From: Sinomonas sp. P10A9
GTDB lineage: Bacteria; Actinomycetota; Actinomycetes; Actinomycetales; Micrococcaceae
DNA: 64,000 nt
Assembly (NCBI RefSeq): GCF_041022165.1
Contig: NZ_CP163302.1
Location: 2,790,001 to 2,854,000 of the forward strand
Reading direction: 5' to 3'
In this document: one piece after another, positions 1-64,000 of the stretch
Layout: each line of letters begins with the position of its first letter
Position numbering within the stretch: the first letter of the stretch is position 1
Notes under the pieces: generated by a model
Told to the model about the DNA's origin: nothing
Databases searched by the model: none
Seen by the model: only the letters and a program-made list of their open reading frames with translations
Made by a program: the position numbers and the translations under genes

Positions 1-1
1 C

Positions 2-637
2 ACGCCGACAAGCGTGGACGACATGATCCTGCCGCCCATTGCACATGGCGTGAAGGTCATCTCGATCGGCATGTTCGTGGACGGCAATCAGGCGGTAGCC
101 TGGCGCGGGCCGATGCTCCACCGCGCGCTTGAGCAGTTCCTCGGTGACGTCTTCTTCGGGGACCTCGATGTCCTCTTCCTCGACTTGCCGCCCGGCACGG
201 GAGACGTGGCGATCTCGGTCTCGCAGCTCCTGCCGAATGCCGAGCTGCTCATCGTGACGACGCCGCAGGCCGCCGCCGCGGAGGTTGCCGAGCGGGCGGG
301 CTCGGTCTCCGCGCAGACGGGACAGAAGGTGGCCGGGGTCATCGAGAACATGGCGGGCCTGACGCTCCCGGACGGAACAGTCATGGACGTGTTCGGCTCC
401 GGTGGAGGCCAGCGTGTGGCCGAGAGGCTCAGCGCTGCACTCGGGACTCCCGTGGAGCTCCTCGGGCAGGTGCCGCTCGACGTCGCGCTACGCGAGGGCG
501 GCGATGCGGGCGTGCCGATCGTGCTCGGACAGCCCGGCTCGTCGGCGGCTGTTGCCCTGCGCGCCATCGCGGATCGGCTCGCCACCAGGCCCCGCGGACT
601 CGCAGGCCGGAGCCTCGGAGTGACTCCCGCGCCCTGA
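2..637 (+). CDS. mrp: Mrp/NBP35-type P-loop ATPase, 5' truncated
   Basis: C-terminal part of an Mrp (ApbC/NBP35) family ATPase. Family members act as iron-sulfur cluster carriers or assembly factors in the cytoplasm. The frame is open to the window edge, so the N-terminus with the Walker A loop lies outside. Visible hallmarks are WRGPM followed by the Walker-B-like LDLPPGTGD and the downstream VIENM, in the order typical of Mrp. It stops with TGA at 635-637 and converges on tatB, 32 bp away. The sigE - anti-sigma - tatB - mrp neighbourhood is conserved in Actinobacteria. Family assignment is firm; the client protein cannot be read from sequence. Confidence 0.93.
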   Translation, partial: TPTSVDDMILPPIAHGVKVISIGMFVDGNQAVAWRGPMLHRALEQFLGDVFFGDLDVLFLDLPPGTGDVAISVSQLLPNAELLIVTTPQAAAAEVAERAGSVSAQTGQKVAGVIENMAGLTLPDGTVMDVFGSGGGQRVAERLSAALGTPVELLGQVPLDVALREGGDAGVPIVLGQPGSSAAVALRAIADRLATRPRGLAGRSLGVTPAP

Positions 638-669
638 CTGCCTGGGCAGCGGCGCGGCCGGCCTCGGGC

Positions 670-1074
670 TCAGGTCGCCTCGGAGTCGAACGGTGCCTTC
701 TCACCGGCAGAGAGCCGCTCCACAGTACGCTCCGGGGCGGCTGCGGCAACAGCGAAGGCGGGGGCACCTGCCGCTGCGGCCGCAACAGCGTTCGGAGCAG
801 CAGCGGCGTCAGCGCCGCCCTCGTCGTCGAGGAGGGCATTACGGATGATCTTGCGGGGGTCATACTGCCGCGGGTCGTACTTGCGCCAGTCCACCTCGTT
901 GAGGTCGACGCCCGTTTCCTCCTTGAGCTGCTCCTTGGCCCCGGAGGCCATGCGGCGCAGCTCCTTCACGATATTCGTGAGCTTCTGGGTGTATTCGGGC
1001 AGCCGCTTGGGGCCGATCACGAGGATGCCGATGACCAGCAGGATCAGGAATTCAGGGCCGTTGATTCCGAACAC
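670..1074 (-). CDS. tatB: Sec-independent protein translocase TatB
   Basis: 134-residue TatB, a subunit of the twin-arginine translocase that exports folded proteins across the cytoplasmic membrane. The N-terminus MFGINGPEFLILLVIGILVI gives one membrane segment (about residues 6-22). It is followed by the GPKRLPEY hinge and an amphipathic helix (KLTNIVKELRRMASGAKEQ). The Asn/Gly-Pro-Glu start favours TatB over TatA. The C-terminal 50 residues are Ala-rich and low complexity. It lies downstream of the sigE/anti-sigma pair on the same strand with a 57-bp gap and may be read by the same transcript. In mycobacteria a htrA protease gene usually sits here; it is absent. Confidence 0.93.
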   Translation of the reverse strand: MFGINGPEFLILLVIGILVIGPKRLPEYTQKLTNIVKELRRMASGAKEQLKEETGVDLNEVDWRKYDPRQYDPRKIIRNALLDDEGGADAAAAPNAVAAAAAGAPAFAVAAAAPERTVERLSAGEKAPFDSEAT

Positions 1075-1131
1075 GCGTGCAACATTACCTTCTGCCCGCG
1101 GGAGCGGGCGATTCCGTTGGAAAGCGTCGCA

Positions 1132-1641
1132 TCAGGGGCGGCCCGATGCGCCGAAGACCACGCGCAGTCCGCGCCCGATCCGATCGAGCGGCTCTTCACT
1201 GCTTGAGGCCGTCTGCACAGAGAACCCGGGCACATCCCGCACCCACCGATCGGCTCCGCTGGAGGTGCGGACGAGCGCTGGCGCCCCGCTTCCGGCCACC
1301 GACCGGTGCTGCGGTTCCCCTGCAAGTGCGTAGGCCGTCACTGCCAGCGCCGCCGCACAGGCCGCCACCCCGGCCAGCGCCGACAGTCCTGCGCGGGCCG
1401 CACTGCGGCCGCGCCCTTCGCTGCTCTCGGCGAGCTCGGCCCTGGCCGCGAGGTATTGGGTGTGCTCGAGGAGCCGCTCGTGGAGGGAGTGGCTCACGTC
1501 CGGCACCTGGGCCGTACGGAGGGACGCGAGGTACCTGCGCTCGGTCTCAAGCCGACCGCGGCACTCGGGGCAGCACCTCACGTGCGCGGCGGACTCCGGA
1601 TGTTCGTCGGGGAGGATGTCCCTCCATCGTGGAAGAGCCAT
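1132..1641 (-). CDS. Anti-sigma factor, zinc-finger ZAS type, membrane anchored
   Basis: 169-residue protein with an N-terminal zinc-associated anti-sigma motif: H20-x3-C24-x2-C27 in HVRCCPEC. A linker leads to one membrane segment (about residues 85-110, rich in Ala, Leu and Val) and an extracytoplasmic tail. In this family the N-terminal domain binds its cognate ECF sigma factor and releases it after redox or proteolytic signals. The gene starts 9 bp after the end of sigE on the same strand, the usual cotranscribed arrangement. It is equivalent in position to RseA of mycobacteria. Function is inferred from motif plus context. Confidence 0.85.
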   Translation of the reverse strand: MALPRWRDILPDEHPESAAHVRCCPECRGRLETERRYLASLRTAQVPDVSHSLHERLLEHTQYLAARAELAESSEGRGRSAARAGLSALAGVAACAAALAVTAYALAGEPQHRSVAGSGAPALVRTSSGADRWVRDVPGFSVQTASSSEEPLDRIGRGLRVVFGASGRP

Positions 1642-1650
1642 AGGGGCTTC

Positions 1651-2280
1651 CTAGCGGGTGCCGCGGGCGACGCGCGGGAGCGCCAGGCGCTTCTTCGCAG
1701 CGCCACGGCGGGGATCACGGTGGGCGAGCTTCTCACGCAGGAGCGTCCGGCCGCGGTGGATGCGGCTGCGGACGGTCCCGAGCTTGACCCCGAGCGCATC
1801 GGCGACCTCATCGTAGGAGAGCCCCTCGAGGTCGCACAGCACGACGGCGGCGCGGAAGTCCGGAGGCAGCTCCTCCAGGGCGGCCTGGACGTCCAGATCG
1901 AGGTTGTTCATCTCGTAGGAGCGCTCGGGGCCGGGGTCGCGGCCGGGAAGGCGTGACTCGGCGTCTTCGGCGAGCGCGTCGAACCGGATGCGGCCCTTGC
2001 GGCGGGCCTGGTCGAGGAAGAGGTTGGTGGTGATGCGGTGGAGCCAGCCGTCGAGGGTGCCCGGCTTGAAGTTCTCGAGCGAACGGAACACGCGGACGAA
2101 CACCTCCTGGGTGAGGTCCTCGGCGTCGTGCTGGTTGCCGGTCAGACGGTACGCGAGGCGGTACACCTTGGCCGAGTGCTGGGTGACCACCTCTTCCCAC
2201 GTCGGGGGAACCCAGGGCTCGCCCTCGGGGGTCTCGTGGGGGGTCTGGGTGGCCGCAGCCATTCGAGCTGACACGTCCAC
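1651..2280 (-). CDS. sigE: ECF RNA polymerase sigma factor, SigE-like
   Basis: 209-residue group 4 sigma factor. Region 2 (about residues 40-105) contains the core [20 protein letters not shown], which binds core polymerase and the -10 element. Region 4 (about 135-180) contains [20 protein letters not shown] and a helix-turn-helix ending in [11 protein letters not shown], for the -35 element. A short Asp/Arg-containing linker separates them. The GTG start at 2280 has an upstream AAGG at good spacing; an ATG 18 nt downstream (MAAATQ) is an alternative. It is divergent from the O-methyltransferase gene and followed by its anti-sigma gene. It likely directs a cell-envelope stress response, as SigE does in relatives. 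Confidence 0.92.
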
Positions 2281-2493
2281 GCACCTGCCTTCGCTGCTTC
2301 GGTGCGGCGCTGCCGTTCCGTGCTGCCGGCCTCAATGGGGGCCGGTGTCGACGACGCCGCTCGGATACCCCAGTCTGCCAGTTGTCGCTGGGAGTTCGCT
2401 CGGTGTTCCGCCCCCAGCGTACAAGGCGCCGCTTGGCGCTCGAACGATAGGCTTGGTCAGCCCCCCTGACCGGCACAGAGGCGAAAGCGATCC

Positions 2494-3126
2494 ATGAGCT
2501 CCAACAAGTCCACCAGTTGGTCCTACACCGAGGCGTTCGCATCGGAGGACGCGGTGCAGGCAAGGGCCCGCGAGCGGTCGTTCGACCTCGGGATCACGCC
2601 TGTGAGTCCGGGGGTCGGCGCAGTCCTGACCGTCCTCGCCGCGTCGTCGAAGTCCCAGGCCGCAGTCGAGATCGGATCCGGGGCGGGCGTCTCGGGCGTC
2701 TGCATCCTGCGCGGGCTGCCCTCCACCGCGGTGTTCACGACGATCGACCATGACGTCGAGCACCTCAAGGCCGCACGCGAGGCGTTCGCCGAGGCCGGCG
2801 TACCCGCGAACCGGGTTCGAGCCATCCCGGGCCGGGCTGCGGCAGTCCTCCCACGCCTCACGGACGGTGCCTACGACTTCGTCCTGGTCGACGCAGACAA
2901 GGCCAATGCGCTGCTCTACGCCGAGCAGGGCATCCGGCTGTTGCGTCGGGGAGGGCTGCTCGTGGTCAACGACGCCCTCGACCGGGACCGCGTGTCCAAC
3001 CCGGCGCACCGCGAGCCCACCACAGTGCGGCTGAGGGAGCTCCACCGGGCCCTGCGCACGGATGAGCGGCTCTGCGCGTCAATCCTCCCCACCGGCGACG
3101 GCCTCATCGTGGCCGCACGCCTCTAG
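2494..3126 (+). CDS. SAM-dependent O-methyltransferase
   Basis: 210-residue class I methyltransferase of the catechol/caffeoyl-CoA O-methyltransferase family (Methyltransf_3). The SAM-binding motif I is EIGSGAGVSG, and an acidic residue ends the next strand (FTTIDHD). The VLVDADK stretch is the metal/catalytic motif of this family, followed by LRRGGLLVVNDAL. It is transcribed divergently from sigE, the same arrangement as M. tuberculosis Rv1220c/sigE. A TAGGCT box at 2448-2453 could serve as -10 with a leader of about 35 nt. The substrate is unknown. Confidence 0.85.
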   Translation: MSSNKSTSWSYTEAFASEDAVQARARERSFDLGITPVSPGVGAVLTVLAASSKSQAAVEIGSGAGVSGVCILRGLPSTAVFTTIDHDVEHLKAAREAFAEAGVPANRVRAIPGRAAAVLPRLTDGAYDFVLVDADKANALLYAEQGIRLLRRGGLLVVNDALDRDRVSNPAHREPTTVRLRELHRALRTDERLCASILPTGDGLIVAARL

Positions 3127-3196
3127 GCCTCGCCCAGAGCCCTACGGGGCGCCGCACGGGTCCGGGAACGCTGCCGAAGAAGGCCGCCGAGGAACG

Positions 3197-3230
3197 TCGA
3201 AGGGCCGGTCCCAGAGGACCGGCCCTTCGA
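3197..3230. terminator. Bidirectional terminator hairpin
   Basis: A perfect 15-bp stem (left arm 3197-3211, right arm 3216-3230) closes a 4-nt CAGA loop. It lies between the convergent O-methyltransferase and DUF3117 genes and can terminate transcripts from both sides. No long T-run follows, as is common in high-GC actinobacteria. Confidence 0.75.
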
Positions 3231-3261
3231 GCATCAGCGCGGCTCTGCCACCGCGGGTTGG

Positions 3262-3429
3262 CTATTCGGTGACGCCGACGAGGCACTGCTTGAGCTCGGC
3301 CGCTTCATCGGCGTTGAGCTCCACAACCAGCCGACCGCCGCCCTCAAGGGGAACACGCATGATCAGGCTCCGGCCCTCCTTCGTGACCTCCATCGGCCCG
3401 TCACCGGTACGCGGTTTCATGGCTGCCAT
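3262..3429 (-). CDS. DUF3117 family small protein
   Basis: 55-residue protein starting MAAMKPRTGDGPMEVTKEG and ending with an acidic helix (ELNADEAAELKQCL). This is the typical size and sequence of the DUF3117 family, found almost only in Actinobacteria (M. tuberculosis Rv1211 type). The ATG at 3429 was chosen because the protein then matches family length; the reading frame stays open far upstream (to about 3900) but overlaps the mannosyltransferase gene and has no other support. No function is established. Confidence 0.85.
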   Translation of the reverse strand: MAAMKPRTGDGPMEVTKEGRSLIMRVPLEGGGRLVVELNADEAAELKQCLVGVTE

Positions 3430-3542
3430 GTGCTCTTCCCCTCCAGTTGGTCGTCCGCACGATGTGCTGCTGACAACATTACCAGCAGGCATACCCCGTA
3501 GTATCCAGCGACCGGAACGGGCGTGCCGATTCGAAGGCGCTT

Positions 3543-4799
3543 CTACGGCGGCCAGTCGCCGCCTCCGGGGAGCTGTGCCCAGACCCACAGCCACACGACC
3601 CACACGATCTGCAGCAGCACGAACAGCACGAGGGTGGCCCACCGGTATGCGCGTGAGCTGGACAGTCCGGCGGCCGCAAGGGCCAGGGGGAACAGCGGCA
3701 GCATCATGCGGAACGTGCTGGTCTGAGGGTGGAGGAACGCGAGGAGATAGACCACGTAGGCCACGCACCACATCTCCATCTCGAGGCCGATGCGCCGCAC
3801 GTGTGCACTCGTAAAGTACAGGGCCGCGAGTGCCACAAGGGCGACGGGTGCGACCAGCCCCAGCGCCGGGCCGAACAGGTACTGGCCGGTATCGAACCAC
3901 GGCAGGAACGGGATCAGGGTCCCGCCACCGCGCCAGACGGTCTCGGTCGCCGTGTACGCGTCAGGCTGGCCGGTTGCCATCCAGGCGATGGCCGGCCACG
4001 CCATCGCCGCGGCGACCGCGGCGATGCCGAGCGCGAACAGGCGGCCCAGCTCGCCCGGCGTCGTGCCCTCCGCCCGACGGCGGGCGAGCCTGACGAGGAA
4101 GAGCATGCCGATCATCAGGGCGAAGGGGACCCCGACGGGGCGCGTGAGCGCCATGACCACGACGACCGGTATCGCCGAGAGGTACCTGCGTTCGACGATC
4201 CAGAGGAGGGCCCAGGCCAGGAAGAGCAGTCCGAGTGATTCTGCGTAAGGGATCTGCAGGATCGCCGAGATCGGGAAGAACGCCACCAGTGCCACGCCCC
4301 AGAGCGCGTCCGCGTGGTCTGCGCGGTGGCGGAACAGACGGTAGAGCACGACGGCGGCGGCGAACCCCGCGAGGAGCGCCACGACCTGTGCCCACGCCTG
4401 CCAAGGCATCCCGGGAATGCCGGCGAGCGCGCGCACGAGCAGGGGGAAGACCGGGTAGAACGCCCAGCTGTTCTGCTCCACCTCTCCCGTCGCCGCGTGC
4501 GGGAGAACCGAGGGGTAGCCGTTCTGCACGATCCGGCCATACCACTCCGAGTCCCAGATCTGGACGAAGTGCCAGTAGTCGGGCACCGGCGGGAACCAGG
4601 GGTTGGTGCCCTGCTGGAGCGCGGCCGCGGAGAGGATGCAGAAGCTCGTCACGCGGCTTGCCGCGTAGACGGCGAGGACCTGGACCCACCACGGGAGCTC
4701 CTTGAACCTGCCCGCGGCCCCGCGCACCCATCTTCCGAGCGCAGCGTGAAGCCCGGTCGGGCGGACTTCCTGGGGCACGCGCTCCGTATCAGCCGTCAT
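3543..4799 (-). CDS. GT-C fold membrane mannosyltransferase, PIG-V/Gpi18-like
   Basis: 418-residue integral membrane protein with about ten hydrophobic segments. An early luminal loop contains IWDSEWYGRI, matching the WD-x-x-WY motif of PIG-V/COG5542 polyprenyl-phosphate-mannose-dependent transferases. Such enzymes add mannose to lipids or glycans on the outer face of the membrane. The ATG at 4799 (MTADTERV) was preferred to the ATG three codons upstream. It overlaps the last codons of the DivIVA-like gene by 11 nt, so the LOG - DivIVA-like - mannosyltransferase genes look like one translationally coupled operon. The acceptor is unknown. Confidence 0.75.
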   Translation of the reverse strand: MTADTERVPQEVRPTGLHAALGRWVRGAAGRFKELPWWVQVLAVYAASRVTSFCILSAAALQQGTNPWFPPVPDYWHFVQIWDSEWYGRIVQNGYPSVLPHAATGEVEQNSWAFYPVFPLLVRALAGIPGMPWQAWAQVVALLAGFAAAVVLYRLFRHRADHADALWGVALVAFFPISAILQIPYAESLGLLFLAWALLWIVERRYLSAIPVVVVMALTRPVGVPFALMIGMLFLVRLARRRAEGTTPGELGRLFALGIAAVAAAMAWPAIAWMATGQPDAYTATETVWRGGGTLIPFLPWFDTGQYLFGPALGLVAPVALVALAALYFTSAHVRRIGLEMEMWCVAYVVYLLAFLHPQTSTFRMMLPLFPLALAAAGLSSSRAYRWATLVLFVLLQIVWVVWLWVWAQLPGGGDWPP

Positions 4800-5148
4800 G
4801 CACCGCACCGTCCGCGCCTCCGGGGCGGATGCCAGAGGCCCTCGTCGACTTCAGCTGGGCCGTCAAGGCCTCGATGAGAGCCGCCTGGACGCCGATCCGG
4901 TCCCGCAGCCTGACGAGCACCTGATCGACCTGGTCCATACGGTAGCCGCGGAACGCGAGCGCGAAGCGGATCGCGTCGATGTCCTCCGGATTGGGGTGTT
5001 CGGGCAGGAGCACCGGCGCCAGGTCGGCGGGCGGCTCGGCCAGGCCCTCGGGCTGGTTGCCGCGCGAGGAACCGCGCGCGACGTCGACGGCGAACCATGC
5101 GAGGCCGCCCGCGAGGAGGATCGCGAGGAAGACGAGGAAGAAGCTCAC
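4789..5148 (-). CDS. DivIVA-domain small membrane protein
   Basis: 119-residue protein: an N-terminal membrane helix ([18 protein letters not shown]), an acidic/Pro-rich linker, then a DivIVA-like motif (FALAFRGYRMDQVDQVLVRL, about residues 62-81) followed by a short helix. In this family the GY-x-x-x-QVD motif marks DivIVA/Wag31-related proteins linked to cell-pole or septum organisation. The GTG start at 5148 overlaps the stop of the upstream LOG gene as GTGA, which indicates translational coupling. An ATG 36 nt upstream is possible but lies inside the preceding gene. Confidence 0.75.
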   Translation of the reverse strand: MSFFLVFLAILLAGGLAWFAVDVARGSSRGNQPEGLAEPPADLAPVLLPEHPNPEDIDAIRFALAFRGYRMDQVDQVLVRLRDRIGVQAALIEALTAQLKSTRASGIRPGGADGAVHDG

Positions 5149-6020
5149 GCGCCCTCCGCGCTGCCGGGCTCGTCCTCGGGCCACCCCTCGTCGTCGACCT
5201 CAGCACTCCCGAACATGCCGCCGCGGCGCTCGGTCTCGCCCAGACCCGCGAGAACGCGTCGCACGGCCTCGTGCGGGTCATCGACGATCGCGATGAGGTC
5301 GACGTCGGACTCGGAGATCATGCCCTCGCCCACGAGCGTCCCACGGATCCAGTCCACAAGCGGGCTCCAGAACGCCGATCCGACGAGCACGATGGGAAAC
5401 TGCGTCACCTTGCCGGTCTGGACGAGCACCATGGCCTCGAACAGCTCGTCCAGTGTGCCGAGCCCACCCGGAAGCACTATGAAGCCGTGAGCGTACTTGA
5501 CGAACATCGTCTTGCGGGCAAAAAAATAGCGGAAGTTGATGCCGAGGTCGACCCATGAGTTCAGCCCGGTCTCGAACGGAAGCTCGATGCCGAGCCCCAC
5601 GGACGTGCCCGCACCCTCGACCGCACCCCGGTTGGCGGCCTCCATCGAACCCGGCCCTCCGCCGGTGATCACTGCGACGCCGGAATCGGCGAGGAGCCGT
5701 CCGATCATGACCGCAGTCTCATAGAACTCGGTGCCGGGCCTCGTGCGGGCCGAACCGAAGACGCTGACGGCCGGGCCGAGTTCGGCGAGCGCACCGAATC
5801 CCTCGACGAATTCGCTCTGGATCCGCATCACGCGCCACGGATCGGTGTGCACGAACCGGCCGGCACCCTTCGTGTCAAGCAGGTGCTGGTCAGCAGTGCC
5901 CTGCTGCGTCTGGCGGCGACGCAGCTCGATAGGGCCCTTCCTGCGCCACGGAACCTGTGATCCACCGCGCGAGCTGCTCGGCTCGCCGTTCGGAACGCCC
6001 TGCTGGGAATCGCTGCTCAT
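5145..6020 (-). CDS. TIGR00730 / LOG family protein, probable nucleotide 5'-monophosphate phosphoribohydrolase
   Basis: 291-residue Rossmann-fold protein with both LOG signatures: [14 protein letters not shown] (about residue 119) and [13 protein letters not shown] (about residue 183). Members cleave the N-glycosidic bond of cytokinin or other nucleoside 5'-monophosphates, releasing the base and ribose 5-phosphate. The N-terminal 60 residues are polar and charged and extend the usual core. It heads a probable three-gene operon with the DivIVA-like and mannosyltransferase genes. It is the positional equivalent of M. tuberculosis Rv1205. Confidence 0.88.
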
Positions 6021-6098
6021 GCACCCAAGGCTAGTCTCGCTTCAATCACGATTCCGGCATGCGTTCCCTGCGTGAGCCCCGCCCGAGGCAATCTCCGT

Positions 6099-6104
6099 TA
6101 CATT
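6099..6104 (+). promoter_or_regulatory. -10 box for leaderless gluA transcript
   Basis: TACATT lies 6 nt before the gluA ATG at 6111, so transcription would begin at or very near the start codon. No Shine-Dalgarno sequence is present. The -35 region is weak. Confidence 0.45.
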
Positions 6105-6110
6105 TTCTCT

Positions 6111-6866
6111 ATGACAACCGACACTTCGGCGCGCCCGCTCGTCTCTGTCAAGGACGTGAACAAGCATTACGGCCAGCTCCATGTGCTCCAGAACATCAAC
6201 CTCGAGGTGAACAAGGGCGAGGTCGTGGTGGTCATCGGCCCGTCCGGTTCCGGCAAGTCGACACTCTGCCGCGCGATCAACCGCCTTGAGACCATCGAGG
6301 GCGGCGAGATCTTCATCGATGGGAAGAAGCTCCCCGAAGAAGGCAAGGAGCTCGCCAGGCTCCGCGCGGACGTCGGCATGGTCTTCCAGTCGTTCAACCT
6401 GTTCGCCCACAAGACGATCCTCGAGAACGTCACTCTCGGGCCGATCAAGGTCAAGGGGGTGGACAAGGCCACCGCGGAGAAGGATGCCATGGCGCTCCTC
6501 GAGCGGGTCGGCGTCGCGCATCAGGCACCCAAGCTGCCTGCCCAGCTCTCCGGCGGTCAGCAGCAGCGTGTCGCGATCGCCCGCGCTCTGGCGATGAAGC
6601 CCAAGGTCATGCTCTTCGACGAGCCCACCTCAGCTCTGGACCCCGAGATGATCAACGAGGTCCTCGACGTCATGGTCCAGCTGGCCAAGGAGGGGATGAC
6701 GATGATCGTCGTGACCCACGAGATGGGTTTTGCCCGCAAGGCAGCGGACCGCGTCGTGTTCATGGCGGACGGCCAGATCGTCGAGCAGGCAAAGCCTGAG
6801 GAGTTCTTCACCAACCCGCAGAGCAGCCGCGCAAAGGACTTCCTGTCCAAGCTGCTCACCCACTGA
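6111..6866 (+). CDS. gluA: Amino acid ABC transporter ATPase, GluA-like
   Basis: 251-residue ABC ATPase of the polar amino acid (PAAT) family. Walker A is GPSGSGKST, the signature is [15 protein letters not shown], Walker B is [12 protein letters not shown], and the H-loop is VVTHEM. It energises import through the GluC/GluD permeases fed by the GluB lipoprotein. The ATG at 6111 follows a -10-like TACATT by 6 nt. A GTG at 6072 in frame would add 13 non-conserved residues and was rejected. First gene of gluABCD. Confidence 0.92.
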
Positions 6867-6937
6867 CGGCATCTGCCCGCATCAACCCACGCTCGCACCT
6901 GGGCCATTTGCGGCCCGTGATGAAAGGAATGCTCGAA

Positions 6938-7834
6938 ATGGCACTCTTCGGCACCAAGAAAGCCGTGCTGACCGCCGCTACAGCGGTCTTCGCACTGGCA
7001 CTATCCGCCTGCGGCGGCACCTCGGGCGGTGGCGGCGGCTCGTCCGAGTCCGCCGCTCCGTACACGGTCGCCACCAATGTCTCGCTCACGGGCAGCCCCA
7101 CGTTCGACAAGATCAAGTCCGCGGGCAAGGTCGTCATCGGCGTCAAGCAGGACCAGCCCGGGCTTGGCTTCAAGGACGCGGCCTCCGGCGAGTACAGCGG
7201 CTTCGATATCGAGATCGCCAAGTGGATGGCTGCCTCGCTCGGCTACAGCCCCGACAAGATCGAGTTCAAGGCGATCCCGTCGGCCAACCGGGAGTCCGCC
7301 ATCCAGAACGGCGACATCAACTTCTACATCGGCACGTACTCCATCACGGACAAGCGCAAGCAGCTCGTCGACTTCGCCGGCCCGTACTTCATCACCGGGC
7401 AGGGCCTGCTCGTGAAGAAGGACAACACGACGATCAACAGCGAGAAGGACCTCGCCGGCAAGACCGTGTGCTCCGCCACCGGTTCGACGCCGATCCAGAA
7501 CATCAAGGCGAACTTCAAGGACACCAAGACGACCGAGTTCGACACCTACTCGCAGTGTGTCGAGGCCCTCAAGAATGGTCAGGCGGACGCTGTCACGACT
7601 GACCAGGCCATCCTCCTCGGATACGCCGCCCAGGAGCCGGATGCCCTCAAGGTGGTCGGCCAGCCGTTCACCACGGAGAAGTACGGCATCGGCCTGACTA
7701 AGGGCGACACAGCGCTGCGCAAGTTCTTCAACGACACCCTGACCAACGGCAAGGACACGTGGGCGAAGGTCTACGACTCGACGCTCGGCAAGTCGGGCAC
7801 GAAGGTCACGCAGCCCGCCGTCGACAACTACTGA
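6938..7834 (+). CDS. gluB: Glutamate-type ABC transporter substrate-binding lipoprotein
   Basis: 298-residue SBP_bac_3 protein. The signal peptide ends in the lipobox LALSAC, so the mature protein is lipid-anchored by Cys; a Gly/Ser linker follows. The binding domain shows the family's GVKQDQPGLGF and FDIEIAKWMA segments. The ATG at 6938 was chosen because AAAGGA ends 9 nt upstream; the ATG at 6929 directly abuts that SD. The gene is flanked downstream by a strong hairpin (7843-7873). Glutamate/aspartate specificity is inferred from similarity to the Corynebacterium gluB arrangement. Confidence 0.9.
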   Translation: MALFGTKKAVLTAATAVFALALSACGGTSGGGGGSSESAAPYTVATNVSLTGSPTFDKIKSAGKVVIGVKQDQPGLGFKDAASGEYSGFDIEIAKWMAASLGYSPDKIEFKAIPSANRESAIQNGDINFYIGTYSITDKRKQLVDFAGPYFITGQGLLVKKDNTTINSEKDLAGKTVCSATGSTPIQNIKANFKDTKTTEFDTYSQCVEALKNGQADAVTTDQAILLGYAAQEPDALKVVGQPFTTEKYGIGLTKGDTALRKFFNDTLTNGKDTWAKVYDSTLGKSGTKVTQPAVDNY

Positions 7835-7842
7835 CAGGCACT

Positions 7843-7873
7843 GGTGGGCGGGGCGATGGCCGCCCCGCCCACC
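7843..7873 (+). terminator. Intercistronic hairpin after gluB
   Basis: A 13-bp GC-only stem (arms 7843-7855 and 7861-7873, 5-nt loop) sits between gluB and gluC. It probably attenuates read-through or protects the gluB mRNA 3' end, so that binding protein exceeds permease. Confidence 0.7.
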
Positions 7874-7902
7874 GCCGTTTCGGCTAGAAAGCGAAGGCTG
7901 CC

Positions 7903-8550
7903 GTGAGCACCCTCTTCGACAATCTCGATCTCTTCACGACCGGATTCCGGAACACGATCATCCTGTTCCTTGTCTCCGGGTTCTTCGCCCTCATCCTGGG
8001 CACGGTCGTGGGCGCAATGCGCGTCTCCCCCGTCCCTGCCCTGAGGGCCTTCGGGACGCTGTACGTGAACGTCATCCGCAACACCCCTCTGACGCTCGTC
8101 CTGTTCTTCTTCGCGCTCGGGTACCCCAAACTCGGACTTCCGCAGATTGACTTCATGACGGCTGCGACGATCGGCCTGAGCCTGTACACCGCGACCTACG
8201 TCGCCGAGGTGCTCCGCTCCGGCATCAACACTGTCCCGGTCGGGCAGGCCGAGGCCGCCCGCGCCATCGGCCTCACCTTCACCCAGACCCTGAACCTCGT
8301 GATCCTTCCGCAGTCGTTCCGGAGTGTGCTGCCGCCGCTGTTCAGCGTTCTCATCGCGCTCCTGAAGAACACCACGGTCGCCGCTGGGTTCTCGGTCGCG
8401 GAGGCGGGTGCGATCCGCGCCAACCTCTCCGAGCGCGGGTACCCCGCCATGGAGGGCCTCCTATGGGTAGCGCTGTTCTTCGTGATCCTCGTCCTGGTCC
8501 TCGCCCAGCTGCAACGCTATTTCGAGAAGAAGTGGAAGGTGGCCCGATGA
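7903..8550 (+). CDS. gluC: Amino acid ABC transporter permease, GluC-like
   Basis: 215-residue PAAT-family inner-membrane permease (HisM/GlnP type) with about five membrane helices. It has the EAA-type coupling loop EAARAIGLTFTQTLNLVILP that contacts the ATPase. The GTG start at 7903 lies 68 bp after gluB, just past the hairpin. Its stop codon overlaps the gluD start as ATGA, so the two permease halves are coupled and likely form a heterodimer. Confidence 0.9.
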   Translation: MSTLFDNLDLFTTGFRNTIILFLVSGFFALILGTVVGAMRVSPVPALRAFGTLYVNVIRNTPLTLVLFFFALGYPKLGLPQIDFMTAATIGLSLYTATYVAEVLRSGINTVPVGQAEAARAIGLTFTQTLNLVILPQSFRSVLPPLFSVLIALLKNTTVAAGFSVAEAGAIRANLSERGYPAMEGLLWVALFFVILVLVLAQLQRYFEKKWKVAR

Positions 8551-9419
8551 GCTCCGTCCTCTACGACGCCCCGGGCCGCAAGGCCCGCTCCCGGCACCTC
8601 CTGCTGGGAATCGTCGGCAGCGTCGTGATCCTGGCCATCGTCGCGTTTGTGATCTGGCGATTCGCCGAGTCCGGCCAATTCAGCGCGGCGAAGTGGAAGA
8701 TCTTCACCTTCCCTTTGGTCCAGCAGACGATTCTCCAAGCGGTGGGCGCGACGCTCTCGGCGTTCGCGGTAGCCTCGGTCGGAAGCCTCGTTCTGGGCAT
8801 GGCCCTCGCGATCGGACGGCTCTCGGACCGCGCATGGGTGTCCCGGCCGTTCCACTGGTTCACCGAGCTCTTCCGCGCGATCCCGGTCCTCATCCTCATG
8901 ATGATGATCTACTACGGGCTTCCGCCGCTCTTCCACGTGAACTGGCCGCCATTCGTTGCCGTGGTCGTCGCCCTGATCCTCTACAACGGTTCGGTCCTCG
9001 CGGAAGTCTTCCGTGCCGGGATCGAGGCGCTCCCCAAGGGCCAGAGCGAGGCTGGTTATGCGATCGGCCTGCGCAAGTCCCAGGTCATGCAGAGCATCCT
9101 GCTGCCCCAGGCCGTGCGCTCGATGCTTCCCGTGATCATCTCGCAGCTCGTAGTGACCCTCAAGGACACGGCGCTCGGCTTCATCGTGACGTACAACGAG
9201 ATCCTGTTCCAGGCGAAGTACTTCGGCTCGCAGGCGCAGTACGGCTCCCCCATCGTGCCCGCCGCGCTCGTTGCCGGCGTGCTGTACGTGGGCATGTGCC
9301 TCATCCTCTCGGGCCTCGCGAAGTATGCAGAGAGCCGCCTACGGGCCAGCCAGCGGGTGGCCAAGCCCAAGAAGGGCACCCCCACTGCCGCCGCCGAGGC
9401 TGCGGCAACGGGCATCTGA
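8547..9419 (+). CDS. gluD: Amino acid ABC transporter permease, GluD-like
   Basis: 290-residue PAAT permease. The N-terminal extension is charged (GRKARSRH), the first membrane helix lies near residues 18-36, and the coupling loop is SEAGYAIGLRKSQVMQSILL. The start codon overlaps the gluC stop (ATGA at 8547-8550). The C-terminus is basic and Ala-rich. It pairs with GluC to form the channel of the importer. Confidence 0.9.
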   Translation: MSSVLYDAPGRKARSRHLLLGIVGSVVILAIVAFVIWRFAESGQFSAAKWKIFTFPLVQQTILQAVGATLSAFAVASVGSLVLGMALAIGRLSDRAWVSRPFHWFTELFRAIPVLILMMMIYYGLPPLFHVNWPPFVAVVVALILYNGSVLAEVFRAGIEALPKGQSEAGYAIGLRKSQVMQSILLPQAVRSMLPVIISQLVVTLKDTALGFIVTYNEILFQAKYFGSQAQYGSPIVPAALVAGVLYVGMCLILSGLAKYAESRLRASQRVAKPKKGTPTAAAEAAATGI

Positions 9420-9477
9420 CCCACTCCAAGAGTCACCTTTCTGGAGTCCAGCTTCTGGAGGTCAGCTCCTGAGAGTC

Positions 9478-9532
9478 ACGTTCTGGGGGTCGTCTCCCGC
9501 GGGTCATCCGCAGGAGACGACCCCCAGAACGT
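9478..9532. terminator. Large bidirectional terminator, gluD/dapE
   Basis: A perfect 20-bp stem (arms 9478-9497 and 9513-9532, 15-nt loop) lies between the convergent gluD and dapE. Immediately upstream (about 9430-9479) the words GAGTCAC and TTCTGG recur, e.g. GAGTCACCTTTCTGGAG and GAGTCACGTTCTGGGGG, so the hairpin may be part of a duplicated REP-like element. Confidence 0.75.
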
Positions 9533-9577
9533 TCTCCTGGCAGGGCGATGGGGCCGAACTCAACGGATACCGCGGGG

Positions 9578-10744
9578 CTAGGCGGTGAGCCAGACCTCGA
9601 GTGCGGACAGACAGGCGCGGACGTCCTCGGCGGCCACTCGCTCGTCATCCTTGTGCGCGAGGAGCGCGTCCCCCGGGCCGAAGTTCACCGCCGGGACCCC
9701 GAGCTCGGAGAAGCGGGCAACATCAGTCCAGCCATACTTGGGCAGAGGCTCCCGGCCCACGACGGCGACGAACGCGGCGGCCGCCGGGTGGGTGAGCCCC
9801 GGCCGGGCACCCGGTGCGCCGTCGGTGCGGACCACGTCGAAGCCGTCCAGGAGTGCGCCCACAAGAGCCTCGGCCTCCTCGAGGCTCTTGTCGGGCGCGA
9901 AGCGGTAGTTGATCGTCACGACGCAGCGGTCGGGGATGACATTGCCCGCAGTGCCGCCCGAGATCCCGACCGCGTTCAGGCTCTCGCGGTAGTCGAGGCC
10001 GTCGACGGTCACCGTGGCGGGCTCGTAGGCCGCGAGCCGGGCAAGGATCGGCGCCGCAGCGTGGATCGCATTCTTCCCCATCCACGCCCGTGCCGAATGC
10101 GCCGCCTCCCCGACCGTCGTGGCTTCGACCCGGAGCGTGCCGTTGCAGCCGCCCTCTACGGTGCCGTTGGTCGGCTCGAGAAGGATGGCAAAGTCGCCCG
10201 CGAGCAGGTCCGGACGGTTGAGCGCCAGCCTTCCAAGCCCGCTCTTGGCGGCCTCCACCTCTTCGTGGTCGTAGAAGACGAACGTGACATCGCGCCCAGC
10301 GGTCGCAGCAGCGGCAGGCGCGCCTGCGCCGTCGTGCCCGGTACCCGCGTTCGAAGGGAAGAGGCGGGCCGCGAGGGCGAGCTGCACGGCGACCCCGCCC
10401 TTCATGTCCGTCGTGCCGCGTCCCCACAGGACACCCTCCCCCGGAGTGCCGTCCCACGACGACGGGACCGTGCCGCGGGCACCCGCCGTCGCGGGCAGCG
10501 GCACCGTGTCGAGGTGTCCGGCGAGGATGACCCGATCGGAGTGCCCCAGACGCGACCGCGCGACGATCGCGTCGCCGTCGCGCGTCACCTCGAGCGAGGT
10601 CTGCGCGCGCAGCGCAGCCTCGACTGCGTCGGCGAGCGGCGTCTCCCCGCCGGAGACGCTTTCGACGTCGACGAGCGCTGCGGTGAGGAGCGAGACCTCC
10701 TGGCTGAGGTTGAGCGGAAGGGCGGGTGAGGGGGCGGAAGTCAC
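9578..10744 (-). CDS. dapE: Succinyl-diaminopimelate desuccinylase
   Basis: 388-residue M20 metallopeptidase-family enzyme. It hydrolyses N-succinyl-LL-diaminopimelate to LL-DAP and succinate in lysine and peptidoglycan synthesis. Metal-binding signatures visible are [20 protein letters not shown] and [12 protein letters not shown]. The GTG start at 10744 is supported by a TATGCT -10 box 6 nt upstream on the minus strand, i.e. a leaderless start. The frame stays open far upstream but that stretch overlaps divergent dapD. dapE and dapD share a 51-bp divergent promoter region, so two steps of one pathway are controlled together. Confidence 0.92.
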
Positions 10745-10750
10745 CCGCCC

Positions 10751-10788
10751 AGCATAGTTCGAGGGCTCATCGCGCCCGCCGATAGACT
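10751..10788. promoter_or_regulatory. Divergent dapE/dapD promoters, both leaderless type
   Basis: On the minus strand TATGCT (10756-10751) is followed after 6 nt by the dapE GTG. On the plus strand TAGACT (10783-10788) is followed after 7 nt by the dapD ATG. Neither gene has a Shine-Dalgarno sequence, so both mRNAs are predicted to start at the initiation codon. Confidence 0.55.
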
Positions 10789-10795
10789 GGGGACC

Positions 10796-11815
10796 ATGAC
10801 TGAAAGCACTGCCGCATCCCGCGCTGCCCACGGCTTCGGGCTCGCCACGATCCACGTTGCTCCGTCCGCTGATGGGGAAGGCACGGCGACCGTGCTCGAC
10901 GTCTGGTTCCCGGCCCCGCAGCTCGGCGAGGCCGCAGCGCACCTCGCGGACGACGCCGTCGTGGACTCCGCCCCCGCCGACCTCGTCGCGGCCGCGGACA
11001 ACGGCGACGACGCCGATCGCAGCACCCAGACGAAGGTCGTCTTCGTCCAGATCGACCTCGACCAGGCCCCCGCCGACACGGCGGACGCCTACCTGCGCCT
11101 GCACCTCCTCTCCCACCGTCTCGTGCAGCCCAACACGATCAACCTCGACGGCGTGTTCGGCAAGCTCCCCAACGTGGTATGGACCAACTTCGGGCCGTGC
11201 CACACCTCCGAGTTCGAGACGACCCGAGCCAGGCTGCGCCGCCGCGGAGCCGTCACGGTGTTCGGCGTGGACAAGTTCCCCCGCATGGTCGACTACGTGC
11301 TCCCCTCCGGCGTGCGCATCGCCGACGCCGACCGCGTACGGCTCGGCGCGCACCTCGCCGAGGGCACCACGGTGATGCATGAGGGCTTCGTGAACTTCAA
11401 CGCCGGTACGCTCGGCAGCTCGATGGTCGAGGGCCGCATCTCAGCGGGCGTCGTGGTCGGCGACGGCACGGACGTCGGCGGCGGCGCATCGATCATGGGC
11501 ACGCTCTCGGGCGGCGGCAAGGAGCGGATCTCGCTCGGCGAACGCGTCCTCCTGGGCGCCAACTCGGGTGTGGGCATCTCGATCGGCGACGACTCGGTGG
11601 TCGAGGCGGGCCTGTACGTGACTGCGGGCACGCGCGTGCGCATCAGCGGTTTCAAGGACGCATTCGGCGAGAACGCCGAAAAGGTCGTCAAGGCCATCGA
11701 CCTCTCGGGCCAGCCGAATCTGCTCTTCCGCCGCAACTCGACGAACGGACAGGTCGAGGCGCTTCCCCGCGCGGGCCAGACGGTCGAGCTCAACGAGGCG
11801 CTGCACGCCAACTGA
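10796..11815 (+). CDS. dapD: 2,3,4,5-tetrahydropyridine-2,6-dicarboxylate N-succinyltransferase
   Basis: 339-residue acyltransferase. It succinylates tetrahydrodipicolinate with succinyl-CoA, two steps before DapE. The N-terminal half is the actinobacterial DapD domain. From about residue 190 onward, hexapeptide repeats of a left-handed beta-helix follow ([40 protein letters not shown]). The length and [11 protein letters not shown] match the actinobacterial DapD clade. It is divergent from dapE and has a leaderless-type promoter. Confidence 0.93.
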
Positions 11816-11821
11816 CACCGC

Positions 11822-11864
11822 GCACGACGGCTGCCGCGCGCCCAGGCGCGCACCGCCGTCGTGC
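11822..11864 (+). terminator. Terminator after dapD
   Basis: Nested hairpin: outer arms GCACGACGGC (11822-11831) and its complement (11855-11864), inner 7-bp arms 11836-11842 and 11845-11851. It separates dapD from the next plus-strand gene. Confidence 0.65.
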
Positions 11865-11915
11865 ATGTGGTCCCCTCACCACCAAACCCCCAGCCTGAGT
11901 TCAAGGAGCACCCGG

Positions 11916-12764
11916 ATGGCCCTCGCCCGCAGAGTGCGGCGCGCCCTCACCGTCCTCGTGGCGCTGGCCCTCGTCGCGGTGGGCCTCTACATCACCTCGC
12001 TCGTGCTCAACCGCAGCCCCGCCCCCGTCGTCGAAGGCTGCACGGCGCCGCTCGGCAACGCGACCCAGTCCCTCGCCACGGACCAGACGGCGAACGCCGC
12101 GCTCATCACGGCGATCTCGGTGCACCGCGGCCTGCCACCCCGAGCCGCGACGATCGCGCTCGCGACCGCGATGCAGGAGTCGAAGCTGCGCAACATCGGC
12201 TACGGCGACACGGCTGGTCCCGACTCGCGCGGGCTGTTCCAGCAGCGCCCGTCACAGGGGTGGGGCACAGAGGCGCAGATCATGGACCCCGTCTATGCGA
12301 CGAACGCGTTCTATGACGTGCTCATCAAGATCGAGGGCTACGAGAGCTTGCCGATCACCGACGCCGCGCAGAAGGTCCAGAAGTCGGGGTACCCCCAAGG
12401 GTATGCCCAGCACGAGGACATGGGGCGCGCGTTCGCCTCGGCCCTGACGGGCCAGTCGCAGGCCGCGCTCACCTGCACGCTGCGCGCACCGGACGCTGCC
12501 GGGGATCCTGTGACGGTCAAGAGCCAGCTGATCCTCGCGTACGGCGCGATGCAGGCTACCGCCGCCGGCAAGACCCTCACGCTCCCCGCGAGCGACGCCC
12601 AGGGCTGGTCCATCGCCCAGTGGGCCGTGGCGAACGCCAAGCAGCTGGCGATCACCAAGATCGACTATGCGGGCCACACGTGGCTGCGCGACGGCAACAA
12701 GGGCTGGACCGCCTCCGCGGCGCCCACGGACATCGTGACGATCACCGTCGCCGAGGCGCCGTAG
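11916..12764 (+). CDS. Membrane-anchored lytic-transglycosylase-like protein
   Basis: 282-residue protein with a single N-terminal membrane helix (about residues 10-32, VLVALALVAVGLYITSLVL) and an extracytoplasmic domain. The segments ATAMQESKLRNI and SRGLFQQRPSQGWG look like the catalytic Glu and substrate loop of lysozyme/SLT-fold proteins. Such proteins are often mislabelled heavy metal transporters in actinobacterial genomes. The ATG at 11916 has AAGGAG 8 nt upstream; the frame is open 17 codons further up without support. A peptidoglycan-processing role is inferred. Confidence 0.6.
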   Translation: MALARRVRRALTVLVALALVAVGLYITSLVLNRSPAPVVEGCTAPLGNATQSLATDQTANAALITAISVHRGLPPRAATIALATAMQESKLRNIGYGDTAGPDSRGLFQQRPSQGWGTEAQIMDPVYATNAFYDVLIKIEGYESLPITDAAQKVQKSGYPQGYAQHEDMGRAFASALTGQSQAALTCTLRAPDAAGDPVTVKSQLILAYGAMQATAAGKTLTLPASDAQGWSIAQWAVANAKQLAITKIDYAGHTWLRDGNKGWTASAAPTDIVTITVAEAP

Positions 12765-12804
12765 CCCAACGCGGAGTCACCTCCCAGCAACCCGGATCCA
12801 CCTC

Positions 12805-14082
12805 TCAACGCAAGAGGCGCTCCTCGACGAGGTTGGCAGCGCGGGCGCTGCCGCCGGCCGCCGCAATCGCTTCTCCGAGCTCCCGCGCACGACGCCGGTA
12901 GGCGGGCTCCCCGAGGACCCTCGCCACGGCGTCCTGCACCTGCGCGGGCGTAGGCCGTCCCGTCTTGAGATCCATGCCGGCCCCAGACCAGGCCACGCGG
13001 CGCGCGATCTCCGGCTTGTCGATCGCGCCGCCGGCAATGACGAGCGGGACGCCCGCGGCGAGGGACGCGAGCACGGTACCGTACCCGCCATTGCTCACCA
13101 CCGCGCTGACCTCCCCGAGGATGCGCCCGTACGGCAGGAAGTCGGCTGCGAAGACGCCCTCCGGCAGCGCACTGACGCCCGGTCCGCCGCCTGTGGAGAG
13201 CACGACGACGGGCCGCATCGCCGTCGCCGCGGCACCGCCCGCGAGGCCCAGGACGGCTGGCCGCAGGAGCTCGTCGGGATCGACGTCGAGAGTCCCTTGG
13301 GTGACGTGCACAACGTGGCTTCCCGCCGGCCAGCTGCCCCACCAGTCGGGGAGGGCGCCCTCGGATGACGGCGCCAGCTCTCCGATGAACTCGACACCAG
13401 GCACCGGCGAAGGCCGTGGGTATTCAAGCTCGGCAATCCCCTGGGCGAGCGTGAGCCGCGCGGAGTAGAGCGAGTCGAGGCCCGGGCGCCGCGTTGGTCC
13501 GAGCCCGGCGGCCGCGCGGGCGCGATTCACGAAGGCCCTCAGCACGCTTCCGGGCCCGGCCGTGAGCACCGATGCGAGGACCCGGTTTCGAAGGGCTGCC
13601 GGCCCTCCGTCCGCGGGAAGGAACGGCAGGCCAGTGGGAGGACCCCAGGGGTTGTGCAGGCTCAGCGGCACGAGTGAGACCGAGGCCCACGGGATGCCTT
13701 CGCGCTGCGCCCACATCCCGGGACCGAGGCACAGGGCATCGGCCACGACGGCATCCGGGCGGACGGCGGCGGCCAGCCGCGCGACGTCATGCGTCTGAGC
13801 CGGCGCGGTGCCGATGAAGACGTGTCTGAGATTCGCGAGGGTGGCCCGGAATCCGTGTCCGTCCCCGATGACGGGGAAGGTCTCCGCCAGACGTGCGTCG
13901 TCGAAGTCGGGGGCCGAACGCCACAGTGAGGGCCGCGCCCCTACATGCTCGAAGCGCTCGGCGTACTTCGCGCCTGTGTACGCATGGACCTCGTGGCCCC
14001 TCCGCACGAGCTCCCCCGCAAGGGATGCCACGGGATTGACGTGGCCCGCGAAAGGCATCGCGGCCACAAGGATCGTCCCCAT
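12805..14082 (-). CDS. GT1-family glycosyltransferase, MGT/UGT-like
   Basis: 425-residue GT-B glycosyltransferase. The N-terminal acceptor domain begins ILVAAMPFAGHVNPVASLA, the hallmark of the macrolide/UDP-glucuronosyl transferase family. The C-terminal domain has HVTQGTLDVD and VVSNGGYGTVLASLAAGVPLV, the nucleotide-sugar-binding segment, where SNGGYGT corresponds to the usual SHGGxGT-like motif with Asn in place of His. The protein is cytosolic. Its start is 3 bp from the stop of the upstream unknown gene, so they are probably cotranscribed. Acceptor and sugar are unknown. Confidence 0.8.
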   Translation of the reverse strand: MGTILVAAMPFAGHVNPVASLAGELVRRGHEVHAYTGAKYAERFEHVGARPSLWRSAPDFDDARLAETFPVIGDGHGFRATLANLRHVFIGTAPAQTHDVARLAAAVRPDAVVADALCLGPGMWAQREGIPWASVSLVPLSLHNPWGPPTGLPFLPADGGPAALRNRVLASVLTAGPGSVLRAFVNRARAAAGLGPTRRPGLDSLYSARLTLAQGIAELEYPRPSPVPGVEFIGELAPSSEGALPDWWGSWPAGSHVVHVTQGTLDVDPDELLRPAVLGLAGGAAATAMRPVVVLSTGGGPGVSALPEGVFAADFLPYGRILGEVSAVVSNGGYGTVLASLAAGVPLVIAGGAIDKPEIARRVAWSGAGMDLKTGRPTPAQVQDAVARVLGEPAYRRRARELGEAIAAAGGSARAANLVEERLLR

Positions 14083-14085
14083 GAC

Positions 14086-14697
14086 TCACATTAAAAGTTC
14101 AACCACCGGCTTGAGGTAGCTCCTGAACGCCTCTCTGTCCTCGAGCAGGCTCTGGCTCATGATGACTTTGTCCGCGTTGACGAGCCACGCTCGGTCCTCG
14201 CTGAGGGGAAGCTCGATGATCGTGAGGTTGAAGTCCCGCGCTGCGGTGCCGACCTCGAGCTGGCGCTCCTCGACGATCTCACGCAGCACATTGGTGGCTC
14301 CGACGGCCTCGCGCTTCCTCTCGAGACGCTCGTACTCGGCGCGACGCTCCCGTGCCCATGTCAGCGCTGCGCCGAAGTGCGCTTGAAGCGATCGCTGCAG
14401 CGCCGGCGCCTCCCCGAAGGCACCGAAGGCAGGCGGCTCGACGGCGGGGCTCATCTCGGGATGGCTCTCGATCAGGTGCTGCCACCAGGCCTCCCACTCG
14501 CGGCGGAGCGCGGGGAGGCCGCCCACATGCTGCGTGAGCTGATGGTGGTCAGCTTCGCGGACCCGCGGCTGTGCTGGAGCGACCGGCGGCATGCCAGCAC
14601 CGTCGAGCCCTGCATGGTCCTTGAGGTAGAGCGCGAGCAGCATAGGGCCGGACGTGTCCATCGTGATCCGCCAGCCGGGTCCGCCAGTGTGGTGCAT
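14086..14697 (-). CDS. Hypothetical protein, 203 aa
   Basis: No family recognised. The protein is soluble, with a Pro-rich first third and a charged alpha-helical middle (ARERRAEYERLERKREAVG). The C-terminal section is more hydrophobic (FNLTIIELPLSEDRAWLVNA, then LEDREAFRSYLKPVVELLM). AAGGAAG precedes the ATG at 14697 by about 10 nt. It lies 3 bp upstream of the GT1 glycosyltransferase on the same strand, so a two-gene operon is likely. Confidence 0.7.
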   Translation of the reverse strand: MHHTGGPGWRITMDTSGPMLLALYLKDHAGLDGAGMPPVAPAQPRVREADHHQLTQHVGGLPALRREWEAWWQHLIESHPEMSPAVEPPAFGAFGEAPALQRSLQAHFGAALTWARERRAEYERLERKREAVGATNVLREIVEERQLEVGTAARDFNLTIIELPLSEDRAWLVNADKVIMSQSLLEDREAFRSYLKPVVELLM

Positions 14698-14787
14698 AGT
14701 CGCATCGCTTCCTTGCCGGTCTTCTCCCAGTGTATTCCTGTGGAGGCATTCCAGTGGAGGACGGTGGGCGGTGGCCTCCTCGCCCGT

Positions 14788-14943
14788 TCAGCGGCTGCCC
14801 GCCCCGATGCTCGAGACCTGCGCCCGGACCACGTCGACGCACAGCTGGGCGTCGAGCCAGCGGCTCTGGAGCATGGCGTGGAGCCCGAGGCCCTCGACGG
14901 CGGCCAGGAGCCGCTCGGCCCTCACGCACGAGGTCGTCTTCAT
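14788..14943 (-). CDS. Possible 51-aa small protein
   Basis: Short open frame in the gap between the 203-aa gene and galE. The product starts MKTTSCVRAERLLAAVEGLG and continues with an amphipathic stretch (ALAMLQ/RWLDAQLCVDVV-like). Residue composition is protein-like with few Arg/Pro runs, but there is no SD and no recognised family. If it is not translated, the 14698-14982 gap holds only the galE and 203-aa gene promoters. Confidence 0.3.
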   Translation of the reverse strand: MKTTSCVRAERLLAAVEGLGLHAMLQSRWLDAQLCVDVVRAQVSSIGAGSR

Positions 14944-14969
14944 GTAGGTAGCACACTTGTGCCCATCGA

Positions 14970-14975
14970 TAGGAT
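14970..14975 (+). promoter_or_regulatory. -10 box for leaderless galE transcript
   Basis: TAGGAT, then 7 nt, then the galE ATG at 14983. The spacing equals that at dapD (7 nt) and no ribosome binding site is present. Confidence 0.5.
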
Positions 14976-14982
14976 CTAGACC

Positions 14983-15999
14983 ATGCGCATTCTCGTCACC
15001 GGAGGCACCGGCTACATCGGCTCCCACACGGTCCTGACCCTGCTCGAAGGGGGCCACGACGTGGTCGCCGTCGACAATCTGTCCAACTCGAGCCCGGAGT
15101 CCCTCCGCCGCGTGGGCGAGCTCGCGGGCCGCGATGCCACCTTCGTCGAAGCAGACATCACCGATGAGGCGGCGCTCGACGCCGTCTTCGCCGAGCATCC
15201 CCCCGAGGCCGTGATCCACTTCGCCGGGCTCAAGGCCGTCGGGGAGTCATCGGCCATCCCACTCGACTACTACTTCAACAACGTCTCGGGGACGATCTCC
15301 CTCCTGCGCGTCATGGAGCGGCACGGCGTCCGCAAGATCGTGTTCTCCTCCTCGGCCACGGTCTACGGAGACCGCAATCCTGCGCCGTACGTCGAGAAGA
15401 TGGAGATCGGGGCGATGAACCCCTATGGGCGCACCAAGGAGCAGATCGAAGACATCCTCTCCGACCTCGGCGCATCCAGCCCCGAATGGCATATAGCACT
15501 GCTGCGCTACTTCAACCCGGTCGGCGCCCATCCCTCGGGTCGGATCGGCGAGGACCCGCAGGGGATCCCGAACAACCTCGTCCCCTTCATCGCCCAGGTC
15601 GCCGTGGGCCGCCGCGAGAAGCTCATGGTCTTCGGCGGGGACTACGAGACGCCGGACGGCACATGCCAGCGCGACTTCATCCACGTCGTCGACCTCGCCC
15701 AAGGCCACGCGGCCGCGCTCACGTACCTCGAGGACCATGCCGGCGTGTTCCGCTGGAACCTCGGGTCGGGCCGCGGCACGAGCGTGCTCGAGATGCTCCA
15801 TGCGTTCGAGAAGGCCGTGGGCGCCCCGATCCCGTACGAGATCGCGCCGCGCCGCGCCGGCGACCTCCCCGCGTTCTGGGCCGACCCGTCGGCCGCCCTG
15901 GCCGATCTGGGCTGGTCCACGACAAGGACCGTCGAGGCGATGTGCGAGGACCACTGGCGCTGGCAGAAGAGCAACCCGATGGGCTACCAGCCCGTCTGA
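14983..15999 (+). CDS. galE: UDP-glucose 4-epimerase
   Basis: 338-residue short-chain dehydrogenase/epimerase. It interconverts UDP-glucose and UDP-galactose for cell-wall and polysaccharide precursors. The NAD-binding GGTGYIGSHT is at residue 7. The SSSATVYGD segment supplies the catalytic Ser and the Y-x3-K catalytic pair is in NPYGRTKEQ. RYFNPVGAHPSG follows. Length is normal and it carries its own leaderless-type promoter. Confidence 0.93.
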   Translation: MRILVTGGTGYIGSHTVLTLLEGGHDVVAVDNLSNSSPESLRRVGELAGRDATFVEADITDEAALDAVFAEHPPEAVIHFAGLKAVGESSAIPLDYYFNNVSGTISLLRVMERHGVRKIVFSSSATVYGDRNPAPYVEKMEIGAMNPYGRTKEQIEDILSDLGASSPEWHIALLRYFNPVGAHPSGRIGEDPQGIPNNLVPFIAQVAVGRREKLMVFGGDYETPDGTCQRDFIHVVDLAQGHAAALTYLEDHAGVFRWNLGSGRGTSVLEMLHAFEKAVGAPIPYEIAPRRAGDLPAFWADPSAALADLGWSTTRTVEAMCEDHWRWQKSNPMGYQPV

Positions 16000-16010
16000 G
16001 TCTCCCATGG

Positions 16011-16052
16011 CAACGGCCGGCGCCTCCCCCCAAGGGAAGGCACCGGCCGTTG
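16011..16052. terminator. Bidirectional terminator galE/gltA, repeat family member
   Basis: 16-bp arms at 16011-16026 and 16037-16052 with two mismatches, between convergent genes. The right arm and its flank (AAGGCACCGGCCGT then GTACCCG) recur at the typA terminator near 24960, suggesting a dispersed repeat used as terminator. Confidence 0.65.
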
Positions 16053-16073
16053 TCGTACCCGGGGCGGGTGGGA

Positions 16074-17357
16074 TCAGCGCGCGGGGTAGTTGCGCGCTTC
16101 CTCACCCACGTAGAGCTGGCGGGGGCGCCCGATCTTGGTCTGCGGGTCGTTGATCATCTCGCGCCACTGGGCGATCCAGCCCGGCAGTCGGCCGATCGCG
16201 AAGAGCACCGTGAACATCTTCTCCGGGAAGCCCATCGCCTTGTAGATGAGGCCCGTGTAGAAGTCGACGTTCGGGTAGAGCTTGCGCTGAATGAAGTAGT
16301 CGTCCGCGAGGGCCTTCTCCTCGAGCCGCATCGCGATGTCCAGGAGCTCGTCGTTGCCGCCCAGCTTGCCGAGGATCTCGTGGGCCGTGGCCTTGATGAT
16401 CTTGGCGCGGGGGTCGTAGTTCTTGTAGACGCGGTGTCCGAAGCCCATCAGCCGGACCCCGTCTTCCTTGTTCTTGACCTTCTCCATGAAGTCCTCAGGC
16501 CTGACGCCGTCGGCCTGGATGCGGCGGAGCATGTTGAGCACGGCCTCGTTGGCACCACCGTGGAGCGGGCCGAAGAGTGCGTTGATGCCCGCGGAAACGG
16601 AAGCGAACATGTTCGCGTTCGCAGACCCGACGAGGCGTACGGTCGACGTCGAGCAGTTCTGCTCGTGGTCCGCGTGCAGGATCAGGAGCGTGTCGAGCGC
16701 CTTCACGACAAGCGGGTCGAGCTCGTACGGCTCCGCGGCCAGTCCGAAGGAGAGGCGCAGGAAGTTCTCCACGAGGTTCATGGAGTTGTCCGGGTAGAGC
16801 AGGGCCTGGCCGACCGACTTCTTGTGCGCGTACGCGGCGATCACGGGGAGCTTGGCCATGAGCCGGATGGTGGAGAGCTCCACCTGCTCCTCGTTGAACG
16901 GGTCAAGCGAGTCCTGGTAGAACGTCGACAGCGCCGAGACGGCCGAGGACAGCACCGGCATCGGGTGCGCATCGCGGGGGAAGCCCGCGAAGAAGCTCTT
17001 GAGCTCCTCGTGCAGGAGGGTGTGGCGACGGATCTTCTGGTCGAACTCATCGAGCTCGGACCCCGTCGGCAGGTTCCCGTAGATGAGGAGGTAGGAGACC
17101 TCGAGGAAGCTCGAGTGCTGGGCCAGCTGCTCGATCGGGTAGCCGCGGTACCGCAGGATCCCCTCATCGCCGTCGATGAAGGTGATAGCCGAGGTGGTGG
17201 CAGCGGTGTTCATGAAGCCCGGGTCGAAGGTGACGGCGCCGGTCTCCTTCAGCAGCTTCGAGACGTCATAGCCGTCGTTTCCTTCAACAGCGGCAATGCG
17301 GGGAAGCTGGAGCTCTCCCCCTTCGTGACGCAGGACAGCGCCGTTCATCTCAGTCAT
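16074..17357 (-). CDS. gltA: Citrate synthase, type II
   Basis: 427-residue citrate synthase, condensing acetyl-CoA and oxaloacetate at entry to the TCA cycle. Visible motifs are LRYRGYPIEQLA, LHADHEQNCSTSTVRL (catalytic His), FGPLHGGANEAVL (second His) and MGFGHRVYKNYDPRA (CoA and catalytic region). Length matches the hexameric Gram-negative/actinobacterial type. Convergent with galE. Confidence 0.95.
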   Translation of the reverse strand: MTEMNGAVLRHEGGELQLPRIAAVEGNDGYDVSKLLKETGAVTFDPGFMNTAATTSAITFIDGDEGILRYRGYPIEQLAQHSSFLEVSYLLIYGNLPTGSELDEFDQKIRRHTLLHEELKSFFAGFPRDAHPMPVLSSAVSALSTFYQDSLDPFNEEQVELSTIRLMAKLPVIAAYAHKKSVGQALLYPDNSMNLVENFLRLSFGLAAEPYELDPLVVKALDTLLILHADHEQNCSTSTVRLVGSANANMFASVSAGINALFGPLHGGANEAVLNMLRRIQADGVRPEDFMEKVKNKEDGVRLMGFGHRVYKNYDPRAKIIKATAHEILGKLGGNDELLDIAMRLEEKALADDYFIQRKLYPNVDFYTGLIYKAMGFPEKMFTVLFAIGRLPGWIAQWREMINDPQTKIGRPRQLYVGEEARNYPAR

Positions 17358-17462
17358 GGTTCCCCTTCAATGGGCAGCTCGCAACGTTCTTAAGCTACTC
17401 CGAGTTCCCGCACGGCACTAATCGATACCGCCGGTCCCGTGAGTCCTGTCACGTTCGCTGGA

Positions 17463-18620
17463 CTATCGGGAGGTCAGGCGCTCCACAGCGGCGTCGATGC
17501 GCTCGTCGGTCCCCGTGAGGGCCACACGGATGTAGCCCGCGCCGTCGTCCCCGTAGAACACGCCCGGGCCAACCACGATCCCCAGCCCGGCGAGGCGATC
17601 GACCGTAGCCCACGTGTCCTCGCCGGCGGTGCACCAAAGGTACAGTCCCGCCTCGGAGTGCGAGAGCGTGAGCCCGAATTCCTCGAGGGCAGGGAGGAGC
17701 CGCTCGCGGCGCGACCGGTAGAGGTCCTTCTGCGCCAGCACATGGGCCTCGTCGCCGAGCGCCACGCGCATGGCCTCCTGGACCGGATAGGGCATGATCA
17801 TGCCCGCGTGCTTGCGGCTGTTGACGAGGTTCGGCATGAGCTCTGGGGCACCCGCGACGAATGCAGCACGGTACCCGGCGAGGTTGGACTGCTTGCTCAG
17901 CGAGTAGACGCTCAGGAGCCCGGTGAGGTCCCCGCCGCTCACGCGGGGATCGAGCACCGACGGAACGGCCTGCCCGCCGCGCTGCAGGTCCCACGCACCC
18001 CAGCCGAGCTCGGCATAGCACTCGTCTGAGGCCACAACCGCACCGAGCGAACGCGCGCGGTCGACGGCGCCGCGCAGCTCGTCAGCGCTCCGCACCGCCC
18101 CGGTCGGGTTGCCCGGAGAGTTGAGCCACACGAGCCGCACGCGTGCGAGCGTCGCGTCGTCGAGCTCATCGAGGCTGTCCGCGGCGACCGCGGTTGCACC
18201 CGCCAGACGCGCCCCGATGTCATAGGTCGGGTAGGCGACGGCGGGACGCACCACCACGTCGCCCTCGCCGAGCCCCAGCAGGAACGGCAGCCACGCCACG
18301 AGCTCCTTGGAGCCGATGGTCGGCATGACGGCCTGCTCGTCGAGGCCCGTGACGCCGCGGCGCCGGGCGAACCACTCGACGACCGCCTCGCGCAGCGCCT
18401 GCGTGCCGTGCACGGTGGGATACCCGTGCGCATCGGAGGCCGCCTTGAGCGCTTCCTGCACCACCTCTGGGGTGGGGTCAACAGGCGTGCCGATCGAGAG
18501 GTTCACGGCACCACCGGGGTGCCGGGCCGCCTTCGCCGCGTACGGGGCCATGGCCTCCCAGGGGTAGTCGGGCAGGTCCAGCCCGAAAGCCCGGCCCGTG
18601 GCGCTGCGTCCTGGCTCCAC
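17463..18620 (-). CDS. dapC: Succinyldiaminopimelate transaminase
   Basis: 385-residue class I/II PLP-dependent aminotransferase. The order fdxA - dapC is conserved in Actinobacteria and identifies it as the DapC step (N-succinyl-2-amino-6-ketopimelate to N-succinyl-LL-DAP). Motifs are VWLNSPGNPTGAV for substrate/PLP contacts, VVASDECYAELGW with the Asp contacting the pyridine N, and SLSKQSNLAGYR carrying the PLP Lys. The GTG start at 18620 lies 2 bp beyond the fdxA stop, so the genes are tightly coupled. Confidence 0.88.
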   Translation of the reverse strand: MEPGRSATGRAFGLDLPDYPWEAMAPYAAKAARHPGGAVNLSIGTPVDPTPEVVQEALKAASDAHGYPTVHGTQALREAVVEWFARRRGVTGLDEQAVMPTIGSKELVAWLPFLLGLGEGDVVVRPAVAYPTYDIGARLAGATAVAADSLDELDDATLARVRLVWLNSPGNPTGAVRSADELRGAVDRARSLGAVVASDECYAELGWGAWDLQRGGQAVPSVLDPRVSGGDLTGLLSVYSLSKQSNLAGYRAAFVAGAPELMPNLVNSRKHAGMIMPYPVQEAMRVALGDEAHVLAQKDLYRSRRERLLPALEEFGLTLSHSEAGLYLWCTAGEDTWATVDRLAGLGIVVGPGVFYGDDGAGYIRVALTGTDERIDAAVERLTSR

Positions 18621-18622
18621 GC

Positions 18623-18949
18623 TCAGCTGGCTGCGTTCTGTGGAGGGAGGGCCGCAACGAGCGGGTGGTCCTTGCCCGTGTTGCCGAGCTTCGCCGCCCC
18701 GCCCGGGGAACCGAGGTCGTCGAAGAACTCGACGTTGGCCTTGTAGTAGTCGGCCCACTCGTCCGGAACATCGTCCTCGTAGTAGATCGCCTCGACCGGG
18801 CACACGGGCTCGCACGCACCGCAGTCGACGCACTCGTCCGGGTGGATGTAGAGGGACCGTTCGCCTTCATAGATGCAGTCGACGGGACATTCCTCGACGC
18901 AGGCCTTGTCCTTCACATCGACGCACGGCTGTGCGATCACGTATGTCAC
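18623..18949 (-). CDS. fdxA: 7Fe ferredoxin
   Basis: 108-residue FdxA/FdxC-type ferredoxin. N-terminal cysteines for the [3Fe-4S]/[4Fe-4S] pair are in [17 protein letters not shown], and the second set is [12 protein letters not shown]. The C-terminal extension ([17 protein letters not shown]) is typical of actinobacterial 7Fe ferredoxins. GTG start with GAGGG 7 nt upstream. It is cotranscribed with dapC. Confidence 0.93.
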
Positions 18950-19082
18950 GGTGCCACCCTCTCTTCCCTCGCCCTCACTGCTGACGTCTTCTCGCAGATC
19001 TACCGGGGCCGATTGAGCCTATTATCTCCCGGCTGGCTCCCGCCACTCCACGGAGACACGTGCCGTAGCACTACGATGGAGC

Positions 19083-19322
19083 GTGCCGTCCTCTCCCGTC
19101 GAACTCCTGCGCTCGCTCGCCCCGGGTACGCGCGTGGTGGTGCGCCGCCGGATCGAGGGCGGCTTCGCGGACACGCTCGGGGATCTGGTAGCGCACGACG
19201 GCGCAACGGTCACCATCCGCACGAGGCGCGGCAACGCCGTCGTGCTTCTCGAAGACGTCGTGGCTGCGAAGCCAGTCCCTCCGCCTCCTCCGCGTCGGGC
19301 GGCTCGCCGACCCGAGGGCTAG
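19083..19322 (+). CDS. Stand-alone SH3-like domain protein
   Basis: 79-residue protein with the segments GTRVVVRRRIEGGFADTLG and VTIRTRRGNAVVLLEDVVAA, ending in a Pro run. This looks like the N-terminal SH3-like domain that precedes GNAT acetyltransferases of the Rv0428c type. Here the gene stops at once and no GNAT domain follows, so it is either a free-standing domain or a truncated gene. GTG start with TACGAT (19072-19077) 5 nt upstream, leaderless type. Divergent from fdxA. Confidence 0.6.
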   Translation: MPSSPVELLRSLAPGTRVVVRRRIEGGFADTLGDLVAHDGATVTIRTRRGNAVVLLEDVVAAKPVPPPPPRRAARRPEG

Positions 19323-20083
19323 GGCTGCACCATCCGCTGATTGGTGTTCGCATAGCTGACCGAATCCGCCGTCGAGCCGACAAGCCCCATGGTGACTCGG
19401 AGCAGGCCCGGAGCCACGTCGTCGAGCGGTGGCGGTGTGTCGGTGCCCAGGGTGAGGCTCCGCCCGTTGGAGGTTGTCGCGGTGACAGATCCCAGATAGA
19501 CGCTGACGTGTCCGCTGAGCACCGTCTTGTCGGCGGACGTGACCAACCCGGGCCCGTTGGGCGGGCGCACCGTCAGGGTGAACCCCGTGATGGTGATCGA
19601 GTCTGCCGTGATCTTCAGAACGCGGACGCCGCTGCCGTCGGCGGTCGGCACGGTGACGACGCTGATCGAACTCAGCCCCGTGAAGGACAGGCTCTGGGAG
19701 CCCATCGAGGCCGGAGTCTTGGTGAAGATCGGTGTTCCGCTGTCCCGAGGCGCCGCCACAGGCGCGCTGGACGTGGGTTCCGGGGTCGCGATGGCAGCCG
19801 GGTCCGCCCCGGATCCTGCGCCGGGAAGCGCGGGCAGGCTGGGGCCGGATCCAAGCCCCGGCAGCAGAGTGCCGCCCACAGCGGGCAAGGGCCCCGGCGC
19901 CTGGGTAGGTGCCGTGCCCGAAGGCGAAGGACTCGGGGTCTCGGACGGGCAGGACACGACGAGTGGCACACACAGCGCCGTCGGCACGCTGTCGGGGATC
20001 CTCGCCGCTCCGAGGACGAACGGCAGGGTGAGGAGCGAGCCGGACGCCACGGCGGCGAGGGTGCGGGCACGGCGGAGATTCAC
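19319..20083 (-). CDS. Exported/lipid-free secreted protein of the DUF6230-DUF6114 operon
   Basis: 254-residue protein: N-terminal signal-type helix (TLAAVASGSLLTLPFVLGAA), a long Pro/Ser/Gly-rich low-complexity linker (about residues 50-115), then a beta-rich domain of about 140 residues with repeated VTVPT/ITITGF/VTATTS strands. No catalytic motif is seen. Its fold resembles the DUF6230 protein two genes upstream (both have ADSITIT/SDSITIT strings), suggesting distant duplication. The GTG start at 20083 overlaps the upstream stop as GTGA. Third gene of the TetR-controlled operon. Confidence 0.6.
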   Translation of the reverse strand: MNLRRARTLAAVASGSLLTLPFVLGAARIPDSVPTALCVPLVVSCPSETPSPSPSGTAPTQAPGPLPAVGGTLLPGLGSGPSLPALPGAGSGADPAAIATPEPTSSAPVAAPRDSGTPIFTKTPASMGSQSLSFTGLSSISVVTVPTADGSGVRVLKITADSITITGFTLTVRPPNGPGLVTSADKTVLSGHVSVYLGSVTATTSNGRSLTLGTDTPPPLDDVAPGLLRVTMGLVGSTADSVSYANTNQRMVQP

Positions 20084-20529
20084 CCTGCCCACGTTCCCCG
20101 CTTGGCCCCCGGCGGGCCCATCCACGCCGCGACCAGCACGCCTCCGACCACCGAGAGCAGCATGCCGACGAGGAAGCCGCCCATGTTAACCCCGACGAGC
20201 GAGTAGACAGCGACCACCAGTGTCAGAACCCCATAGAACACGTGATGCGGCGGCATGGTCACGGACAGGACTCCGAGAAGCACCAGCACGATCGGGATGA
20301 CGGTGGCCTGAAGTCCCTCGATCCCCAGCTGGATGTGAAGATGGCCAAGGTCGAGCTGACCCGAGAAGAACATCTCCACCCCGCCGAGCATGGCCAGCAA
20401 CCCGCCGACGAACGGCCGCTGCCGGCGCCAGTGCCGGAATCGGCTGGCCTTCCCGGACGCCTTCGCACTCCGCGACGGCGCGGGAGCACTGTTCTCCGTC
20501 GTCGACGACGTGCCACCGCTCAGAAGCAT
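20080..20529 (-). CDS. DUF6114 family membrane protein
   Basis: 149-residue protein with a basic, Ser-rich cytosolic N-terminus and four predicted membrane helices (GGLLAMLGGVEMFFSG, VIPIVLVLLGVLSVTM, VFYGVLTLVVAVYSLVGV, GGFLVGMLLSVVGGVLVA). It is typical of DUF6114 proteins, which in streptomycetes neighbour DUF6230 genes. The ATG at 20529 overlaps the end of the DUF6230 gene by 10 nt. No function is established. Confidence 0.7.
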   Translation of the reverse strand: MLLSGGTSSTTENSAPAPSRSAKASGKASRFRHWRRQRPFVGGLLAMLGGVEMFFSGQLDLGHLHIQLGIEGLQATVIPIVLVLLGVLSVTMPPHHVFYGVLTLVVAVYSLVGVNMGGFLVGMLLSVVGGVLVAAWMGPPGAKRGTWAG

Positions 20530-21134
20530 GCCTTGGACCCATCCGTCAGATCCAGGCTCATCCCGGTCAGGGTGAACACCGATGCCTGCGTACTCCACGC
20601 CGTCTGCTGCAGATTCGTGATCGTGATGCTGTCTGAGTCCTGGGCGAAGTCGCCTGCCGAGCCCTTCGCGGCGGTGTTGACCGTCGAGGCGTCCACGCCG
20701 ATGCGGATCTTGCCGAAGGTGGAATCGCCCTTCAGGCCGGTCATTCCGATCTGAAGATCGGAAGCCGAGGCAGGGTTGTTCCCGCCGCCGGCTTTGATGA
20801 GCACCCCGACCGTGCCCAACGGGGTCTGCGTGACCACGGACTGGCACAGGTCAGAGAGGGTTGCGCTCTTGATGTTGGCGATCGCAACCGGGTGATCCTT
20901 CCCCTCGGTATCCTTCGCGACCCCGGCGTACTGGGAGAACCCGGTTCCCTCGAGCCTCGAGGCGCCGATCTGGAACTGGCTGCCGGACACGGCGAAGGAC
21001 ACGGGTACCGCCCCTTGGGCGATGCCGCCCATGAGGAGCGATGCGGCCGCGGCCGAGGGCACGGCAAAGAGCATGATGCGGCCTGCATGGGATGCACCCA
21101 TCGATCGGATGCGCTGCGAGACGGGGAACTTCAT
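20520..21134 (-). CDS. DUF6230 family exported protein
   Basis: 204-residue secreted protein. The signal peptide is in residues 1-40 (RIMLFAVPSAAAASLLMGGI, with cleavage near AQGA). The mature domain is beta-rich with strands such as SDSITITNLQQTA. Family-level match to DUF6230, sometimes mislabelled cholesterol esterase. The ATG at 21134 follows GGAGGATCA, an ideal SD, so the 68 upstream in-frame codons are not used. First gene of a three-gene operon divergent from a TetR regulator. Confidence 0.7.
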   Translation of the reverse strand: MKFPVSQRIRSMGASHAGRIMLFAVPSAAAASLLMGGIAQGAVPVSFAVSGSQFQIGASRLEGTGFSQYAGVAKDTEGKDHPVAIANIKSATLSDLCQSVVTQTPLGTVGVLIKAGGGNNPASASDLQIGMTGLKGDSTFGKIRIGVDASTVNTAAKGSAGDFAQDSDSITITNLQQTAWSTQASVFTLTGMSLDLTDGSKACF

Positions 21135-21181
21135 TGATCCTCCTGACGTGGGCGCCGCCCGTGACGGCGGCAACACGGTCG

Positions 21182-21239
21182 AAGATATCGGCACTGTTGA
21201 CTCTGAGTCAATAGCGGCCTCGCCGACTCTTCTCGAGTC
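21182..21239. promoter_or_regulatory. Operators and promoter between DUF6230 operon and TetR gene
   Basis: Two inverted repeats share the half-site GACTC/GAGTC: a perfect 7-1-7 palindrome TTGACTCTGAGTCAA (21197-21211), and GACTC-N5-GAGTC (21225-21239). On the minus strand the first contains a -35 TTGACT (21211-21206), and TATCTT (21187-21182) follows after 18 nt as -10. The second lies just upstream of the tetR -10. The layout fits autoregulation plus repression of the divergent operon. Confidence 0.6.
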
Positions 21240-21241
21240 AG

Positions 21242-21247
21242 TAGAAT
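21242..21247 (+). promoter_or_regulatory. -10 box for leaderless tetR-type transcript
   Basis: TAGAAT, then 7 nt, then the GTG at 21255. No SD. Operator GACTC-N5-GAGTC ends 2 nt upstream. Confidence 0.5.
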
Positions 21248-21254
21248 TTCTGCT

Positions 21255-21854
21255 GTGTCCGAACCGCAGCGCGCCCGCCTCAACCCTCAGGACCGGAGAG
21301 CGCAGCTCGTCGCGGCCGGAGTGAACTTCCTGACCGACCACACTCTGGACGAACTGACGATGGACGAGCTCGCCCGCTTGGCCGGCGTTTCACGCGCCCT
21401 GCTGTTCCATTACTTCGAAACCCGCCAAGGCATGCAGCTTGCCGTGGTCACGACGGCGCGGGACAGCCTTCTCCTCGCCACGACTCCGCGCGAGGACCTC
21501 GCCCCGCGGGAGCGGGTCCGGGACACGCTGCTGAGGATCACCCAGTTCGTGCAGCAGCACCACGGCACCTTCTACTCAATGGTCAGAGGGGCCGCAAGCG
21601 GCGACCCCGCGGTGCGCGTGATCATCGATGAGTCACGTGAGCTCAATGCCGAACGCCTGCGCGAAGCCTTCATCGAGCTCGGGTTGGCGGACACTACGTT
21701 GTTGCGCGTGGCCCTGCGATCCTGGGTCGCGTTCGCCGAGGAGTCGCTCATCAGCCTCGCGATCGAGCGCAACACTGCGGCCGATGAGGTGGTGCAGTTC
21801 CTGGAGGCATCCCTGCATGGGATGGTGAACTCCATCCACGACCAGAGGCTCTGA
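21255..21854 (+). CDS. TetR/AcrR family transcriptional regulator
   Basis: 199-residue regulator. The N-terminal helix-turn-helix (about residues 25-60) includes TMDELARLAGVSRALLFHYF, the canonical TetR recognition helix. The C-terminal helical domain would bind an unknown ligand. The GTG start is leaderless-type. It is divergent from the DUF6230/DUF6114 operon, with two GACTC/GAGTC operator-like repeats between them, so it probably represses that operon and itself. Confidence 0.88.
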   Translation: MSEPQRARLNPQDRRAQLVAAGVNFLTDHTLDELTMDELARLAGVSRALLFHYFETRQGMQLAVVTTARDSLLLATTPREDLAPRERVRDTLLRITQFVQQHHGTFYSMVRGAASGDPAVRVIIDESRELNAERLREAFIELGLADTTLLRVALRSWVAFAEESLISLAIERNTAADEVVQFLEASLHGMVNSIHDQRL

Positions 21855-21874
21855 GCTCGGAAGGCATCGCCCCC

Positions 21875-21931
21875 TTGTGGGCCAAGGCCGCCGCACCTAC
21901 TATTAAATCCAATTGATGGTTTAATTGGGTT
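21875..21931 (+). promoter_or_regulatory. Promoter and operator of paralogue 1
   Basis: -35 TTGTGG (21875-21880), a 17-nt spacer, -10 TACTAT (21898-21903). An inverted repeat with CCAATT (21909-21914) and AATTGG (21923-21928) sits over the predicted start of transcription. It contains CCAATTGATGG, the reverse complement of a word at the next gene's promoter. Confidence 0.6.
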
Positions 21932-21962
21932 GGAGCTGGGCCGGCCCCTCAGGAGGCCGGCC

Positions 21963-22433
21963 ATGTCCTTGAACTCCCTGCTGGGCGCGATCGCCCGGAC
22001 GAGCATTCCGCACCTTGTGCTCGAAGAACCCAGGCTCGACCACGTCTCGGTCCATCCCTGCGCGGAAGGTCTCTGCGTCGACGTCGGCCTCTCGGTTCTT
22101 GGCTTGGTGCAGTTAGGCCGCGCCCGCGCAACGGCACGCTTCACGGCGGTCCTCGAACGGCGTGGCCCGGATGGGAGCACTGTCCGCCGGGCCATTGCGA
22201 GCATCGAGTCGTGTGACGGCGCGTTCAGGCGTGAAGGGTTGACCCTCGCGGGCGCTTCCCTCCTCCTCGGCACACCGCATCCCCAGCGCTTCTGGCCGCG
22301 GATCGGCGCTCCCGACGGTCGCGGCGTGGTGCTCGTCGACTCCGCATGGACAGACCTCATGGTCACCGACCACAGGCACCGCCTGGTCACACGGGTCCGC
22401 GGTGAATGGGCCATGCCCTTGCGGAGCAAGTAG
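21963..22433 (+). CDS. Unknown protein, paralogue 1 of a tandem pair
   Basis: 156-residue soluble protein, no known family recognised. It is a clear paralogue of the next gene: both start MSL-x-[ST]-LL, share ARFTAVLER-x-GP in the middle and W-[TS]-DL-[MV]-VTD...GEW near the end. The ATG at 21963 has AGGAGG 7 nt upstream; the frame extends 11 codons further without an SD. It has its own promoter with a CAATTG-type operator. Predicted mainly beta with short helices. Confidence 0.7.
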   Translation: MSLNSLLGAIARTSIPHLVLEEPRLDHVSVHPCAEGLCVDVGLSVLGLVQLGRARATARFTAVLERRGPDGSTVRRAIASIESCDGAFRREGLTLAGASLLLGTPHPQRFWPRIGAPDGRGVVLVDSAWTDLMVTDHRHRLVTRVRGEWAMPLRSK

Positions 22434-22470
22434 GTGCTCCCTACAATATGACCATCAATTGGACAATTGG
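22419..22470 (+). promoter_or_regulatory. Promoter and operator of paralogue 2
   Basis: -35 TTGCGG (22419-22424) overlaps the end of paralogue 1. A 17-nt spacer is followed by -10 TACAAT (22442-22447). Right after it comes CCATCAATTGG (22452-22462) and a second CAATTGG (22464-22470). Geometry and box match paralogue 1, so both genes probably answer to one regulator. Confidence 0.6.
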
Positions 22471-22515
22471 TGAGCCGAAGCTGGGTCGGACCGCCCCGAG
22501 ACAAAGCCGCCTGCC

Positions 22516-23046
22516 ATGTCACTCCGAACCCTGCTCGCTCGTCCGCGTACCCATTTGTCCGGACCCGCAGACCCAGTCTCCAACCCTCGACATCCAGCGC
22601 GCATCGCGTCCGTTGCAGTGCGCGCACTCGACTGCGGGCTCCACGTGGATGTCGACGAAGATCACGCCGAGTCCGGACGCCTGAGCCACGCGATTCACGC
22701 GTCAGCCCGATTCACGGCCGTCCTCGAACGGACCGGGCCCGAGCCTGGCGGAACGGGGCGCCGGATCACAGCTCTGAGCGTACGGTCGGACCACGCCGGC
22801 CTCCGCCCCGGGCACTTCAGGCACGCCACGGCGGGTCTCACCGTCGGGGCTCCGCCGTTGTCCTCACTGCTGGACAAGGCGCCCGCGCCGAAGGGCTCAC
22901 GTGTACGGCTCCTCTCCGCCACCTGGTCAGACCTTGTTGTGACCGACGCCGAAAGCGGTCTCGCCCTGGAAGTCGAAGGAGAGTGGACCGTCTACTGTGC
23001 GGCCGAGCATCAGGAGATGCTCGTCCCGAGAGCCCAGATGGCCTAG
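22516..23046 (+). CDS. Unknown protein, paralogue 2 of a tandem pair
   Basis: 176-residue soluble protein, paralogous to the preceding gene over about 95 residues (ARFTAVLERTGP ... LVVTD ... VEGEW) and with a longer charged C-terminus (EHQEMLVPRAQMA). The N-terminal 35 residues differ. No cysteines or catalytic motif common to both were seen. The start is the first ATG after the promoter and corresponds to the MSL start of paralogue 1. It converges on the MFS gene, overlapping its end by 4 bp. Confidence 0.65.
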   Translation: MSLRTLLARPRTHLSGPADPVSNPRHPARIASVAVRALDCGLHVDVDEDHAESGRLSHAIHASARFTAVLERTGPEPGGTGRRITALSVRSDHAGLRPGHFRHATAGLTVGAPPLSSLLDKAPAPKGSRVRLLSATWSDLVVTDAESGLALEVEGEWTVYCAAEHQEMLVPRAQMA

Positions 23047-24317
23047 TCCTGGACCGCGTCCGGCAGCGTCCGGAGCCTGAAGAACGGGCCGAGGGCCACG
23101 GGTAGGATCGCGACGAGCCCACCGACGATCCCGATCCACAGCGTCGGAACAAGCCCGATCCTCTCCCCCAGCCACCCGCCGAGGAGCGAGCCGATGGGCA
23201 TGACGCCCCACACGACGCAGCGGATGGACGCGTTCATCCGCCCGAGCAGCCGCGGCGGGCAGATACGCTGGCGCATGCTCACCTGCATCACGTTGTAGAC
23301 GATCACGCCGAAGCTCATCGAGAACTCGCCCACGCTCAACAGCACGGGCGCCCATGGCCCAGGGCCAGCCACGAGCGCGAGAGGGAGAAGTACCCCACCG
23401 GCCCCGCCGACCATGAGCCCGATCGGAAGCAGCGGGCCCTCCCCGATCCGCGCGCCGAGGCGGGGGGCGGCCACCGCACCGACGAGCCCGCCCACGGACC
23501 CGATGGAGAGCATGACGCCGAACCCGGCGGCCCCGAGGTTGAGCTCGCGAAGGATGACCAGCGGCAGGAGCACGTAGGCCACGGACGAGAACAGGTTGCC
23601 GATCGCGGTGCTGGCCACGATCCGCCGGATGAGCGGATGCCTTGCCACGAAGGCACCGCCTTCACGGATCTCCACCCAGAGGCTGCTGTCCTCGCGTCGC
23701 TCAGGCAGCATCTCCGCGTCGTGGACACGGGTGAGGCAGAGTGCCGACACGAGGTAGCCCGCCGACTCGGCGGCGAAGAGCACCGGGGCACTGACGAGAG
23801 CCAGGAGGAAGCCGCCGAGCGCGGGGCCGCCCATGCGGGCGACCTGCGCGGTCGCCTCGAGCTTGCCGTTCGCATCGGCGATCTGACTCCGGTGGACGAG
23901 GAGTGGAATGTAGCTCTGGTAGGCGACATCGAAGAAGACTGTTGCGACGCCGACCACGGCCGCGACGACGTAGAGATGCCACATCTGCAGCACTCCGGCC
24001 CACCACAGCACGGGGACGCATGCCATCGCAACCATCCGTGCGAGGTCCGCCCGGATCATGGTGCGTCGCTTGAGCCAGCGGTCCACCCACGCGCCAGCCG
24101 GGAGTCCGACGATGAGGAAGGCCGCCATTGCGGCCGCGTTGAGCACGCCGAGCTCCATCTCCGCCGCCCCGAGGAGGCTCACGGCGAGCACGGGAAGCGC
24201 GAGCTGGCCGAGCTGGACGCCGAGCTGACTGACGCCCTCCCCGGTCCAGAAGGCGAGGAACGAGCGGCTCCGAAGGAGAGTCGGCGCGGTCAGCTCTGCG
24301 GGCGTTTCAGGGGACAC
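23043..24317 (-). CDS. MFS exporter, DHA3/EntS-like
   Basis: 424-residue major facilitator with twelve hydrophobic segments. It begins TLLRSRSFLAFWTGEGVSQL, as in the EntS/macrolide-efflux (DHA3, MFS_3) group. The 2-3 loop GLPAGAWVDRWLKRRTMI is the MFS motif A equivalent. Probable drug or siderophore efflux across the cytoplasmic membrane. The GTG at 24317 was chosen because -35 TTGACA, 18 nt, CAGACT and then 6 nt precede it (leaderless type); a TTG at 24353 is the upstream alternative. Divergent from its likely regulator. Confidence 0.8.
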   Translation of the reverse strand: MSPETPAELTAPTLLRSRSFLAFWTGEGVSQLGVQLGQLALPVLAVSLLGAAEMELGVLNAAAMAAFLIVGLPAGAWVDRWLKRRTMIRADLARMVAMACVPVLWWAGVLQMWHLYVVAAVVGVATVFFDVAYQSYIPLLVHRSQIADANGKLEATAQVARMGGPALGGFLLALVSAPVLFAAESAGYLVSALCLTRVHDAEMLPERREDSSLWVEIREGGAFVARHPLIRRIVASTAIGNLFSSVAYVLLPLVILRELNLGAAGFGVMLSIGSVGGLVGAVAAPRLGARIGEGPLLPIGLMVGGAGGVLLPLALVAGPGPWAPVLLSVGEFSMSFGVIVYNVMQVSMRQRICPPRLLGRMNASIRCVVWGVMPIGSLLGGWLGERIGLVPTLWIGIVGGLVAILPVALGPFFRLRTLPDAVQD

Positions 24318-24323
24318 GCGGCC

Positions 24324-24370
24324 AGTCTGGGTCAAGTGATTGGGAAGTGTCAATCACTCATCGATAGGCT
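24324..24370. promoter_or_regulatory. Divergent promoters and operator, MFS exporter / ArsR-like regulator
   Basis: A perfect inverted repeat, AGTGATTG (24335-24342) and CAATCACT (24351-24358), covers the -35 TTGACA of the MFS promoter (minus strand, 24353-24348). It lies just upstream of the regulator's -10 TAGGCT (24365-24370). It is the probable binding site of the adjacent winged-helix protein. Confidence 0.6.
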
Positions 24371-24376
24371 GGTGCC

Positions 24377-24868
24377 ATGTCGGAGCCAGACGAGGCCGCG
24401 AAGGGCCGCGCGCTCAGTTCACCGCTGCGCCTGCGCATCCTGCGGATGTGCCTCCACCAGCCGCGTACCAACAAGGAGATCGCAGATCGGCTGGGGATCA
24501 ACCCCGCCTCGTGCCTCCACCACGTGCGCACCCTCGTGGCGACGGGATTCCTTGAGTCGCAGCCCGAGCGCCGCGGCGCCCGCGGGGCCAAGGAGGTCCC
24601 CTATCTGGCCACACGCAAATCGTGGAGCCAGCATGTCGACGACGTCGCCCCAGTACTGATTGAGACCTTCGTCCAGGAGACCGCGGCCCTGGCGCCGGAG
24701 GACATCTCCGTCTGGAGGGTCGGGCTCAAGCTCAACCAGGAGCATCGGGACGACCTCATGGGCCGGCTCCGCGCCATCGTCGACGAGTTCGTGGCACTGC
24801 CCAGCGATCCCGACGGCGAGGCTATCTCGCTCATGATCGCCCAGCACCGAGACGCCGCCGCCGACTGA
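24377..24868 (+). CDS. ArsR-type winged-helix transcriptional regulator
   Basis: 163-residue protein with an N-terminal winged helix (about residues 12-75: SSPLRLRILRMCL, TNKEIADRLGINPASCLHHV, then the wing) and a helical C-terminal half. HHV in the recognition helix fits the ArsR/HTH_20 class. No metal-binding Cys pair is visible, so the ligand is probably organic. TAGGCT lies 6 nt before the ATG (leaderless). Divergent from the MFS exporter with a palindrome between them, so it likely represses that exporter. Confidence 0.8.
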   Translation: MSEPDEAAKGRALSSPLRLRILRMCLHQPRTNKEIADRLGINPASCLHHVRTLVATGFLESQPERRGARGAKEVPYLATRKSWSQHVDDVAPVLIETFVQETAALAPEDISVWRVGLKLNQEHRDDLMGRLRAIVDEFVALPSDPDGEAISLMIAQHRDAAAD

Positions 24869-24933
24869 TCCGCCACCCCTGCCGATTCGGTTACCGATCT
24901 CCCACCTGGTTTCGCCTTTCGGGTACGCGTACG

Positions 24934-24975
24934 ACGACGGGCGGTGCCTTCCGCGCGGAAGGCACCGGCCGTCGT
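24934..24975. terminator. Bidirectional terminator, regulator/typA
   Basis: 19-bp arms (24934-24952 and 24957-24975) with one mismatch and a GCGC loop, between convergent genes. It shares AAGGCACCGGCCGT and the following GTACCCG with the terminator at 16037-16058. Confidence 0.7.
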
Positions 24976-25030
24976 GGTACCCGCAATGCCGAATCAGACG
25001 CGAGATCTGGACCCGAGACGGAGCAAGGAG

Positions 25031-26956
25031 TCAGGCGCGGGAGCGGCTGCGAGCCGCCTTGAGCCGCTCGTTCGCGTCGAGGACGACCTTGCGGATGCGG
25101 ATCGACTCCGGGGTGATCTCGACGCATTCGTCCTCGCGGGCGAACTCAAGGGACTCCTCGAGCGTGAGCGTCCGCGGCGGGGTGAGGCCCTCGAAGTTGT
25201 CGGCCGTAGCCGAACGCATGTTCGTGAGCTTCTTCTCCTTGGTGATGTTCACGTCCATGTCATCAGCGCGCGAGTTCTCCCCCACGATCATGCCCTCGTA
25301 CACCTCAGCCGTGGGCTGGATGAAGAACGAGCCGCGCTCCTGGAGGTTGATCATGGCGAACGGGGTCGCCACACCGGCGCGGTCCGCGATGAGCGAGCCG
25401 TTGGTGCGGTACTCGATCTCGCCGGCCCACGGCTCGTAGCCCTCGGAGATCGACGACGCGATGCCGGCGCCGCGCGTGTCCGTGAGGAACTTGGTGCGGA
25501 AACCGATGAGGCCGCGGGACGGGACCATGAACTCCATGCGGACCCAGCCGGTGCCGTGGTTCGCCATGTTGGTCATGCGGCCCTTGCGTGCCGCGAGCAG
25601 CTGCGTCACCGCGCCGAGGTACTCCTCGGGGACGTCGATCGTCATGTGCTCGATCGGCTCGTGCACCTTGCCGTCGACCTTCTTGGTCACGACCTGCGGC
25701 TTGCCGACCGTGAGCTCGAAGCCCTCGCGGCGCATCTGCTCGACGAGGATGGCCAGGGCCAGCTCGCCACGGCCCTGGACCTCCCACGCGTCCGGCCGCT
25801 CGGTCGGCAGGACGCGGATGGAGACGTTGCCGATGAGCTCCTTGTCGAGGCGGTCCTTGACCTGGCGCGCCGTGACCTTGGCACCCTTGACGCGCCCGGC
25901 TAGTGGGGACGTGTTGATACCCACCGTCATCGAGATCGCGGGATCGTCGACGGTGATGAGCGGCAGCGGCTGCGGGTTCTCGACGTCGGTGAGGGTCTCG
26001 CCGATCGTGATGTCCTCGATGCCGGCGACGGCGACGATGTCACCGGGACCCGCGGACTCGGCGGGGACGCGGTCGAGGGCCTTGGTGGCGAGGAGCTCGG
26101 TGATCTTGACGGTCTTGAGCGAACCGTCGTGCCGGGCCCAGGCGACCTGCTGGCCCTTGTGGAGTGTGCCGTTGTAGATGCGCAGGAGCGCGAGGCGGCC
26201 GAGGAACGGCGACGCGTCGAGGTTGGTCACGTGGGCCTGGAGAACACCCTCAGGGTCGTAGGTCGGAGCCGGGATGTGCTTGAGGATCGTCTCAAAGAGG
26301 GGCTCGAGGTTGTCGTTGCCCGGAGCCTCGCCGTTGGCGGGCTGCTCGAGCGACGCAGCGCCCACCCTCGCGGCAGCGTAGACGACAGGCACGTCGAGGA
26401 CCTTGTCGAGGTCGAGATCGGGGACCTCGTCGGCCAGATCGGACGCAAGGCCCAGAAGGAGGTCCATCGACTCATGGACGACCTCGTCGATCCGCGCGTC
26501 AGGGCGGTCCGTCTTGTTGACCACGAGGATCACGGGAAGATGCGCCGCGAGCGCCTTGCGCAGCACGAACCGGGTCTGCGGGAGCGGACCTTCAGACGCG
26601 TCGACGAGGAGGACCACGCCGTCGACCATCGAGAGCCCACGCTCGACCTCGCCGCCGAAGTCGGCGTGGCCGGGGGTGTCGATGACGTTGATCGTGATGC
26701 CCTCGGGCTCACCGGCCCCTGCCGCAGCCGGGCCCGCGTAGCGGACGGCCGTGTTCTTGGCGAGGATCGTGATGCCCTTTTCACGCTCGAGGTCACCCGA
26801 GTCCATCACGCGTTCCTCGACCTCGCCATGGGAGGCAAAGGAATTGGTCTGCTTGAGCATGGCGTCGACGAGGGTCGTCTTGCCATGGTCGACGTGCGCG
26901 ACGATGGCGACGTTGCGGAGGTCGGTACGGGAGGCAGTGGACACGGTTTCAGTCAT
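25031..26956 (-). CDS. typA: Translational GTPase TypA/BipA
   Basis: 641-residue ribosome-associated GTPase. G1 is AHVDHGKTTLVDAML, G3 is DTPGHADFGGEVER and G4 is NKTDRPDAR. The EF-G-like domain II, III and V segments follow, plus the BipA-specific C-terminal domain (RNALADN-type region ending in a basic tail). It acts in 50S assembly and stress or cold adaptation in other bacteria. Divergent from the SGNH lipoprotein gene; about 230 bp of upstream DNA holds no further gene. Confidence 0.95.
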   Translation of the reverse strand: MTETVSTASRTDLRNVAIVAHVDHGKTTLVDAMLKQTNSFASHGEVEERVMDSGDLEREKGITILAKNTAVRYAGPAAAGAGEPEGITINVIDTPGHADFGGEVERGLSMVDGVVLLVDASEGPLPQTRFVLRKALAAHLPVILVVNKTDRPDARIDEVVHESMDLLLGLASDLADEVPDLDLDKVLDVPVVYAAARVGAASLEQPANGEAPGNDNLEPLFETILKHIPAPTYDPEGVLQAHVTNLDASPFLGRLALLRIYNGTLHKGQQVAWARHDGSLKTVKITELLATKALDRVPAESAGPGDIVAVAGIEDITIGETLTDVENPQPLPLITVDDPAISMTVGINTSPLAGRVKGAKVTARQVKDRLDKELIGNVSIRVLPTERPDAWEVQGRGELALAILVEQMRREGFELTVGKPQVVTKKVDGKVHEPIEHMTIDVPEEYLGAVTQLLAARKGRMTNMANHGTGWVRMEFMVPSRGLIGFRTKFLTDTRGAGIASSISEGYEPWAGEIEYRTNGSLIADRAGVATPFAMINLQERGSFFIQPTAEVYEGMIVGENSRADDMDVNITKEKKLTNMRSATADNFEGLTPPRTLTLEESLEFAREDECVEITPESIRIRKVVLDANERLKAARSRSRA

Positions 26957-27186
26957 TCGCGTGAGGCTCGTTTCGAGTGGGTCGCAACTTGTCCGGCGCC
27001 CGGCGGGGTCCTTCGGTCAAAGGCAGTGGGGGCACAGCGGAACAGACCCTGTCAGGGCCAGCACCCTCAATTTTACTCTCTCGGGCGCACTGCTCCGTGC
27101 GCTGCCCGGTGCGTGGGTGTCCCGCAGTGGCGAAGATCCCATCGTAGGCCGCATCATGGTGAGGTTCGCATCTTCTGAAGGACCCC

Positions 27187-28080
27187 ATGGACCGAGCCTC
27201 CAGCAGCGCTGGGCGTCTGACCCTGCGCGCGCTGTCCTGTGCCATGGCGGTGCCCCTCCTCGCGGGGTGTGCGGGCCCGCTCGAAGCACTTCCGGCGTCG
27301 TCCGGCGGCGCCATCGGCACCGTATCCCGTCCAACGGAAGGCGCGGCCCTCCATGTCTTGCCACCCGCTGCGGTGCCGTATGGCACTGCCCCGATCGCGA
27401 TCATTCCACGCACGACGCCGGCCCATCGCCTGACGCCGCCGGATCGCCTTCCGCTCGGCTCCTTCAGCGTCAATCCGGCCACCCAGCGGAACGAGCCTGT
27501 GCTGGGGGATCTTTCGAGGGCCGCGGTCCTGATCGGCGACTCGCAGTCAGAGCCGACGGACAGCTGGGTGCGGCGGGGCCTCGAGCACGCAGGGTATTCG
27601 GTGTACTTCGCCGGCAGCGGGGGCACGGGCTATTCCGTCGGCATCCCGAAGGTCCACGACTACGCCAACGCACTGAGGCTCGGCGACTGGCGGGTGCCCG
27701 CGGGCAGCCCGGGCCTCGTCGTGGTCCAGGGCGGGGGGAACGACGCATCGCGCAATTCGGCCGATTCGGCGATTGTCAACGGCGCCATCACCCTGTTCGC
27801 CGAGCTGCGCCGCACGTACCCCGGCGCCCGGATCGTCATGGTCGGAACGCTCGCGAAGTCGGCCGCCGACGGCGGCGGACGCCGGACCGAGGTCGATGCG
27901 CTCCTGGGCCGCACCGCGGCCGCACTCGATGTTCCGTTCGTTGGCTGCGGCGACTGGATCTCCCTCTATGGGCTCGCCGGTGAGCTGGCCGACGGGGTGC
28001 ACCTCAAGCCTGCGGGCAAGGCACGTCTCGCCCCGGTATTCGCTGACGCGCTGGCCGCGAGAGGCCTCGCACTCTCCTGA
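27187..28080 (+). CDS. SGNH/GDSL hydrolase lipoprotein
   Basis: 297-residue exported lipoprotein. The signal peptide ends LLAGC (lipobox). The catalytic domain starts near residue 110: VLIGDSQSE carries the nucleophile Ser of block I, GSGGTGYS a Gly-containing block II, QGGGNDA the Asn of block III, and DGVHLKPAG the Asp/His pair of block V. Together this is an SGNH esterase/acylhydrolase, probably acting on acylated cell-wall glycans or lipids outside the membrane. It converges on the dpp ATPase gene. Confidence 0.85.
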   Translation: MDRASSSAGRLTLRALSCAMAVPLLAGCAGPLEALPASSGGAIGTVSRPTEGAALHVLPPAAVPYGTAPIAIIPRTTPAHRLTPPDRLPLGSFSVNPATQRNEPVLGDLSRAAVLIGDSQSEPTDSWVRRGLEHAGYSVYFAGSGGTGYSVGIPKVHDYANALRLGDWRVPAGSPGLVVVQGGGNDASRNSADSAIVNGAITLFAELRRTYPGARIVMVGTLAKSAADGGGRRTEVDALLGRTAAALDVPFVGCGDWISLYGLAGELADGVHLKPAGKARLAPVFADALAARGLALS

Positions 28081-28127
28081 GCTTGAGTCCCCCCGCGGCC
28101 GATTGCCCCGAACCCTCCGTGTCCGCC

Positions 28128-29936
28128 CTACGCGGGGTCCGGCGGCAGCAGTAGCTTGCCGCCCGGGATGGCATCCAGGAGCGCCCGCGTGTAGTCCTGC
28201 TGCGGCGCGTCGAACACCGAATCGGTCGCCCCGGTCTCGACGAGCCTGCCTTTCTCCATGACGCACACGTGGTCCGCGATCTGCCGCACCACAGCGAGGT
28301 CGTGCGTGATGAAGAGGTACGTCAGCCCGAGCCGTTCCTGGAGGTCCGCAAGCAGGTTGAGGACCTGCGCCTGGACCAGGACGTCGAGGGCCGAGACCGC
28401 CTCGTCGCAGATGATCACCTCGGGATCGAGTGCCAGAGCGCGGGCAATGGCAACCCGCTGGCGCTGACCGCCCGAGAGCTCGTTCGGGTACCGCTGCATC
28501 GCCGACTGCGGAAGCGCGACCTGGTCCAGGAGCTCGCGAACCTTGAGCTCGCGTGAGGCCCTGTCTCCGATGCCATGGGTCCGCAGCGGCTCCTCAATGG
28601 TCCGGTAGATGTTGTACATCGGATCGAGCGAGCCGTAGGGGTCCTGGAAGATCGGCTGGACTCGACGACGGAAGGCGAACAGCTGCTTCCGGTCGAGCGT
28701 CGCCGTGTCGACGCCGTCGAACACAATCCGGCCAGAGGTCGGGGCCAGGAGCTGGAGGACCATCTGGGCCACCGTCGACTTGCCGGAGCCCGACTCGCCC
28801 ACGATCGCCATGGTGGTTCCCCGGCGCACCCGGAAGCTCACGGAATCGACCGCCGTGAAGTCTGTTGACCGACCCAGCCCCCCGGAACGGAGCTTGAAGA
28901 CCTTCGTCAGGTCCTCGACCACGAGCGCGTCGTCGGGCACTTCCTCTGGCCCAGCCGCGGCGGGCGTCTCCTGCGTTTCCACGGCTTCGAGTGCCGTCGC
29001 CTCGGCACGCTCGGCAGCCTTGGCCCTGGCCTCGTCCGAGGCTGTCAGGAGCTCAGTCGGCTCGATGCCGGCCTCCTTCGCCACCTGGATGCGCCGGGAT
29101 GCGAGCGAAGGTGCCTTGGCCACGAGCCGCTGCGTGTACGGGTGCAGGGGGTTGCGCAGGATTTCGAGCGAGGGACCAGACTCCACCACCTTGCCCTGGT
29201 ACATCACCACGACCTTGTCCGCGCGCTCGGCCGCGAGGCCGAGGTCATGCGTGATGAGGAGGACCGACGTGCCGAGCTCCCCCGTCATTGTCTGGAGGTG
29301 GTCGAGGATCTTGCGCTGGACCGTGACATCGAGGGCCGAGGTCGGTTCGTCGGCAATCAGGAGCTTGGGCGCGCACGAGAGCCCGATCGCGATGAGCGCG
29401 CGCTGACGCATGCCTCCAGAGAACTCATGCGGGTACTGCTTGGCGCGCCGCTCGGCGTCCGGGAGCCCCGCTTCCGCGAGGGCGCGCGCGACGTCGGCCG
29501 GCTTGTCCGCCTTCCCGTTGGCACGCAGCGTCTCCCTGACCTGGTAGCCGATCTTCCACACCGGATTGAGGTTGGACATCGGGTCCTGGGGGACCATGCC
29601 GATCGTGTTGCCGCGCAGCTCGATCATGCGCTTCTCGGGCGCATGGGCGATGTCCTCGCCGTCGAGCAGGATCTGCCCCCCGGTGACGCGCCCGTTGCTC
29701 GGCAGGAGGCCGATCGCGGCGAGCGCCGTCGTCGACTTCCCAGATCCCGACTCCCCCACGATCGCGAGCGTCTCGCCGGGCATGATCTTCAGGTGGGCGT
29801 CGCGGACGGCCCTCAATTCGCCCGAGCTGGTCGTGAAGGCGATCTCCAGATCGCGGATCTCGAGGATCGGACGACCGCCGGGCCCCTCGTCGTCGATGAT
29901 CGCCGGAATGCCGGCTGCAGTAGTCTTCTCGGTCAT
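28128..29936 (-). CDS. Peptide ABC transporter, fused DppD-DppF ATPase
   Basis: 602-residue protein with two full ABC ATPase domains. Domain 1 (about 25-280) has Walker A GESGSGKST, signature FSGGMRQRALIAIGL and Walker [13 protein letters not shown]. Domain 2 (about 345-600) has GESGSGKST, signature [15 protein letters not shown] and Walker B VIICDEAVSALD. In E. coli these are two proteins (DppD and DppF). The Walker B of domain 2 reads DEAVSALD rather than DEPTSALD; the catalytic Glu is kept. A charged Ala/Glu linker joins the halves. The ATG overlaps the upstream permease stop. Confidence 0.92.
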   Translation of the reverse strand: MTEKTTAAGIPAIIDDEGPGGRPILEIRDLEIAFTTSSGELRAVRDAHLKIMPGETLAIVGESGSGKSTTALAAIGLLPSNGRVTGGQILLDGEDIAHAPEKRMIELRGNTIGMVPQDPMSNLNPVWKIGYQVRETLRANGKADKPADVARALAEAGLPDAERRAKQYPHEFSGGMRQRALIAIGLSCAPKLLIADEPTSALDVTVQRKILDHLQTMTGELGTSVLLITHDLGLAAERADKVVVMYQGKVVESGPSLEILRNPLHPYTQRLVAKAPSLASRRIQVAKEAGIEPTELLTASDEARAKAAERAEATALEAVETQETPAAAGPEEVPDDALVVEDLTKVFKLRSGGLGRSTDFTAVDSVSFRVRRGTTMAIVGESGSGKSTVAQMVLQLLAPTSGRIVFDGVDTATLDRKQLFAFRRRVQPIFQDPYGSLDPMYNIYRTIEEPLRTHGIGDRASRELKVRELLDQVALPQSAMQRYPNELSGGQRQRVAIARALALDPEVIICDEAVSALDVLVQAQVLNLLADLQERLGLTYLFITHDLAVVRQIADHVCVMEKGRLVETGATDSVFDAPQQDYTRALLDAIPGGKLLLPPDPA

Positions 29937-30883
29937 CGGGTCCTGCTCTTCGGGTCGAGGGCGTCGCGGACCGCGTCGCCGAGCATGATGAAGCTCAGCA
30001 CGCAGAGGGACAAAGCCACGGACGGGTAGATGAGGATCATCGGATTCGTGCGGATCGACTGCTGTGCGGCCGCGATGTCGTGGCCCCATGACATGACGGA
30101 CTCGGGCACGCCGATGCCGAGGAACGAGAGCGTTGCCTCCGTGACGATGAACACGCCGAGCTCGAGCGTCGCGAGCACGATCACCGGGGCGATGGCATTG
30201 GGCAGCACGTGGCGCAGGAGCGCGCCGAACCTCGAGACACCGAGCGAGCGGGCAGCGGTCACAAAGTCCGCGTTGCGCACCTCGATGACCGCTCCGCGCG
30301 TGATGCGGGCCATTTGGGGCCACGCCAGCATGGCAATGACGAGCACCACCGTCCACACGCTCTTGTTCTCCCGGAACAGCGGGAGCTGCGTGATGACGAG
30401 CGCTCCGAGCACGAGCGGCAGGGCGAAGAAGATGTCGCCGAGCCGCGCGAGGAGTGCATCGAGCCAGCCGCCGTAATACCCCGCCAGAGCGCCGAAGGTC
30501 ACGCCGATCACGAGGACGCACAGCACCGCGAGGACGCCGACCGTCAGAGAGGCCTGGGTCCCGTGGACCACCCGCGAGTAGAGGTCGCAGCCCTGGAAGG
30601 TGAACCCAAAGGGGTGACCGTCTCTCGGGCCAGCCTCGGAATTCTCCAGGAGGCAGTTCTCATTCGGCGGGGTCTGGGTGAGGGCACCGGGGAAGAGCGC
30701 GATGAAGACGAGCGCGAGGATCATGATCGAGGAGATGATGAACAGCGGGCGACGGCGCAGCTTGCGCCAGGCGTCGGCCCACAGGCTCAGCGGGGCTTCT
30801 TCAACCCGGAGGGCATCGGTGGCGCCGAGCCCCACCTCATCGAACGGGGCAACGAAGTGCCCCTCAGTGCGTTCAGGCTTCAT
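29933..30883 (-). CDS. Peptide ABC transporter permease, DppC-like
   Basis: 316-residue inner-membrane permease with an N-terminal OppC_N segment (WADAWRKLRRRPLFIISSIM) and about six helices. The EAA coupling loop is in FVTAARSLGVSRFGALLRHV. The ATG at 30883 overlaps the end of dppB by 11 nt; an ATG nine codons upstream is less likely. Pairs with DppB to form the channel. Confidence 0.88.
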   Translation of the reverse strand: MKPERTEGHFVAPFDEVGLGATDALRVEEAPLSLWADAWRKLRRRPLFIISSIMILALVFIALFPGALTQTPPNENCLLENSEAGPRDGHPFGFTFQGCDLYSRVVHGTQASLTVGVLAVLCVLVIGVTFGALAGYYGGWLDALLARLGDIFFALPLVLGALVITQLPLFRENKSVWTVVLVIAMLAWPQMARITRGAVIEVRNADFVTAARSLGVSRFGALLRHVLPNAIAPVIVLATLELGVFIVTEATLSFLGIGVPESVMSWGHDIAAAQQSIRTNPMILIYPSVALSLCVLSFIMLGDAVRDALDPKSRTR

Positions 30884-31802
30884 AGCGGATCCTCGGGTCG
30901 AGCCAGGCATACAGGAGGTCCACGAGCAGGTTCGCGAGCACGAACACGAGGACGAGCACGCTCACGATCGCGACCACGGTGGGGCCCTCGCCGCGCAGCG
31001 TGGCCTGATAGAGCTTGTTCCCCACACCGGGGACGTTGAAGATGCCCTCGGTGACAATCGCGCCGCCCATGAGGCCGCCGAGGTTGGCGCCGAGATAGGT
31101 CACCACCGGGATCATTGAGTTGCGCAGGATGTGGGCGAGCACAACGCGGGGGCGGGACAGGCCCTTCGCGGTTGCGGTGCGGACATAGTCCGCGTTCATG
31201 TTCTCGATGACCGAGGCCCTCGTGAGACGCAGCACGTAGGCGAACGAGACGAGGCCGAGCACGATCGCCGGGAGGAGGAGGTTGCCCCAGTCGGCCTGAG
31301 CGCCCACCGTGGGCTTCGCCCAACCGAGATAGACGCCGAATACGAGCTGGAACACGAAGCCCAGAACGAAGGTCGGAACAGCAATGACCACGAGGGAGGC
31401 GATCAGAACGGTGGAATCGAAGATGCCGCCGCGGCGGAGGCCGGCCCACAGGCCGAACAGGACTCCGAAGATCGCCTGGATGGCGAGCGCCTCGACCGCA
31501 AGCATGGCCGTGACCGGGAAGATCCTGGCGAGCGTCGCGGCGATGGGCTGCTGCGTGAAGTCGACGCCCAGGTCGAGCGTGAAGAGGTTCTTGAGGAAGA
31601 TCCCGTACTGGACGAGGAACGGCTGGTCGAGGTGGTACTGGGCGCGCAGCGCGTCGATGACGCTCTGCGGCGGTTGCCTGTCACCGAAGAGGGCAGCAAT
31701 GGGGTCTCCGGGGAGCGCGAAGACCATGAAGTAGACGAGCAGAGTCGTCCCGAGGAACACCGGGATGACTTGGAGCAGACGGCGGAGGATGTAGCGGATC
31801 AT
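30873..31802 (-). CDS. Peptide ABC transporter permease, DppB-like
   Basis: 309-residue permease beginning MIRYILRRLLQVIPVFLGTT, the classical DppB/OppB start. It has about six membrane helices and the coupling loop YVRTATAKGLSRPRVVLAHI. Length is normal for the family, unlike the 509-residue counterpart in the second system. It follows the binding-protein gene, with a hairpin between. Confidence 0.9.
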   Translation of the reverse strand: MIRYILRRLLQVIPVFLGTTLLVYFMVFALPGDPIAALFGDRQPPQSVIDALRAQYHLDQPFLVQYGIFLKNLFTLDLGVDFTQQPIAATLARIFPVTAMLAVEALAIQAIFGVLFGLWAGLRRGGIFDSTVLIASLVVIAVPTFVLGFVFQLVFGVYLGWAKPTVGAQADWGNLLLPAIVLGLVSFAYVLRLTRASVIENMNADYVRTATAKGLSRPRVVLAHILRNSMIPVVTYLGANLGGLMGGAIVTEGIFNVPGVGNKLYQATLRGEGPTVVAIVSVLVLVFVLANLLVDLLYAWLDPRIRYEA

Positions 31803-31864
31803 CGCGGCCCTCCGGCGTGCTGGGCACAGGATCGTGCCATGGAGCTGGGCCTTCCTATCAGATG

Positions 31865-31895
31865 CCGAGGGCCCGGCGGGTGGCCGGGCCCTCGG
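31865..31895 (-). terminator. Intercistronic hairpin after the binding-protein gene
   Basis: A perfect 13-bp stem (31865-31877 and 31883-31895, 5-nt loop) between the binding-protein and permease genes. Likely partial termination or 3'-end protection. Confidence 0.7.
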
Positions 31896-31921
31896 CTGCG
31901 ATCAGAGCGCGCGGGCGCGCG

Positions 31922-33607
31922 TCACTTCGCCTGGATGTTGTAGTACAGGATGGCCCCGTTCCAGCCGGACTCGGCCTTGACCACGTGGTTGCTCCACACG
32001 AGCGGCCTCGTGTAGTCCCACAGAGGGACGCCCGGCAGGTCCTTGAACAGGATCTCCTGGGCCTTGTTGAACTTGTCGCTGGCCTCCTGCGTGGTCTTGG
32101 CCGCGAGGCCCTCCTTGAGGAGCTTGTCGAAGTCGGGGTTCGAGTACTTCTCGTAGTTCGAGGACGCTCCCGTGGCCCAGACCGGTCCGAGGAAGTTGTA
32201 GAGCGACGGGTAGTCGCCCTGCCAGCCAGCGCGCGTCAGGCCCGGGAGGCTCTGCGACTTGCGGAGGTTGAGCACCTCGGCGAACTTCGCGAACGGCTGG
32301 ATCTCGGCCTGGATGCCGAGGTTGTTCTTGAAGTTGTTGGCGACCGCCTCGATCCACTCCTTGTTCCCGCCATCGGTGTTCGACGCGATCTGGAGCGGCT
32401 TCGAACCGTCGTACGGCTTGATCTTCTCGGCCTGGGCCCAGAGGTCCTTGGCCTTCGCGGGATCGTACTTGAGCACCTCGTTGCCCGGAATGTCGGCCTT
32501 GTAACCCTCGATGACCGGCGGCGCGTATCCCGTCGCCGGCGTGCGGGTACCGTTGAAGACGACCTTCGCGATCTCCTCGCGGTTGATCGCGTAGGAGAGC
32601 GCCTGGCGACGCAGCTTGCCCGCGTCACCCTGGAAGTTCGGGTTGTAGCCCGGGATGTTCAGCGTCGAGTCCGTCGCGATCGGCTTGGTCGAGTTCCGGT
32701 CGGGGAAGTCGCTCGTGTACGTCTTGAGCGCGTTCGAGGGCAGCACGTCGGTGACGTCCAGGTTGTCCGCCTGGAGATCGGTGTAGGCCGGGCCCGGATC
32801 CGTGTAGAACTTGAAGGTCACGCCGCCGTTCTTGGCTTCGCGGGGTCCCTTGTAGTCGGGGTTCTTCACGAGCGAGATCGACTGGTCATGAACCCAGGAG
32901 CCCGTGTCCTTGGCCATCTTGTACGGGCCGTTCCCCACGGGGTTCTCTCCGAACTTCTTCGGGTCCTTGAGCGCCTCGGAGGGAAGCGGATAGAAGGCCG
33001 AGTAGCCGAGGCGCAGAGACCAGTCCGACTCGGGCTGGGCGAGCTTGACGGTGATCGTCGAATCGTCCTTGGCGCTCAGGCCGGACATGGTCTGGGCCGT
33101 CGGCGCCGGAGTGGTCTTGGTCTTGCCATCGGCACCCGTCTCCTTCTTGACGGCGCTGACGGCGTCATAGCCCTCGAGGGACTCGAAGAAGAACCCGTTG
33201 TTCTGGAGGTTCGTGCTCAGCGCCGCAAAGTTCCAGGAGTCAACGAACGTCTTGGCGGTGATGGCTTCGCCGTTGGTGAACTTCGACCCCTGCTTGACCT
33301 TGATCGTCCAGGTCTGGGAATCCGTCGTGTCGATGCTCTCGGCGAGGTCGTTGACCGGCTTGCCGTTGGGATCGTAGGCCCTCAGTCCGGCGAACAGCTG
33401 GTCCACGACGCGGCCGCCATAGACCTCGTTCGTGTTGGCAGGCAGGAGAGGATTCTGCGGCTCGTTGCTGTACGCCGTGATGACCTTGTTCGGATCGCCG
33501 GTGGCCTGGGTTCCCCCTCCGGTGCCGGATCCGCCGCCGCAGGCGCTGAGCGCGAGCGCGACAGAAGCGGCGACCCCAAGGGTCCTGGACATGCGTGAAA
33601 GACGCAT
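31922..33607 (-). CDS. Peptide ABC transporter substrate-binding lipoprotein
   Basis: 561-residue SBP_bac_5 (DppA/OppA) protein. Signal peptide with lipobox LALSAC followed by a Gly-rich linker. Family features include the N-terminal YGGRVVDQLFAGLRAYDPNG and the C-terminal LPGVPLWDY. The ATG at 33607 is preceded by AAGGAG; 58 upstream in-frame codons contain no signal-like sequence and were left out. It captures peptides outside the membrane for the adjoining DppB-C-DF machinery. First gene of that operon. Confidence 0.9.
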   Translation of the reverse strand: MRLSRMSRTLGVAASVALALSACGGGSGTGGGTQATGDPNKVITAYSNEPQNPLLPANTNEVYGGRVVDQLFAGLRAYDPNGKPVNDLAESIDTTDSQTWTIKVKQGSKFTNGEAITAKTFVDSWNFAALSTNLQNNGFFFESLEGYDAVSAVKKETGADGKTKTTPAPTAQTMSGLSAKDDSTITVKLAQPESDWSLRLGYSAFYPLPSEALKDPKKFGENPVGNGPYKMAKDTGSWVHDQSISLVKNPDYKGPREAKNGGVTFKFYTDPGPAYTDLQADNLDVTDVLPSNALKTYTSDFPDRNSTKPIATDSTLNIPGYNPNFQGDAGKLRRQALSYAINREEIAKVVFNGTRTPATGYAPPVIEGYKADIPGNEVLKYDPAKAKDLWAQAEKIKPYDGSKPLQIASNTDGGNKEWIEAVANNFKNNLGIQAEIQPFAKFAEVLNLRKSQSLPGLTRAGWQGDYPSLYNFLGPVWATGASSNYEKYSNPDFDKLLKEGLAAKTTQEASDKFNKAQEILFKDLPGVPLWDYTRPLVWSNHVVKAESGWNGAILYYNIQAK

Positions 33608-33691
33608 TTCCTTGCTCCTTCGTTGAATGGTGCATGGGTCCCCGCCTAGCGCAAGAACCTGTGTTGCCAAGCACTCGTCCCTGTGACTTGG

Positions 33692-33702
33692 CTTATAGAG
33701 AT
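33692..33702 (-). promoter_or_regulatory. Putative promoter of binding-protein gene
   Basis: Minus strand ATCTCTATAAG, with -10-like TATAAG, about 85 nt before the ATG. The 10-bp word ATCTCTATAA is also found upstream of the other importer's binding-protein gene (41417-41426). Confidence 0.4.
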
Positions 33703-33783
33703 CCAGCCTAGCCCGAATCTGAAAATACGAAAGAACCGTTTGCGAAATCGTGATCATGCCTCGGCGGCCTTCGGGCAGCACGA

Positions 33784-33812
33784 CGAGAGGGCCCTCGTCC
33801 AGGGTCCTCTCG
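33784..33812 (-). terminator. Terminator after the first fused ATPase gene
   Basis: 12-bp arms at 33784-33795 and 33801-33812 with one G-T pair. It separates the upstream ATPase gene from the second importer operon on the same strand. Confidence 0.65.
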
Positions 33813-33880
33813 TGTTCGCGGTGCGTTGCCCGCTCAGCCAGCCGCGCGGCGTCGTGCGGGGAAGGCTCCGGCCGCTCGCC

Positions 33881-35764
33881 TCACTCGATCCCGCTCGCGA
33901 GGAGCAGCTCGCGCAGCTCACGGCGCTCGCGCTGCTTCTCGGGGTCCGGGAGCGGCACAGCAGCGAGGAGGCGCTGGGTATAGGCCTCCTGCGGGTTGCG
34001 GAGGATCTGGTCACGCGAGCCCTGCTCGACGATCCGGCCGCGCTGCATGACGCAGATGTGGTCGGCGAGGACGTCGATGACGGCGAGATCGTGCGTGACG
34101 AACAGGCACGCGAAACCGAGCTCCTTCTGCAGCCCCTGGAAGAGCTCGAGGACCTTCGCCTGAACGGAGACGTCGAGCGCCGAGGTAGGCTCGTCGGCGA
34201 CCATGAGCTTCGGCTTGAGCGAAAGCGCACGGGCGATGCCGACGCGCTGCTTCTGCCCGCCGGAGAGCTCGTGCGGGTACCGGTTCCGATAGGACCGCGG
34301 AAGCTCAACCTGGTCCAGAAGCGTCTCGACGCGCTTCTGGAGCTCCGCGCCCTTCGCGACTCCCGCGAGCAGCATGGGCTCACCGATGGACTCGCCGATG
34401 GGCAGGCGCGGGTTCAGCGAGGACGAGGGGTCCTGGAACACCATGCCCACCGACCTGCGGATGTCATGGAGCTCCTTGGAGTTCTTCTTCAGCCCCGAGA
34501 TCTCCTTGCCGCCCACCTTGAGCGAGCCCTCCGCAACCGGCAGGAGGCCGACGGCGGCGCGGCCGATCGTCGTCTTGCCCGAACCCGACTCGCCGACGAG
34601 CCCCACGACCTGGCCCGGGTACACGACGAGGTCGGCGCCCTCGACCGCACGGAAGGCCGGAACGCGCCCCTGCTTGGGGTACTCGATCGCGACGTCGGCG
34701 AGCTGCAGGATGGGGGCGCCGCGGCGCTCCTCGGCGGCTGTGGCCGCAGCAAGCGCCGCGCGGTTCTCCCTCTCGCGCTGGGCGAGTTCGGCGGGGTCGA
34801 CTGCCTCGAGCTCCGCACCCGTGGCCGCAGCGAGGGCGGCCGTGATGTCAACGTCGTCCTCCGTCCCCTCGCCGCCCTGCCCGAGGTGGGGAACAGCCGC
34901 GAGGAGCGCCCGCGTGTACTCGTGCTGGGGGTTGTGGAAGATCTCCCCGGCCGTGCCGGCCTCGACGATCAGGCCACGCCGCATGACGGCGATCCGGTCG
35001 GCGAGGTCGGCGACCACCCCCATGTCGTGGGTGATGAGGATGACCGCCGAGTTGAGCTTGTCCTTGAGATGGCGCATGAGGTCGAGGATCTCGGCCTGCA
35101 CGGTCACATCGAGCGCCGTGGTCGGCTCGTCGGCGATGAGCAGCTTCGGGTCGCACGAGAGCGACTGTGCGATCATGGCGCGCTGGCGCTGGCCGCCCGA
35201 GAGCTGGTGCGGATAGGACTTGAACGCCTTCTCGGGGTCTGGCAGCTCGACGAGCTCGAGCATCTTGATCGCTCGGGCCTTCGCCTCGTCCGGGGAGACC
35301 GGGTTGTGGAGGCGGATCGTCTCGACGATCTGATTGCCGATCGTGTACACCGGGTTGAGCGCCGTCATGGGCTCCTGGAAGATGACAGCCACGTCGTTGC
35401 CCCGCACGGAACGCCCCGCGGACGCCCTGTCCTTGCCCAAGAGCTCCCGGCCCATGAGCTTGACGCTGCCCGAGACCTGGCTGTTGGACGGCAGGAGCCC
35501 GAGCAGGGCCATGGAACTAGCGGACTTGCCCGAGCCGGACTCGCCCACGATCGCGAGCACCTCTCCGGCACGCACCTCGTAGTTGAGGCCGATGGCCGCA
35601 GGGACCCATTCCTTCTCAACGCCGAAGTCGACGCTGAGGTCCTTGACCTCCAGGACCATCTGGCCCTTGACCAGGTCCTCGCCGAACCCGTTGGCGCGGT
35701 TCTTCGCGTCGCGGCTCCGTCCGTCCCGTCGGGGCCGGCCCGCTGTGCCGAGGTTCTCAGCCAT
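33881..35764 (-). CDS. Peptide ABC transporter, second fused OppD-OppF ATPase
   Basis: 627-residue double ATPase. Domain 1 (about 35-290) has GESGSGKSASS in Walker A (Ala where most have Thr after Ser), LSGGQRQRAMIAQSL and LLIADEPTTALD. Domain 2 (about 355-615) has GESGSGKTT, LSGGQKQRVGIARAL and [12 protein letters not shown]. The ATG at 35764 starts MAENLGTAGRP, after which the sequence is charged and low complexity. It is the energy module for the permeases at 36544-39286, although a convergent PH-domain gene lies between. Confidence 0.92.
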   Translation of the reverse strand: MAENLGTAGRPRRDGRSRDAKNRANGFGEDLVKGQMVLEVKDLSVDFGVEKEWVPAAIGLNYEVRAGEVLAIVGESGSGKSASSMALLGLLPSNSQVSGSVKLMGRELLGKDRASAGRSVRGNDVAVIFQEPMTALNPVYTIGNQIVETIRLHNPVSPDEAKARAIKMLELVELPDPEKAFKSYPHQLSGGQRQRAMIAQSLSCDPKLLIADEPTTALDVTVQAEILDLMRHLKDKLNSAVILITHDMGVVADLADRIAVMRRGLIVEAGTAGEIFHNPQHEYTRALLAAVPHLGQGGEGTEDDVDITAALAAATGAELEAVDPAELAQRERENRAALAAATAAEERRGAPILQLADVAIEYPKQGRVPAFRAVEGADLVVYPGQVVGLVGESGSGKTTIGRAAVGLLPVAEGSLKVGGKEISGLKKNSKELHDIRRSVGMVFQDPSSSLNPRLPIGESIGEPMLLAGVAKGAELQKRVETLLDQVELPRSYRNRYPHELSGGQKQRVGIARALSLKPKLMVADEPTSALDVSVQAKVLELFQGLQKELGFACLFVTHDLAVIDVLADHICVMQRGRIVEQGSRDQILRNPQEAYTQRLLAAVPLPDPEKQRERRELRELLLASGIE

Positions 35765-35858
35765 CGTTGTGCTTCCTTCCCTGCGCCGCCGGACCCGAGA
35801 GCTTCGGCCTGGGCGACGGAATCCTGAATTCGATGCGACGTCCTGCATCATGGGGGGC

Positions 35859-36485
35859 ATGAGCGCGATGCAGCATGCCGGTCCCACCGACGTCTTCAAG
35901 GCCCGCAGCAACAGGCTGCTGGCCGTGGCCCTGTGGGCCCTCGCCGCGCTCGGCGCGGTGCTCACCGTCGCGCAGTCCGGGCTGCCGGGCGTGCGCTACC
36001 TCGCTCCCCTGGCCCTCATGGCCTGGGCCGGCTGGGCGCTCTTCTGGCGCCCCGCCGTGGTGGTGAGCGATTCTGGCGTCGAGCTCGTCAACCCGGTGCG
36101 CAGCGTCGGGGTGCCGTGGGAGGCCCTCGCGTATGTCGACACGAAGTTCGCCCTCACGCTCGGGACCGGGGCTGGCCGGTTCACGGCGTGGGCCGCGCCG
36201 GGCCCCGGGGCGCTCGGCGCCCGCCGGGCGCGCCCAGAGCATCTGACGGGGCTCCCCGATTCGAGCTTCGGCCCCGAGCACACCGTGCGGCCGGGCGATC
36301 TCGGCAACACGGTGTCCGGCCAGGCGGCGATCCTCGTCCGACGCCGCTGGGCCGGGCAGGTGGACCGCGGTGCCGTGGCCGGGGGCCAGGTCGAGGAGAC
36401 GCCCGTGGCCCGCTCGGTGGCGTGGGGTGTGCTCGCACTGGGCCTCGTCCTCGTGGTCGGCACGGTCATCACGTTCGCCGCGTGA
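35859..36485 (+). CDS. PH-domain membrane protein
   Basis: 208-residue protein with two N-terminal helices (LLAVALWALAALGAVLTVA, YLAPLALMAWAGWALFW) and a soluble bacterial PH-like region (VVVSDSGVELVNPVRSVGVPW, then YVDTKFALTLGTG). A final membrane helix lies near residues 185-205. This is the layout of actinobacterial PH domain-containing proteins of unknown role. The ATG at 35859 follows a G-rich SD. It is on the opposite strand inside an otherwise minus-strand importer locus. Confidence 0.7.
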   Translation: MSAMQHAGPTDVFKARSNRLLAVALWALAALGAVLTVAQSGLPGVRYLAPLALMAWAGWALFWRPAVVVSDSGVELVNPVRSVGVPWEALAYVDTKFALTLGTGAGRFTAWAAPGPGALGARRARPEHLTGLPDSSFGPEHTVRPGDLGNTVSGQAAILVRRRWAGQVDRGAVAGGQVEETPVARSVAWGVLALGLVLVVGTVITFAA

Positions 36486-36543
36486 GCCGGGGCCAGCCCC
36501 GCGGCCCGCAGCGCGCGGTCCCGCGATCGGCGTCGCGCGCACG

Positions 36544-37755
36544 TCAGTCATTCCTGCCGGTCGTGTCGTCGCCAGCGTGGGGAGCCCCGCCGAAGGCCTC
36601 GCTGTCCGGGACGTAGCCGGACACCGGGCTCACGCCACCGCCGACCTCAAGAGCGGGCGCAGCGGCGCCTCCGGCCACCACGGCCGACCCGTGGCCACTC
36701 CTTGTGCCCTTCTTTGCCTTCTTCGCGTTGAACTTCTTCTGGCGCGGATCGAACGCGTCGCGCAGGCCGTCGCCGATGAAGTTGATGCAGAGGCAGATGA
36801 GCACGATGAACAGGCCCGGCCACCAGAAGAGCCACGGACGCGTGGAGAAGGCCTCCTGGTTCTGGGAAATGAGCAGGCCGAGGGACGTGTCCGGGGCCTT
36901 GACGCCGACTCCGAGGTAGGAGAGCGCCGTCTCGAGCAGGATCGCAGAGGACATCAGCAGCGTCCCGTTGACGATCACAACGCCGACCGCATTGGGCAGG
37001 ATGTGCTTGAAGATGATGCGGGCGTTGGAGGCCCCGGAGATCCGTGCTGCGTCGACGAACTCGCGCTCGCGCAGCGAGAGGAATTCGCCGCGGACAAGGC
37101 GCGCGAGGCCCACCCACGCGACCAGGCCGAGGAAGATGCCGAGCACGACCACGCCGTTCGACGCCGCGAACTGGCCGAACCAGGATCCGGAGTCGCGCCG
37201 GCCGGCCGTCTGGGACATGACCGCCGCGAGAAGCAGTACCGGAATGATGATGATGATGTCTGTCAGGCGCATGAGCACCGCCTCGACCCACCCGCGGAAG
37301 TACCCCGCAAGGGCTCCGACGACGACGCCGATGAGCCCGGCGACGACGCCGATGATGATCATGATGATGATCGACTGCTGCGCGCCGCGCATGGTCATCG
37401 CGAACAGGTCGCGCCCGATCCGGTCTTGGCCGAACGGGTGATCGCCGAAGCTGAACGGCAGGGTCCATGTCGGTACGCCCTCGTTGACGAGAGGGGTGAC
37501 CTGATCGTGCTGGTACTGCCACCAGCCGGGGATCGGCCCCCAACCCTCGGACGAGAAGGCGAGAACGAAGATGACCGCGAAGACGATGAGACCGGCGAGG
37601 GCACCGGTGTGGCCGAAGAACCGCTTCCGGACGATCTGCCCGAGGCTCAGGCCCTTGGCTTCGAGGATCGGCTCGATGCCGGCGGCAGGCGCGGCGGCCG
37701 CCGCAGCCGAGGCCGAGACCTCCGTGGCTTCTTCCTGCTGTGACTGCTGGCTCAT
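36544..37755 (-). CDS. Peptide ABC transporter permease, OppC-like, with extended termini
   Basis: 403-residue permease, longer than the usual 300. It has an Ala-rich N-terminal extension, six helices including the unusual Ile-rich segment IIIMIIIGVVAGLIGVVVG, and the coupling loop FVDAARISGASNARIIFKHI. A Gly/Ala/Asp-rich C-terminal tail of about 65 residues starts KKFNAKKAKKG. It starts 1 bp from the stop of the OppB-like gene, so the permeases are cotranscribed. Confidence 0.88.
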   Translation of the reverse strand: MSQQSQQEEATEVSASAAAAAAPAAGIEPILEAKGLSLGQIVRKRFFGHTGALAGLIVFAVIFVLAFSSEGWGPIPGWWQYQHDQVTPLVNEGVPTWTLPFSFGDHPFGQDRIGRDLFAMTMRGAQQSIIIMIIIGVVAGLIGVVVGALAGYFRGWVEAVLMRLTDIIIIIPVLLLAAVMSQTAGRRDSGSWFGQFAASNGVVVLGIFLGLVAWVGLARLVRGEFLSLREREFVDAARISGASNARIIFKHILPNAVGVVIVNGTLLMSSAILLETALSYLGVGVKAPDTSLGLLISQNQEAFSTRPWLFWWPGLFIVLICLCINFIGDGLRDAFDPRQKKFNAKKAKKGTRSGHGSAVVAGGAAAPALEVGGGVSPVSGYVPDSEAFGGAPHAGDDTTGRND

Positions 37756-37756
37756 G

Positions 37757-39286
37757 TCACTTCACCCTTACGCGAGGATCGAGCGCGGAGTAGACGAGGT
37801 CCGCGATGAGGTTGAACGCGAGGGCCGTGATCGCGACGCACACGAACACGCCCATGACCGGGTTCGGGTCCACGTGCGAGATGCCGTCGAGGAACATGAA
37901 ACCCATCCCGCGGACGGAGAACACCGTCTCGGTGATCACCGCGCCGCCGATCAGCTGGCCGATGTCGAGGGCGACGACGGTCGCGATCGGGATGAGAGCG
38001 TTGCGGAAGGCGTGGCGCATGACGACGCTCCGCTCGCTCACGCCCTTGGCACGCGCCGTGCGGATGTAGTCCATGTTCATGACCTCGAGCATCGACGAGC
38101 GCGTGTAGCGCGTGTAGCTCGCGAGCGAGATGAGGATGAGGGCGGCCGTCGGCAGGATGAGGTGGGTGAAGGAGTCGATGCCTGAGATCCAGAAGTCTCC
38201 CTGCAGGTTGGGGGTTCCGGCACCGATGGTGGCGATCGGCCGGCCCCTGATGCTTCTGTTGTCGAAATACGCGGGCCACGACTGCATGAATCGGTCAAGG
38301 AGCACCATGAACGCAACCACGAATGCCGTAATGGCGCCGGCGCGCATGCTCTGGCTGCGGTCGTAGCCGCCCCAGAAGTAGCCCGCCGCGATGCCCACCC
38401 CGACGGCGACGACCGCGAGGATCAGGATCATGAGCGGCGTCGCGAGGTTCAGCAGCGGCTGGACGGGGAAGTAGACCACAGCCCCAACCAGGACGGCGGT
38501 AAGCGCGGCATACAGCGCGCGACGGTTCTGCAGGCCTGCGGTGAGGACCGTGACGGCGAAGGCGATTCCGACCCCCGCGATGACGACGACTCCCAGCCCG
38601 AGGCCAGGGAAGCGGAACCACTGCGTGAGGCTCGCCACGATGAGGACGAGCGTCACGAACGCGAAGGCGATGGCCCCCACGGTGGCCTTGCGGCGGACCG
38701 CACCACTGGTGACGACGGCCGCAAAGATCCCGATGACGAGGCCGATCCCGAGGGCGACCGGGAGCGGGATGTCCGGATGGGCCAGGAAGTTGTTGAACCC
38801 GATGGCCCCGTACTCCTTGAGGAGGACGGCGATCCAGAAGATCGGGAGCGAGAAGAACAGGAACGCGAGGAACGTGACGCCGTAGTCGAGCGCGCTGTAC
38901 TGGCGCAGGGCCGTCACGATGCCGAGGGCCACGCCAATGAGGATCGCGAGGATGGTGGCACCCGTGACGAGGGTCAGAGTCTGCACGAGTGCCTGGCCAA
39001 GCGCCTGAGTGACTGGCTGGCCGACCAGGTTCTTTCCGAGGTCGCAGTTGCCGACGAGGCATCCGGCGGCTCCCCCGAGCCATTTGAAGTAGCGGATGGG
39101 AGCTGGGGTGTCCAGATCCAGGAGTTGGGAGCGCGCCTGCATGAGTTGGGCGGCATTCGGGAGATTGCTGGCGCGGAATTCCTCAAGCGGGTCCCCCGAG
39201 AGCGCCGTGAGGTTGTACACCAGGAACGACGCGCCGAGAAGGATCAATGCTGCGGTGATGAGGCGCCGGACGACGTAAGTCACCAT
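37757..39286 (-). CDS. Peptide ABC transporter permease, OppB-like, with large membrane insertion
   Basis: 509-residue permease. The N-terminus MVTYVVRRLITAALILLGAS and the C-terminal core with coupling loop YIRTARAKGVSERSVVMRHA are standard OppB. Between them an extra block of about 180 residues (roughly residues 170-345) adds five or six hydrophobic helices, so the protein has about eleven instead of six. The reading frame is continuous with no sign of gene fusion. The ATG at 39286 is the natural OppB start; 25 upstream codons in frame are ignored. Confidence 0.88.
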   Translation of the reverse strand: MVTYVVRRLITAALILLGASFLVYNLTALSGDPLEEFRASNLPNAAQLMQARSQLLDLDTPAPIRYFKWLGGAAGCLVGNCDLGKNLVGQPVTQALGQALVQTLTLVTGATILAILIGVALGIVTALRQYSALDYGVTFLAFLFFSLPIFWIAVLLKEYGAIGFNNFLAHPDIPLPVALGIGLVIGIFAAVVTSGAVRRKATVGAIAFAFVTLVLIVASLTQWFRFPGLGLGVVVIAGVGIAFAVTVLTAGLQNRRALYAALTAVLVGAVVYFPVQPLLNLATPLMILILAVVAVGVGIAAGYFWGGYDRSQSMRAGAITAFVVAFMVLLDRFMQSWPAYFDNRSIRGRPIATIGAGTPNLQGDFWISGIDSFTHLILPTAALILISLASYTRYTRSSMLEVMNMDYIRTARAKGVSERSVVMRHAFRNALIPIATVVALDIGQLIGGAVITETVFSVRGMGFMFLDGISHVDPNPVMGVFVCVAITALAFNLIADLVYSALDPRVRVK

Positions 39287-39415
39287 GTTTCGTTGTACCT
39301 CTAATGTGGGCCGCCCCGAAAGGGTGCGGGGCGGCGCGGACGGGTGCCGGGGGCTTGCCACGCGGTCGGCGTGGGGCGCGACGGCGGGTGGCTGGATCCG
39401 CCGGGAGGGCGCTGC

Positions 39416-39452
39416 GAAGCGCCGGGACCCACGAGCTCGGTCCCGGCGCTTC
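39416..39452 (-). terminator. Intercistronic hairpin after oppA-like gene
   Basis: A perfect 14-bp stem (39416-39429 and 39439-39452, 9-nt loop) between the binding-protein gene and its permease genes, in the same position as the hairpins at 7843 and 31865. Confidence 0.7.
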
Positions 39453-39477
39453 AGCTAGCGCATCAGAACTCTGGAGG

Positions 39478-41259
39478 CTACTTCGTAGCCCACTCCCAGA
39501 AGTTCCACCAGACACCGCTGCTGTTCGGCATGTACTTCACACCGGTGACCTTGTCGCTGTACGCGTCCACGCCGACCGCCTGGAAGAGCGGGACACCGTA
39601 CGAGGAAGCCCAGATCTTCTGGTCGATCTGCTTTTCCAGGTCGGTCTGCTTGCTCTGATCGGTCGTCTGAACGAGCTGCTCCATTAGCTTGTCAGCATCC
39701 GGGTCGGAGAACTTGTTGAAGTTCGAGCCGTTGCCGCTCTTGAAGATCTGCGGAACGCCAGAGACTCCCACGCCCGGGTTGATCCAGCCGAAGATCGTCG
39801 CGTCGTAGCCGCCCTTGCCGAGCGCCTTGCCCCAGTCCGACTTGCCGAGTCCGCCGTCGACGATCTTGAAGCCGGCCTTGGCCGCGCTCGCCGCGATGAG
39901 CGTGTAGGCGTCGACGCGGTTCGGGTTGTCCTTGTTGTACATGATCTTCACTTCCGGCGTCTTGCCGGCAAGGAGCTGCTTGGCCTTGTCGATGTTGACC
40001 GCGTCGTAGGCCGAGGAGCCGTTGTTCTTCACCGAGTCGGCGTAGGCCGCCTGCTGGGGTACGAAGATCTGCGAGTCGAGCGGCTTCGCGTTCGGGTCCA
40101 TCTGCTTGATGATCTTGTCAAGGATGTCCTGGCGCGGGACCGTGAGCATGAAGGCGGTGCGCACGTCCTTGTCGGCAAACGGACCCGTGTAGTTCAGGTC
40201 GATGTGATCGTACGAGAGCTGGTTGCCCTGATCGACCGTAACGCCCGGGATGCCCTTGAGCTGCTGGATCGTGTCAGACGACGCCTGCGGGGCAATGATG
40301 TCCGCCTCGCCGTTCTTGAGGGCCTGAATCTGGGCAGGGGCCGAGCCGATGTAGCGGATCGTGATCTGGTCCAGATTCGGAGTCGGACCCCAGTTGTAGT
40401 CCTTGTTCCGCACGAGCGTCATGGACTGGTCCGGGACCATGTCCTTGACCACGTACGCGCCATTGGAGAGGAAGAGGCTCGTGTCCCCCGGCAGTGTCTT
40501 CGTGTCGAAGCCCGTGTTGTAGAAGTCAGCGGCCTTCTTCAGCGTGTCATTCGCGGGCTGCGGGCTGGCCGGGTCGCCCTTCTTCATGCCCTTCATCAGG
40601 TCGAAGAGCGCCTTGGCATCGGCGAGGCCCGCCTTCTTCGCCACGACGTGCGCCGGGATGTCGATCGTGTTGTTGCTGGCGCCGATCGCGAGCTCCCAGT
40701 CGGCGTACGGCTTCGTGTACGTCAGGGTGAACGTCTTGCCGTCCGAGGACACATCCGGGAAATTCGTGGCATTGAGGCCCGTGGGGTCTCCCGCCGTCGA
40801 GAAGTAGGCGGTGCCCTTCTTGCCATCGGGGCTCGCGTCGTCGAAGTAGCTCGAGCCGGCCGCCCAGTTGAGGGCGACGTCGTACGCCGTGACCGGGGTG
40901 CCGTCGGACCACTTGACGCCGTCGGCAATCGTGTACTTCACCGTGAGCGGGTTGTCCGAGGTCTTCTCGTAGTGGCCGAACTTCTCGTTGTGAATCACGT
41001 TCAGCTTGTTGTCCACATAGTAGAAGCCCATGTGGGTCGCCAAGCTGATCTTCGAGTTGATGTCCGTGTTGCCATCGGCAGTTTCCGGGTTGAACGTGTT
41101 GAACGCGTTCACCTCGACGACGGTGGCGCTGCCACCCTGCTTGGCGCTTGCCGACGAGGTGTTCGTGTTCGAACCGCCGCCTTGGGTCGCGCAGGCGCTG
41201 AGCGCGATTGCTGCGACCGCAGCCACGCTCATCGCCTTGGAAATACGCCCGAAACGCAT
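39478..41259 (-). CDS. Peptide ABC transporter substrate-binding lipoprotein, OppA-like
   Basis: 593-residue SBP_bac_5 protein. Signal peptide with lipobox IALSAC and a Gly/Asn/Ser linker follow. The domain starts ATVVEVNAFNTFNPETADGN, and TVKYTIADGVKWSDGTPVTA is the family signature region. It likely binds oligopeptides for the OppB/OppC-like permeases downstream. RBS GGAGGCGG precedes the ATG. About 300 bp upstream (41260-41556) carries its promoter and the phosphoketolase terminator, no gene. Confidence 0.9.
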   Translation of the reverse strand: MRFGRISKAMSVAAVAAIALSACATQGGGSNTNTSSASAKQGGSATVVEVNAFNTFNPETADGNTDINSKISLATHMGFYYVDNKLNVIHNEKFGHYEKTSDNPLTVKYTIADGVKWSDGTPVTAYDVALNWAAGSSYFDDASPDGKKGTAYFSTAGDPTGLNATNFPDVSSDGKTFTLTYTKPYADWELAIGASNNTIDIPAHVVAKKAGLADAKALFDLMKGMKKGDPASPQPANDTLKKAADFYNTGFDTKTLPGDTSLFLSNGAYVVKDMVPDQSMTLVRNKDYNWGPTPNLDQITIRYIGSAPAQIQALKNGEADIIAPQASSDTIQQLKGIPGVTVDQGNQLSYDHIDLNYTGPFADKDVRTAFMLTVPRQDILDKIIKQMDPNAKPLDSQIFVPQQAAYADSVKNNGSSAYDAVNIDKAKQLLAGKTPEVKIMYNKDNPNRVDAYTLIAASAAKAGFKIVDGGLGKSDWGKALGKGGYDATIFGWINPGVGVSGVPQIFKSGNGSNFNKFSDPDADKLMEQLVQTTDQSKQTDLEKQIDQKIWASSYGVPLFQAVGVDAYSDKVTGVKYMPNSSGVWWNFWEWATK

Positions 41260-41415
41260 TCCGCCTCCTCTGGTGCATCTGTTGAAGTGCCCGGGAAGAC
41301 CCCGGAGCCGACGGCCCGTCCCCCCTGGCGGTAGACGTGGCGCGTCTCACATGCTCGACAGACTAGCCCGCCCGTCGGGCCAGTGGCTACGAAAGTTCCG
41401 TTTCAGATCATCGTC

Positions 41416-41426
41416 GTTATAGAGAT
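41416..41426 (-). promoter_or_regulatory. Putative promoter of oppA-like gene
   Basis: Minus strand ATCTCTATAAC, with -10-like TATAAC, about 157 nt before the ATG. It shares ATCTCTATAA with the region upstream of the other peptide-binding lipoprotein gene. Confidence 0.4.
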
Positions 41427-41514
41427 GCAACATATCTTTCAGGTTCTGGAGGTGAGGATCTCGATTCGACGTATCTGATTGAACTTTCCCAATCACTCGC
41501 GCCTTGATTCCCGC

Positions 41515-41534
41515 GCGTTACTGCGGAGTAACGC
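41515..41534 (-). terminator. Terminator after phosphoketolase
   Basis: GCGTTACT and AGTAACGC arms (8 bp) with a 4-nt loop, located 23 bp beyond the phosphoketolase stop. Confidence 0.55.
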
Positions 41535-41556
41535 ACAGGTTTCAATCAGTGGAGTG

Positions 41557-43962
41557 TCAGCGCGGCTCAAGCGTCCAGTCACGGATTTCAGCCGAATCTT
41601 CGCCGAACTCCCGGGTGGCGGACCGCGCCTCCGCGAGCTCATCCATGTAGCGCTGGCGAAGGCCGGCATGGCGCAGTGCAAGACCCGGCACGCGGTCGAG
41701 CACGTCGATGGCCAGGTGGAACCTGTCGATCCTGTTCAGCATGGCCATGTCGAACGGCGTCGTCGTGGTGCCCTCTTCAACGTAGCCCCGCACGTGGAGA
41801 TTGCCGTGGTTGGTGCGACGGTACGTGAGGCGGTGGATGAGCCAGGGGTATCCGTGGTATGCGAACACGATCGGCTTGTCCTTCGTGAACAGCGCGTCGA
41901 ATTCGCGGTCAGGCAGGCCGTGCGGGTGCTCGCGCTCGTCCTGGAGCCTCATGAGGTCCACAGCGTTGACCACGCGGACCTTCAGATCGGGCAGGTCGCG
42001 GCGCAGTATCTGAGCGGCTGCGATCGCCTCCCCCGTGGGCACGTCGCCGGCGCAGCCGAGCACGACGTCGGGCTCCTCGCCCGGCGCCTCGTTGCCCGCG
42101 AACTCGAGGATTCCGATCCCGCGGGCGCAGTGCAGCTCGGCCTCGGCAGGGCTGAACCATTGGAGCGAGAGCGCCTTCCCGGCAACCACCACGTTCACGT
42201 AGTCGCGGCTGCGGAGACAGTGGTCCATCGTGGACACGAGCGTGTTCGCATCCACGGGGAGGTAGACGCGCACGACCTCGGCCTTCTTGTTCACCACATG
42301 GTCGATGAAGCTAGGGTCCTGATGGGAGAACCCGTTATGGTCCTGCTGCCATACGTGGCTCGAGAGCAGGTAGGTCAGTGAGGCGACAGGCATGCGCCAC
42401 GGCAGCTCGCGGTGGACCTTGAGCCATTTCGCGTGCTGGTTGAACATCGAGTCGACGATGTGCACAAATGCCTCGTAGGACGTGAAGACCCCGTGGCGGC
42501 CCGTCAGGAGGTAGCCCTCGAGCCAGCCCTGGCACAGGTGCTCGCTCAGCACCTCCATGACCCTGCCGGCGCGCGCGAGGTGCTCGTCGACGTCCTCGAT
42601 GCGCTCCTGCCACACCTTGTCCGTGACCTCGTAGACGTCCTGGAGGCGGTTGGAAGCAGTTTCGTCGGGGCCGAAAAGCCGGAAGTTGTCCGGATTCGCG
42701 CGGATCACCTCGCGCATCCAGCCTCCGAGGTTGGTCATCGCCCCCGCACGCACGACGCCGGGCGCCTCCACCGGGATCATGTGCGCGTCGGTGGCAGGGA
42801 GCTTCAGGTCCCGCAGGATCCGGCCGCCGTTGGCGTAGGGCGTTGCGCTCATGCGTCGGTTTCCGCTCGGGGCGAGGCTGGCCAGCTCGGGCGAGCGGGC
42901 GCCGTCGTGCGTGAAGAGCTCTTCCGGGCGGTAGGAGCGCATCCACGCCTCGAGCTCGGCGAGGTGCTCCGGGTTCTCGTGGATCTCGTTGAGCGGTACC
43001 TGATGCGCGCGCCAGGTCCCCTCGACCGGCTTCCCGTCCACCACCGCAGGGCCGGTCCACCCCTTCGGGGATCGGAACACGATCATGGGCCACGGCTCGG
43101 GCACCGAGTCGCGAGGCCGCTCCCCCGCGCTCTCCGCTTCCCGGGCCCGCGTCTGGATGGCGGCGATCGCATCGAGGCAGTCGTCCAGAGCCTCGGCGAA
43201 GTCGCGGTGCGCCTGGGGCTGGGCAGAAGGATCCGCGACCGTGACGAAGCGAGGGGCCCACCCGAGGCCCTCAAAGTACTTCCTCACCTGGTCCTCCGGA
43301 CGCCTGGCCAAGACGGTGGGATTGGCGATCTTGTAGCCGTTGAGGTGCAGGATCGGCAGGACGGCGCCGTCACGCGCCGCCTCGAGGAACGCCGTCGACT
43401 GCCAGCTCGTGGAGAGCGGCCCCGTCTCGGCCTCGCCATCCCCCACAACGCACGCCACGACGAGGTCCGGGTTGTCGAAGGCGGCGCCGAAGGCGTGCGC
43501 CAGCGAGTAGCCGAGCTCGCCCCCTTCGCTGATCGATCCAGGCGTCTCGGGGGCCGCGTGGCTCGGAATCCCTCCGGGGTAGGAGAACTGCCTGAAGAGC
43601 TCGCGGAGGGACGCCTCGTCGTCACCGAAACGGGTGTAGATCTCCGAGTAGGTGCCCTCGAGGTAGGCATTGGCGACGTTCGCGGGACCGCCGTGGCCCG
43701 GGCCCGTGACGAAGAGCATGGCCTGATCGCGATCGACGATGGCCCGGTTGAGGTGGGCGTAGATGAAGTTCAGGCCAGTAGTGGTGCCCCAGTGGCCCAG
43801 TAGGCGCTTCTTGACGTGTTCCTTCGCGAGGGGCTCCTTCAGGAGCGGGTTGTCGCGCAGGTAGATCTGGCCGACCGAGAGGTAGTTCGCGGCCCGCCAC
43901 CAGCGGTGGAGGTCCTCGACCTGTCCACGGGTCAGGTGCGTCTTGCTTGCGGTGTCCGTCAC
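41557..43962 (-). CDS. xfp: Phosphoketolase (xylulose-5-P / fructose-6-P)
   Basis: 801-residue TPP-dependent phosphoketolase. It cleaves xylulose 5-phosphate or fructose 6-phosphate with phosphate to acetyl phosphate plus a shorter aldose phosphate. Motifs are [19 protein letters not shown] near residue 90, the TPP/Mg site [14 protein letters not shown], and [18 protein letters not shown] in the second half. Length is exact for the family. The GTG start at 43962 has GGAAGG 7 nt upstream; the frame continues 55 codons further without support. Confidence 0.95.
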
Positions 43963-44126
43963 TGGCGCGCCTTCCGCTCGACGGCCGCAGCCTTGCGGCC
44001 GGTTCGGAGTCAGCCTAACCGGGACGGTGTTCGAATTCTTGGGTCGTGTGATGAATATTCGCCAAACCCTGGGGCGGCCTTCACGCGTGGGGCGCTGGCG
44101 CACTGGCAGGCCACTGCTGGAGTGCA

Positions 44127-44132
44127 TAGGCT
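44127..44132 (+). promoter_or_regulatory. -10 box of the 81-aa gene, leaderless type
   Basis: TAGGCT, then 6 nt, then the ATG at 44139; no SD. Confidence 0.5.
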
Positions 44133-44138
44133 CTGGCC

Positions 44139-44384
44139 ATGGATCAAGATTCCCAACAGATGCTGTTCGTCGTGATGATCCGGAAACCGGGCGATGACTT
44201 CGCCCCTTTGGATCAAATCCTTCGCGCCAAGGACGTCGAGGAAGGCCGCACGATTGCCGCCGGCCGCGTGCGACGCCACCTGCTCACGCACCCCGACCTG
44301 ACCCTCGACGGTGCAGAGCTCCGCGGCGCCACATCGGGCACCGTGTACGCGTCATGGGACCCCAGAGCAGACTCCCCGAGCTAG
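44139..44384 (+). CDS. Small unknown protein, 81 aa
   Basis: Soluble alpha/beta-looking protein ([20 protein letters not shown], then [13 protein letters not shown]). No family recognised. Divergent from phosphoketolase. Its stop lies 46 bp from the displaced ychF 3' end, so before integration it was the convergent downstream neighbour of ychF. The leaderless-type promoter and protein-like composition support a real gene. Confidence 0.6.
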
Positions 44385-44430
44385 CCGGCCCGCAAGGGAG
44401 ATCGGCGACCCGTCTCCCAAACCCGCCGCA

Positions 44431-44454
44431 TCACACGTTGAAGCGGAACTCCAC
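44431..44454 (-). pseudogene. Displaced native 3' end of ychF
   Basis: On the minus strand this reads V-E-F-R-F-N-V-stop, the canonical C-terminus of YchF GTPases. It is now about 12.3 kb from the rest of the gene (56703-57815). Bases 44440-44451 are the recombination core; bases 44431-44439 (N-V-stop) are the true displaced end. It has no start codon and is not expressed on its own. Confidence 0.85.
44440..44451. other. attL core
   Basis: Core GAAGCGGAACTC. To its left is chromosome (native ychF stop region), to its right the element (starting CACCAAGGCC). The integrase gene begins 47 bp inside. Identical to the attR core. Confidence 0.85.
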
Positions 44455-44484
44455 CAAGGCCCACCGCAGAGCAACTTCTGGGCG

Positions 44485-44490
44485 TATCCT
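44485..44490 (+). promoter_or_regulatory. -10 box of integrase gene, leaderless type
   Basis: TATCCT, then 7 nt, then the ATG at 44498. It lies inside the element, so the integrase keeps its promoter after integration and excision. Confidence 0.5.
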
Positions 44491-44497
44491 TCGTTCC

Positions 44498-45853
44498 ATG
44501 ACTCCCGCCCGCGCCGCCGTATACCTTCGCCAGTCCCTCGACACCACGGGCGAGGGCCTAGCCGTGAGTCGCCAGAGGGAGGACTGCCGCGCGCTGGCGG
44601 CGGCTCGCGGCTGGACCGTGGTCGAGGAGTACCTCGACAACTCCATATCCGCCTCCGACCGGCGCAAGGTTCGCCCCGGCTACGACCGCATGATCGCGGA
44701 CTTTGAGGCTGGCCGATTCCAGGCGATTGTGTGCTGGGACCTCGACCGCCTGACCCGCCAGCCGCGCCAGCTGGAGGACTGGATCGACCGCGCCGAGAGG
44801 CAGGCGCTGCTCCTAGCGACAGCGAACGGCGAGGCCGACCTCACGACCGACGGCGGCAGGATGTACGCACGAATCAAGGCAGCCGTCGCCCGAGCGGAGG
44901 TCGAGCGCAAGTCCGAGCGCCAGCGCCGCGCCGCGCTTCAGCGCTCAGAGAAGGGACGTCCGCCGCTTGGAGTACGGCTGACCGGCTACACGCCGAACGG
45001 CGATCTGGTGCCCGCTGAGGCCGCGTTCGTGGCCACGCTGTTTGAGCGCTTTGCCGAGGGGGACTCCCTCCGCTCCCTCACGGCGTGGGCTGCTGGGCGG
45101 GGCATCCCCACGCGGCGGGGAGCGCCATGGAACCCCTCAACCATCCGCACGCTGCTGATGAACCCGCGCTACGCTGGCCGCGCCATCTATCAGGGCCGCG
45201 AGACCGGCAGGCCCGGTGCCTGGACCCCGATCGTGGATGATGACCTCTACACGATCGTCCAGGCGCGGCTCACGGACCCGCGCCGCCTCACCCATCAGGG
45301 CACGGACAGGAAGCACCTAGGCTCCGGGCTCTACCTATGCGCCGTATGTGGCGAGCCGCTGTCCTCGTGGTCCGGCGAGCGCTATCGCTGCGCGGCGGGG
45401 CACCTCACGCGGGCCCAGAAGCCCATCGACGCCCTCGTCCTCGAGGTCACCCGCGCATGGCTACGTGATGGTGACAACGTCCGCATGCTCGCGACGCGGC
45501 TGGCGGAGCCCCGGGAGGAGGACCGCACCGCCGCCGAGCAGGTACGCGTGCTCCGGCAGCGACTCGCGCGCATCGATGAGGACTACGACGCGGGGCTCAT
45601 CGACGGCCACCGCCGCAGGGTCGCCGCCGACCGGGCGCAGGCCGAGCTAGCGACCGCCGAGGCCGCGCTCCAGCGCGCTGCCGCGCCCGCCGCTGCCGTG
45701 CTCCACGCGGCGGACCCGGTGGCCTACTTCGAGGGATCCAGCCTCATGATCCGGCGCGCCGTGCTGTCCATGCTGTTCACCGTCCGCGTGAGTCCAGCGC
45801 CGCGCGGCCGCAAGGGCTTCGACCCCGAGACGGTCAGCTTCGAGTGGAACTGA
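44498..45853 (+). CDS. Large serine recombinase (phage-type integrase)
   Basis: 451-residue serine integrase. The N-terminal resolvase domain starts AAVYLRQSLDTTGEG with the catalytic Ser in YLRQS, followed by SRQREDC and IVCWDLDRLTR. The recombinase domain (about 150-260) contains GYTPNGDLVP and NPRYAGRAIY. A zinc ribbon follows (CAVCGEPLSSW ... RCAAGH), then a coiled-coil segment (VRVLRQRLARIDEDYDAGLI). It catalyses attP x attB recombination; the sites are deduced at ychF. Slightly short for the class but with all domains. Confidence 0.93.
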   Translation: MTPARAAVYLRQSLDTTGEGLAVSRQREDCRALAAARGWTVVEEYLDNSISASDRRKVRPGYDRMIADFEAGRFQAIVCWDLDRLTRQPRQLEDWIDRAERQALLLATANGEADLTTDGGRMYARIKAAVARAEVERKSERQRRAALQRSEKGRPPLGVRLTGYTPNGDLVPAEAAFVATLFERFAEGDSLRSLTAWAAGRGIPTRRGAPWNPSTIRTLLMNPRYAGRAIYQGRETGRPGAWTPIVDDDLYTIVQARLTDPRRLTHQGTDRKHLGSGLYLCAVCGEPLSSWSGERYRCAAGHLTRAQKPIDALVLEVTRAWLRDGDNVRMLATRLAEPREEDRTAAEQVRVLRQRLARIDEDYDAGLIDGHRRRVAADRAQAELATAEAALQRAAAPAAAVLHAADPVAYFEGSSLMIRRAVLSMLFTVRVSPAPRGRKGFDPETVSFEWN

Positions 45854-45862
45854 GCCAGTAGT

Positions 45863-45930
45863 CCTAGTGACTAGGCGAAGCGGAGCTGTACCCGTATAAC
45901 AGCCTATGTAGGAAGTCCTATATCCTACAT
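45863..45930. promoter_or_regulatory. Palindromic operators between integrase and C2H2 gene
   Basis: CCTAGTGACTAGG (45863-45875) is a perfect 6-1-6 palindrome. ATGTAGGA (45906-45913) and TCCTACAT (45923-45930) form a perfect 8-9-8 inverted repeat. The 105-bp spacer is AT-richer than its surroundings and has TATAAC at 45895-45900. Likely regulator or directionality-factor binding sites. Confidence 0.5.
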
Positions 45931-45959
45931 GATCCGCTCCCGAAAGCTGGCTCCCGAAA

Positions 45960-46319
45960 ATGCTCACTGTTGTAACCATCACTGCTGTTGACCCGAAGTC
46001 CGGTAAGACCCAGCGCGCCGCTGGCGTGCGACGCGGCGACGCGTACTCCAGGCTCCTCACCATCGCCGGAGAGGCCACCGCCGAGGAGTTCCTAAAGGTG
46101 GTCCGCGAGGACCCTGACCGCCTCATGCCCTGGATGTCGAAGGACGGCGCCACCGTCGTTGTGTTCAGCGAGAGGGACGACAGCCTCATCTCGTGGGAGC
46201 CGAAGCGGCGGACCAGCCAGAAGCGCGTGAAGTGCGTCGTGTGCGGCAAGGTCTCGAACGCGAGCGGCATGGCGCTCCACCAGAAGAACGCCGGTCACGA
46301 GGGAACCGAGGCCGCGTAG
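45960..46319 (+). CDS. C2H2-type zinc-finger protein, integrase neighbour
   Basis: 119-residue protein. The N-terminal 85 residues have no recognised fold. The C-terminus carries CVVCGKVSNASGMALHQKN, completing a C-x2-C-x11-H-x5-H zinc finger close to the eukaryotic C2H2 spacing. A basic patch (KRRTSQKRVK) precedes it, so DNA binding is plausible. It follows the integrase by 106 bp across two palindromes. Possible repressor or recombination directionality factor; this is inference. Confidence 0.65.
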   Translation: MLTVVTITAVDPKSGKTQRAAGVRRGDAYSRLLTIAGEATAEEFLKVVREDPDRLMPWMSKDGATVVVFSERDDSLISWEPKRRTSQKRVKCVVCGKVSNASGMALHQKNAGHEGTEAA

Positions 46320-46322
46320 TGC

Positions 46323-46601
46323 GTGCCGGCCATGCCCCGCGTGCGTGAGGCAGCACGAGTCACTGTCGCGTCCGCTGCGCTGCCGCGCTACCGGCGCGCG
46401 CCCTCACGGCAGCAGCGCGCGGCGGCGGTCCTCGAGCAGCTCGTTCTGATGGTGGACCCCCGTGTCCTCCGTGAGGCAAGGCGGCTCGCTCGCGGTGACC
46501 TGTCGGTGATCGTGCTCAACCTGGACGGCTCCGTAACCGTGGCCAACTCGACGGCCCACCGGCTCATCATCCTGGAGCGCCGACGCAGGCCCGAAGGATA
46601 G
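46323..46601 (+). CDS. Small basic unknown protein
   Basis: 92 residues from a GTG 3 bp after the preceding stop (an ATG at 46332 is the alternative). The N-terminal half is strongly basic (LPRYRRAPSRQQRAAAVLEQ). The second half looks folded (RGDLSVIVLNLDGSVTVANS, then HRLIILERRRR). No family recognised. It ends 7 bp before a strong terminator, so integrase-region genes end here. Confidence 0.55.
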   Translation: MPAMPRVREAARVTVASAALPRYRRAPSRQQRAAAVLEQLVLMVDPRVLREARRLARGDLSVIVLNLDGSVTVANSTAHRLIILERRRRPEG

Positions 46602-46608
46602 ACCGGCT

Positions 46609-46637
46609 GATGCCCCCGTCGCGGTGACGGGGGCATC
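46609..46637 (+). terminator. Terminator of the integrase module
   Basis: A perfect 12-bp stem (46609-46620 and 46626-46637, 5-nt loop) just after the basic-protein gene. Confidence 0.75.
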
Positions 46638-47140
46638 ATCGGCGCGAGACGGGCATCTGCGCCCGGTTTCGGACCGCCCCGCTACACCTGCGCGATGAAG
46701 GGCCAGCGGGACTCCCGGACGCCGCTGGCCCTTCCGGCCCGGGGAGGAGAAACCCAAAAATCGACTCACCCGGGACGCATGCAATTCTGGCGGTTTGGTG
46801 CCACGCGCGCTACTGGGCAGCCCCCGACCGGACCCCGAAGGATGGCGCTAGCGCGGGGGTGACGACGGCCCTATGCTTGGGGGGTGGTCCCGGGCTTCGG
46901 CTGGGGACGGCGGAGAACCCATAAGTAAATGGAGGCCGTTTCTTGGGAATCGGAGCCTCCCCCTCTCAATCCGAATTCTCTGGTGCTGCCTCCCCACGGC
47001 GACTGATCGACCTACGCTGCGGGACTTGGTAACGCAACCCGGCCATCGATCGAGGAACCCCCGCATGGGGGTAGGACCCGTTGATGGCGAGGCGATAGCC
47101 TCCCCCAAGATAGAGGGCTGGTCTTGAGAGTGAGACAGCC
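46638..47140. other. Gene-free structured control region of the element
   Basis: About 500 bp with no convincing gene, upstream of the replication operon. It holds several inverted repeats: 12-bp arms at 46698-46709 and 46722-46733; ACCCCC-GCAT-GGGGGT at 47057-47072; GAGGC-GATA-GCCTC at 47089-47102. A near-repeat of GGCTG/CAGCC type sits at 47115-47140, directly before the next ATG. No good SD precedes that ATG, so the last hairpin may control its translation. Probably carries the operon promoter and regulator sites. Confidence 0.5.
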
Positions 47141-47383
47141 ATGTCTTGGTCCAAGGATGCCGAAGTTCGTGCGAACGTCAGCCGTATCGCCAACGCCTAC
47201 CAGATGGACGATGTCGATGAGGACGTTCTAGAGCTCCAGCGACGGCTGCGCGTGAAGGTGGTCAAGCGAGCGATCATCAAGGACGCGAAGCACATCCCCC
47301 CGTTCAGGGCGGCGCACTATGAGCTTCTCATCGCGTTCCTGCGGGAGTGCATCGAGAACCTCAACGAGGAGGAAGCCAAGTGA
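47141..47383 (+). CDS. Small acidic helical protein, start of replication operon
   Basis: 80 residues, mostly helical and charged (MDDVDEDVLELQRRLRVKVV, ending ECIENLNEEEAK). No family recognised. Its last codon overlaps the next start as GTGA (47380-47383). First gene of a chain of overlapping genes leading to the primase/helicase. Confidence 0.6.
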   Translation: MSWSKDAEVRANVSRIANAYQMDDVDEDVLELQRRLRVKVVKRAIIKDAKHIPPFRAAHYELLIAFLRECIENLNEEEAK

Positions 47384-47526
47384 GCGGGCAGCCCGACGCG
47401 GCTGCTGCGCGGCTCCAGGAGTACATAGCGCGTGTGGTCGCGGAGGCCCCTCCGCTGGACCCGGCGCGCGCTGATCGCATTGCCGCATTGCTGCGGTCCT
47501 CGGAGGAGAGGAGCGCAGCGGCATGA
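47380..47526 (+). CDS. Very small protein, 48 aa, coupled on both sides
   Basis: Starts GTG (overlapping the upstream TGA) and ends in ATGA with the next gene, so both ends show translational coupling. Product helical: LQEYIARVVAEAPPLDPARA then RIAALLRSSEERS. No family recognised. The double overlap is the main evidence that it is real. Confidence 0.55.
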   Translation: MSGQPDAAAARLQEYIARVVAEAPPLDPARADRIAALLRSSEERSAAA

Positions 47527-47951
47527 GCCGGAAGAAGAAGAGAGACCGGGGCGCTGAAACCCCGGTCCCCACGAAGAAGAAATTCCCTACCACCGAGAAG
47601 GCTCCCTCATGGGAGATTCTAGCGGTAGTCGAGAAGCCGAGCTATGGACGCTGCCCCGACTGCGCGGGCCGGTGGAATGGCACCGCGCTGGAGCACAATT
47701 CGACCTGCCCGCTGATGGCGGCAGAGAACCACGCTGTCGATCTGGACCGGCAGTTCTTCGAGGACCACCCGCAAGCGGACTACTTCTACCGTCCGATGGT
47801 CCACGCCGAGGTGGTGACGCTACGTGCGTCGGGCCAGATCGGGCCGGATGAGGAGTTCCTAAAGGGCCTCGTCCGCGTCGAGCAGATCGCTCCGGGCATC
47901 CGCACACGCCTCTCGCTGTTCAAGGTGGCACGCGGCGATGGCGGTGAGTAG
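47523..47951 (+). CDS. Zinc-ribbon-like unknown protein of the replication operon
   Basis: 142 residues. Basic N-terminus (MSRKKKRDRG), then a putative Zn site with CPDC and a later HNSTCPL, reminiscent of small zinc ribbons in phage replication regions. A charged C-terminal half follows (FFEDHPQADYFYRPMVHAEV). Overlaps the primase/helicase start by 14 nt, so the products are probably made together and may interact. Confidence 0.6.
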   Translation: MSRKKKRDRGAETPVPTKKKFPTTEKAPSWEILAVVEKPSYGRCPDCAGRWNGTALEHNSTCPLMAAENHAVDLDRQFFEDHPQADYFYRPMVHAEVVTLRASGQIGPDEEFLKGLVRVEQIAPGIRTRLSLFKVARGDGGE

Positions 47952-49899
47952 GGACAGCCGCCTCACGGTGTCGTTCTTCAGGAGCAGAGCGGACGCTGCG
48001 CCAAAGGAGAAGCGGGTCGCGTGGACGGACTTCTGCGCCCTGATGGCCGAGGACCAGCTCCGTGTGTCTCCGGGCCTTCGTAAGGACGCCCGGGGCGGGT
48101 TCACGATGTGCACGTTCAAGAACGGCCATCGCGGCAAGGCGGACGTGGACCGCTGCTACGGTATCGCCCTCGATCTGGAGGCGGACGAGGAGACCGGCGA
48201 GATAATGCCGCCGTCGCTTGAGGTGCTGGGGCGCATCCACGCGCTCGGACTACAGGCGCTCGTCTACTCGACCTATTCCCACACGCCGGAGAGGCCGCGC
48301 TACCGCGCGCTGCTGCCGGCGGACGGCCCAGCGGACGCCGGCACGACGAGCCGCGCCGCGCGGGCGGTGCTCGAAAGGCTCGGTCTGCCGTTCGACAAGG
48401 CGTCGCTGCATCCAGAGCAGATGATGTTCATGCCCACGGTCCCAAGCGAGGAGGCAAGAGAGGACTATGAGCTGGAGATCATCGACGGACCGCGCGTCAG
48501 CCTGGATGAGTGGGCGGCGCTAGCCCCCCGTGAGGAGCCCGCCGCGTCGGCTCCGGCGCAGGACCCGTTCGACGTGTTCCTGGAGCGCTGCGAGGAGCAG
48601 GGGCGGGGGGTCGTCCACCGGGGGCCGGATGACGCGATGGTCCAGTGCCCCACGCACAACGACAGGAACCCCTCCCTCCACGTCCAGCGCAGTTCGATGG
48701 CCACCGTGGTGATGCACTGCTTCGCTCCCGCCTGCGCGGGCCTCACGGCACCACAGTTCTTCGAGGCAGTGGGTCTCCGCTGGAGCGAGGTGGTGCACGG
48801 CGAGACAGCGGCGAAGGACTTCGGTGAGGAGCAGGAGGCGGACGAGCTAGGAGGGGCGGCTGTCACGGGCAGCTATGACTGGACGCACCGCTTCATCGAC
48901 GGCGGCTCATTTATCTTCGACGTTCCCGACGAGGTCCCGGCTCTCTGGGGCGAGCGCGGGGACGTCATCTGGCCAGAGGGAGAGGCCCTCATGGTGTGCG
49001 GCCCCTCCGGCGTCGGGAAGACAACCCTGATCGGGCAGGTAGTCCGGGCCATGCTGTTCGGCGGGGACGTGCTGGGCCACGCCGTGAGGGTGCTGGCTCC
49101 AGGGGAGAAGATCCTCTATCTGGCCATGGACCGGCCCTCCCAGATCCAGCGCTCGCTCAAGCGCCAGTTCCACGGATACGACCGGGCGAGGGTGGAGCAG
49201 TCGCTCCTCGTCTGGAAGGGGCCACCGCCTGAGGATCTCGCGCAGTCGCCAGAGAAGCTGCTCGCCATGTGTCGCTGGGCCGGGGCGGGAACGGTCATCG
49301 TGGACAGCCTGAAGGATGCGGCCATCGGCCTCTCGGAGGATGCCGTCGCGGCGGGATGGAACCGCGCACGCCAGATGGCGATTGCGGAGGGGGTCCAGGT
49401 ATGCGAGCTCCACCATCAGGTCAAGCGCGGACCCAACGGGGCAGCACCGACGACCCTCGCAGACGTGTACGGCTCGACGTGGCTCACGGGCGGTGCTGGC
49501 TCGGTGATTCTCCTCTACGGCAAGGCGGGAGATCCGATCGTGCGGCTGCTCCACCTGAAGCAGTCCCAGAACGACGTCGGACCGCTGGATATATTCCACG
49601 ACCAGGACTCCGGAGAGATCAGCGTCTGGTCCGGAGAGATAGACCCGCTGGCGCTCGCGCGGAACGCCGGTAGGGACGGCATCACGAAGAGGCGGCTGGC
49701 CGAGATCATGTTCGCACGGGACCGCCCCACCGACGCCGAGATTGCGAAGGCAGGCCGAAGGCTGCACCAGTGCGTTCGTCGGGGTGAGCTAGTGATCCGT
49801 GATGGGTCAGCGGAAGCGACGCTCGGCACCCAGTCGAAGGTCTACGTCCTTCCCGAGTACCTCGACTTCGCGGACGACGAGGGGGGTACGGAAACGTGA
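47938..49899 (+). CDS. Primase/helicase fusion: AEP-like domain, CHC2-type zinc finger, RecA-like ATPase
   Basis: 653-residue replication protein. Residues about 20-180 resemble plasmid/phage archaeo-eukaryotic primase-like domains: IALDLEAD supplies acidic residues and YSTYSHTPERPRYRALLP is a hallmark string. At about 235-275, CPTHNDRNPSLHV ... HCFAPACAG looks like a DnaG-type CHC2 zinc finger. From about 345, GPSGVGKTT is Walker A of a RecA/AAA_25 ATPase, with TVIVDSLKDAAIG as Walker B. A C-terminal winged-helix-like tail follows. Probable initiator, primase and helicase of the element. Confidence 0.8.
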   Translation: MAVSRDSRLTVSFFRSRADAAPKEKRVAWTDFCALMAEDQLRVSPGLRKDARGGFTMCTFKNGHRGKADVDRCYGIALDLEADEETGEIMPPSLEVLGRIHALGLQALVYSTYSHTPERPRYRALLPADGPADAGTTSRAARAVLERLGLPFDKASLHPEQMMFMPTVPSEEAREDYELEIIDGPRVSLDEWAALAPREEPAASAPAQDPFDVFLERCEEQGRGVVHRGPDDAMVQCPTHNDRNPSLHVQRSSMATVVMHCFAPACAGLTAPQFFEAVGLRWSEVVHGETAAKDFGEEQEADELGGAAVTGSYDWTHRFIDGGSFIFDVPDEVPALWGERGDVIWPEGEALMVCGPSGVGKTTLIGQVVRAMLFGGDVLGHAVRVLAPGEKILYLAMDRPSQIQRSLKRQFHGYDRARVEQSLLVWKGPPPEDLAQSPEKLLAMCRWAGAGTVIVDSLKDAAIGLSEDAVAAGWNRARQMAIAEGVQVCELHHQVKRGPNGAAPTTLADVYGSTWLTGGAGSVILLYGKAGDPIVRLLHLKQSQNDVGPLDIFHDQDSGEISVWSGEIDPLALARNAGRDGITKRRLAEIMFARDRPTDAEIAKAGRRLHQCVRRGELVIRDGSAEATLGTQSKVYVLPEYLDFADDEGGTET

Positions 49900-49904
49900 T
49901 TAAG

Positions 49905-50017
49905 CCTTACGGGGGGGTTACGCACCCCTTTTGCCTACGTCCTACGCAAGCCCTTACGGATCCCCGGAATCAAGCCTTACGCAGCCCCTTACGGCCCTTA
50001 CGCCCGGCTACCTTACG
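49905..50017. repeat. CCTTACG iteron-like cluster, candidate replication origin
   Basis: Six exact CCTTACG copies at 49905, 49952, 49975, 49987, 49996 and 50011, plus CCTACG at 49934 and 49941 and TTACG at 49918, all in the same orientation within 113 bp. A C6/G6 inverted repeat follows at 50022-50040. It starts 5 bp after the primase/helicase stop. Iterated words beside an initiator gene are typical of plasmid and phage origins. Confidence 0.65.
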
Positions 50018-50124
50018 CTCGCCCCCCTCCCTAAGGGGGGCGAACGCGTAACCCCCCCCCTCACGAGAGAGGAATCCCATCACTGCCTTGGGCAGCTGAA
50101 CACCGAGAAGAAGGAGACGCAGTC

Positions 50125-50661
50125 ATGACCACCACCACCACGCCAGCTGTTCCCGTAGCCCTCACGCGGAAGGCGCTCGACGCCACCATCCGGGACCTCG
50201 GCGGGAAGTACGTCCGCTCCTCTCAGGGATGGCACTACTGGCACATCCCGACTCCGGTCGCGCCGATTGAGGTCGGTGCGCTCATCCGCCAGAGGGTCAC
50301 GCACATCGGAGTGGACCGGGTGTACTTCCCGGGCGCACTCACCGCCGCAGGCAATCGGCCATGGGCCGAGCCCGAGGCCTACGCGACCCTGCTCCCGTAC
50401 CTCGACCGCGCTGTTGCTGCTGGCGCGAGCGCTATGACGATCCCGGGGTGCACTGGTCCCTACTCAGAGTGCGCCGTCGTGAACGGGGAGCTGGACGAGC
50501 TGCTCCGCCGCTGGATCGCGATGGAGCGTCGCTGGATCGCGAATCCGGGTCAGAACGAGAACGAGGGCGACGGGGCCTCCCCCTCGTGGCAATGCGGCAT
50601 CTGCGGCGAGCTGCGCCATCTCAACGACGGCCACCGCCACCCACGCCAGAAGGCCTCATGA
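50125..50661 (+). CDS. Unknown protein with C-terminal zinc-binding motif
   Basis: 178 residues, no family recognised. N-terminal region has a WHYWHIPTPVAPIEVGALI segment. The C-terminus CGICGELRHLNDGHRHPR looks like C-x2-C paired with two His, a probable zinc site. A strong SD (AAGGAG) precedes the ATG by 9 nt. First gene after the candidate origin and the start of a new transcription block. Confidence 0.65.
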   Translation: MTTTTTPAVPVALTRKALDATIRDLGGKYVRSSQGWHYWHIPTPVAPIEVGALIRQRVTHIGVDRVYFPGALTAAGNRPWAEPEAYATLLPYLDRAVAAGASAMTIPGCTGPYSECAVVNGELDELLRRWIAMERRWIANPGQNENEGDGASPSWQCGICGELRHLNDGHRHPRQKAS

Positions 50662-50768
50662 GCGCCTGCGTCGTTGCGGCATATACGCCGTACCCCGTAC
50701 CCCGTATCGCAGCGCGAAGGTTGCCGACTGGAAGGCTGCCCACTATGACTGCCTTCCAGCAGCACTAG
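50658..50768 (+). CDS. Possible 36-aa peptide
   Basis: ATG overlaps the preceding stop as ATGA; product MSACVVAAYTPYPVPRIAAR then a basic tail. The DNA contains a short repeated GTACCCC word. No SD of its own. Evidence is only the overlap. Confidence 0.25.
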   Translation: MSACVVAAYTPYPVPRIAARRLPTGRLPTMTAFQQH

Positions 50769-50783
50769 GAAGGGAGCAGGGCC

Positions 50784-50906
50784 ATGGCAAAGCAGCGCCA
50801 CGACATCGGGGTGATGAAGCGCATGCGCGCGAAGGCGGAGTCCGTCCGCCGACACGAGGTGGCACACCGTGTCGCGAGGAAGGCGGCACGCCGTGCCCCA
50901 CGATGA
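50784..50906 (+). CDS. Small, very basic 40-aa protein
   Basis: Starts MAKQRHDIGVMKRMRAKAES, with 16 Arg/Lys in 40 residues. AGGAAGGGAG lies 7-16 nt upstream. It could bind nucleic acid. The stop overlaps the next gene's start region by 14 nt. No family recognised. Confidence 0.5.
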   Translation: MAKQRHDIGVMKRMRAKAESVRRHEVAHRVARKAARRAPR

Positions 50907-51150
50907 CGGCAAGGGGACGCTCCTGATCCGGGCCATCGATGCCCACCTCACGAGGACGTGGGAGTTCGGCGCCATCACCCGTGCGTCGAGCACGCTACGC
51001 GTGACCCGTGCTCGGATCATGCTGCCGAAGGGCGACGGCTTCGTTGACGGGATCGCCGTGAGGGCCAGCGGGCGCGACCGGCTCGTGCTGACGCAGGAGG
51101 GCGCGGCTGCCCTGTTCGAGCAGCTTCAACGGCTACTCAGCCGCCGCTAA
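50893..51150 (+). CDS. Unknown 85-aa protein
   Basis: GTG start inside the end of the preceding gene. Product includes GTLLIRAIDAHLTRTWEFGA and LVLTQEGAAALFEQLQRLL, a small alpha/beta-looking protein. No family recognised. Followed by about 140 bp without a gene (51151-51291). Confidence 0.55.
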   Translation: MPHDDGKGTLLIRAIDAHLTRTWEFGAITRASSTLRVTRARIMLPKGDGFVDGIAVRASGRDRLVLTQEGAAALFEQLQRLLSRR

Positions 51151-51291
51151 GCCGAATCACCCGCCAGACGGCGCGAGACGGCACGAGAGCCCCGGCTCGG
51201 CACAGCTGGGGGGCAACCGTAGCCGAACGCGGGTAGACGCCGGCAGACGGGCGAGGGCAACGGGCAACCGGGATCCAGTGGTGAGGCGAAC

Positions 51292-51657
51292 ATGAGAACA
51301 GCTGATCTCGGCGGTACGCCTGCGCCTCTCGCGGCCGAACACGGTAGTCCGGCGGCAACTACCCGTCCCCGCCCTGTCGCGGCCGAACACGCCTACCCGG
51401 TGAGCTCCTGGGGGGCCTATGTGCCCCCGGTTCCGAGGCCTTACGGCGACGTCGTTGACACACATGCTGACATTCACCGAGTCGCGCCCATCCCGCCGAC
51501 CAGGAGGGCTGATCCGCCCCGTCTCGCCCACCCTCACGGGGGTCCATCCTCGATGCCGGGTTGGCACGACAGAGGAGTTCCCGAGAAGCCCGGACCTGAA
51601 GAAGAGGAGCGCTATCATAGATTCTGTCGGATGTCAAGAGGATATTCGCGGAAATGA
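51292..51657 (+). CDS. Pro-rich unknown protein with internal repeat
   Basis: 121 residues, low complexity, rich in Pro, Ala and Arg. Two copies of AAEH in a repeated context come from a 15-bp direct repeat TCGCGGCCGAACACG at 51329 and 51377. Charged C-terminus (PEEEERYHRFCRMSRGYSRK). The stop overlaps the next ATG (ATGA at 51654-51657), the main support for translation. No SD. Confidence 0.45.
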   Translation: MRTADLGGTPAPLAAEHGSPAATTRPRPVAAEHAYPVSSWGAYVPPVPRPYGDVVDTHADIHRVAPIPPTRRADPPRLAHPHGGPSSMPGWHDRGVPEKPGPEEEERYHRFCRMSRGYSRK

Positions 51658-52160
51658 AGAAAGGGCTCCCGGCCATGACTACACACCCCATCCACACACT
51701 GGAGACGCTTCGCAGCGCGCTCGCTCTCTGCGAGCATCTGGACGGCCCACCCGCCCGCGCAGCACATCTTCGCGCCGAGATCCAGAGAGCGGAGGTCTTC
51801 GAGGACTGGATCGGGACCCTTGCCGCACCCGTCAGGAGCGCCACCCGCGCCCTCGGCGCCGCGCGTGAGCGCCTCTTCACGGCAGCCCTTGAGGGCTCAC
51901 CTGACATCGATCCCTCACGGGATGAGGTCCGGGAGGCAGAGCGCGAGCTCCGCCTCACCGCGAGAGACGCGGGCCTTCCGCAGATCCAGATCCGGAGGCT
52001 TCTCGAGTACGGAGAGGTCACCGACGCGGACATCCGCCAGACTGTCCAGGAGGAGAAGGAAGACCGCGCGATGGCGAAGAGTGGCTTCGAGAGGCTCTAC
52101 GACATCCGTGACGGCCAGCCGGTGACGTTCTTCCGTCCCGTGGGGGGCTCCCGATCATGA
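51654..52160 (+). CDS. Unknown helical protein, 168 aa
   Basis: Almost all-helical, charged protein (HTLETLRSALALCEHLDG ... EVREAERELRLTARDAGLP). The ATG at 51654 overlaps the previous stop; an ATG at 51675 with AAAGGG upstream is the alternative. The stop overlaps the next ATG (52157-52160). No family recognised. The DAGLP-x-x-QIRRLLEYGEV-like segment resembles a small helix-turn-helix but is unproven. Confidence 0.6.
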   Translation: MKKGLPAMTTHPIHTLETLRSALALCEHLDGPPARAAHLRAEIQRAEVFEDWIGTLAAPVRSATRALGAARERLFTAALEGSPDIDPSRDEVREAERELRLTARDAGLPQIQIRRLLEYGEVTDADIRQTVQEEKEDRAMAKSGFERLYDIRDGQPVTFFRPVGGSRS

Positions 52161-52681
52161 ACCAGAGAACAGCTATCGAGATCCCCCTCGCGGAGCTCCG
52201 CAAAGCGCGGCTGACGGTCCACTTCGCGACGATGATCGCATCCTTCGGAGATCCGCCGCCACCGGAGATCTCCGAGAACTTCGAGGCCACGCGGACGCGC
52301 CTCCCATCCCTGGAGCGGGCCTTCCGGTCCGCCGCGAGGCAGGCTGGCCTCTCGCGCCGTGAGATCAGCGACCTGATTGACAGCGACGGCTACTCGGAGA
52401 GGGACGCTCTCGTGGACGGCGAGATCCTGCGTGCCGTCGTCGAGGCTGGCATCGAGAAGGAGCATCGGGAGCTGCTGGGGGAAGAGCCCAATGACGATGA
52501 CCTCAATGATCTGATCTCGCAGATAGGTCTCATCGAAGCCGCCGAGAGCACGCGCCCTCGCTCGGCGCTCGCCCGCGCCGCAGACGTGGTGGTAGTGGCG
52601 GTGCAGGCGACGTGGTGGATTATCACGGACAAGATCCGAGAGTGGAGGAGCGGTCATGGCCGAGCGCCGTCCGCCCACTGA
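52157..52681 (+). CDS. Unknown protein related in layout to the preceding one
   Basis: 174 residues. RSAARQAGLSRREISDLIDS parallels RLTARDAGLPQIQIRRLLEY of the preceding protein, and both have a charged helix after it (E-rich). This suggests two diverged copies. The C-terminal VVVVAVQATWWIITDKI could be a membrane-associated helix. The ATG overlaps the previous stop as ATGA. Confidence 0.6.
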   Translation: MNQRTAIEIPLAELRKARLTVHFATMIASFGDPPPPEISENFEATRTRLPSLERAFRSAARQAGLSRREISDLIDSDGYSERDALVDGEILRAVVEAGIEKEHRELLGEEPNDDDLNDLISQIGLIEAAESTRPRSALARAADVVVVAVQATWWIITDKIREWRSGHGRAPSAH

Positions 52682-52874
52682 GGCCGAGCGGGCGCGGGCG
52701 CGCCTTGGCGTTGCCTGCCGCACCGGCAACGCAGCCGCCCAGACGGAGGCGCGGCGCGATCTCGCCGCCCTCAAGATCGAGGCATTCATCGCCCGGACGC
52801 TCGCCGGTGCCCCACCCATCACGGCACAGCAGCGGGAGCGAATATTCCGCGCAGTGCTCGACTCAACAACCTAG
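52656..52874 (+). CDS. Small unknown helical protein, 72 aa
   Basis: Overlaps the preceding gene by 26 nt; GGAG lies 6-9 nt before the ATG. Ala/Arg-rich helices (EAERARARLGVACRTGNAAA). No family recognised. The next gene starts 11 bp on, behind a clear SD. Confidence 0.55.
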   Translation: MAERRPPTEAERARARLGVACRTGNAAAQTEARRDLAALKIEAFIARTLAGAPPITAQQRERIFRAVLDSTT

Positions 52875-52885
52875 AAGGAGACCCG

Positions 52886-53914
52886 ATGACGCGCACCCAG
52901 ATCTACGACGAGGCCTACTCCAGAATCCCCGGCTACGACGCCGCCACACGCGACACGGCCACCGCATCCGCCTGGATGACCGAGCTGTCCGCGCCGCCGT
53001 CCGCGCTCCAGGTGGACACCGCCGCAGAGCTGCGCGCCGCCGCCGACGCGGGGAAGCCATTCCCGCGTGACCTGCCCGCCCGGGTTCGCGAGGCGCAGGC
53101 AGCCGCGACGGACCATTTCACGGCCCTCACGATGGTCCGGGAATTCGCCGCCGACGCGAAGGCGCGGCAGCAGGCCGCTCTAGCGTCCGGTGCGGACCAC
53201 GGGCTGGCCTACCTACGCGGGGAGCTGGAGTCGCTCGTCACAGAGGTACGCGGGGCCGCGCGGTCGCTCCGGTCGCTGCCCACCGACCCGCTCGACGTCG
53301 CAACCGACCCGACCGCGGATCGCCGCCTCCGTGAGGCAGCCGATCTAGTCGAGCGGTACAGCGCCATCCGCGACGTGCAGCGGACACTCATCCGCACCGC
53401 GAGCAGCAGCACCCGCGCCACCGACAACGGCACGCGGATGTACCTCACGGCGGGGCAGGTTGCCGACTTCCTGGACGCGGACCAGTACTGGATCCAGCGC
53501 CGCCGCGACAACGGGCGCTGGCCCTCCGACCTCCGCACGCTCTCCCCCGAGCAGGAGGCGCTCCGTGAGTGGCTGACGCGGTCGGTCACCCCGATGATCG
53601 ACGGAGAGGAGTGGCGCGCGTCCCTTCCGTCCGGCACCCTCGCCGAGAAGGCAGAAGCCCTCGCCCGCATCTGCACACACGCCCACCCGTGGATGCCGTC
53701 GATGGACGACCTCGCGAATGCCTTCTGGACCGCTGGCGATGCCACCGAGGGCAACGCCAGTTCTCCGCTCGCCGCCGAGGGCGGCATCAGGGCAGTGCAC
53801 CGGGTCGCCGCGATCACCGGCCACACGAGCGAGGGCGCGCCGCCAGAGCCGGTGTCAGCCGTGAGGGGCGGCACCCGCCACGCCGTCCCGTTCACCCAGC
53901 GTCGCAGCAGCTAG
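52886..53914 (+). CDS. Unknown 342-aa protein, largest of the small-gene operon
   Basis: SD AAGGAG 6 nt before the ATG. Long helical N-terminal half (AQAAATDHFTALTMVREFAA ...), then a possible recognition module MYLTAGQVADFLDADQYWIQ, and a C-terminal half with Trp-rich loops. Flexible Thr/Arg-rich end. Not recognised as capsid, portal, scaffold or terminase. A structural or replication-accessory role cannot be told from sequence. Confidence 0.6.
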   Translation: MTRTQIYDEAYSRIPGYDAATRDTATASAWMTELSAPPSALQVDTAAELRAAADAGKPFPRDLPARVREAQAAATDHFTALTMVREFAADAKARQQAALASGADHGLAYLRGELESLVTEVRGAARSLRSLPTDPLDVATDPTADRRLREAADLVERYSAIRDVQRTLIRTASSSTRATDNGTRMYLTAGQVADFLDADQYWIQRRRDNGRWPSDLRTLSPEQEALREWLTRSVTPMIDGEEWRASLPSGTLAEKAEALARICTHAHPWMPSMDDLANAFWTAGDATEGNASSPLAAEGGIRAVHRVAAITGHTSEGAPPEPVSAVRGGTRHAVPFTQRRSS

Positions 53915-53929
53915 AGAAGGAGCACCACC

Positions 53930-54178
53930 ATGGAAGACAAGGCAACACTCGCCGCCGCAGCGGGCCGCGCTGCCGCGTGGGCCACCACCGCACAGGGCAC
54001 CCTGGACACGGCAAGGGCGAACCTGCGCTCGACGCTACGCGCCGCCTGGATCGCCGGGACGACGCCGACTCAGGCAACCGTGGACACGCAGGCCGACGCC
54101 GTCAACCGCGCCGAGGCCGAGCTGTACGCCGCGAACGCGCTCGTCAGCGAGCTGTCCCAGTCGGTGAACTACGCATGA
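53930..54178 (+). CDS. Small Ala-rich helical protein, 82 aa
   Basis: SD AGAAGGAG ends 9 nt upstream of the ATG. Two long Ala-rich helices (AAAGRAAAWATTAQGTLDTA; DAVNRAEAELYAANALVSEL), a probable coiled coil. The stop overlaps the next ATG (ATGA at 54175-54178). No family recognised. Confidence 0.55.
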   Translation: MEDKATLAAAAGRAAAWATTAQGTLDTARANLRSTLRAAWIAGTTPTQATVDTQADAVNRAEAELYAANALVSELSQSVNYA

Positions 54179-54360
54179 GCATCGAGGAGGGCCGCGCACT
54201 GTGGGAACGGCTCCACGGCCACGCCGAGGAGGAGCAGCACGACGCGGATGAGGGCGAGCAGCTCACAGGCATCGAGGCTGGGCGGGCGATGTACGCCGAG
54301 CTGCACCCGCGACGCGACTCTGGGAGTGCGACAGACGGCGTAGGGGTGGGGCATCTGTAG
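54175..54360 (+). CDS. 61-aa protein with a duplicated motif
   Basis: Contains two copies of the motif I-E-x-G-R-A-x-[WY]-x-x-L-H: IEEGRALWERLH at residues 3-14 and IEAGRAMYAELH near residue 34, joined by an acidic linker. The tail is disordered. ATGA overlap with the preceding gene. Two short identical helices could bind two copies of one partner. No family recognised. Last gene of the plus-strand operon. Confidence 0.55.
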   Translation: MSIEEGRALWERLHGHAEEEQHDADEGEQLTGIEAGRAMYAELHPRRDSGSATDGVGVGHL

Positions 54361-54472
54361 CGCTGGGGGCCTTCCCGGGTACAACCCCCTATGGGCGACC
54401 CATGCGCGCTTCCAGGCCCGACCGACGCGCGCCTAGCGGATGAGAGCGCGGGGACAGACCGTCGCGTAGGTC

Positions 54473-55204
54473 CTATCGATCGCGCGCCCTCAGGTATCCC
54501 TCTGCCCAGTCGTCTCGCTTCTCCTCCTCAGTCCGGTCGTCCTCGTCGTCGTCGTAGTAGTCCGTCCATTCGTCCTCCTCCGCCTCGCGGTGGATCCTAT
54601 CGATCTCGTCGTGGACGGACTCCTCGTCCCAGAAGACGCGCTCACGGAGGCGTTCTGGCACCGCCTCAAGACACGCGTCCAGCTCCTCTGCGGCTGTTAC
54701 CCCGATCAGGAGATGGACGAGCGCCACGTAGGCGCTGCGGAAGCCATAGCCGTGGCGGTCACCCTTCGAGAGCCAGTGGGCCAGCTCGTGCAGCACCACT
54801 GTCCTGTCCAGGTGCGGGCCGAAGTGCAGCGTGTCATCCTTCGGATCGTGCCAGGCAGCTGCCTGGTGATCACCGGGCACATCGAAGTAGACCTTCGGCG
54901 GCGGCTCCGGCAGATCGTGCCGCGCGATGACGGGGCCGAACATCTCCATCAGGACTTTTCCGGCACCATGCGCGATCAGATCGGCGACTATGAGTACATA
55001 GCTGAGTGTGTCCTCGATGAACGCCTCGACGTCCTCCGCGACGAGGTCATCGCTGTAGTCGTCGGGAAGGGTGCGCGCCTTGCACCACGCGGACTCGGCG
55101 AGATACGTGACCCAGGTGGTGTCCAGTGGAGGCGTTACCCAGACGGGCTTGACGTGGGTGGGCAGGACATGGTCGAGGGCTGTCTCCAGCGACGGGCTGA
55201 GCAT
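54473..55204 (-). CDS. HEXXH metallohydrolase-like protein
   Basis: 243 residues. The zincin motif is in VVLHELAHWLSKGDRHGYGF, giving HELAH followed by H-G after seven residues, similar to the actinobacterial TIGR04338 metallohydrolases. The N-terminal half is helical and the C-terminus very acidic (EEDEWTDYYDDDEDDRTEEE). It is convergent with the small-gene operon and has its own upstream region. On an element such genes can be cargo affecting host or competing phages, but no activity is established. Confidence 0.7.
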   Translation of the reverse strand: MLSPSLETALDHVLPTHVKPVWVTPPLDTTWVTYLAESAWCKARTLPDDYSDDLVAEDVEAFIEDTLSYVLIVADLIAHGAGKVLMEMFGPVIARHDLPEPPPKVYFDVPGDHQAAAWHDPKDDTLHFGPHLDRTVVLHELAHWLSKGDRHGYGFRSAYVALVHLLIGVTAAEELDACLEAVPERLRERVFWDEESVHDEIDRIHREAEEDEWTDYYDDDEDDRTEEEKRDDWAEGYLRARDR

Positions 55205-55438
55205 CAGATACGCACCTTCTGGGTCGAGCTAGTCCAGTGCGGGTCGGGATGCCGGCTCGTCCGGAGCGGGGTCATCTTCGGCCCGTGTGTCTCATGGTAG
55301 GACTAGCGCGTCTGACGAGGCTGCCTTTCCGCTAACTGGCCAGCAGTGAGAGCGGATTGCGCAGGTCGGCACCTAGGACAGCGCAGACTGACCAGTTGAG
55401 CGCGATTCGAGCCAGCAGAATGTCGGCCAGATTGGAGT

Positions 55439-55459
55439 CGTAACAATCCGTAACAATCC
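55439..55459. repeat. Tandem CGTAACAATCC repeat
   Basis: CGTAACAATC occurs twice in tandem immediately after the stop of the minus-strand membrane-anchored gene. Also in this gap, GCTAGTCC (55228-55235) and GGACTAGC (55300-55307) form an 8-bp inverted repeat upstream of the metallohydrolase gene. Confidence 0.5.
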
Positions 55460-55460
55460 C

Positions 55461-56108
55461 TCATCCGTGAGGCGGCTCCGCGTCCTTGAGACGATCCCGC
55501 CAGATGGTCGATAGGCGTGCCTTTGTGGCCCCCACTGACTTCTGGAGGAAGCTGCTCCGGGGTAGGGTCCCGAGTTCCTGCCTCATCTCCACAACGACCT
55601 CGGCGATCAGCCCGGCTGCGGACTGGCCGACGCTTGACTCAACGTAATCCGCTACGACCCTTCCGATCTCGTCGGCTCCCGCTGAGGGGTTCGCATTGAA
55701 GAGCAGGCTGAAGTGCTGAGCCAGATGCGCTATCGAATCCAGGTAGGCGCTTTCGCGCGCGTGGAGTGCGTCCATTAGCTTGGGCGAAGCGAGTAGCTGG
55801 GTCCGAAGGAACACCTTGTCCACAGACGTGAGGCGCGAGATAGGCCTGCCCGCGATCTTGTTTGCGATGTCCTGGGCCATCCCCTCTATCTCGGGCCTGA
55901 TCCGGGCTAGATAGTCGGTGTAGGCCTCGTAGCGTGCCTCAAGCTCCCACTTACTGCGCTCACGACGTCCGGTGAGCCTATGCCTGATGTAGCCACTGAT
56001 GAGCGTCAGGACCGCACCTCCGACGGCGCTAATGATGACCGTCCAGAAGGGGTCTGGTGTGCTTGCAGTGGCAGCGACAGCCGCCGCAACGGAGGGACTG
56101 GGAGTCAT
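55461..56108 (-). CDS. Membrane-anchored unknown protein, 215 aa
   Basis: One N-terminal membrane helix (FWTVIISAVGGAVLTLISGY, residues about 21-40) and a cytosolic helical domain starting RHRLTGRRERSKWELEARYE. This one-helix plus coiled helical body layout is frequent in phage-exclusion and other accessory proteins, but no family was recognised. Minus strand, like the metallohydrolase; possibly constitutive cargo of the integrated element. Confidence 0.6.
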   Translation of the reverse strand: MTPSPSVAAAVAATASTPDPFWTVIISAVGGAVLTLISGYIRHRLTGRRERSKWELEARYEAYTDYLARIRPEIEGMAQDIANKIAGRPISRLTSVDKVFLRTQLLASPKLMDALHARESAYLDSIAHLAQHFSLLFNANPSAGADEIGRVVADYVESSVGQSAAGLIAEVVVEMRQELGTLPRSSFLQKSVGATKARLSTIWRDRLKDAEPPHG

Positions 56109-56255
56109 GCGTCCAACCTATACAACCGACCCCCGAGCCGTCGGGATCCGAGCGTGCTCGATTCGCTGACGCGCTCCACCGTGTGTCGCGCCATCTAGAT
56201 CCCCCTCACGGTGCTCTACGGTTGGGGTACATCCGACACAAGGGGGGACGGGGCC

Positions 56256-56609
56256 GTGGGCTTCATCGACAACACGCCGAAAGACGGAACGACCAACACG
56301 CAGGAAGTTGCCATTGCGCTCGACAGGGCAGGCTTCGGTAGCGCCAGCCCGATCCAGGTATTCGCGGCTGGGCACGGCTGGGACAACTACCGCATCGAGC
56401 TGCACGATCGGCCCGAATCCGTAAACATGCGCTACCACTTCGAGGCGTGGCACGTCGATGATCCATCGGACCGAATCGTCGGTGAGGGCGCGGCTGACAT
56501 CCAGTCGGCCGCAGGGCAGCTGGATCGCAAGAAGCTGAAGAAGCGACCGTCCCCTGATGCGCCCGCCGAGCCTCAGGCACCTACCAGCTGGCCCATCGTC
56601 ACCCCGTAG
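56256..56609 (+). CDS. Unknown 117-aa protein at right end of element
   Basis: Begins VGFIDNTPKDGTTNTQEVAI; the middle has an IQVFAAGHGWDNYRIELHDR segment and beta strands (VNMRYHFEAWHVDD), and the C-terminal 30 residues are Lys/Pro-rich. The GTG at 56256 follows AAGGGGGG with 8-nt spacing; an in-frame GTG at 56211 lacks an SD. No family recognised. Divergent from the membrane-anchored gene; ends before the terminator near attR. Confidence 0.5.
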   Translation: MGFIDNTPKDGTTNTQEVAIALDRAGFGSASPIQVFAAGHGWDNYRIELHDRPESVNMRYHFEAWHVDDPSDRIVGEGAADIQSAAGQLDRKKLKKRPSPDAPAEPQAPTSWPIVTP

Positions 56610-56625
56610 CCCCTCCTCCGGCGCT

Positions 56626-56649
56626 GTGCCCCCTCACGTGAGGGGGCAC
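56626..56649. terminator. Palindromic terminator near attR
   Basis: A perfect 24-bp palindrome (12-bp arms without loop, starting GTGCCCCCTCAC), between the last element gene and ychF. It lies inside the element, so it now terminates the modified ychF transcript as well. Confidence 0.65.
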
Positions 56650-56702
56650 TCCCGGTTGGCCCGTAAGGGATGCTGCCGGGCTCAGATGCCCGTCTAGCGG
56701 GC

Positions 56703-57815
56703 CTACTTCTTAGGCTGCGCTGAGGTTACTTGGAAGCGGAACTCTACCACGTCGCCGTCGGCCATGACGTAGTCCTTGCCCTCGATCCGAACCTTGCCGC
56801 GGGACTTGGCCTCGGCCATCGAGCCTGCATCGACGAGGTCCTCGAAGTGGACCACCTCGGCCTTGATGAAGCCGCGCTGGAAGTCCGTGTGGATCACCCC
56901 GGCCGCCATCGGCGCCGTGTCACCTCGGTGGATGGTCCACGCGCGGGTCTCCTTGGGGCCGGCGGTGAGGTAGGTCTGGAGCCCGAGAGTATGGAAGCCG
57001 ACGCGCGCGAGCTGGTCGAGGCCCGACTCGTCCTGGCCGTTCATCTCGAGCATCTCGCGGGCCTCCTCCTCGGACAGCTCCACGAGGTCGGACTCGAGCT
57101 TCGCGTCAAGGAAGATCGCGTCCGCGGGCGCCACGAGAGCGCGGAGCTCCTCCTGCTTCTCGGGGCTCGTGAGGATGCCCTCGTCCGCGTTGAAGACGTA
57201 GATGAACGGCTTCGCGGTGAGGAGGTTGAGCTCCTTGAGGTGCTCCATGTCGAGCTTGTCCGAAGCGATGGACGAGAAGATCGTGTCGCCACGCTCGAGG
57301 ACCTTCTGGGCGGCCTCGATCGCGGCGAGCTCGGCGGCGTCGCGCTTCTTGATCTTGACTTCCTTCTCGACGCGCGGAAGGGCCTTCTCGATCGTCTGGA
57401 GGTCGGCGAGGATGAGTTCGGTGTTGATGGTCTCCATGTCGGAGCGTGGGTCGACCTTGCCGTCCACGTGCACCACGTCCGGATCGTCGAAGACTCGGAT
57501 GACCTGCGCGATGGCCTGGGCCTCGCGGATGTTGGCGAGGAACTGGTTGCCCAGGCCCTCGCCCTCGGAGGCGCCCTTGACGATGCCTGCGATGTCGACG
57601 AAGGAGACGGTCGCGGGGAGGATCCTCGCGCTGCCGAAGATCTCCGCGAGCTTGTCCAGGCGCGGGTCCGGGAGGCTCACCACACCGACGTTCGGCTCGA
57701 TCGTCGCGAACGGATAGTTCGCCGCGAGGACCTGGTTGCGGGTCAGTGCGTTGAAGAGCGTCGACTTGCCGACGTTGGGGAGACCGACGATTCCGATAGT
57801 GAGAGCCACGGTCAT
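56703..57815 (-). CDS. ychF: Ribosome-binding GTPase YchF with element-encoded C-terminus
   Basis: 370-residue Obg-family P-loop NTPase that binds ribosomes and hydrolyses ATP/GTP. G1 is [15 protein letters not shown]3 [10 protein letters not shown], and the TGS domain ends [19 protein letters not shown]. Canonical YchF ends there with N-V; here the last nine residues are QVTSAQPKK, encoded by the inserted element after the 12-bp core. The native N-V-stop is found at 44431-44439. The core enzyme is intact, so function is probably retained. Confidence 0.95.
56733..56744. other. attR core
   Basis: Core GAAGCGGAACTC, encoding E-F-R-F of ychF on the minus strand. To its right is chromosome, to its left the element. 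Identical to attL. Confidence 0.85.
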
Positions 57816-57872
57816 CCATCATACCGGCGGGCATCTCCCAGAAATGTCAGAGCCGCGTGCGAGTGTGAGCAC

Positions 57873-59192
57873 ATGGACGGTACACAGATTCTCGTGATGG
57901 TGCTGGTAGCGCTGCTCGCGCTCGTGGTGGGGTGGTTGGCAGGCGCTGGCTGGGCGCGGCGGCGGGAGACGCACGACGGCGCGGGCCTCCCTGCGCTGCA
58001 GTCGCGCCTCGCGTCGGCGGAGGCGGCGCTTGCCGCGGCGACGGCGGAGCGTGACCTTCTCGTGCGGCAGAACGCCGCCCTGACGTCAATGGACGAGCAG
58101 GAGAACACCGTCCTGCATGCCCTGGCCCCTGTGGCAGAGAAGCTGAACGCGGTGCAGCACGCCGTCGCCGTGCTCGAAAGGGACCGAGTCGAGCAGTTCG
58201 GGCAGCTGTCCCAGCAGCTCCGGGAGGCGCGCGCCTCCGATGCCGCCGTGCTCCAGTCCGCCCACACGATCACCGCCGCGCTGGCCAACAACTCCTCGCG
58301 TGGTACGTGGGGCGAGGTCCAGCTGCGCCGCGTGGTCGAGGCCGCAGGCATGCTCGATCGGGTGGACTTCGCGGAGCAGGTCTCAACGTCCGGGGACACT
58401 GGTGCGGTGCGGCCGGACCTCGTAGTGCTGCTTCCCGGCGGGAAGCAGATCGTGGTGGATTCCAAGGTCCCCCTGGGGGCCTACCTCAAGGCACAGGAGC
58501 ATGCGCAGGACCAGAGCTCATCCGGAGTCGAGCAGCGGGACCGGCACCTCGCGGAGCATGCCAAGGCCGTGCGCGCCCACGTGGACGCCCTCGCGTCGAA
58601 GAAGTACTGGGAGGCAGTGGGCGCAAGCCCGGAGCTCGTGGTGTGCTTCCTGCCGGCCGAGTCGTTCCTCGCGGAGGCACTCCGGGCCGACGCAGGCCTC
58701 CTGGACTACGCGTTCTCGCGGAACGTGGCCCTCGCCTCCCCCGCGACACTGATGGCGCTCCTGAAGGGTGTGGCGTTCGGGTGGCGTCAGGAGCTGCTCA
58801 CCGAGAACGCCCGCGAGCTCTTCGACCTCTCCCAGCAGCTCTACGGGCGCCTGAGCACGATGGGTGGCCATGTGGCCCGGCTCGGGGCCTCGCTCAAGGG
58901 ATCCGTGGAGCGATACAACGCGTTTATCGGCGCCCTCGAGTCGCGCGTACTGCCGACGGCACGCCGTATCAGCTCGCTTGATCTCGGCGCTCCCGAAACC
59001 CTGCCGGAGCTGCCGCCTGTCGAGACGACACCGAGAGTCCTCTCCGCAAGCGAGCTCCTCGACGAGCAGATGTGGAAGGACAACGGAATCAGTACCCTGC
59101 CCGGCACGCTGGGCGGGACCTCCGCAAGCGGTATCGCCGAGTCTCGCGACTCGGCGGGCCATTCCGACGGGCCCCGGCGCCACTCGGCCTGA
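57873..59192 (+). CDS. rmuC: DNA recombination protein RmuC
   Basis: 439-residue RmuC-family protein: N-terminal membrane helix (ILVMVLVALLALVVGWLAGA), coiled coil (ARLASAEAALAAATAERDLL-like region), then the nuclease-like core with RGTWGEVQLRRVVEAAGML, KQIVVDSKVPLGAYL and FLPAESFLAEAL. It limits recombination at inverted repeats in E. coli. The ATG at 57873 gives the standard N-terminal helix. A long in-frame extension through the antisense of ychF was rejected. Divergent from ychF. Confidence 0.9.
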   Translation: MDGTQILVMVLVALLALVVGWLAGAGWARRRETHDGAGLPALQSRLASAEAALAAATAERDLLVRQNAALTSMDEQENTVLHALAPVAEKLNAVQHAVAVLERDRVEQFGQLSQQLREARASDAAVLQSAHTITAALANNSSRGTWGEVQLRRVVEAAGMLDRVDFAEQVSTSGDTGAVRPDLVVLLPGGKQIVVDSKVPLGAYLKAQEHAQDQSSSGVEQRDRHLAEHAKAVRAHVDALASKKYWEAVGASPELVVCFLPAESFLAEALRADAGLLDYAFSRNVALASPATLMALLKGVAFGWRQELLTENARELFDLSQQLYGRLSTMGGHVARLGASLKGSVERYNAFIGALESRVLPTARRISSLDLGAPETLPELPPVETTPRVLSASELLDEQMWKDNGISTLPGTLGGTSASGIAESRDSAGHSDGPRRHSA

Positions 59193-59568
59193 ACCGGCCC
59201 ACCATCGAGCCACGCCAAGATCGGGCCTTGTGACGCCGAGATCGAGGTGCGAGCGGCTCTCGAGATCGGGGCCCTTCTCCGCGGGGAGAATCTCCCTGGC
59301 CCGGCGTTGGAACGAGGCCGTTTTGGTCCGGTGGCGCTCATTTGGGACACTTCACGCGGAGAAGGGCGCTTCCGGTTGGCGACAACCCGATGTGGGGCAC
59401 CCCGACGGCCAAAGCGCAGTGCGGCCGTAGCCGGGAAGTGCGCTTGAGTGGCGCTTGTCCGCTACCGCCGCACTGCGATACGTGCTTGGCGGCATTGGGG
59501 ACGCTGGAGGGGAATAGCCTCGAACGGCGGACAAGCAACGACGATCGGGTACCGAGCGACACAACCTC
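59193..59568. other. Intergenic stretch after rmuC, no gene seen
   Basis: Only overlapping open frames with atypical composition (Cys/Arg/Pro-rich) occur here, on both strands. No RNA gene or clear hairpin was recognised. The tandem repeat begins at its right edge. Confidence 0.5.
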
Positions 59569-59695
59569 AGCGGCACACGGGGTGACCTCGCGCCCACACC
59601 GGATGACCTCGGCGACACAGGGGGTGACCTCGTGCGCACACCGGGCGACCTCGGCGGCACAGGGGGGTGACCTCGCGCCCACACCGGATGACCTC
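59569..59695. repeat. 21-bp-period minisatellite
   Basis: Six units of 21 bp (one of 22), each ending GACCTC, at 59584, 59605, 59626, 59647, 59669 and 59690. Two subtypes alternate (CACACCGG-ATGACCTC-like and CACAGGGGGTGACCTC-like), so the higher-order period is about 42 bp. It lies 24 bp beyond the ispH stop. The period is a multiple of three and keeps frames open on both strands, so the overlapping open frames are probably a by-product. Confidence 0.8.
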
Positions 59696-59718
59696 GGCGG
59701 AGGGAGACGAGGGACGGG

Positions 59719-60804
59719 TCAGCTCTGGGGGCGCTGACCGCGGCCGCCGAGGCCGCGACTCGAATCGCCGGCCTCCTTGAGCGTCGCGCGCAGCTCCTTG
59801 GGGAGCGAGAAGAGGATGTCCTCGTCGGCAGTGACGACCTCTTCCACGGTTCCGTAGCCGTACTCCGCAGCGAGGCGCAGGACGTCCTGGACGAGGACCT
59901 CAGGCACCGAAGCCCCTGAGGTCAGGCCGATCGTCGAGACTCCCTCGAACCAGGACTCGTCGACCTCGTTGGCGAAGTCGACCCGGTGCGAAGCCTTGGC
60001 ACCGTACTCGAGGGCGACCTCCATGAGGCGCACGGAGTTCGAGGAGTTGGCCGAGCCGACGACGATGACGAGATCTGCCTGAGGGGCAATCTTCTTGATG
60101 GCCGCCTGGCGGTTGGACGTGGCGTAGCAGATGTCGTCGCTGGGTGGGTCCTGCAGATTCGGGAAACGCTCGCGCAGCCGGCGCACGGTCTCCATGGTCT
60201 CGTCAACCGAGAGGGTGGTCTGGGAGAGCCAGATGAGCTTGTCAGGGTCCTTGACCCGGATCGTGTCTGCCTCTTGGGGCGAGTTCACGATCTGGGTGTT
60301 CTCGGGGGCCTCGCCGTACGTGCCCTCGACTTCCTCGTGGCCCTCGTGACCGATGAGGAGGATCTCGTAGTCGTCCTTCGCGAAGCGCACGGCCTCGCGG
60401 TGCACCTTGGTCACGAGCGGGCACGTCGCGTCGATGGTGCGCAGCCCACGGTCCTCAGCGGAGCGCACGACGGCGGGACTCACCCCGTGCGCCGAGAACA
60501 CCACGAGGGCGCCCTCAGGAACCTCATCCGTCTCGTCCACGAAGATCGCGCCGCGCTCCTCGAGGGTCTCGACGACGTGGCGATTGTGGACGATCTGCTT
60601 GCGCACGTAGATGGGCGCGCCGTAGTGCTCAAGCGCCTTCTCGACCGCGATGACGGCCCGGTCGACGCCGGCGCAATAACCACGCGGCGCCGCGAGGAGC
60701 ACCTTCTTCGCACCGGCCACCGGAGCGGCCGCCGCCACGTGCTCAGGTGTGCGGCGGCGCCGCGGAACCGTGGGCATAGACAGGGAAACGGGGGTGGCGG
60801 TCAT
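59719..60804 (-). CDS. ispH: 4-hydroxy-3-methylbut-2-enyl diphosphate reductase
   Basis: 361-residue IspH (LytB), last enzyme of the MEP isoprenoid pathway, a [4Fe-4S] protein making IPP and DMAPP. The three cluster cysteines are in [23 protein letters not shown] and [11 protein letters not shown]. The central Thr/Glu region is present. The N-terminal 30 residues are a variable extension. Length is typical for actinobacteria. Confidence 0.95.
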
Positions 60805-60813
60805 GGTCCCATG

Positions 60814-61644
60814 CTACCGGCGTGCGGCGGCGCGCCTTCTCCGGACCCCGGCCACCAACGAGAGCACCAGGCACACAACGCCGGCTATGGCGACAGCCCC
60901 GGTCCATGGCATGAAGGAATCGGAGAAGAGTGGCCCAAGGCGGCGGGCGAAAACCGAGGCCACGGTTCCCGCGCCGCCTTGGCCCCCGGCGAACATCGAT
61001 GCGAGGAACGTTCCGGCCGCAAGGAGCGCGGCGACCAGAAGCAGTCCCAGGCCGGCCCAGCCGAGGGCTACCCCGCGGCGTCGTGCGAAGAGCAGGCCGA
61101 GCACGAATGCGAACACTGCGCCAAGGCTCAGGGGAACCGCGAGGCGCCCCGCATCCTGCATCACGGTAAGCCAAGAGCGCTGCTGCGCCGTGCCTACCGG
61201 GACCTCGATGCTCGGGGCCTCACCGAGGCTCACTCCCAGCGACGAGCCCATCCGGGCGAGCATCACACCGGCCAGCGGCCGCAGTTCGAGCGTGAATCCG
61301 GTCGTGGCAGTGACCGAGGAGAAATTGAGCCGATGGCTCTCCCGCACGGCCTCATCCCACGCGGCGGGATACCCGGGGTCTGTGGTGAGTGAGGTCACAA
61401 TTCCCTTGGCCAGCCCCGTCGCGGCCGGCTGGAGCGCGGCAGGGACGTTGGACGCTGACACGACAGTCGAGGCGAGCGAGGTGCCCAGTGCGGTCTGGAA
61501 CTCCGCGTCATTGCGCAGAGGCTCGAGCAGGTGAACGAAGCCACCCTCGTCGACCACGTTGCGGTCGATCCAGAGCGACGGGACGGCAGCCCCCGTAAGC
61601 AGCACGGCGAGCAGGATGGACAGCGCGGAGAGGACGGTTCTCAT
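60814..61644 (-). CDS. Membrane protein of unknown function
   Basis: 276 residues. N-terminal membrane helix (LSALSILLAVLLTGAAVPSL), an extracytoplasmic domain of about 120 residues (DRNVVDEGGFVHLLEPLRND ...), then three helices (VPLSLGAVFAFVLGLLFARR; GWAGLGLLLVAALLAAGTFL; AVAIAGVVCLVLSLVAG) and a basic end. No motif recognised. It ends 9 bp from the ispH start on the same strand. The ATG at 61644 begins the signal-like helix. Confidence 0.7.
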   Translation of the reverse strand: MRTVLSALSILLAVLLTGAAVPSLWIDRNVVDEGGFVHLLEPLRNDAEFQTALGTSLASTVVSASNVPAALQPAATGLAKGIVTSLTTDPGYPAAWDEAVRESHRLNFSSVTATTGFTLELRPLAGVMLARMGSSLGVSLGEAPSIEVPVGTAQQRSWLTVMQDAGRLAVPLSLGAVFAFVLGLLFARRRGVALGWAGLGLLLVAALLAAGTFLASMFAGGQGGAGTVASVFARRLGPLFSDSFMPWTGAVAIAGVVCLVLSLVAGVRRRRAAARR

Positions 61645-61743
61645 GGACTTCCCGGGGTCGGCAACCTGACCATCGTAGCCGTGGGCGCTTGAGCGCGGCT
61701 GGACAATGGCCGGGATGTCGGAGGGGCGTGGTAAGCCTTGACT

Positions 61744-63162
61744 ATGGTGGCTGCGATGGATGAGAGCACAGATGGGAACCCGGGCCCTGTGGGCCAGGAC
61801 GTGTCTGGCACAGACCCGTCCGGCACAGACGTGCCCGATAGCGGCGCGGGTGCGGACCCGCGGGGCGCGTCGACGCTTCCCGAGCGCGCCGCGGACACGA
61901 CGCCCGAGAATCCCTGGCCCCTGCATGTGCTCTCCCGCAAGCTCAAGGAACACATCGAGCGTTCCCCGCAGGTGTGGATCGAGGGCCAGGTCATCGAGAT
62001 GAACCGGCGGGGCCAGACCGCCTACCTGACGCTGCGGGACGTCGACGCCGAGATCTCGCTGCCAGCGTCTGCGTGGGGCACCGTCATGGCACGGCTACGG
62101 GAGCCCATCCAGCGCGGCTCCCGCGTGGTGGCCCTCGTCAAGCCCGAGATGTGGCTCAAGACCGGCAGGCTGAGCATGGCCGTGCGCGACATGCGGCCGG
62201 TGGGCCTCGGCGACCTGCTGGCGCGCATCGAGAACCTCCGGCAGGCCCTGGGCGCCGAGGGCCTCTTCGCCGACGAGCGCAAGAAGGCCCTGCCGCTGCT
62301 CCCGCACCGGATCGGCCTCATCACCGGTCGGGACTCGGACGCAGAGAAGGACGTCCTCCGGAATGCCGCCCTGCGCTGGCCGGCCGTGGCCTTCGAGGTT
62401 CGCGAGGTGGCCGTGCAGGGCAGCAGTGCCGTCTCCGAGGTCCTGGCAGCCCTGCGGGAGCTCGATGCCCACCCCGAGGTGGATGTCATCGTGATTGCCC
62501 GCGGCGGTGGATCGCTGGAAGACCTGCTGCCGTTCAGCAACGAAGCGCTCGTCCGTGCCGTCTCGGAGGCCAGCACCCCCGTGGTCAGCGCGATCGGCCA
62601 CGAGGCGGACCGGCCGATCCTCGACGACGTCGCGGACCTGCGCGCCTCGACGCCCACGGACGCCGCCAAGCGGATCGTCCCTGACGTGGCCGAGGAGCTC
62701 CTGAGGGTCAGGCAGTGCCGGGACCGCATCGACCGGCAGGTGCGGCTGTTCGTCGAGCGGGAGTCGGAGCGCCTCGCCTCCATCCGGACTCGCCCTGTGC
62801 TCGCGTCGCCGCAGACATTCGTCGAGGTCCGCCACGAGGAACTCGAGCGGCTGCGGGTCAGGTCGCACGCCGCGGTGAGCGGCGCCGTCGTGCGTGCGGC
62901 CGACGCCGTGGCCCACCTGCGCGCCCAGATCCGCGCCCTCTCGCCGCAGCAGACTCTCGACCGCGGCTACTCGGTGGTGCAGCTCCTCGACGGCCCGGAC
63001 GCGGCCGTCATCCGTTCCCCCCAGGACGCACCCTCCGGTACCGCCCTCCGCGTCCGCCTGGCCCGCGGGACCATCGGGGCGCGCTCCGAGGGCCAGCTCC
63101 CCGACATCACGCACCGAGATGACACGACCACCCTCTCCCACGAAGGATCAGCACATGCCTGA
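61744..63162 (+). CDS. xseA: Exodeoxyribonuclease VII large subunit
   Basis: 472-residue XseA. N-terminal OB domain (about 60-150, [20 protein letters not shown]), central catalytic domain with [33 protein letters not shown] and [19 protein letters not shown], then the helical C-terminal half that binds XseB. Degrades single-stranded DNA from both ends. An acidic/low-complexity leader of about 55 residues precedes the core. The stop overlaps the xseB start by 8 nt. Confidence 0.95.
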
Positions 63163-63403
63163 GAAGACGCAGGAAACGTTCGAAAACCTCAGCTACGAGG
63201 AGGCCCGCGAACAGCTGGTCGGCGTCGTCTCGCGGCTCGAGGCCGGCGGGGTGAGCCTCGAGGAGTCGCTCGCGCTGTGGGAACGGGGCGAGGCACTCGC
63301 CTCCCGGTGCGAGGAGTGGCTCGAGGGCGCACGACGGCGCCTCGACGCCGCTCGCGGGAACGGCGCCTCCACGGGGTCGGGAGCAGGTACCCCCGGAGAC
63401 TGA
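63155..63403 (+). CDS. xseB: Exodeoxyribonuclease VII small subunit
   Basis: 82-residue Xse[21 protein letters not shown] and [20 protein letters not shown] are the diagnostic helical segments. Several copies decorate the helical stalk of XseA. Translationally coupled to xseA. The C-terminus is a Gly/Ser-rich tail. Confidence 0.95.
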
Positions 63404-63418
63404 GGGCGCGCCCCGCCG

Positions 63419-64000
63419 TCAGCTCGCGGCGAGGAGCTTCCTCTGCTCCTCGATGTCGAACGCGGGAGCGGGCCATTGGGGGTCCATCCGCTCGAGCGCC
63501 GCGACGAGGAGTTCCTGGACCACGAGCCGCGCGTACCACTTGTTGTCGGCGGGCACCACGTACCACGGCGCGTAGGGGGCGCTCGTACGCTCGATCGCGA
63601 TCTGATATGCCTCCATGTAGGAGTCCCAGAGTCTGCGCTCAGAGAGGTCGCCAGGGTTGTACTTCCAGTACTTGGTGGGGTCGTCGAGGCGGGCAGTGAG
63701 GCGCCGCCCCTGCTCCTCTTTGCTGATGTGCAGCATCACCTTGATGATCTCGGTGCCCGACGCGTGGAGGTGTGCTTCGAAGTCCTGGATCGCCGAATAG
63801 CGGCGCTCGAGCTCGTCGGCATCCGCCCAGCCGTGCACACGGTGGATCAGGACATCCTCATAGTGCGAGCGGTCAAAGCAGCCCAGCATGCCAGGCCCTG
63901 GAAGCTGCTTCTCGACGCGCCAGAGGAAGTCGTGCTTCTTCTCCTCGTCGGTCGGGCTCTTGAACGCGGCGAGCTGGACGCCCTGGACATCCACGGCACC
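63419..64000 (-). CDS. ppk2: Polyphosphate kinase 2 family protein, 5' truncated
   Basis: C-terminal part (193 codons) of a PPK2 enzyme, which transfers phosphate between polyphosphate and nucleotides. Features: VDVQGVQLAAFKSPT (family NPQGV-type string), DFLWRVEKQLPGPGMLGCFD, the Arg-rich lid region SKEEQGRRLTARLDDPTKYW, and WYVVPADNKWYARL. The N-terminus with Walker A and the start codon lie beyond the window. Convergent with xseB. Confidence 0.92.
   Translation of the reverse strand, partial: GAVDVQGVQLAAFKSPTDEEKKHDFLWRVEKQLPGPGMLGCFDRSHYEDVLIHRVHGWADADELERRYSAIQDFEAHLHASGTEIIKVMLHISKEEQGRRLTARLDDPTKYWKYNPGDLSERRLWDSYMEAYQIAIERTSAPYAPWYVVPADNKWYARLVVQELLVAALERMDPQWPAPAFDIEEQRKLLAAS

Follow-up and report, generated by a model that had tools for sequence, protein, structure and literature searches.

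Large serine recombinases that insert into the 3' region of a conserved housekeeping gene have been described for the SCC/ECC elements at rlmH, which also have dyad-symmetric att sites, highly variable cargo and remnants at the site, as outlined in the excerpts of PMC6222049 drawn on here. The element that we report from Sinomonas resembles them in these respects, but SCC/ECC have CcrA/CcrB and rlmH, whereas the Sinomonas element combines a single integrase, ychF as the target, an Actinomycetota host and a replacement tail encoded by its attP. We rejected membership of SCC/ECC, as the NCBIfam Ccr models scored far under their cut-off (60 vs 900 bits for CcrB) and the target is ychF. The target-gene groups of Durrant et al. 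(PMC10083194) are similar in bringing diverse integrases together at one conserved protein-coding target per group; YchF is not named in the main text of that paper. Pneumococcal prophages likewise insert beside ychF, but, going by the portions of PMC8637289 and PMC10383233 cited here, they lie upstream of the gene, use a 26-bp attB and belong to another phylum, while the Sinomonas element occupies the ychF 3' end. The Brevibacterium island BreLI (PMC5719810, in the part relied on) shares with our element an actinobacterial host, a position at the 3' end of a protein gene and a 12-bp repeat, and differs in its target, the ribonucleotide reductase beta-subunit gene, and in being a probable ICE of about 96 kb. 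The cheese islands RUSTI and BreLI were considered as precedents for ychF targeting and set aside, since ychF is not their target in those same source portions. We found no report of a serine integrase targeting ychF in our PMC searches, which covered few subscription papers and supplements.

We analysed a window of 64,000 nucleotides of Sinomonas sp. P10A9 (contig NZ_CP163302.1, positions 2,790,001 to 2,854,000). We are highly confident that it contains a site-specific integrative element, and that the large serine integrase moving it belongs to a clade that recognises the final codons of ychF. This is the best explanation of the sequence evidence, which comprises the anatomy of the element, empty and alternatively occupied sites, a clade-wide target, symmetric attP sites and a recurrent tail. 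The features are collected in Table 1.

Table 1. Features of the ychF-integrated element and related sites. Positions are those of the window unless a locus is named; limits at the crossover are the most likely ones.
Feature	Position	Strand	Basis or remarks
Whole integrated element	44453..56747		12,293 bp between the crossover dinucleotides; based on empty and differently occupied sites and dyad centre
attL region	44427..44480		Displaced native ychF end 44431-44451 (minus strand, EFRFNV-stop), AC 44453-44454, P arm to about 44480
Large serine integrase, 451 aa	44498-45853	+	Resolvase and Recombinase domains (Pfam 3.3e-28, 3.8e-18); phrog_95 2.4e-88
119-aa protein adjoining integrase	45960..46319	+	43% identical gene directly after the integrase in the R1AF57 element
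Small ORFs of 92, 80 and 142 aa	46323..47951	+	80 and 142 aa: no family match when scanned
Primase/helicase-like replication protein, 653 aa	47938..49899	+	AAA_25 1.5e-13; phrog_6012 7.2e-101; primase phrog_9765 6.7e-15
ORFs of 178, 93, 168, 174 and 72 aa	50125..52874	+	No family assignment (178, 168 and 174 aa scanned)
342-aa and 82-aa proteins	52886..54178	+	R1AF57 element has relatives (53%, 86%), oppositely oriented
243-aa protein, HELAH motif	54473..55204	-	TIGR04338 metallohydrolase matched below threshold (27.2 vs 90 bits)
215-aa (minus) and 132-aa (plus) proteins	55461..56609		No family assignment
attR region	56720..56773		P' arm of element, crossover AC 56746-56747, ychF body
ychF with exchanged C-terminus	56703..57815	-	370 aa; PF06071 3.6e-37; PDB 1jal 4.5e-114
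Element-supplied ychF 3' end	56703..56745	-	From the wobble base of the preceding Val codon onward; compare viral attP L211
Viral attP sites	L220:9956, L221:9962, L211:3856, L214:8505, L218:9952, L228:9930		Both arms together

The 12-bp repeat that the first-pass annotation had placed at both ends of the element, GAAGCGGAACTC, was present at positions 44440-44451 and 56733-56744, with no third copy within the window. This is far beyond chance, as 0.01 copies were expected on average and two copies were obtained in 0 of 100 shuffles. Three copies exist in the whole 4.29-Mb genome, and the third (C1:1118190) has no ychF ending within the surrounding 120 bases. At the left junction the minus strand reads VEFRFNV-stop and the ychF body is absent, as had been proposed. 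At the right junction the repeat copy lies inside ychF, whose product matches the Pfam YchF models PF06071 and PF01926, and the reading frame then continues with QVTSAQPKK-stop; the altered ending had thus been read correctly, but its label as non-family sequence does not hold, as this type of tail recurs and is element-encoded. ARAGORN detected no tRNA at positions 40000-61000, which led us to reject a tRNA as the integration target, in agreement with the earlier choice of ychF. The GC content of the element was 67.3%, vs 67.7% in the remaining window.

An empty site was found in a congener (G104), in which ychF ends in EFRFNV-stop with xfp directly beside it, and which is collinear with both flanks in the window, for 9.3 kb (xfp side) and 2.4 kb (ychF side). 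A genome of the same species (G240, taken as Sinomonas sp. ASV486) has the same flanks with a different element between them; its left side is 96.8% identical to the window over 10.9 kb, the last 1 kb of which is inside the element, its integrase is 67% identical to that of the window and its tail reads EFRHNTTSPQKK-stop. A third element (G135) has an integrase 75% identical and the tail EFRHNTTSGGKAK-stop. The empty site, the alternative occupant and the integrase domains bear out the proposed serine-integrase element within the 3' end of ychF. Among the 15 genus genomes read, EFRFNV-stop was kept in 9, and another ending was present in 6 (the window, G240, G135, G197, G186 and G162), the last of which has EFRFAV-stop plus, in our reading, a tail-like sequence in another frame. 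From 38 relatives we fetched 30 ychF loci, and 7 of these had altered tails. In G186 the extended tail lies on a contig without a PF07508 match, and we counted this site as occupied because two displaced ychF ends lie downstream. The first-pass annotation had named the same extended tail in element-free relatives as the observation that would speak against it, and none was found among the relatives read. It had also predicted the order xfp - small gene - intact ychF in close relatives, which was not seen: the G104 alignment ends before the small gene, the sole same-species genome found is occupied, and our search returned no unoccupied genome of the species.

The integrase scan recovered 75 loci from named genomes and 18 from viral contigs, and the tree comprised 101 integrases, after rows of <430 or >560 aa and duplicates were dropped. 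The 45 rows to which a ychF junction had been assigned at first all fell into one clade of 62 members (SH-aLRT 98), which includes the window integrase. Based on three junction tests applied to all 101 rows, a ychF-type site was found in 54 of the 62 members inside the clade vs 0 of the 39 rows outside it, 20 of which had <6 kb of DNA examined, where a distant junction could be missed. The later-found sites were those of L174, L179 and L185 and of the viral L211, L214, L218, L220, L221 and L228. Eight of the 62 clade members had no ychF-type site in the DNA examined; three of them begin at a contig end (L148, L150, L213) and five do not (L152, L154, L166, L178, L217), and a change of target is possible for L152, L154 and L217. 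In 22 of 91 loci (93 fetched), the integrase match is preceded by a ychF ending with at most one mismatch, the start of which is 46-80 bp away. In clade members of the window type the displaced ychF end is directly upstream of the integrase. Twenty-six integrases, mostly of 510-551 aa, form a well-supported group, in which any ychF that was seen is upstream and oriented towards the integrase gene, from adjoining it to about 9 kb away. The hosts of the clade include Micrococcaceae, Nocardiaceae, Pseudonocardiaceae, Mycobacteriaceae, Corynebacteriaceae, Propionibacteriaceae, Jiangellaceae and others. Near-identical integrases occur in Microbacterium gubbeenense, a Janibacter MAG, Brevibacterium linens and Glutamicibacter creatinolyticus (L171, L178, L180 and L185, respectively), which suggests recent spread between families. 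No phage or plasmid relatives of the integrase were found at >=60%.

We found 39 altered tails, of which 34 distinct ones were used for the codon analysis (L027, L047 and L084 left out). The length of these 34, counted from the Val, is 10-15 codons; 33 have K/R as the last residue and 26 end in KK. Once the three loci are restored, the distinct tails number 37, with K/R last in 34 and KK in 26, and those of L027 and L047 have another end. The element of Nocardia araoensis (L149) has EFRFNV-stop at both ends; therefore, the tail is not changed by every element. The codon patterns indicate that selection on the YchF protein tail is likely: in the 34 tails, the T/P/A and S codons have invariant second positions and variable third positions, and third positions are more variable than second ones in these and in the R and G codons. 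A possible but less favoured explanation is that the conserved basic tail is a by-product of integrase-DNA binding at the P' arm, with no selection on YchF. The T-S codons do fall inside the symmetric integrase motif AACCTCT, 19.5-25.5 bp off the centre in our reading of the consensus, which amounts to a DNA constraint, and the last two tail codons have no clear third-position excess (0.32 vs 0.26-0.27); however, KK-stop lies outside the symmetric arm and at varying distance, and the recurrent K/R end and the third-position variation of the other codons also argue against a by-product. The C-terminus of the YchF of PDB 1jal is likewise FRFNV. The AlphaFold model of the modified YchF, from an alignment of 22 rows, was too weak to support a conclusion: its mean pLDDT was 68.8, with the last strand (residues 355-359) kept and residues 361-370 below 50.

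The integrase is the first gene of the element, and both its domains scored above cut-off (PF00239, 99 bits; PF07508, 66.1 bits), as expected for a serine integrase. The adjoining 119-aa protein is, from its position, a candidate recombination directionality factor; a protein database search returned only the protein itself and missed the R1AF57 copy. Apart from the integrase, the only confident match in the Pfam and PHROGs scans was the primase/helicase-like protein, in which a CHC2 zinc finger matched below cut-off only. We detected no conjugation or translocase genes, which mark ICE/AICE, with Pfam on 9 of the 16 element ORFs (including all >174 aa), and no virion structural genes with PHROGs, which does not cover unknown satellites, on 10 of the 16. 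PADLOC on 10 window ORFs recovered just two matches near E = 0.004. The absence of recognised transfer genes among the scanned ORFs and the low P/P' symmetry in the window would fit an inert relic that has lost its mobility, but this is unlikely, as the integrase frame is open across 451 aa, both att sites are present and the site holds different elements in genomes of the same species, so that turnover is recent.

The 12-bp repeat itself had initially been taken as the core, a claim that we revise: the crossover is most likely at the neighbouring GT (AC on the plus strand; Table 1), adjoining and not inside the repeat, and therefore the copy within ychF at attR would be element-borne. The P arms of 24 attL mirror the P' arms of 37 attR only if centred on this GT, with a score of 0.194 at shift 0 and at most 0.048 at 16 other shifts. 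Six viral contigs have the two attP arms joined close to the integrase, and the symmetry about the GT extends to 14 to 20 of 26 positions; among the 207 sites matching the anchor GTNGARTTYCG in all loci, >=14 of 26 positions were symmetric in 6, which are the same six viral attP. These attP encode an in-frame YchF-like tail, in some cases a very short one (VEFRHR-stop), and the P' arm of L211 is nearly identical to that of the window. The clade thus has the dyad-symmetric attP and the short core shared by attB and attP that characterise large serine integrases, though the deduced attP of the window alone is poorly symmetric (14 of 26). A crossover inside the repeat, which is perfect at both ends, with the EFRF codons of ychF at attR chromosomal, is highly improbable given that the base between GT and the repeat at attR differs (GTA in the window vs GTC in ASV486) despite 99.77% identity of the adjoining flank over 2,548 bp, that R1AF57 has only GAGTTCCG of the repeat in common, that the viral attP L211, with both arms together, has an identical GAGTTCCGCTTC, and that the dyad axis falls on the GT.

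With the crossover at the GT, the deduced attP is P arm - GT - P' arm, and the deduced attB is the ychF sequence ...GAC-GTG-GT/G-GAG-TTC-CGC-TTC-AAC-GTN-stop (slash, point of exchange). The integrase would exchange the strands of attP and attB at the GT of the Val codon preceding EFRF; the ychF body would be joined to the P' arm, forming attR, and the original EFRFNV end would stay about 45-65 bp upstream of the integrase, in attL. Read in phase with ychF, the P' arm is open; it restores V-E-F-R and appends a short, usually basic-ended tail, so that YchF would be rewritten and not truncated. The integrase of the window presumably catalyses this reaction, excision of the element may involve a directionality factor, for which the 119-aa protein is a candidate, and the primase/helicase may replicate the excised form. 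The modified YchF is predicted to be functional.

Outside the window, the EFRFNV-stop sequence was present in at least one copy in 373 of 395 family genomes, in at least two copies in 134 and in at least five in 13, and the reversed control pattern counted zero in any listed row. The 21 array loci read in the family of the window (L116-L135 and L080) consist of tandem small cargo units bounded by copies of the ychF 3' end, often with synonymous codons of EFRFNV-stop and with 23 to 12,316 bp between successive copies. The consensus of 46 inner-boundary arms mirrors the P' arm of the clade (0.243 at shift 0 vs at most 0.024). The cargo includes DrmD/TmtA-like, GmrSD-like and KAP/PifA-like genes, a molybdopterin oxidoreductase and a P-ATPase that we read as copper-type (Pfam: E1-E2 ATPase), and several scanned proteins were matchless. 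A single-gene unit of 1166-1168 bp (203-224 aa by the start chosen) was observed in six arrays (L117, L118, L120, L121, L129 and L135), in five of them as the first unit after ychF.

A large serine recombinase driving the arrays in cis was rejected, as tblastn with the window integrase found none in L116-L135 or L080. PF07508 was present in 19 of 40 genomes, and in 16 of the 36 having at least two ychF ends; among the matches listed, none was within or adjoining an array where the array coordinates are known, and the nearest was 37 kb away in G197 (one ychF end). Tyrosine recombinases (PF00589) were present in 20 of 20 genomes, with no listed match inside the array stretches read. A trio of neighbouring tyrosine recombinase genes is present three times in one genome (G223; C1:1411128-1413486, 2403289-2405647 and 2412525-2414883).

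Finally, and tentatively, the ychF 3' end may be an actinomycete-wide docking site of one integrase clade, with a selected basic tail overwriting the YchF C-terminus, and the integron-like arrays of Micrococcaceae (integrase-less cassettes, some with defence genes, each with a synonymous ychF ending) may have arisen from the same half-site and be mobilised in trans by the clade. The analysis predicts one attP/attB pair for an entire integrase clade that targets a conserved gene, which is of use in actinomycete genome engineering. It also presents a testable case of an attachment site that doubles as coding sequence for a ribosome-binding GTPase of the host, and it makes the ychF 3' end an anchor for locating cargo islands and cassette arrays.
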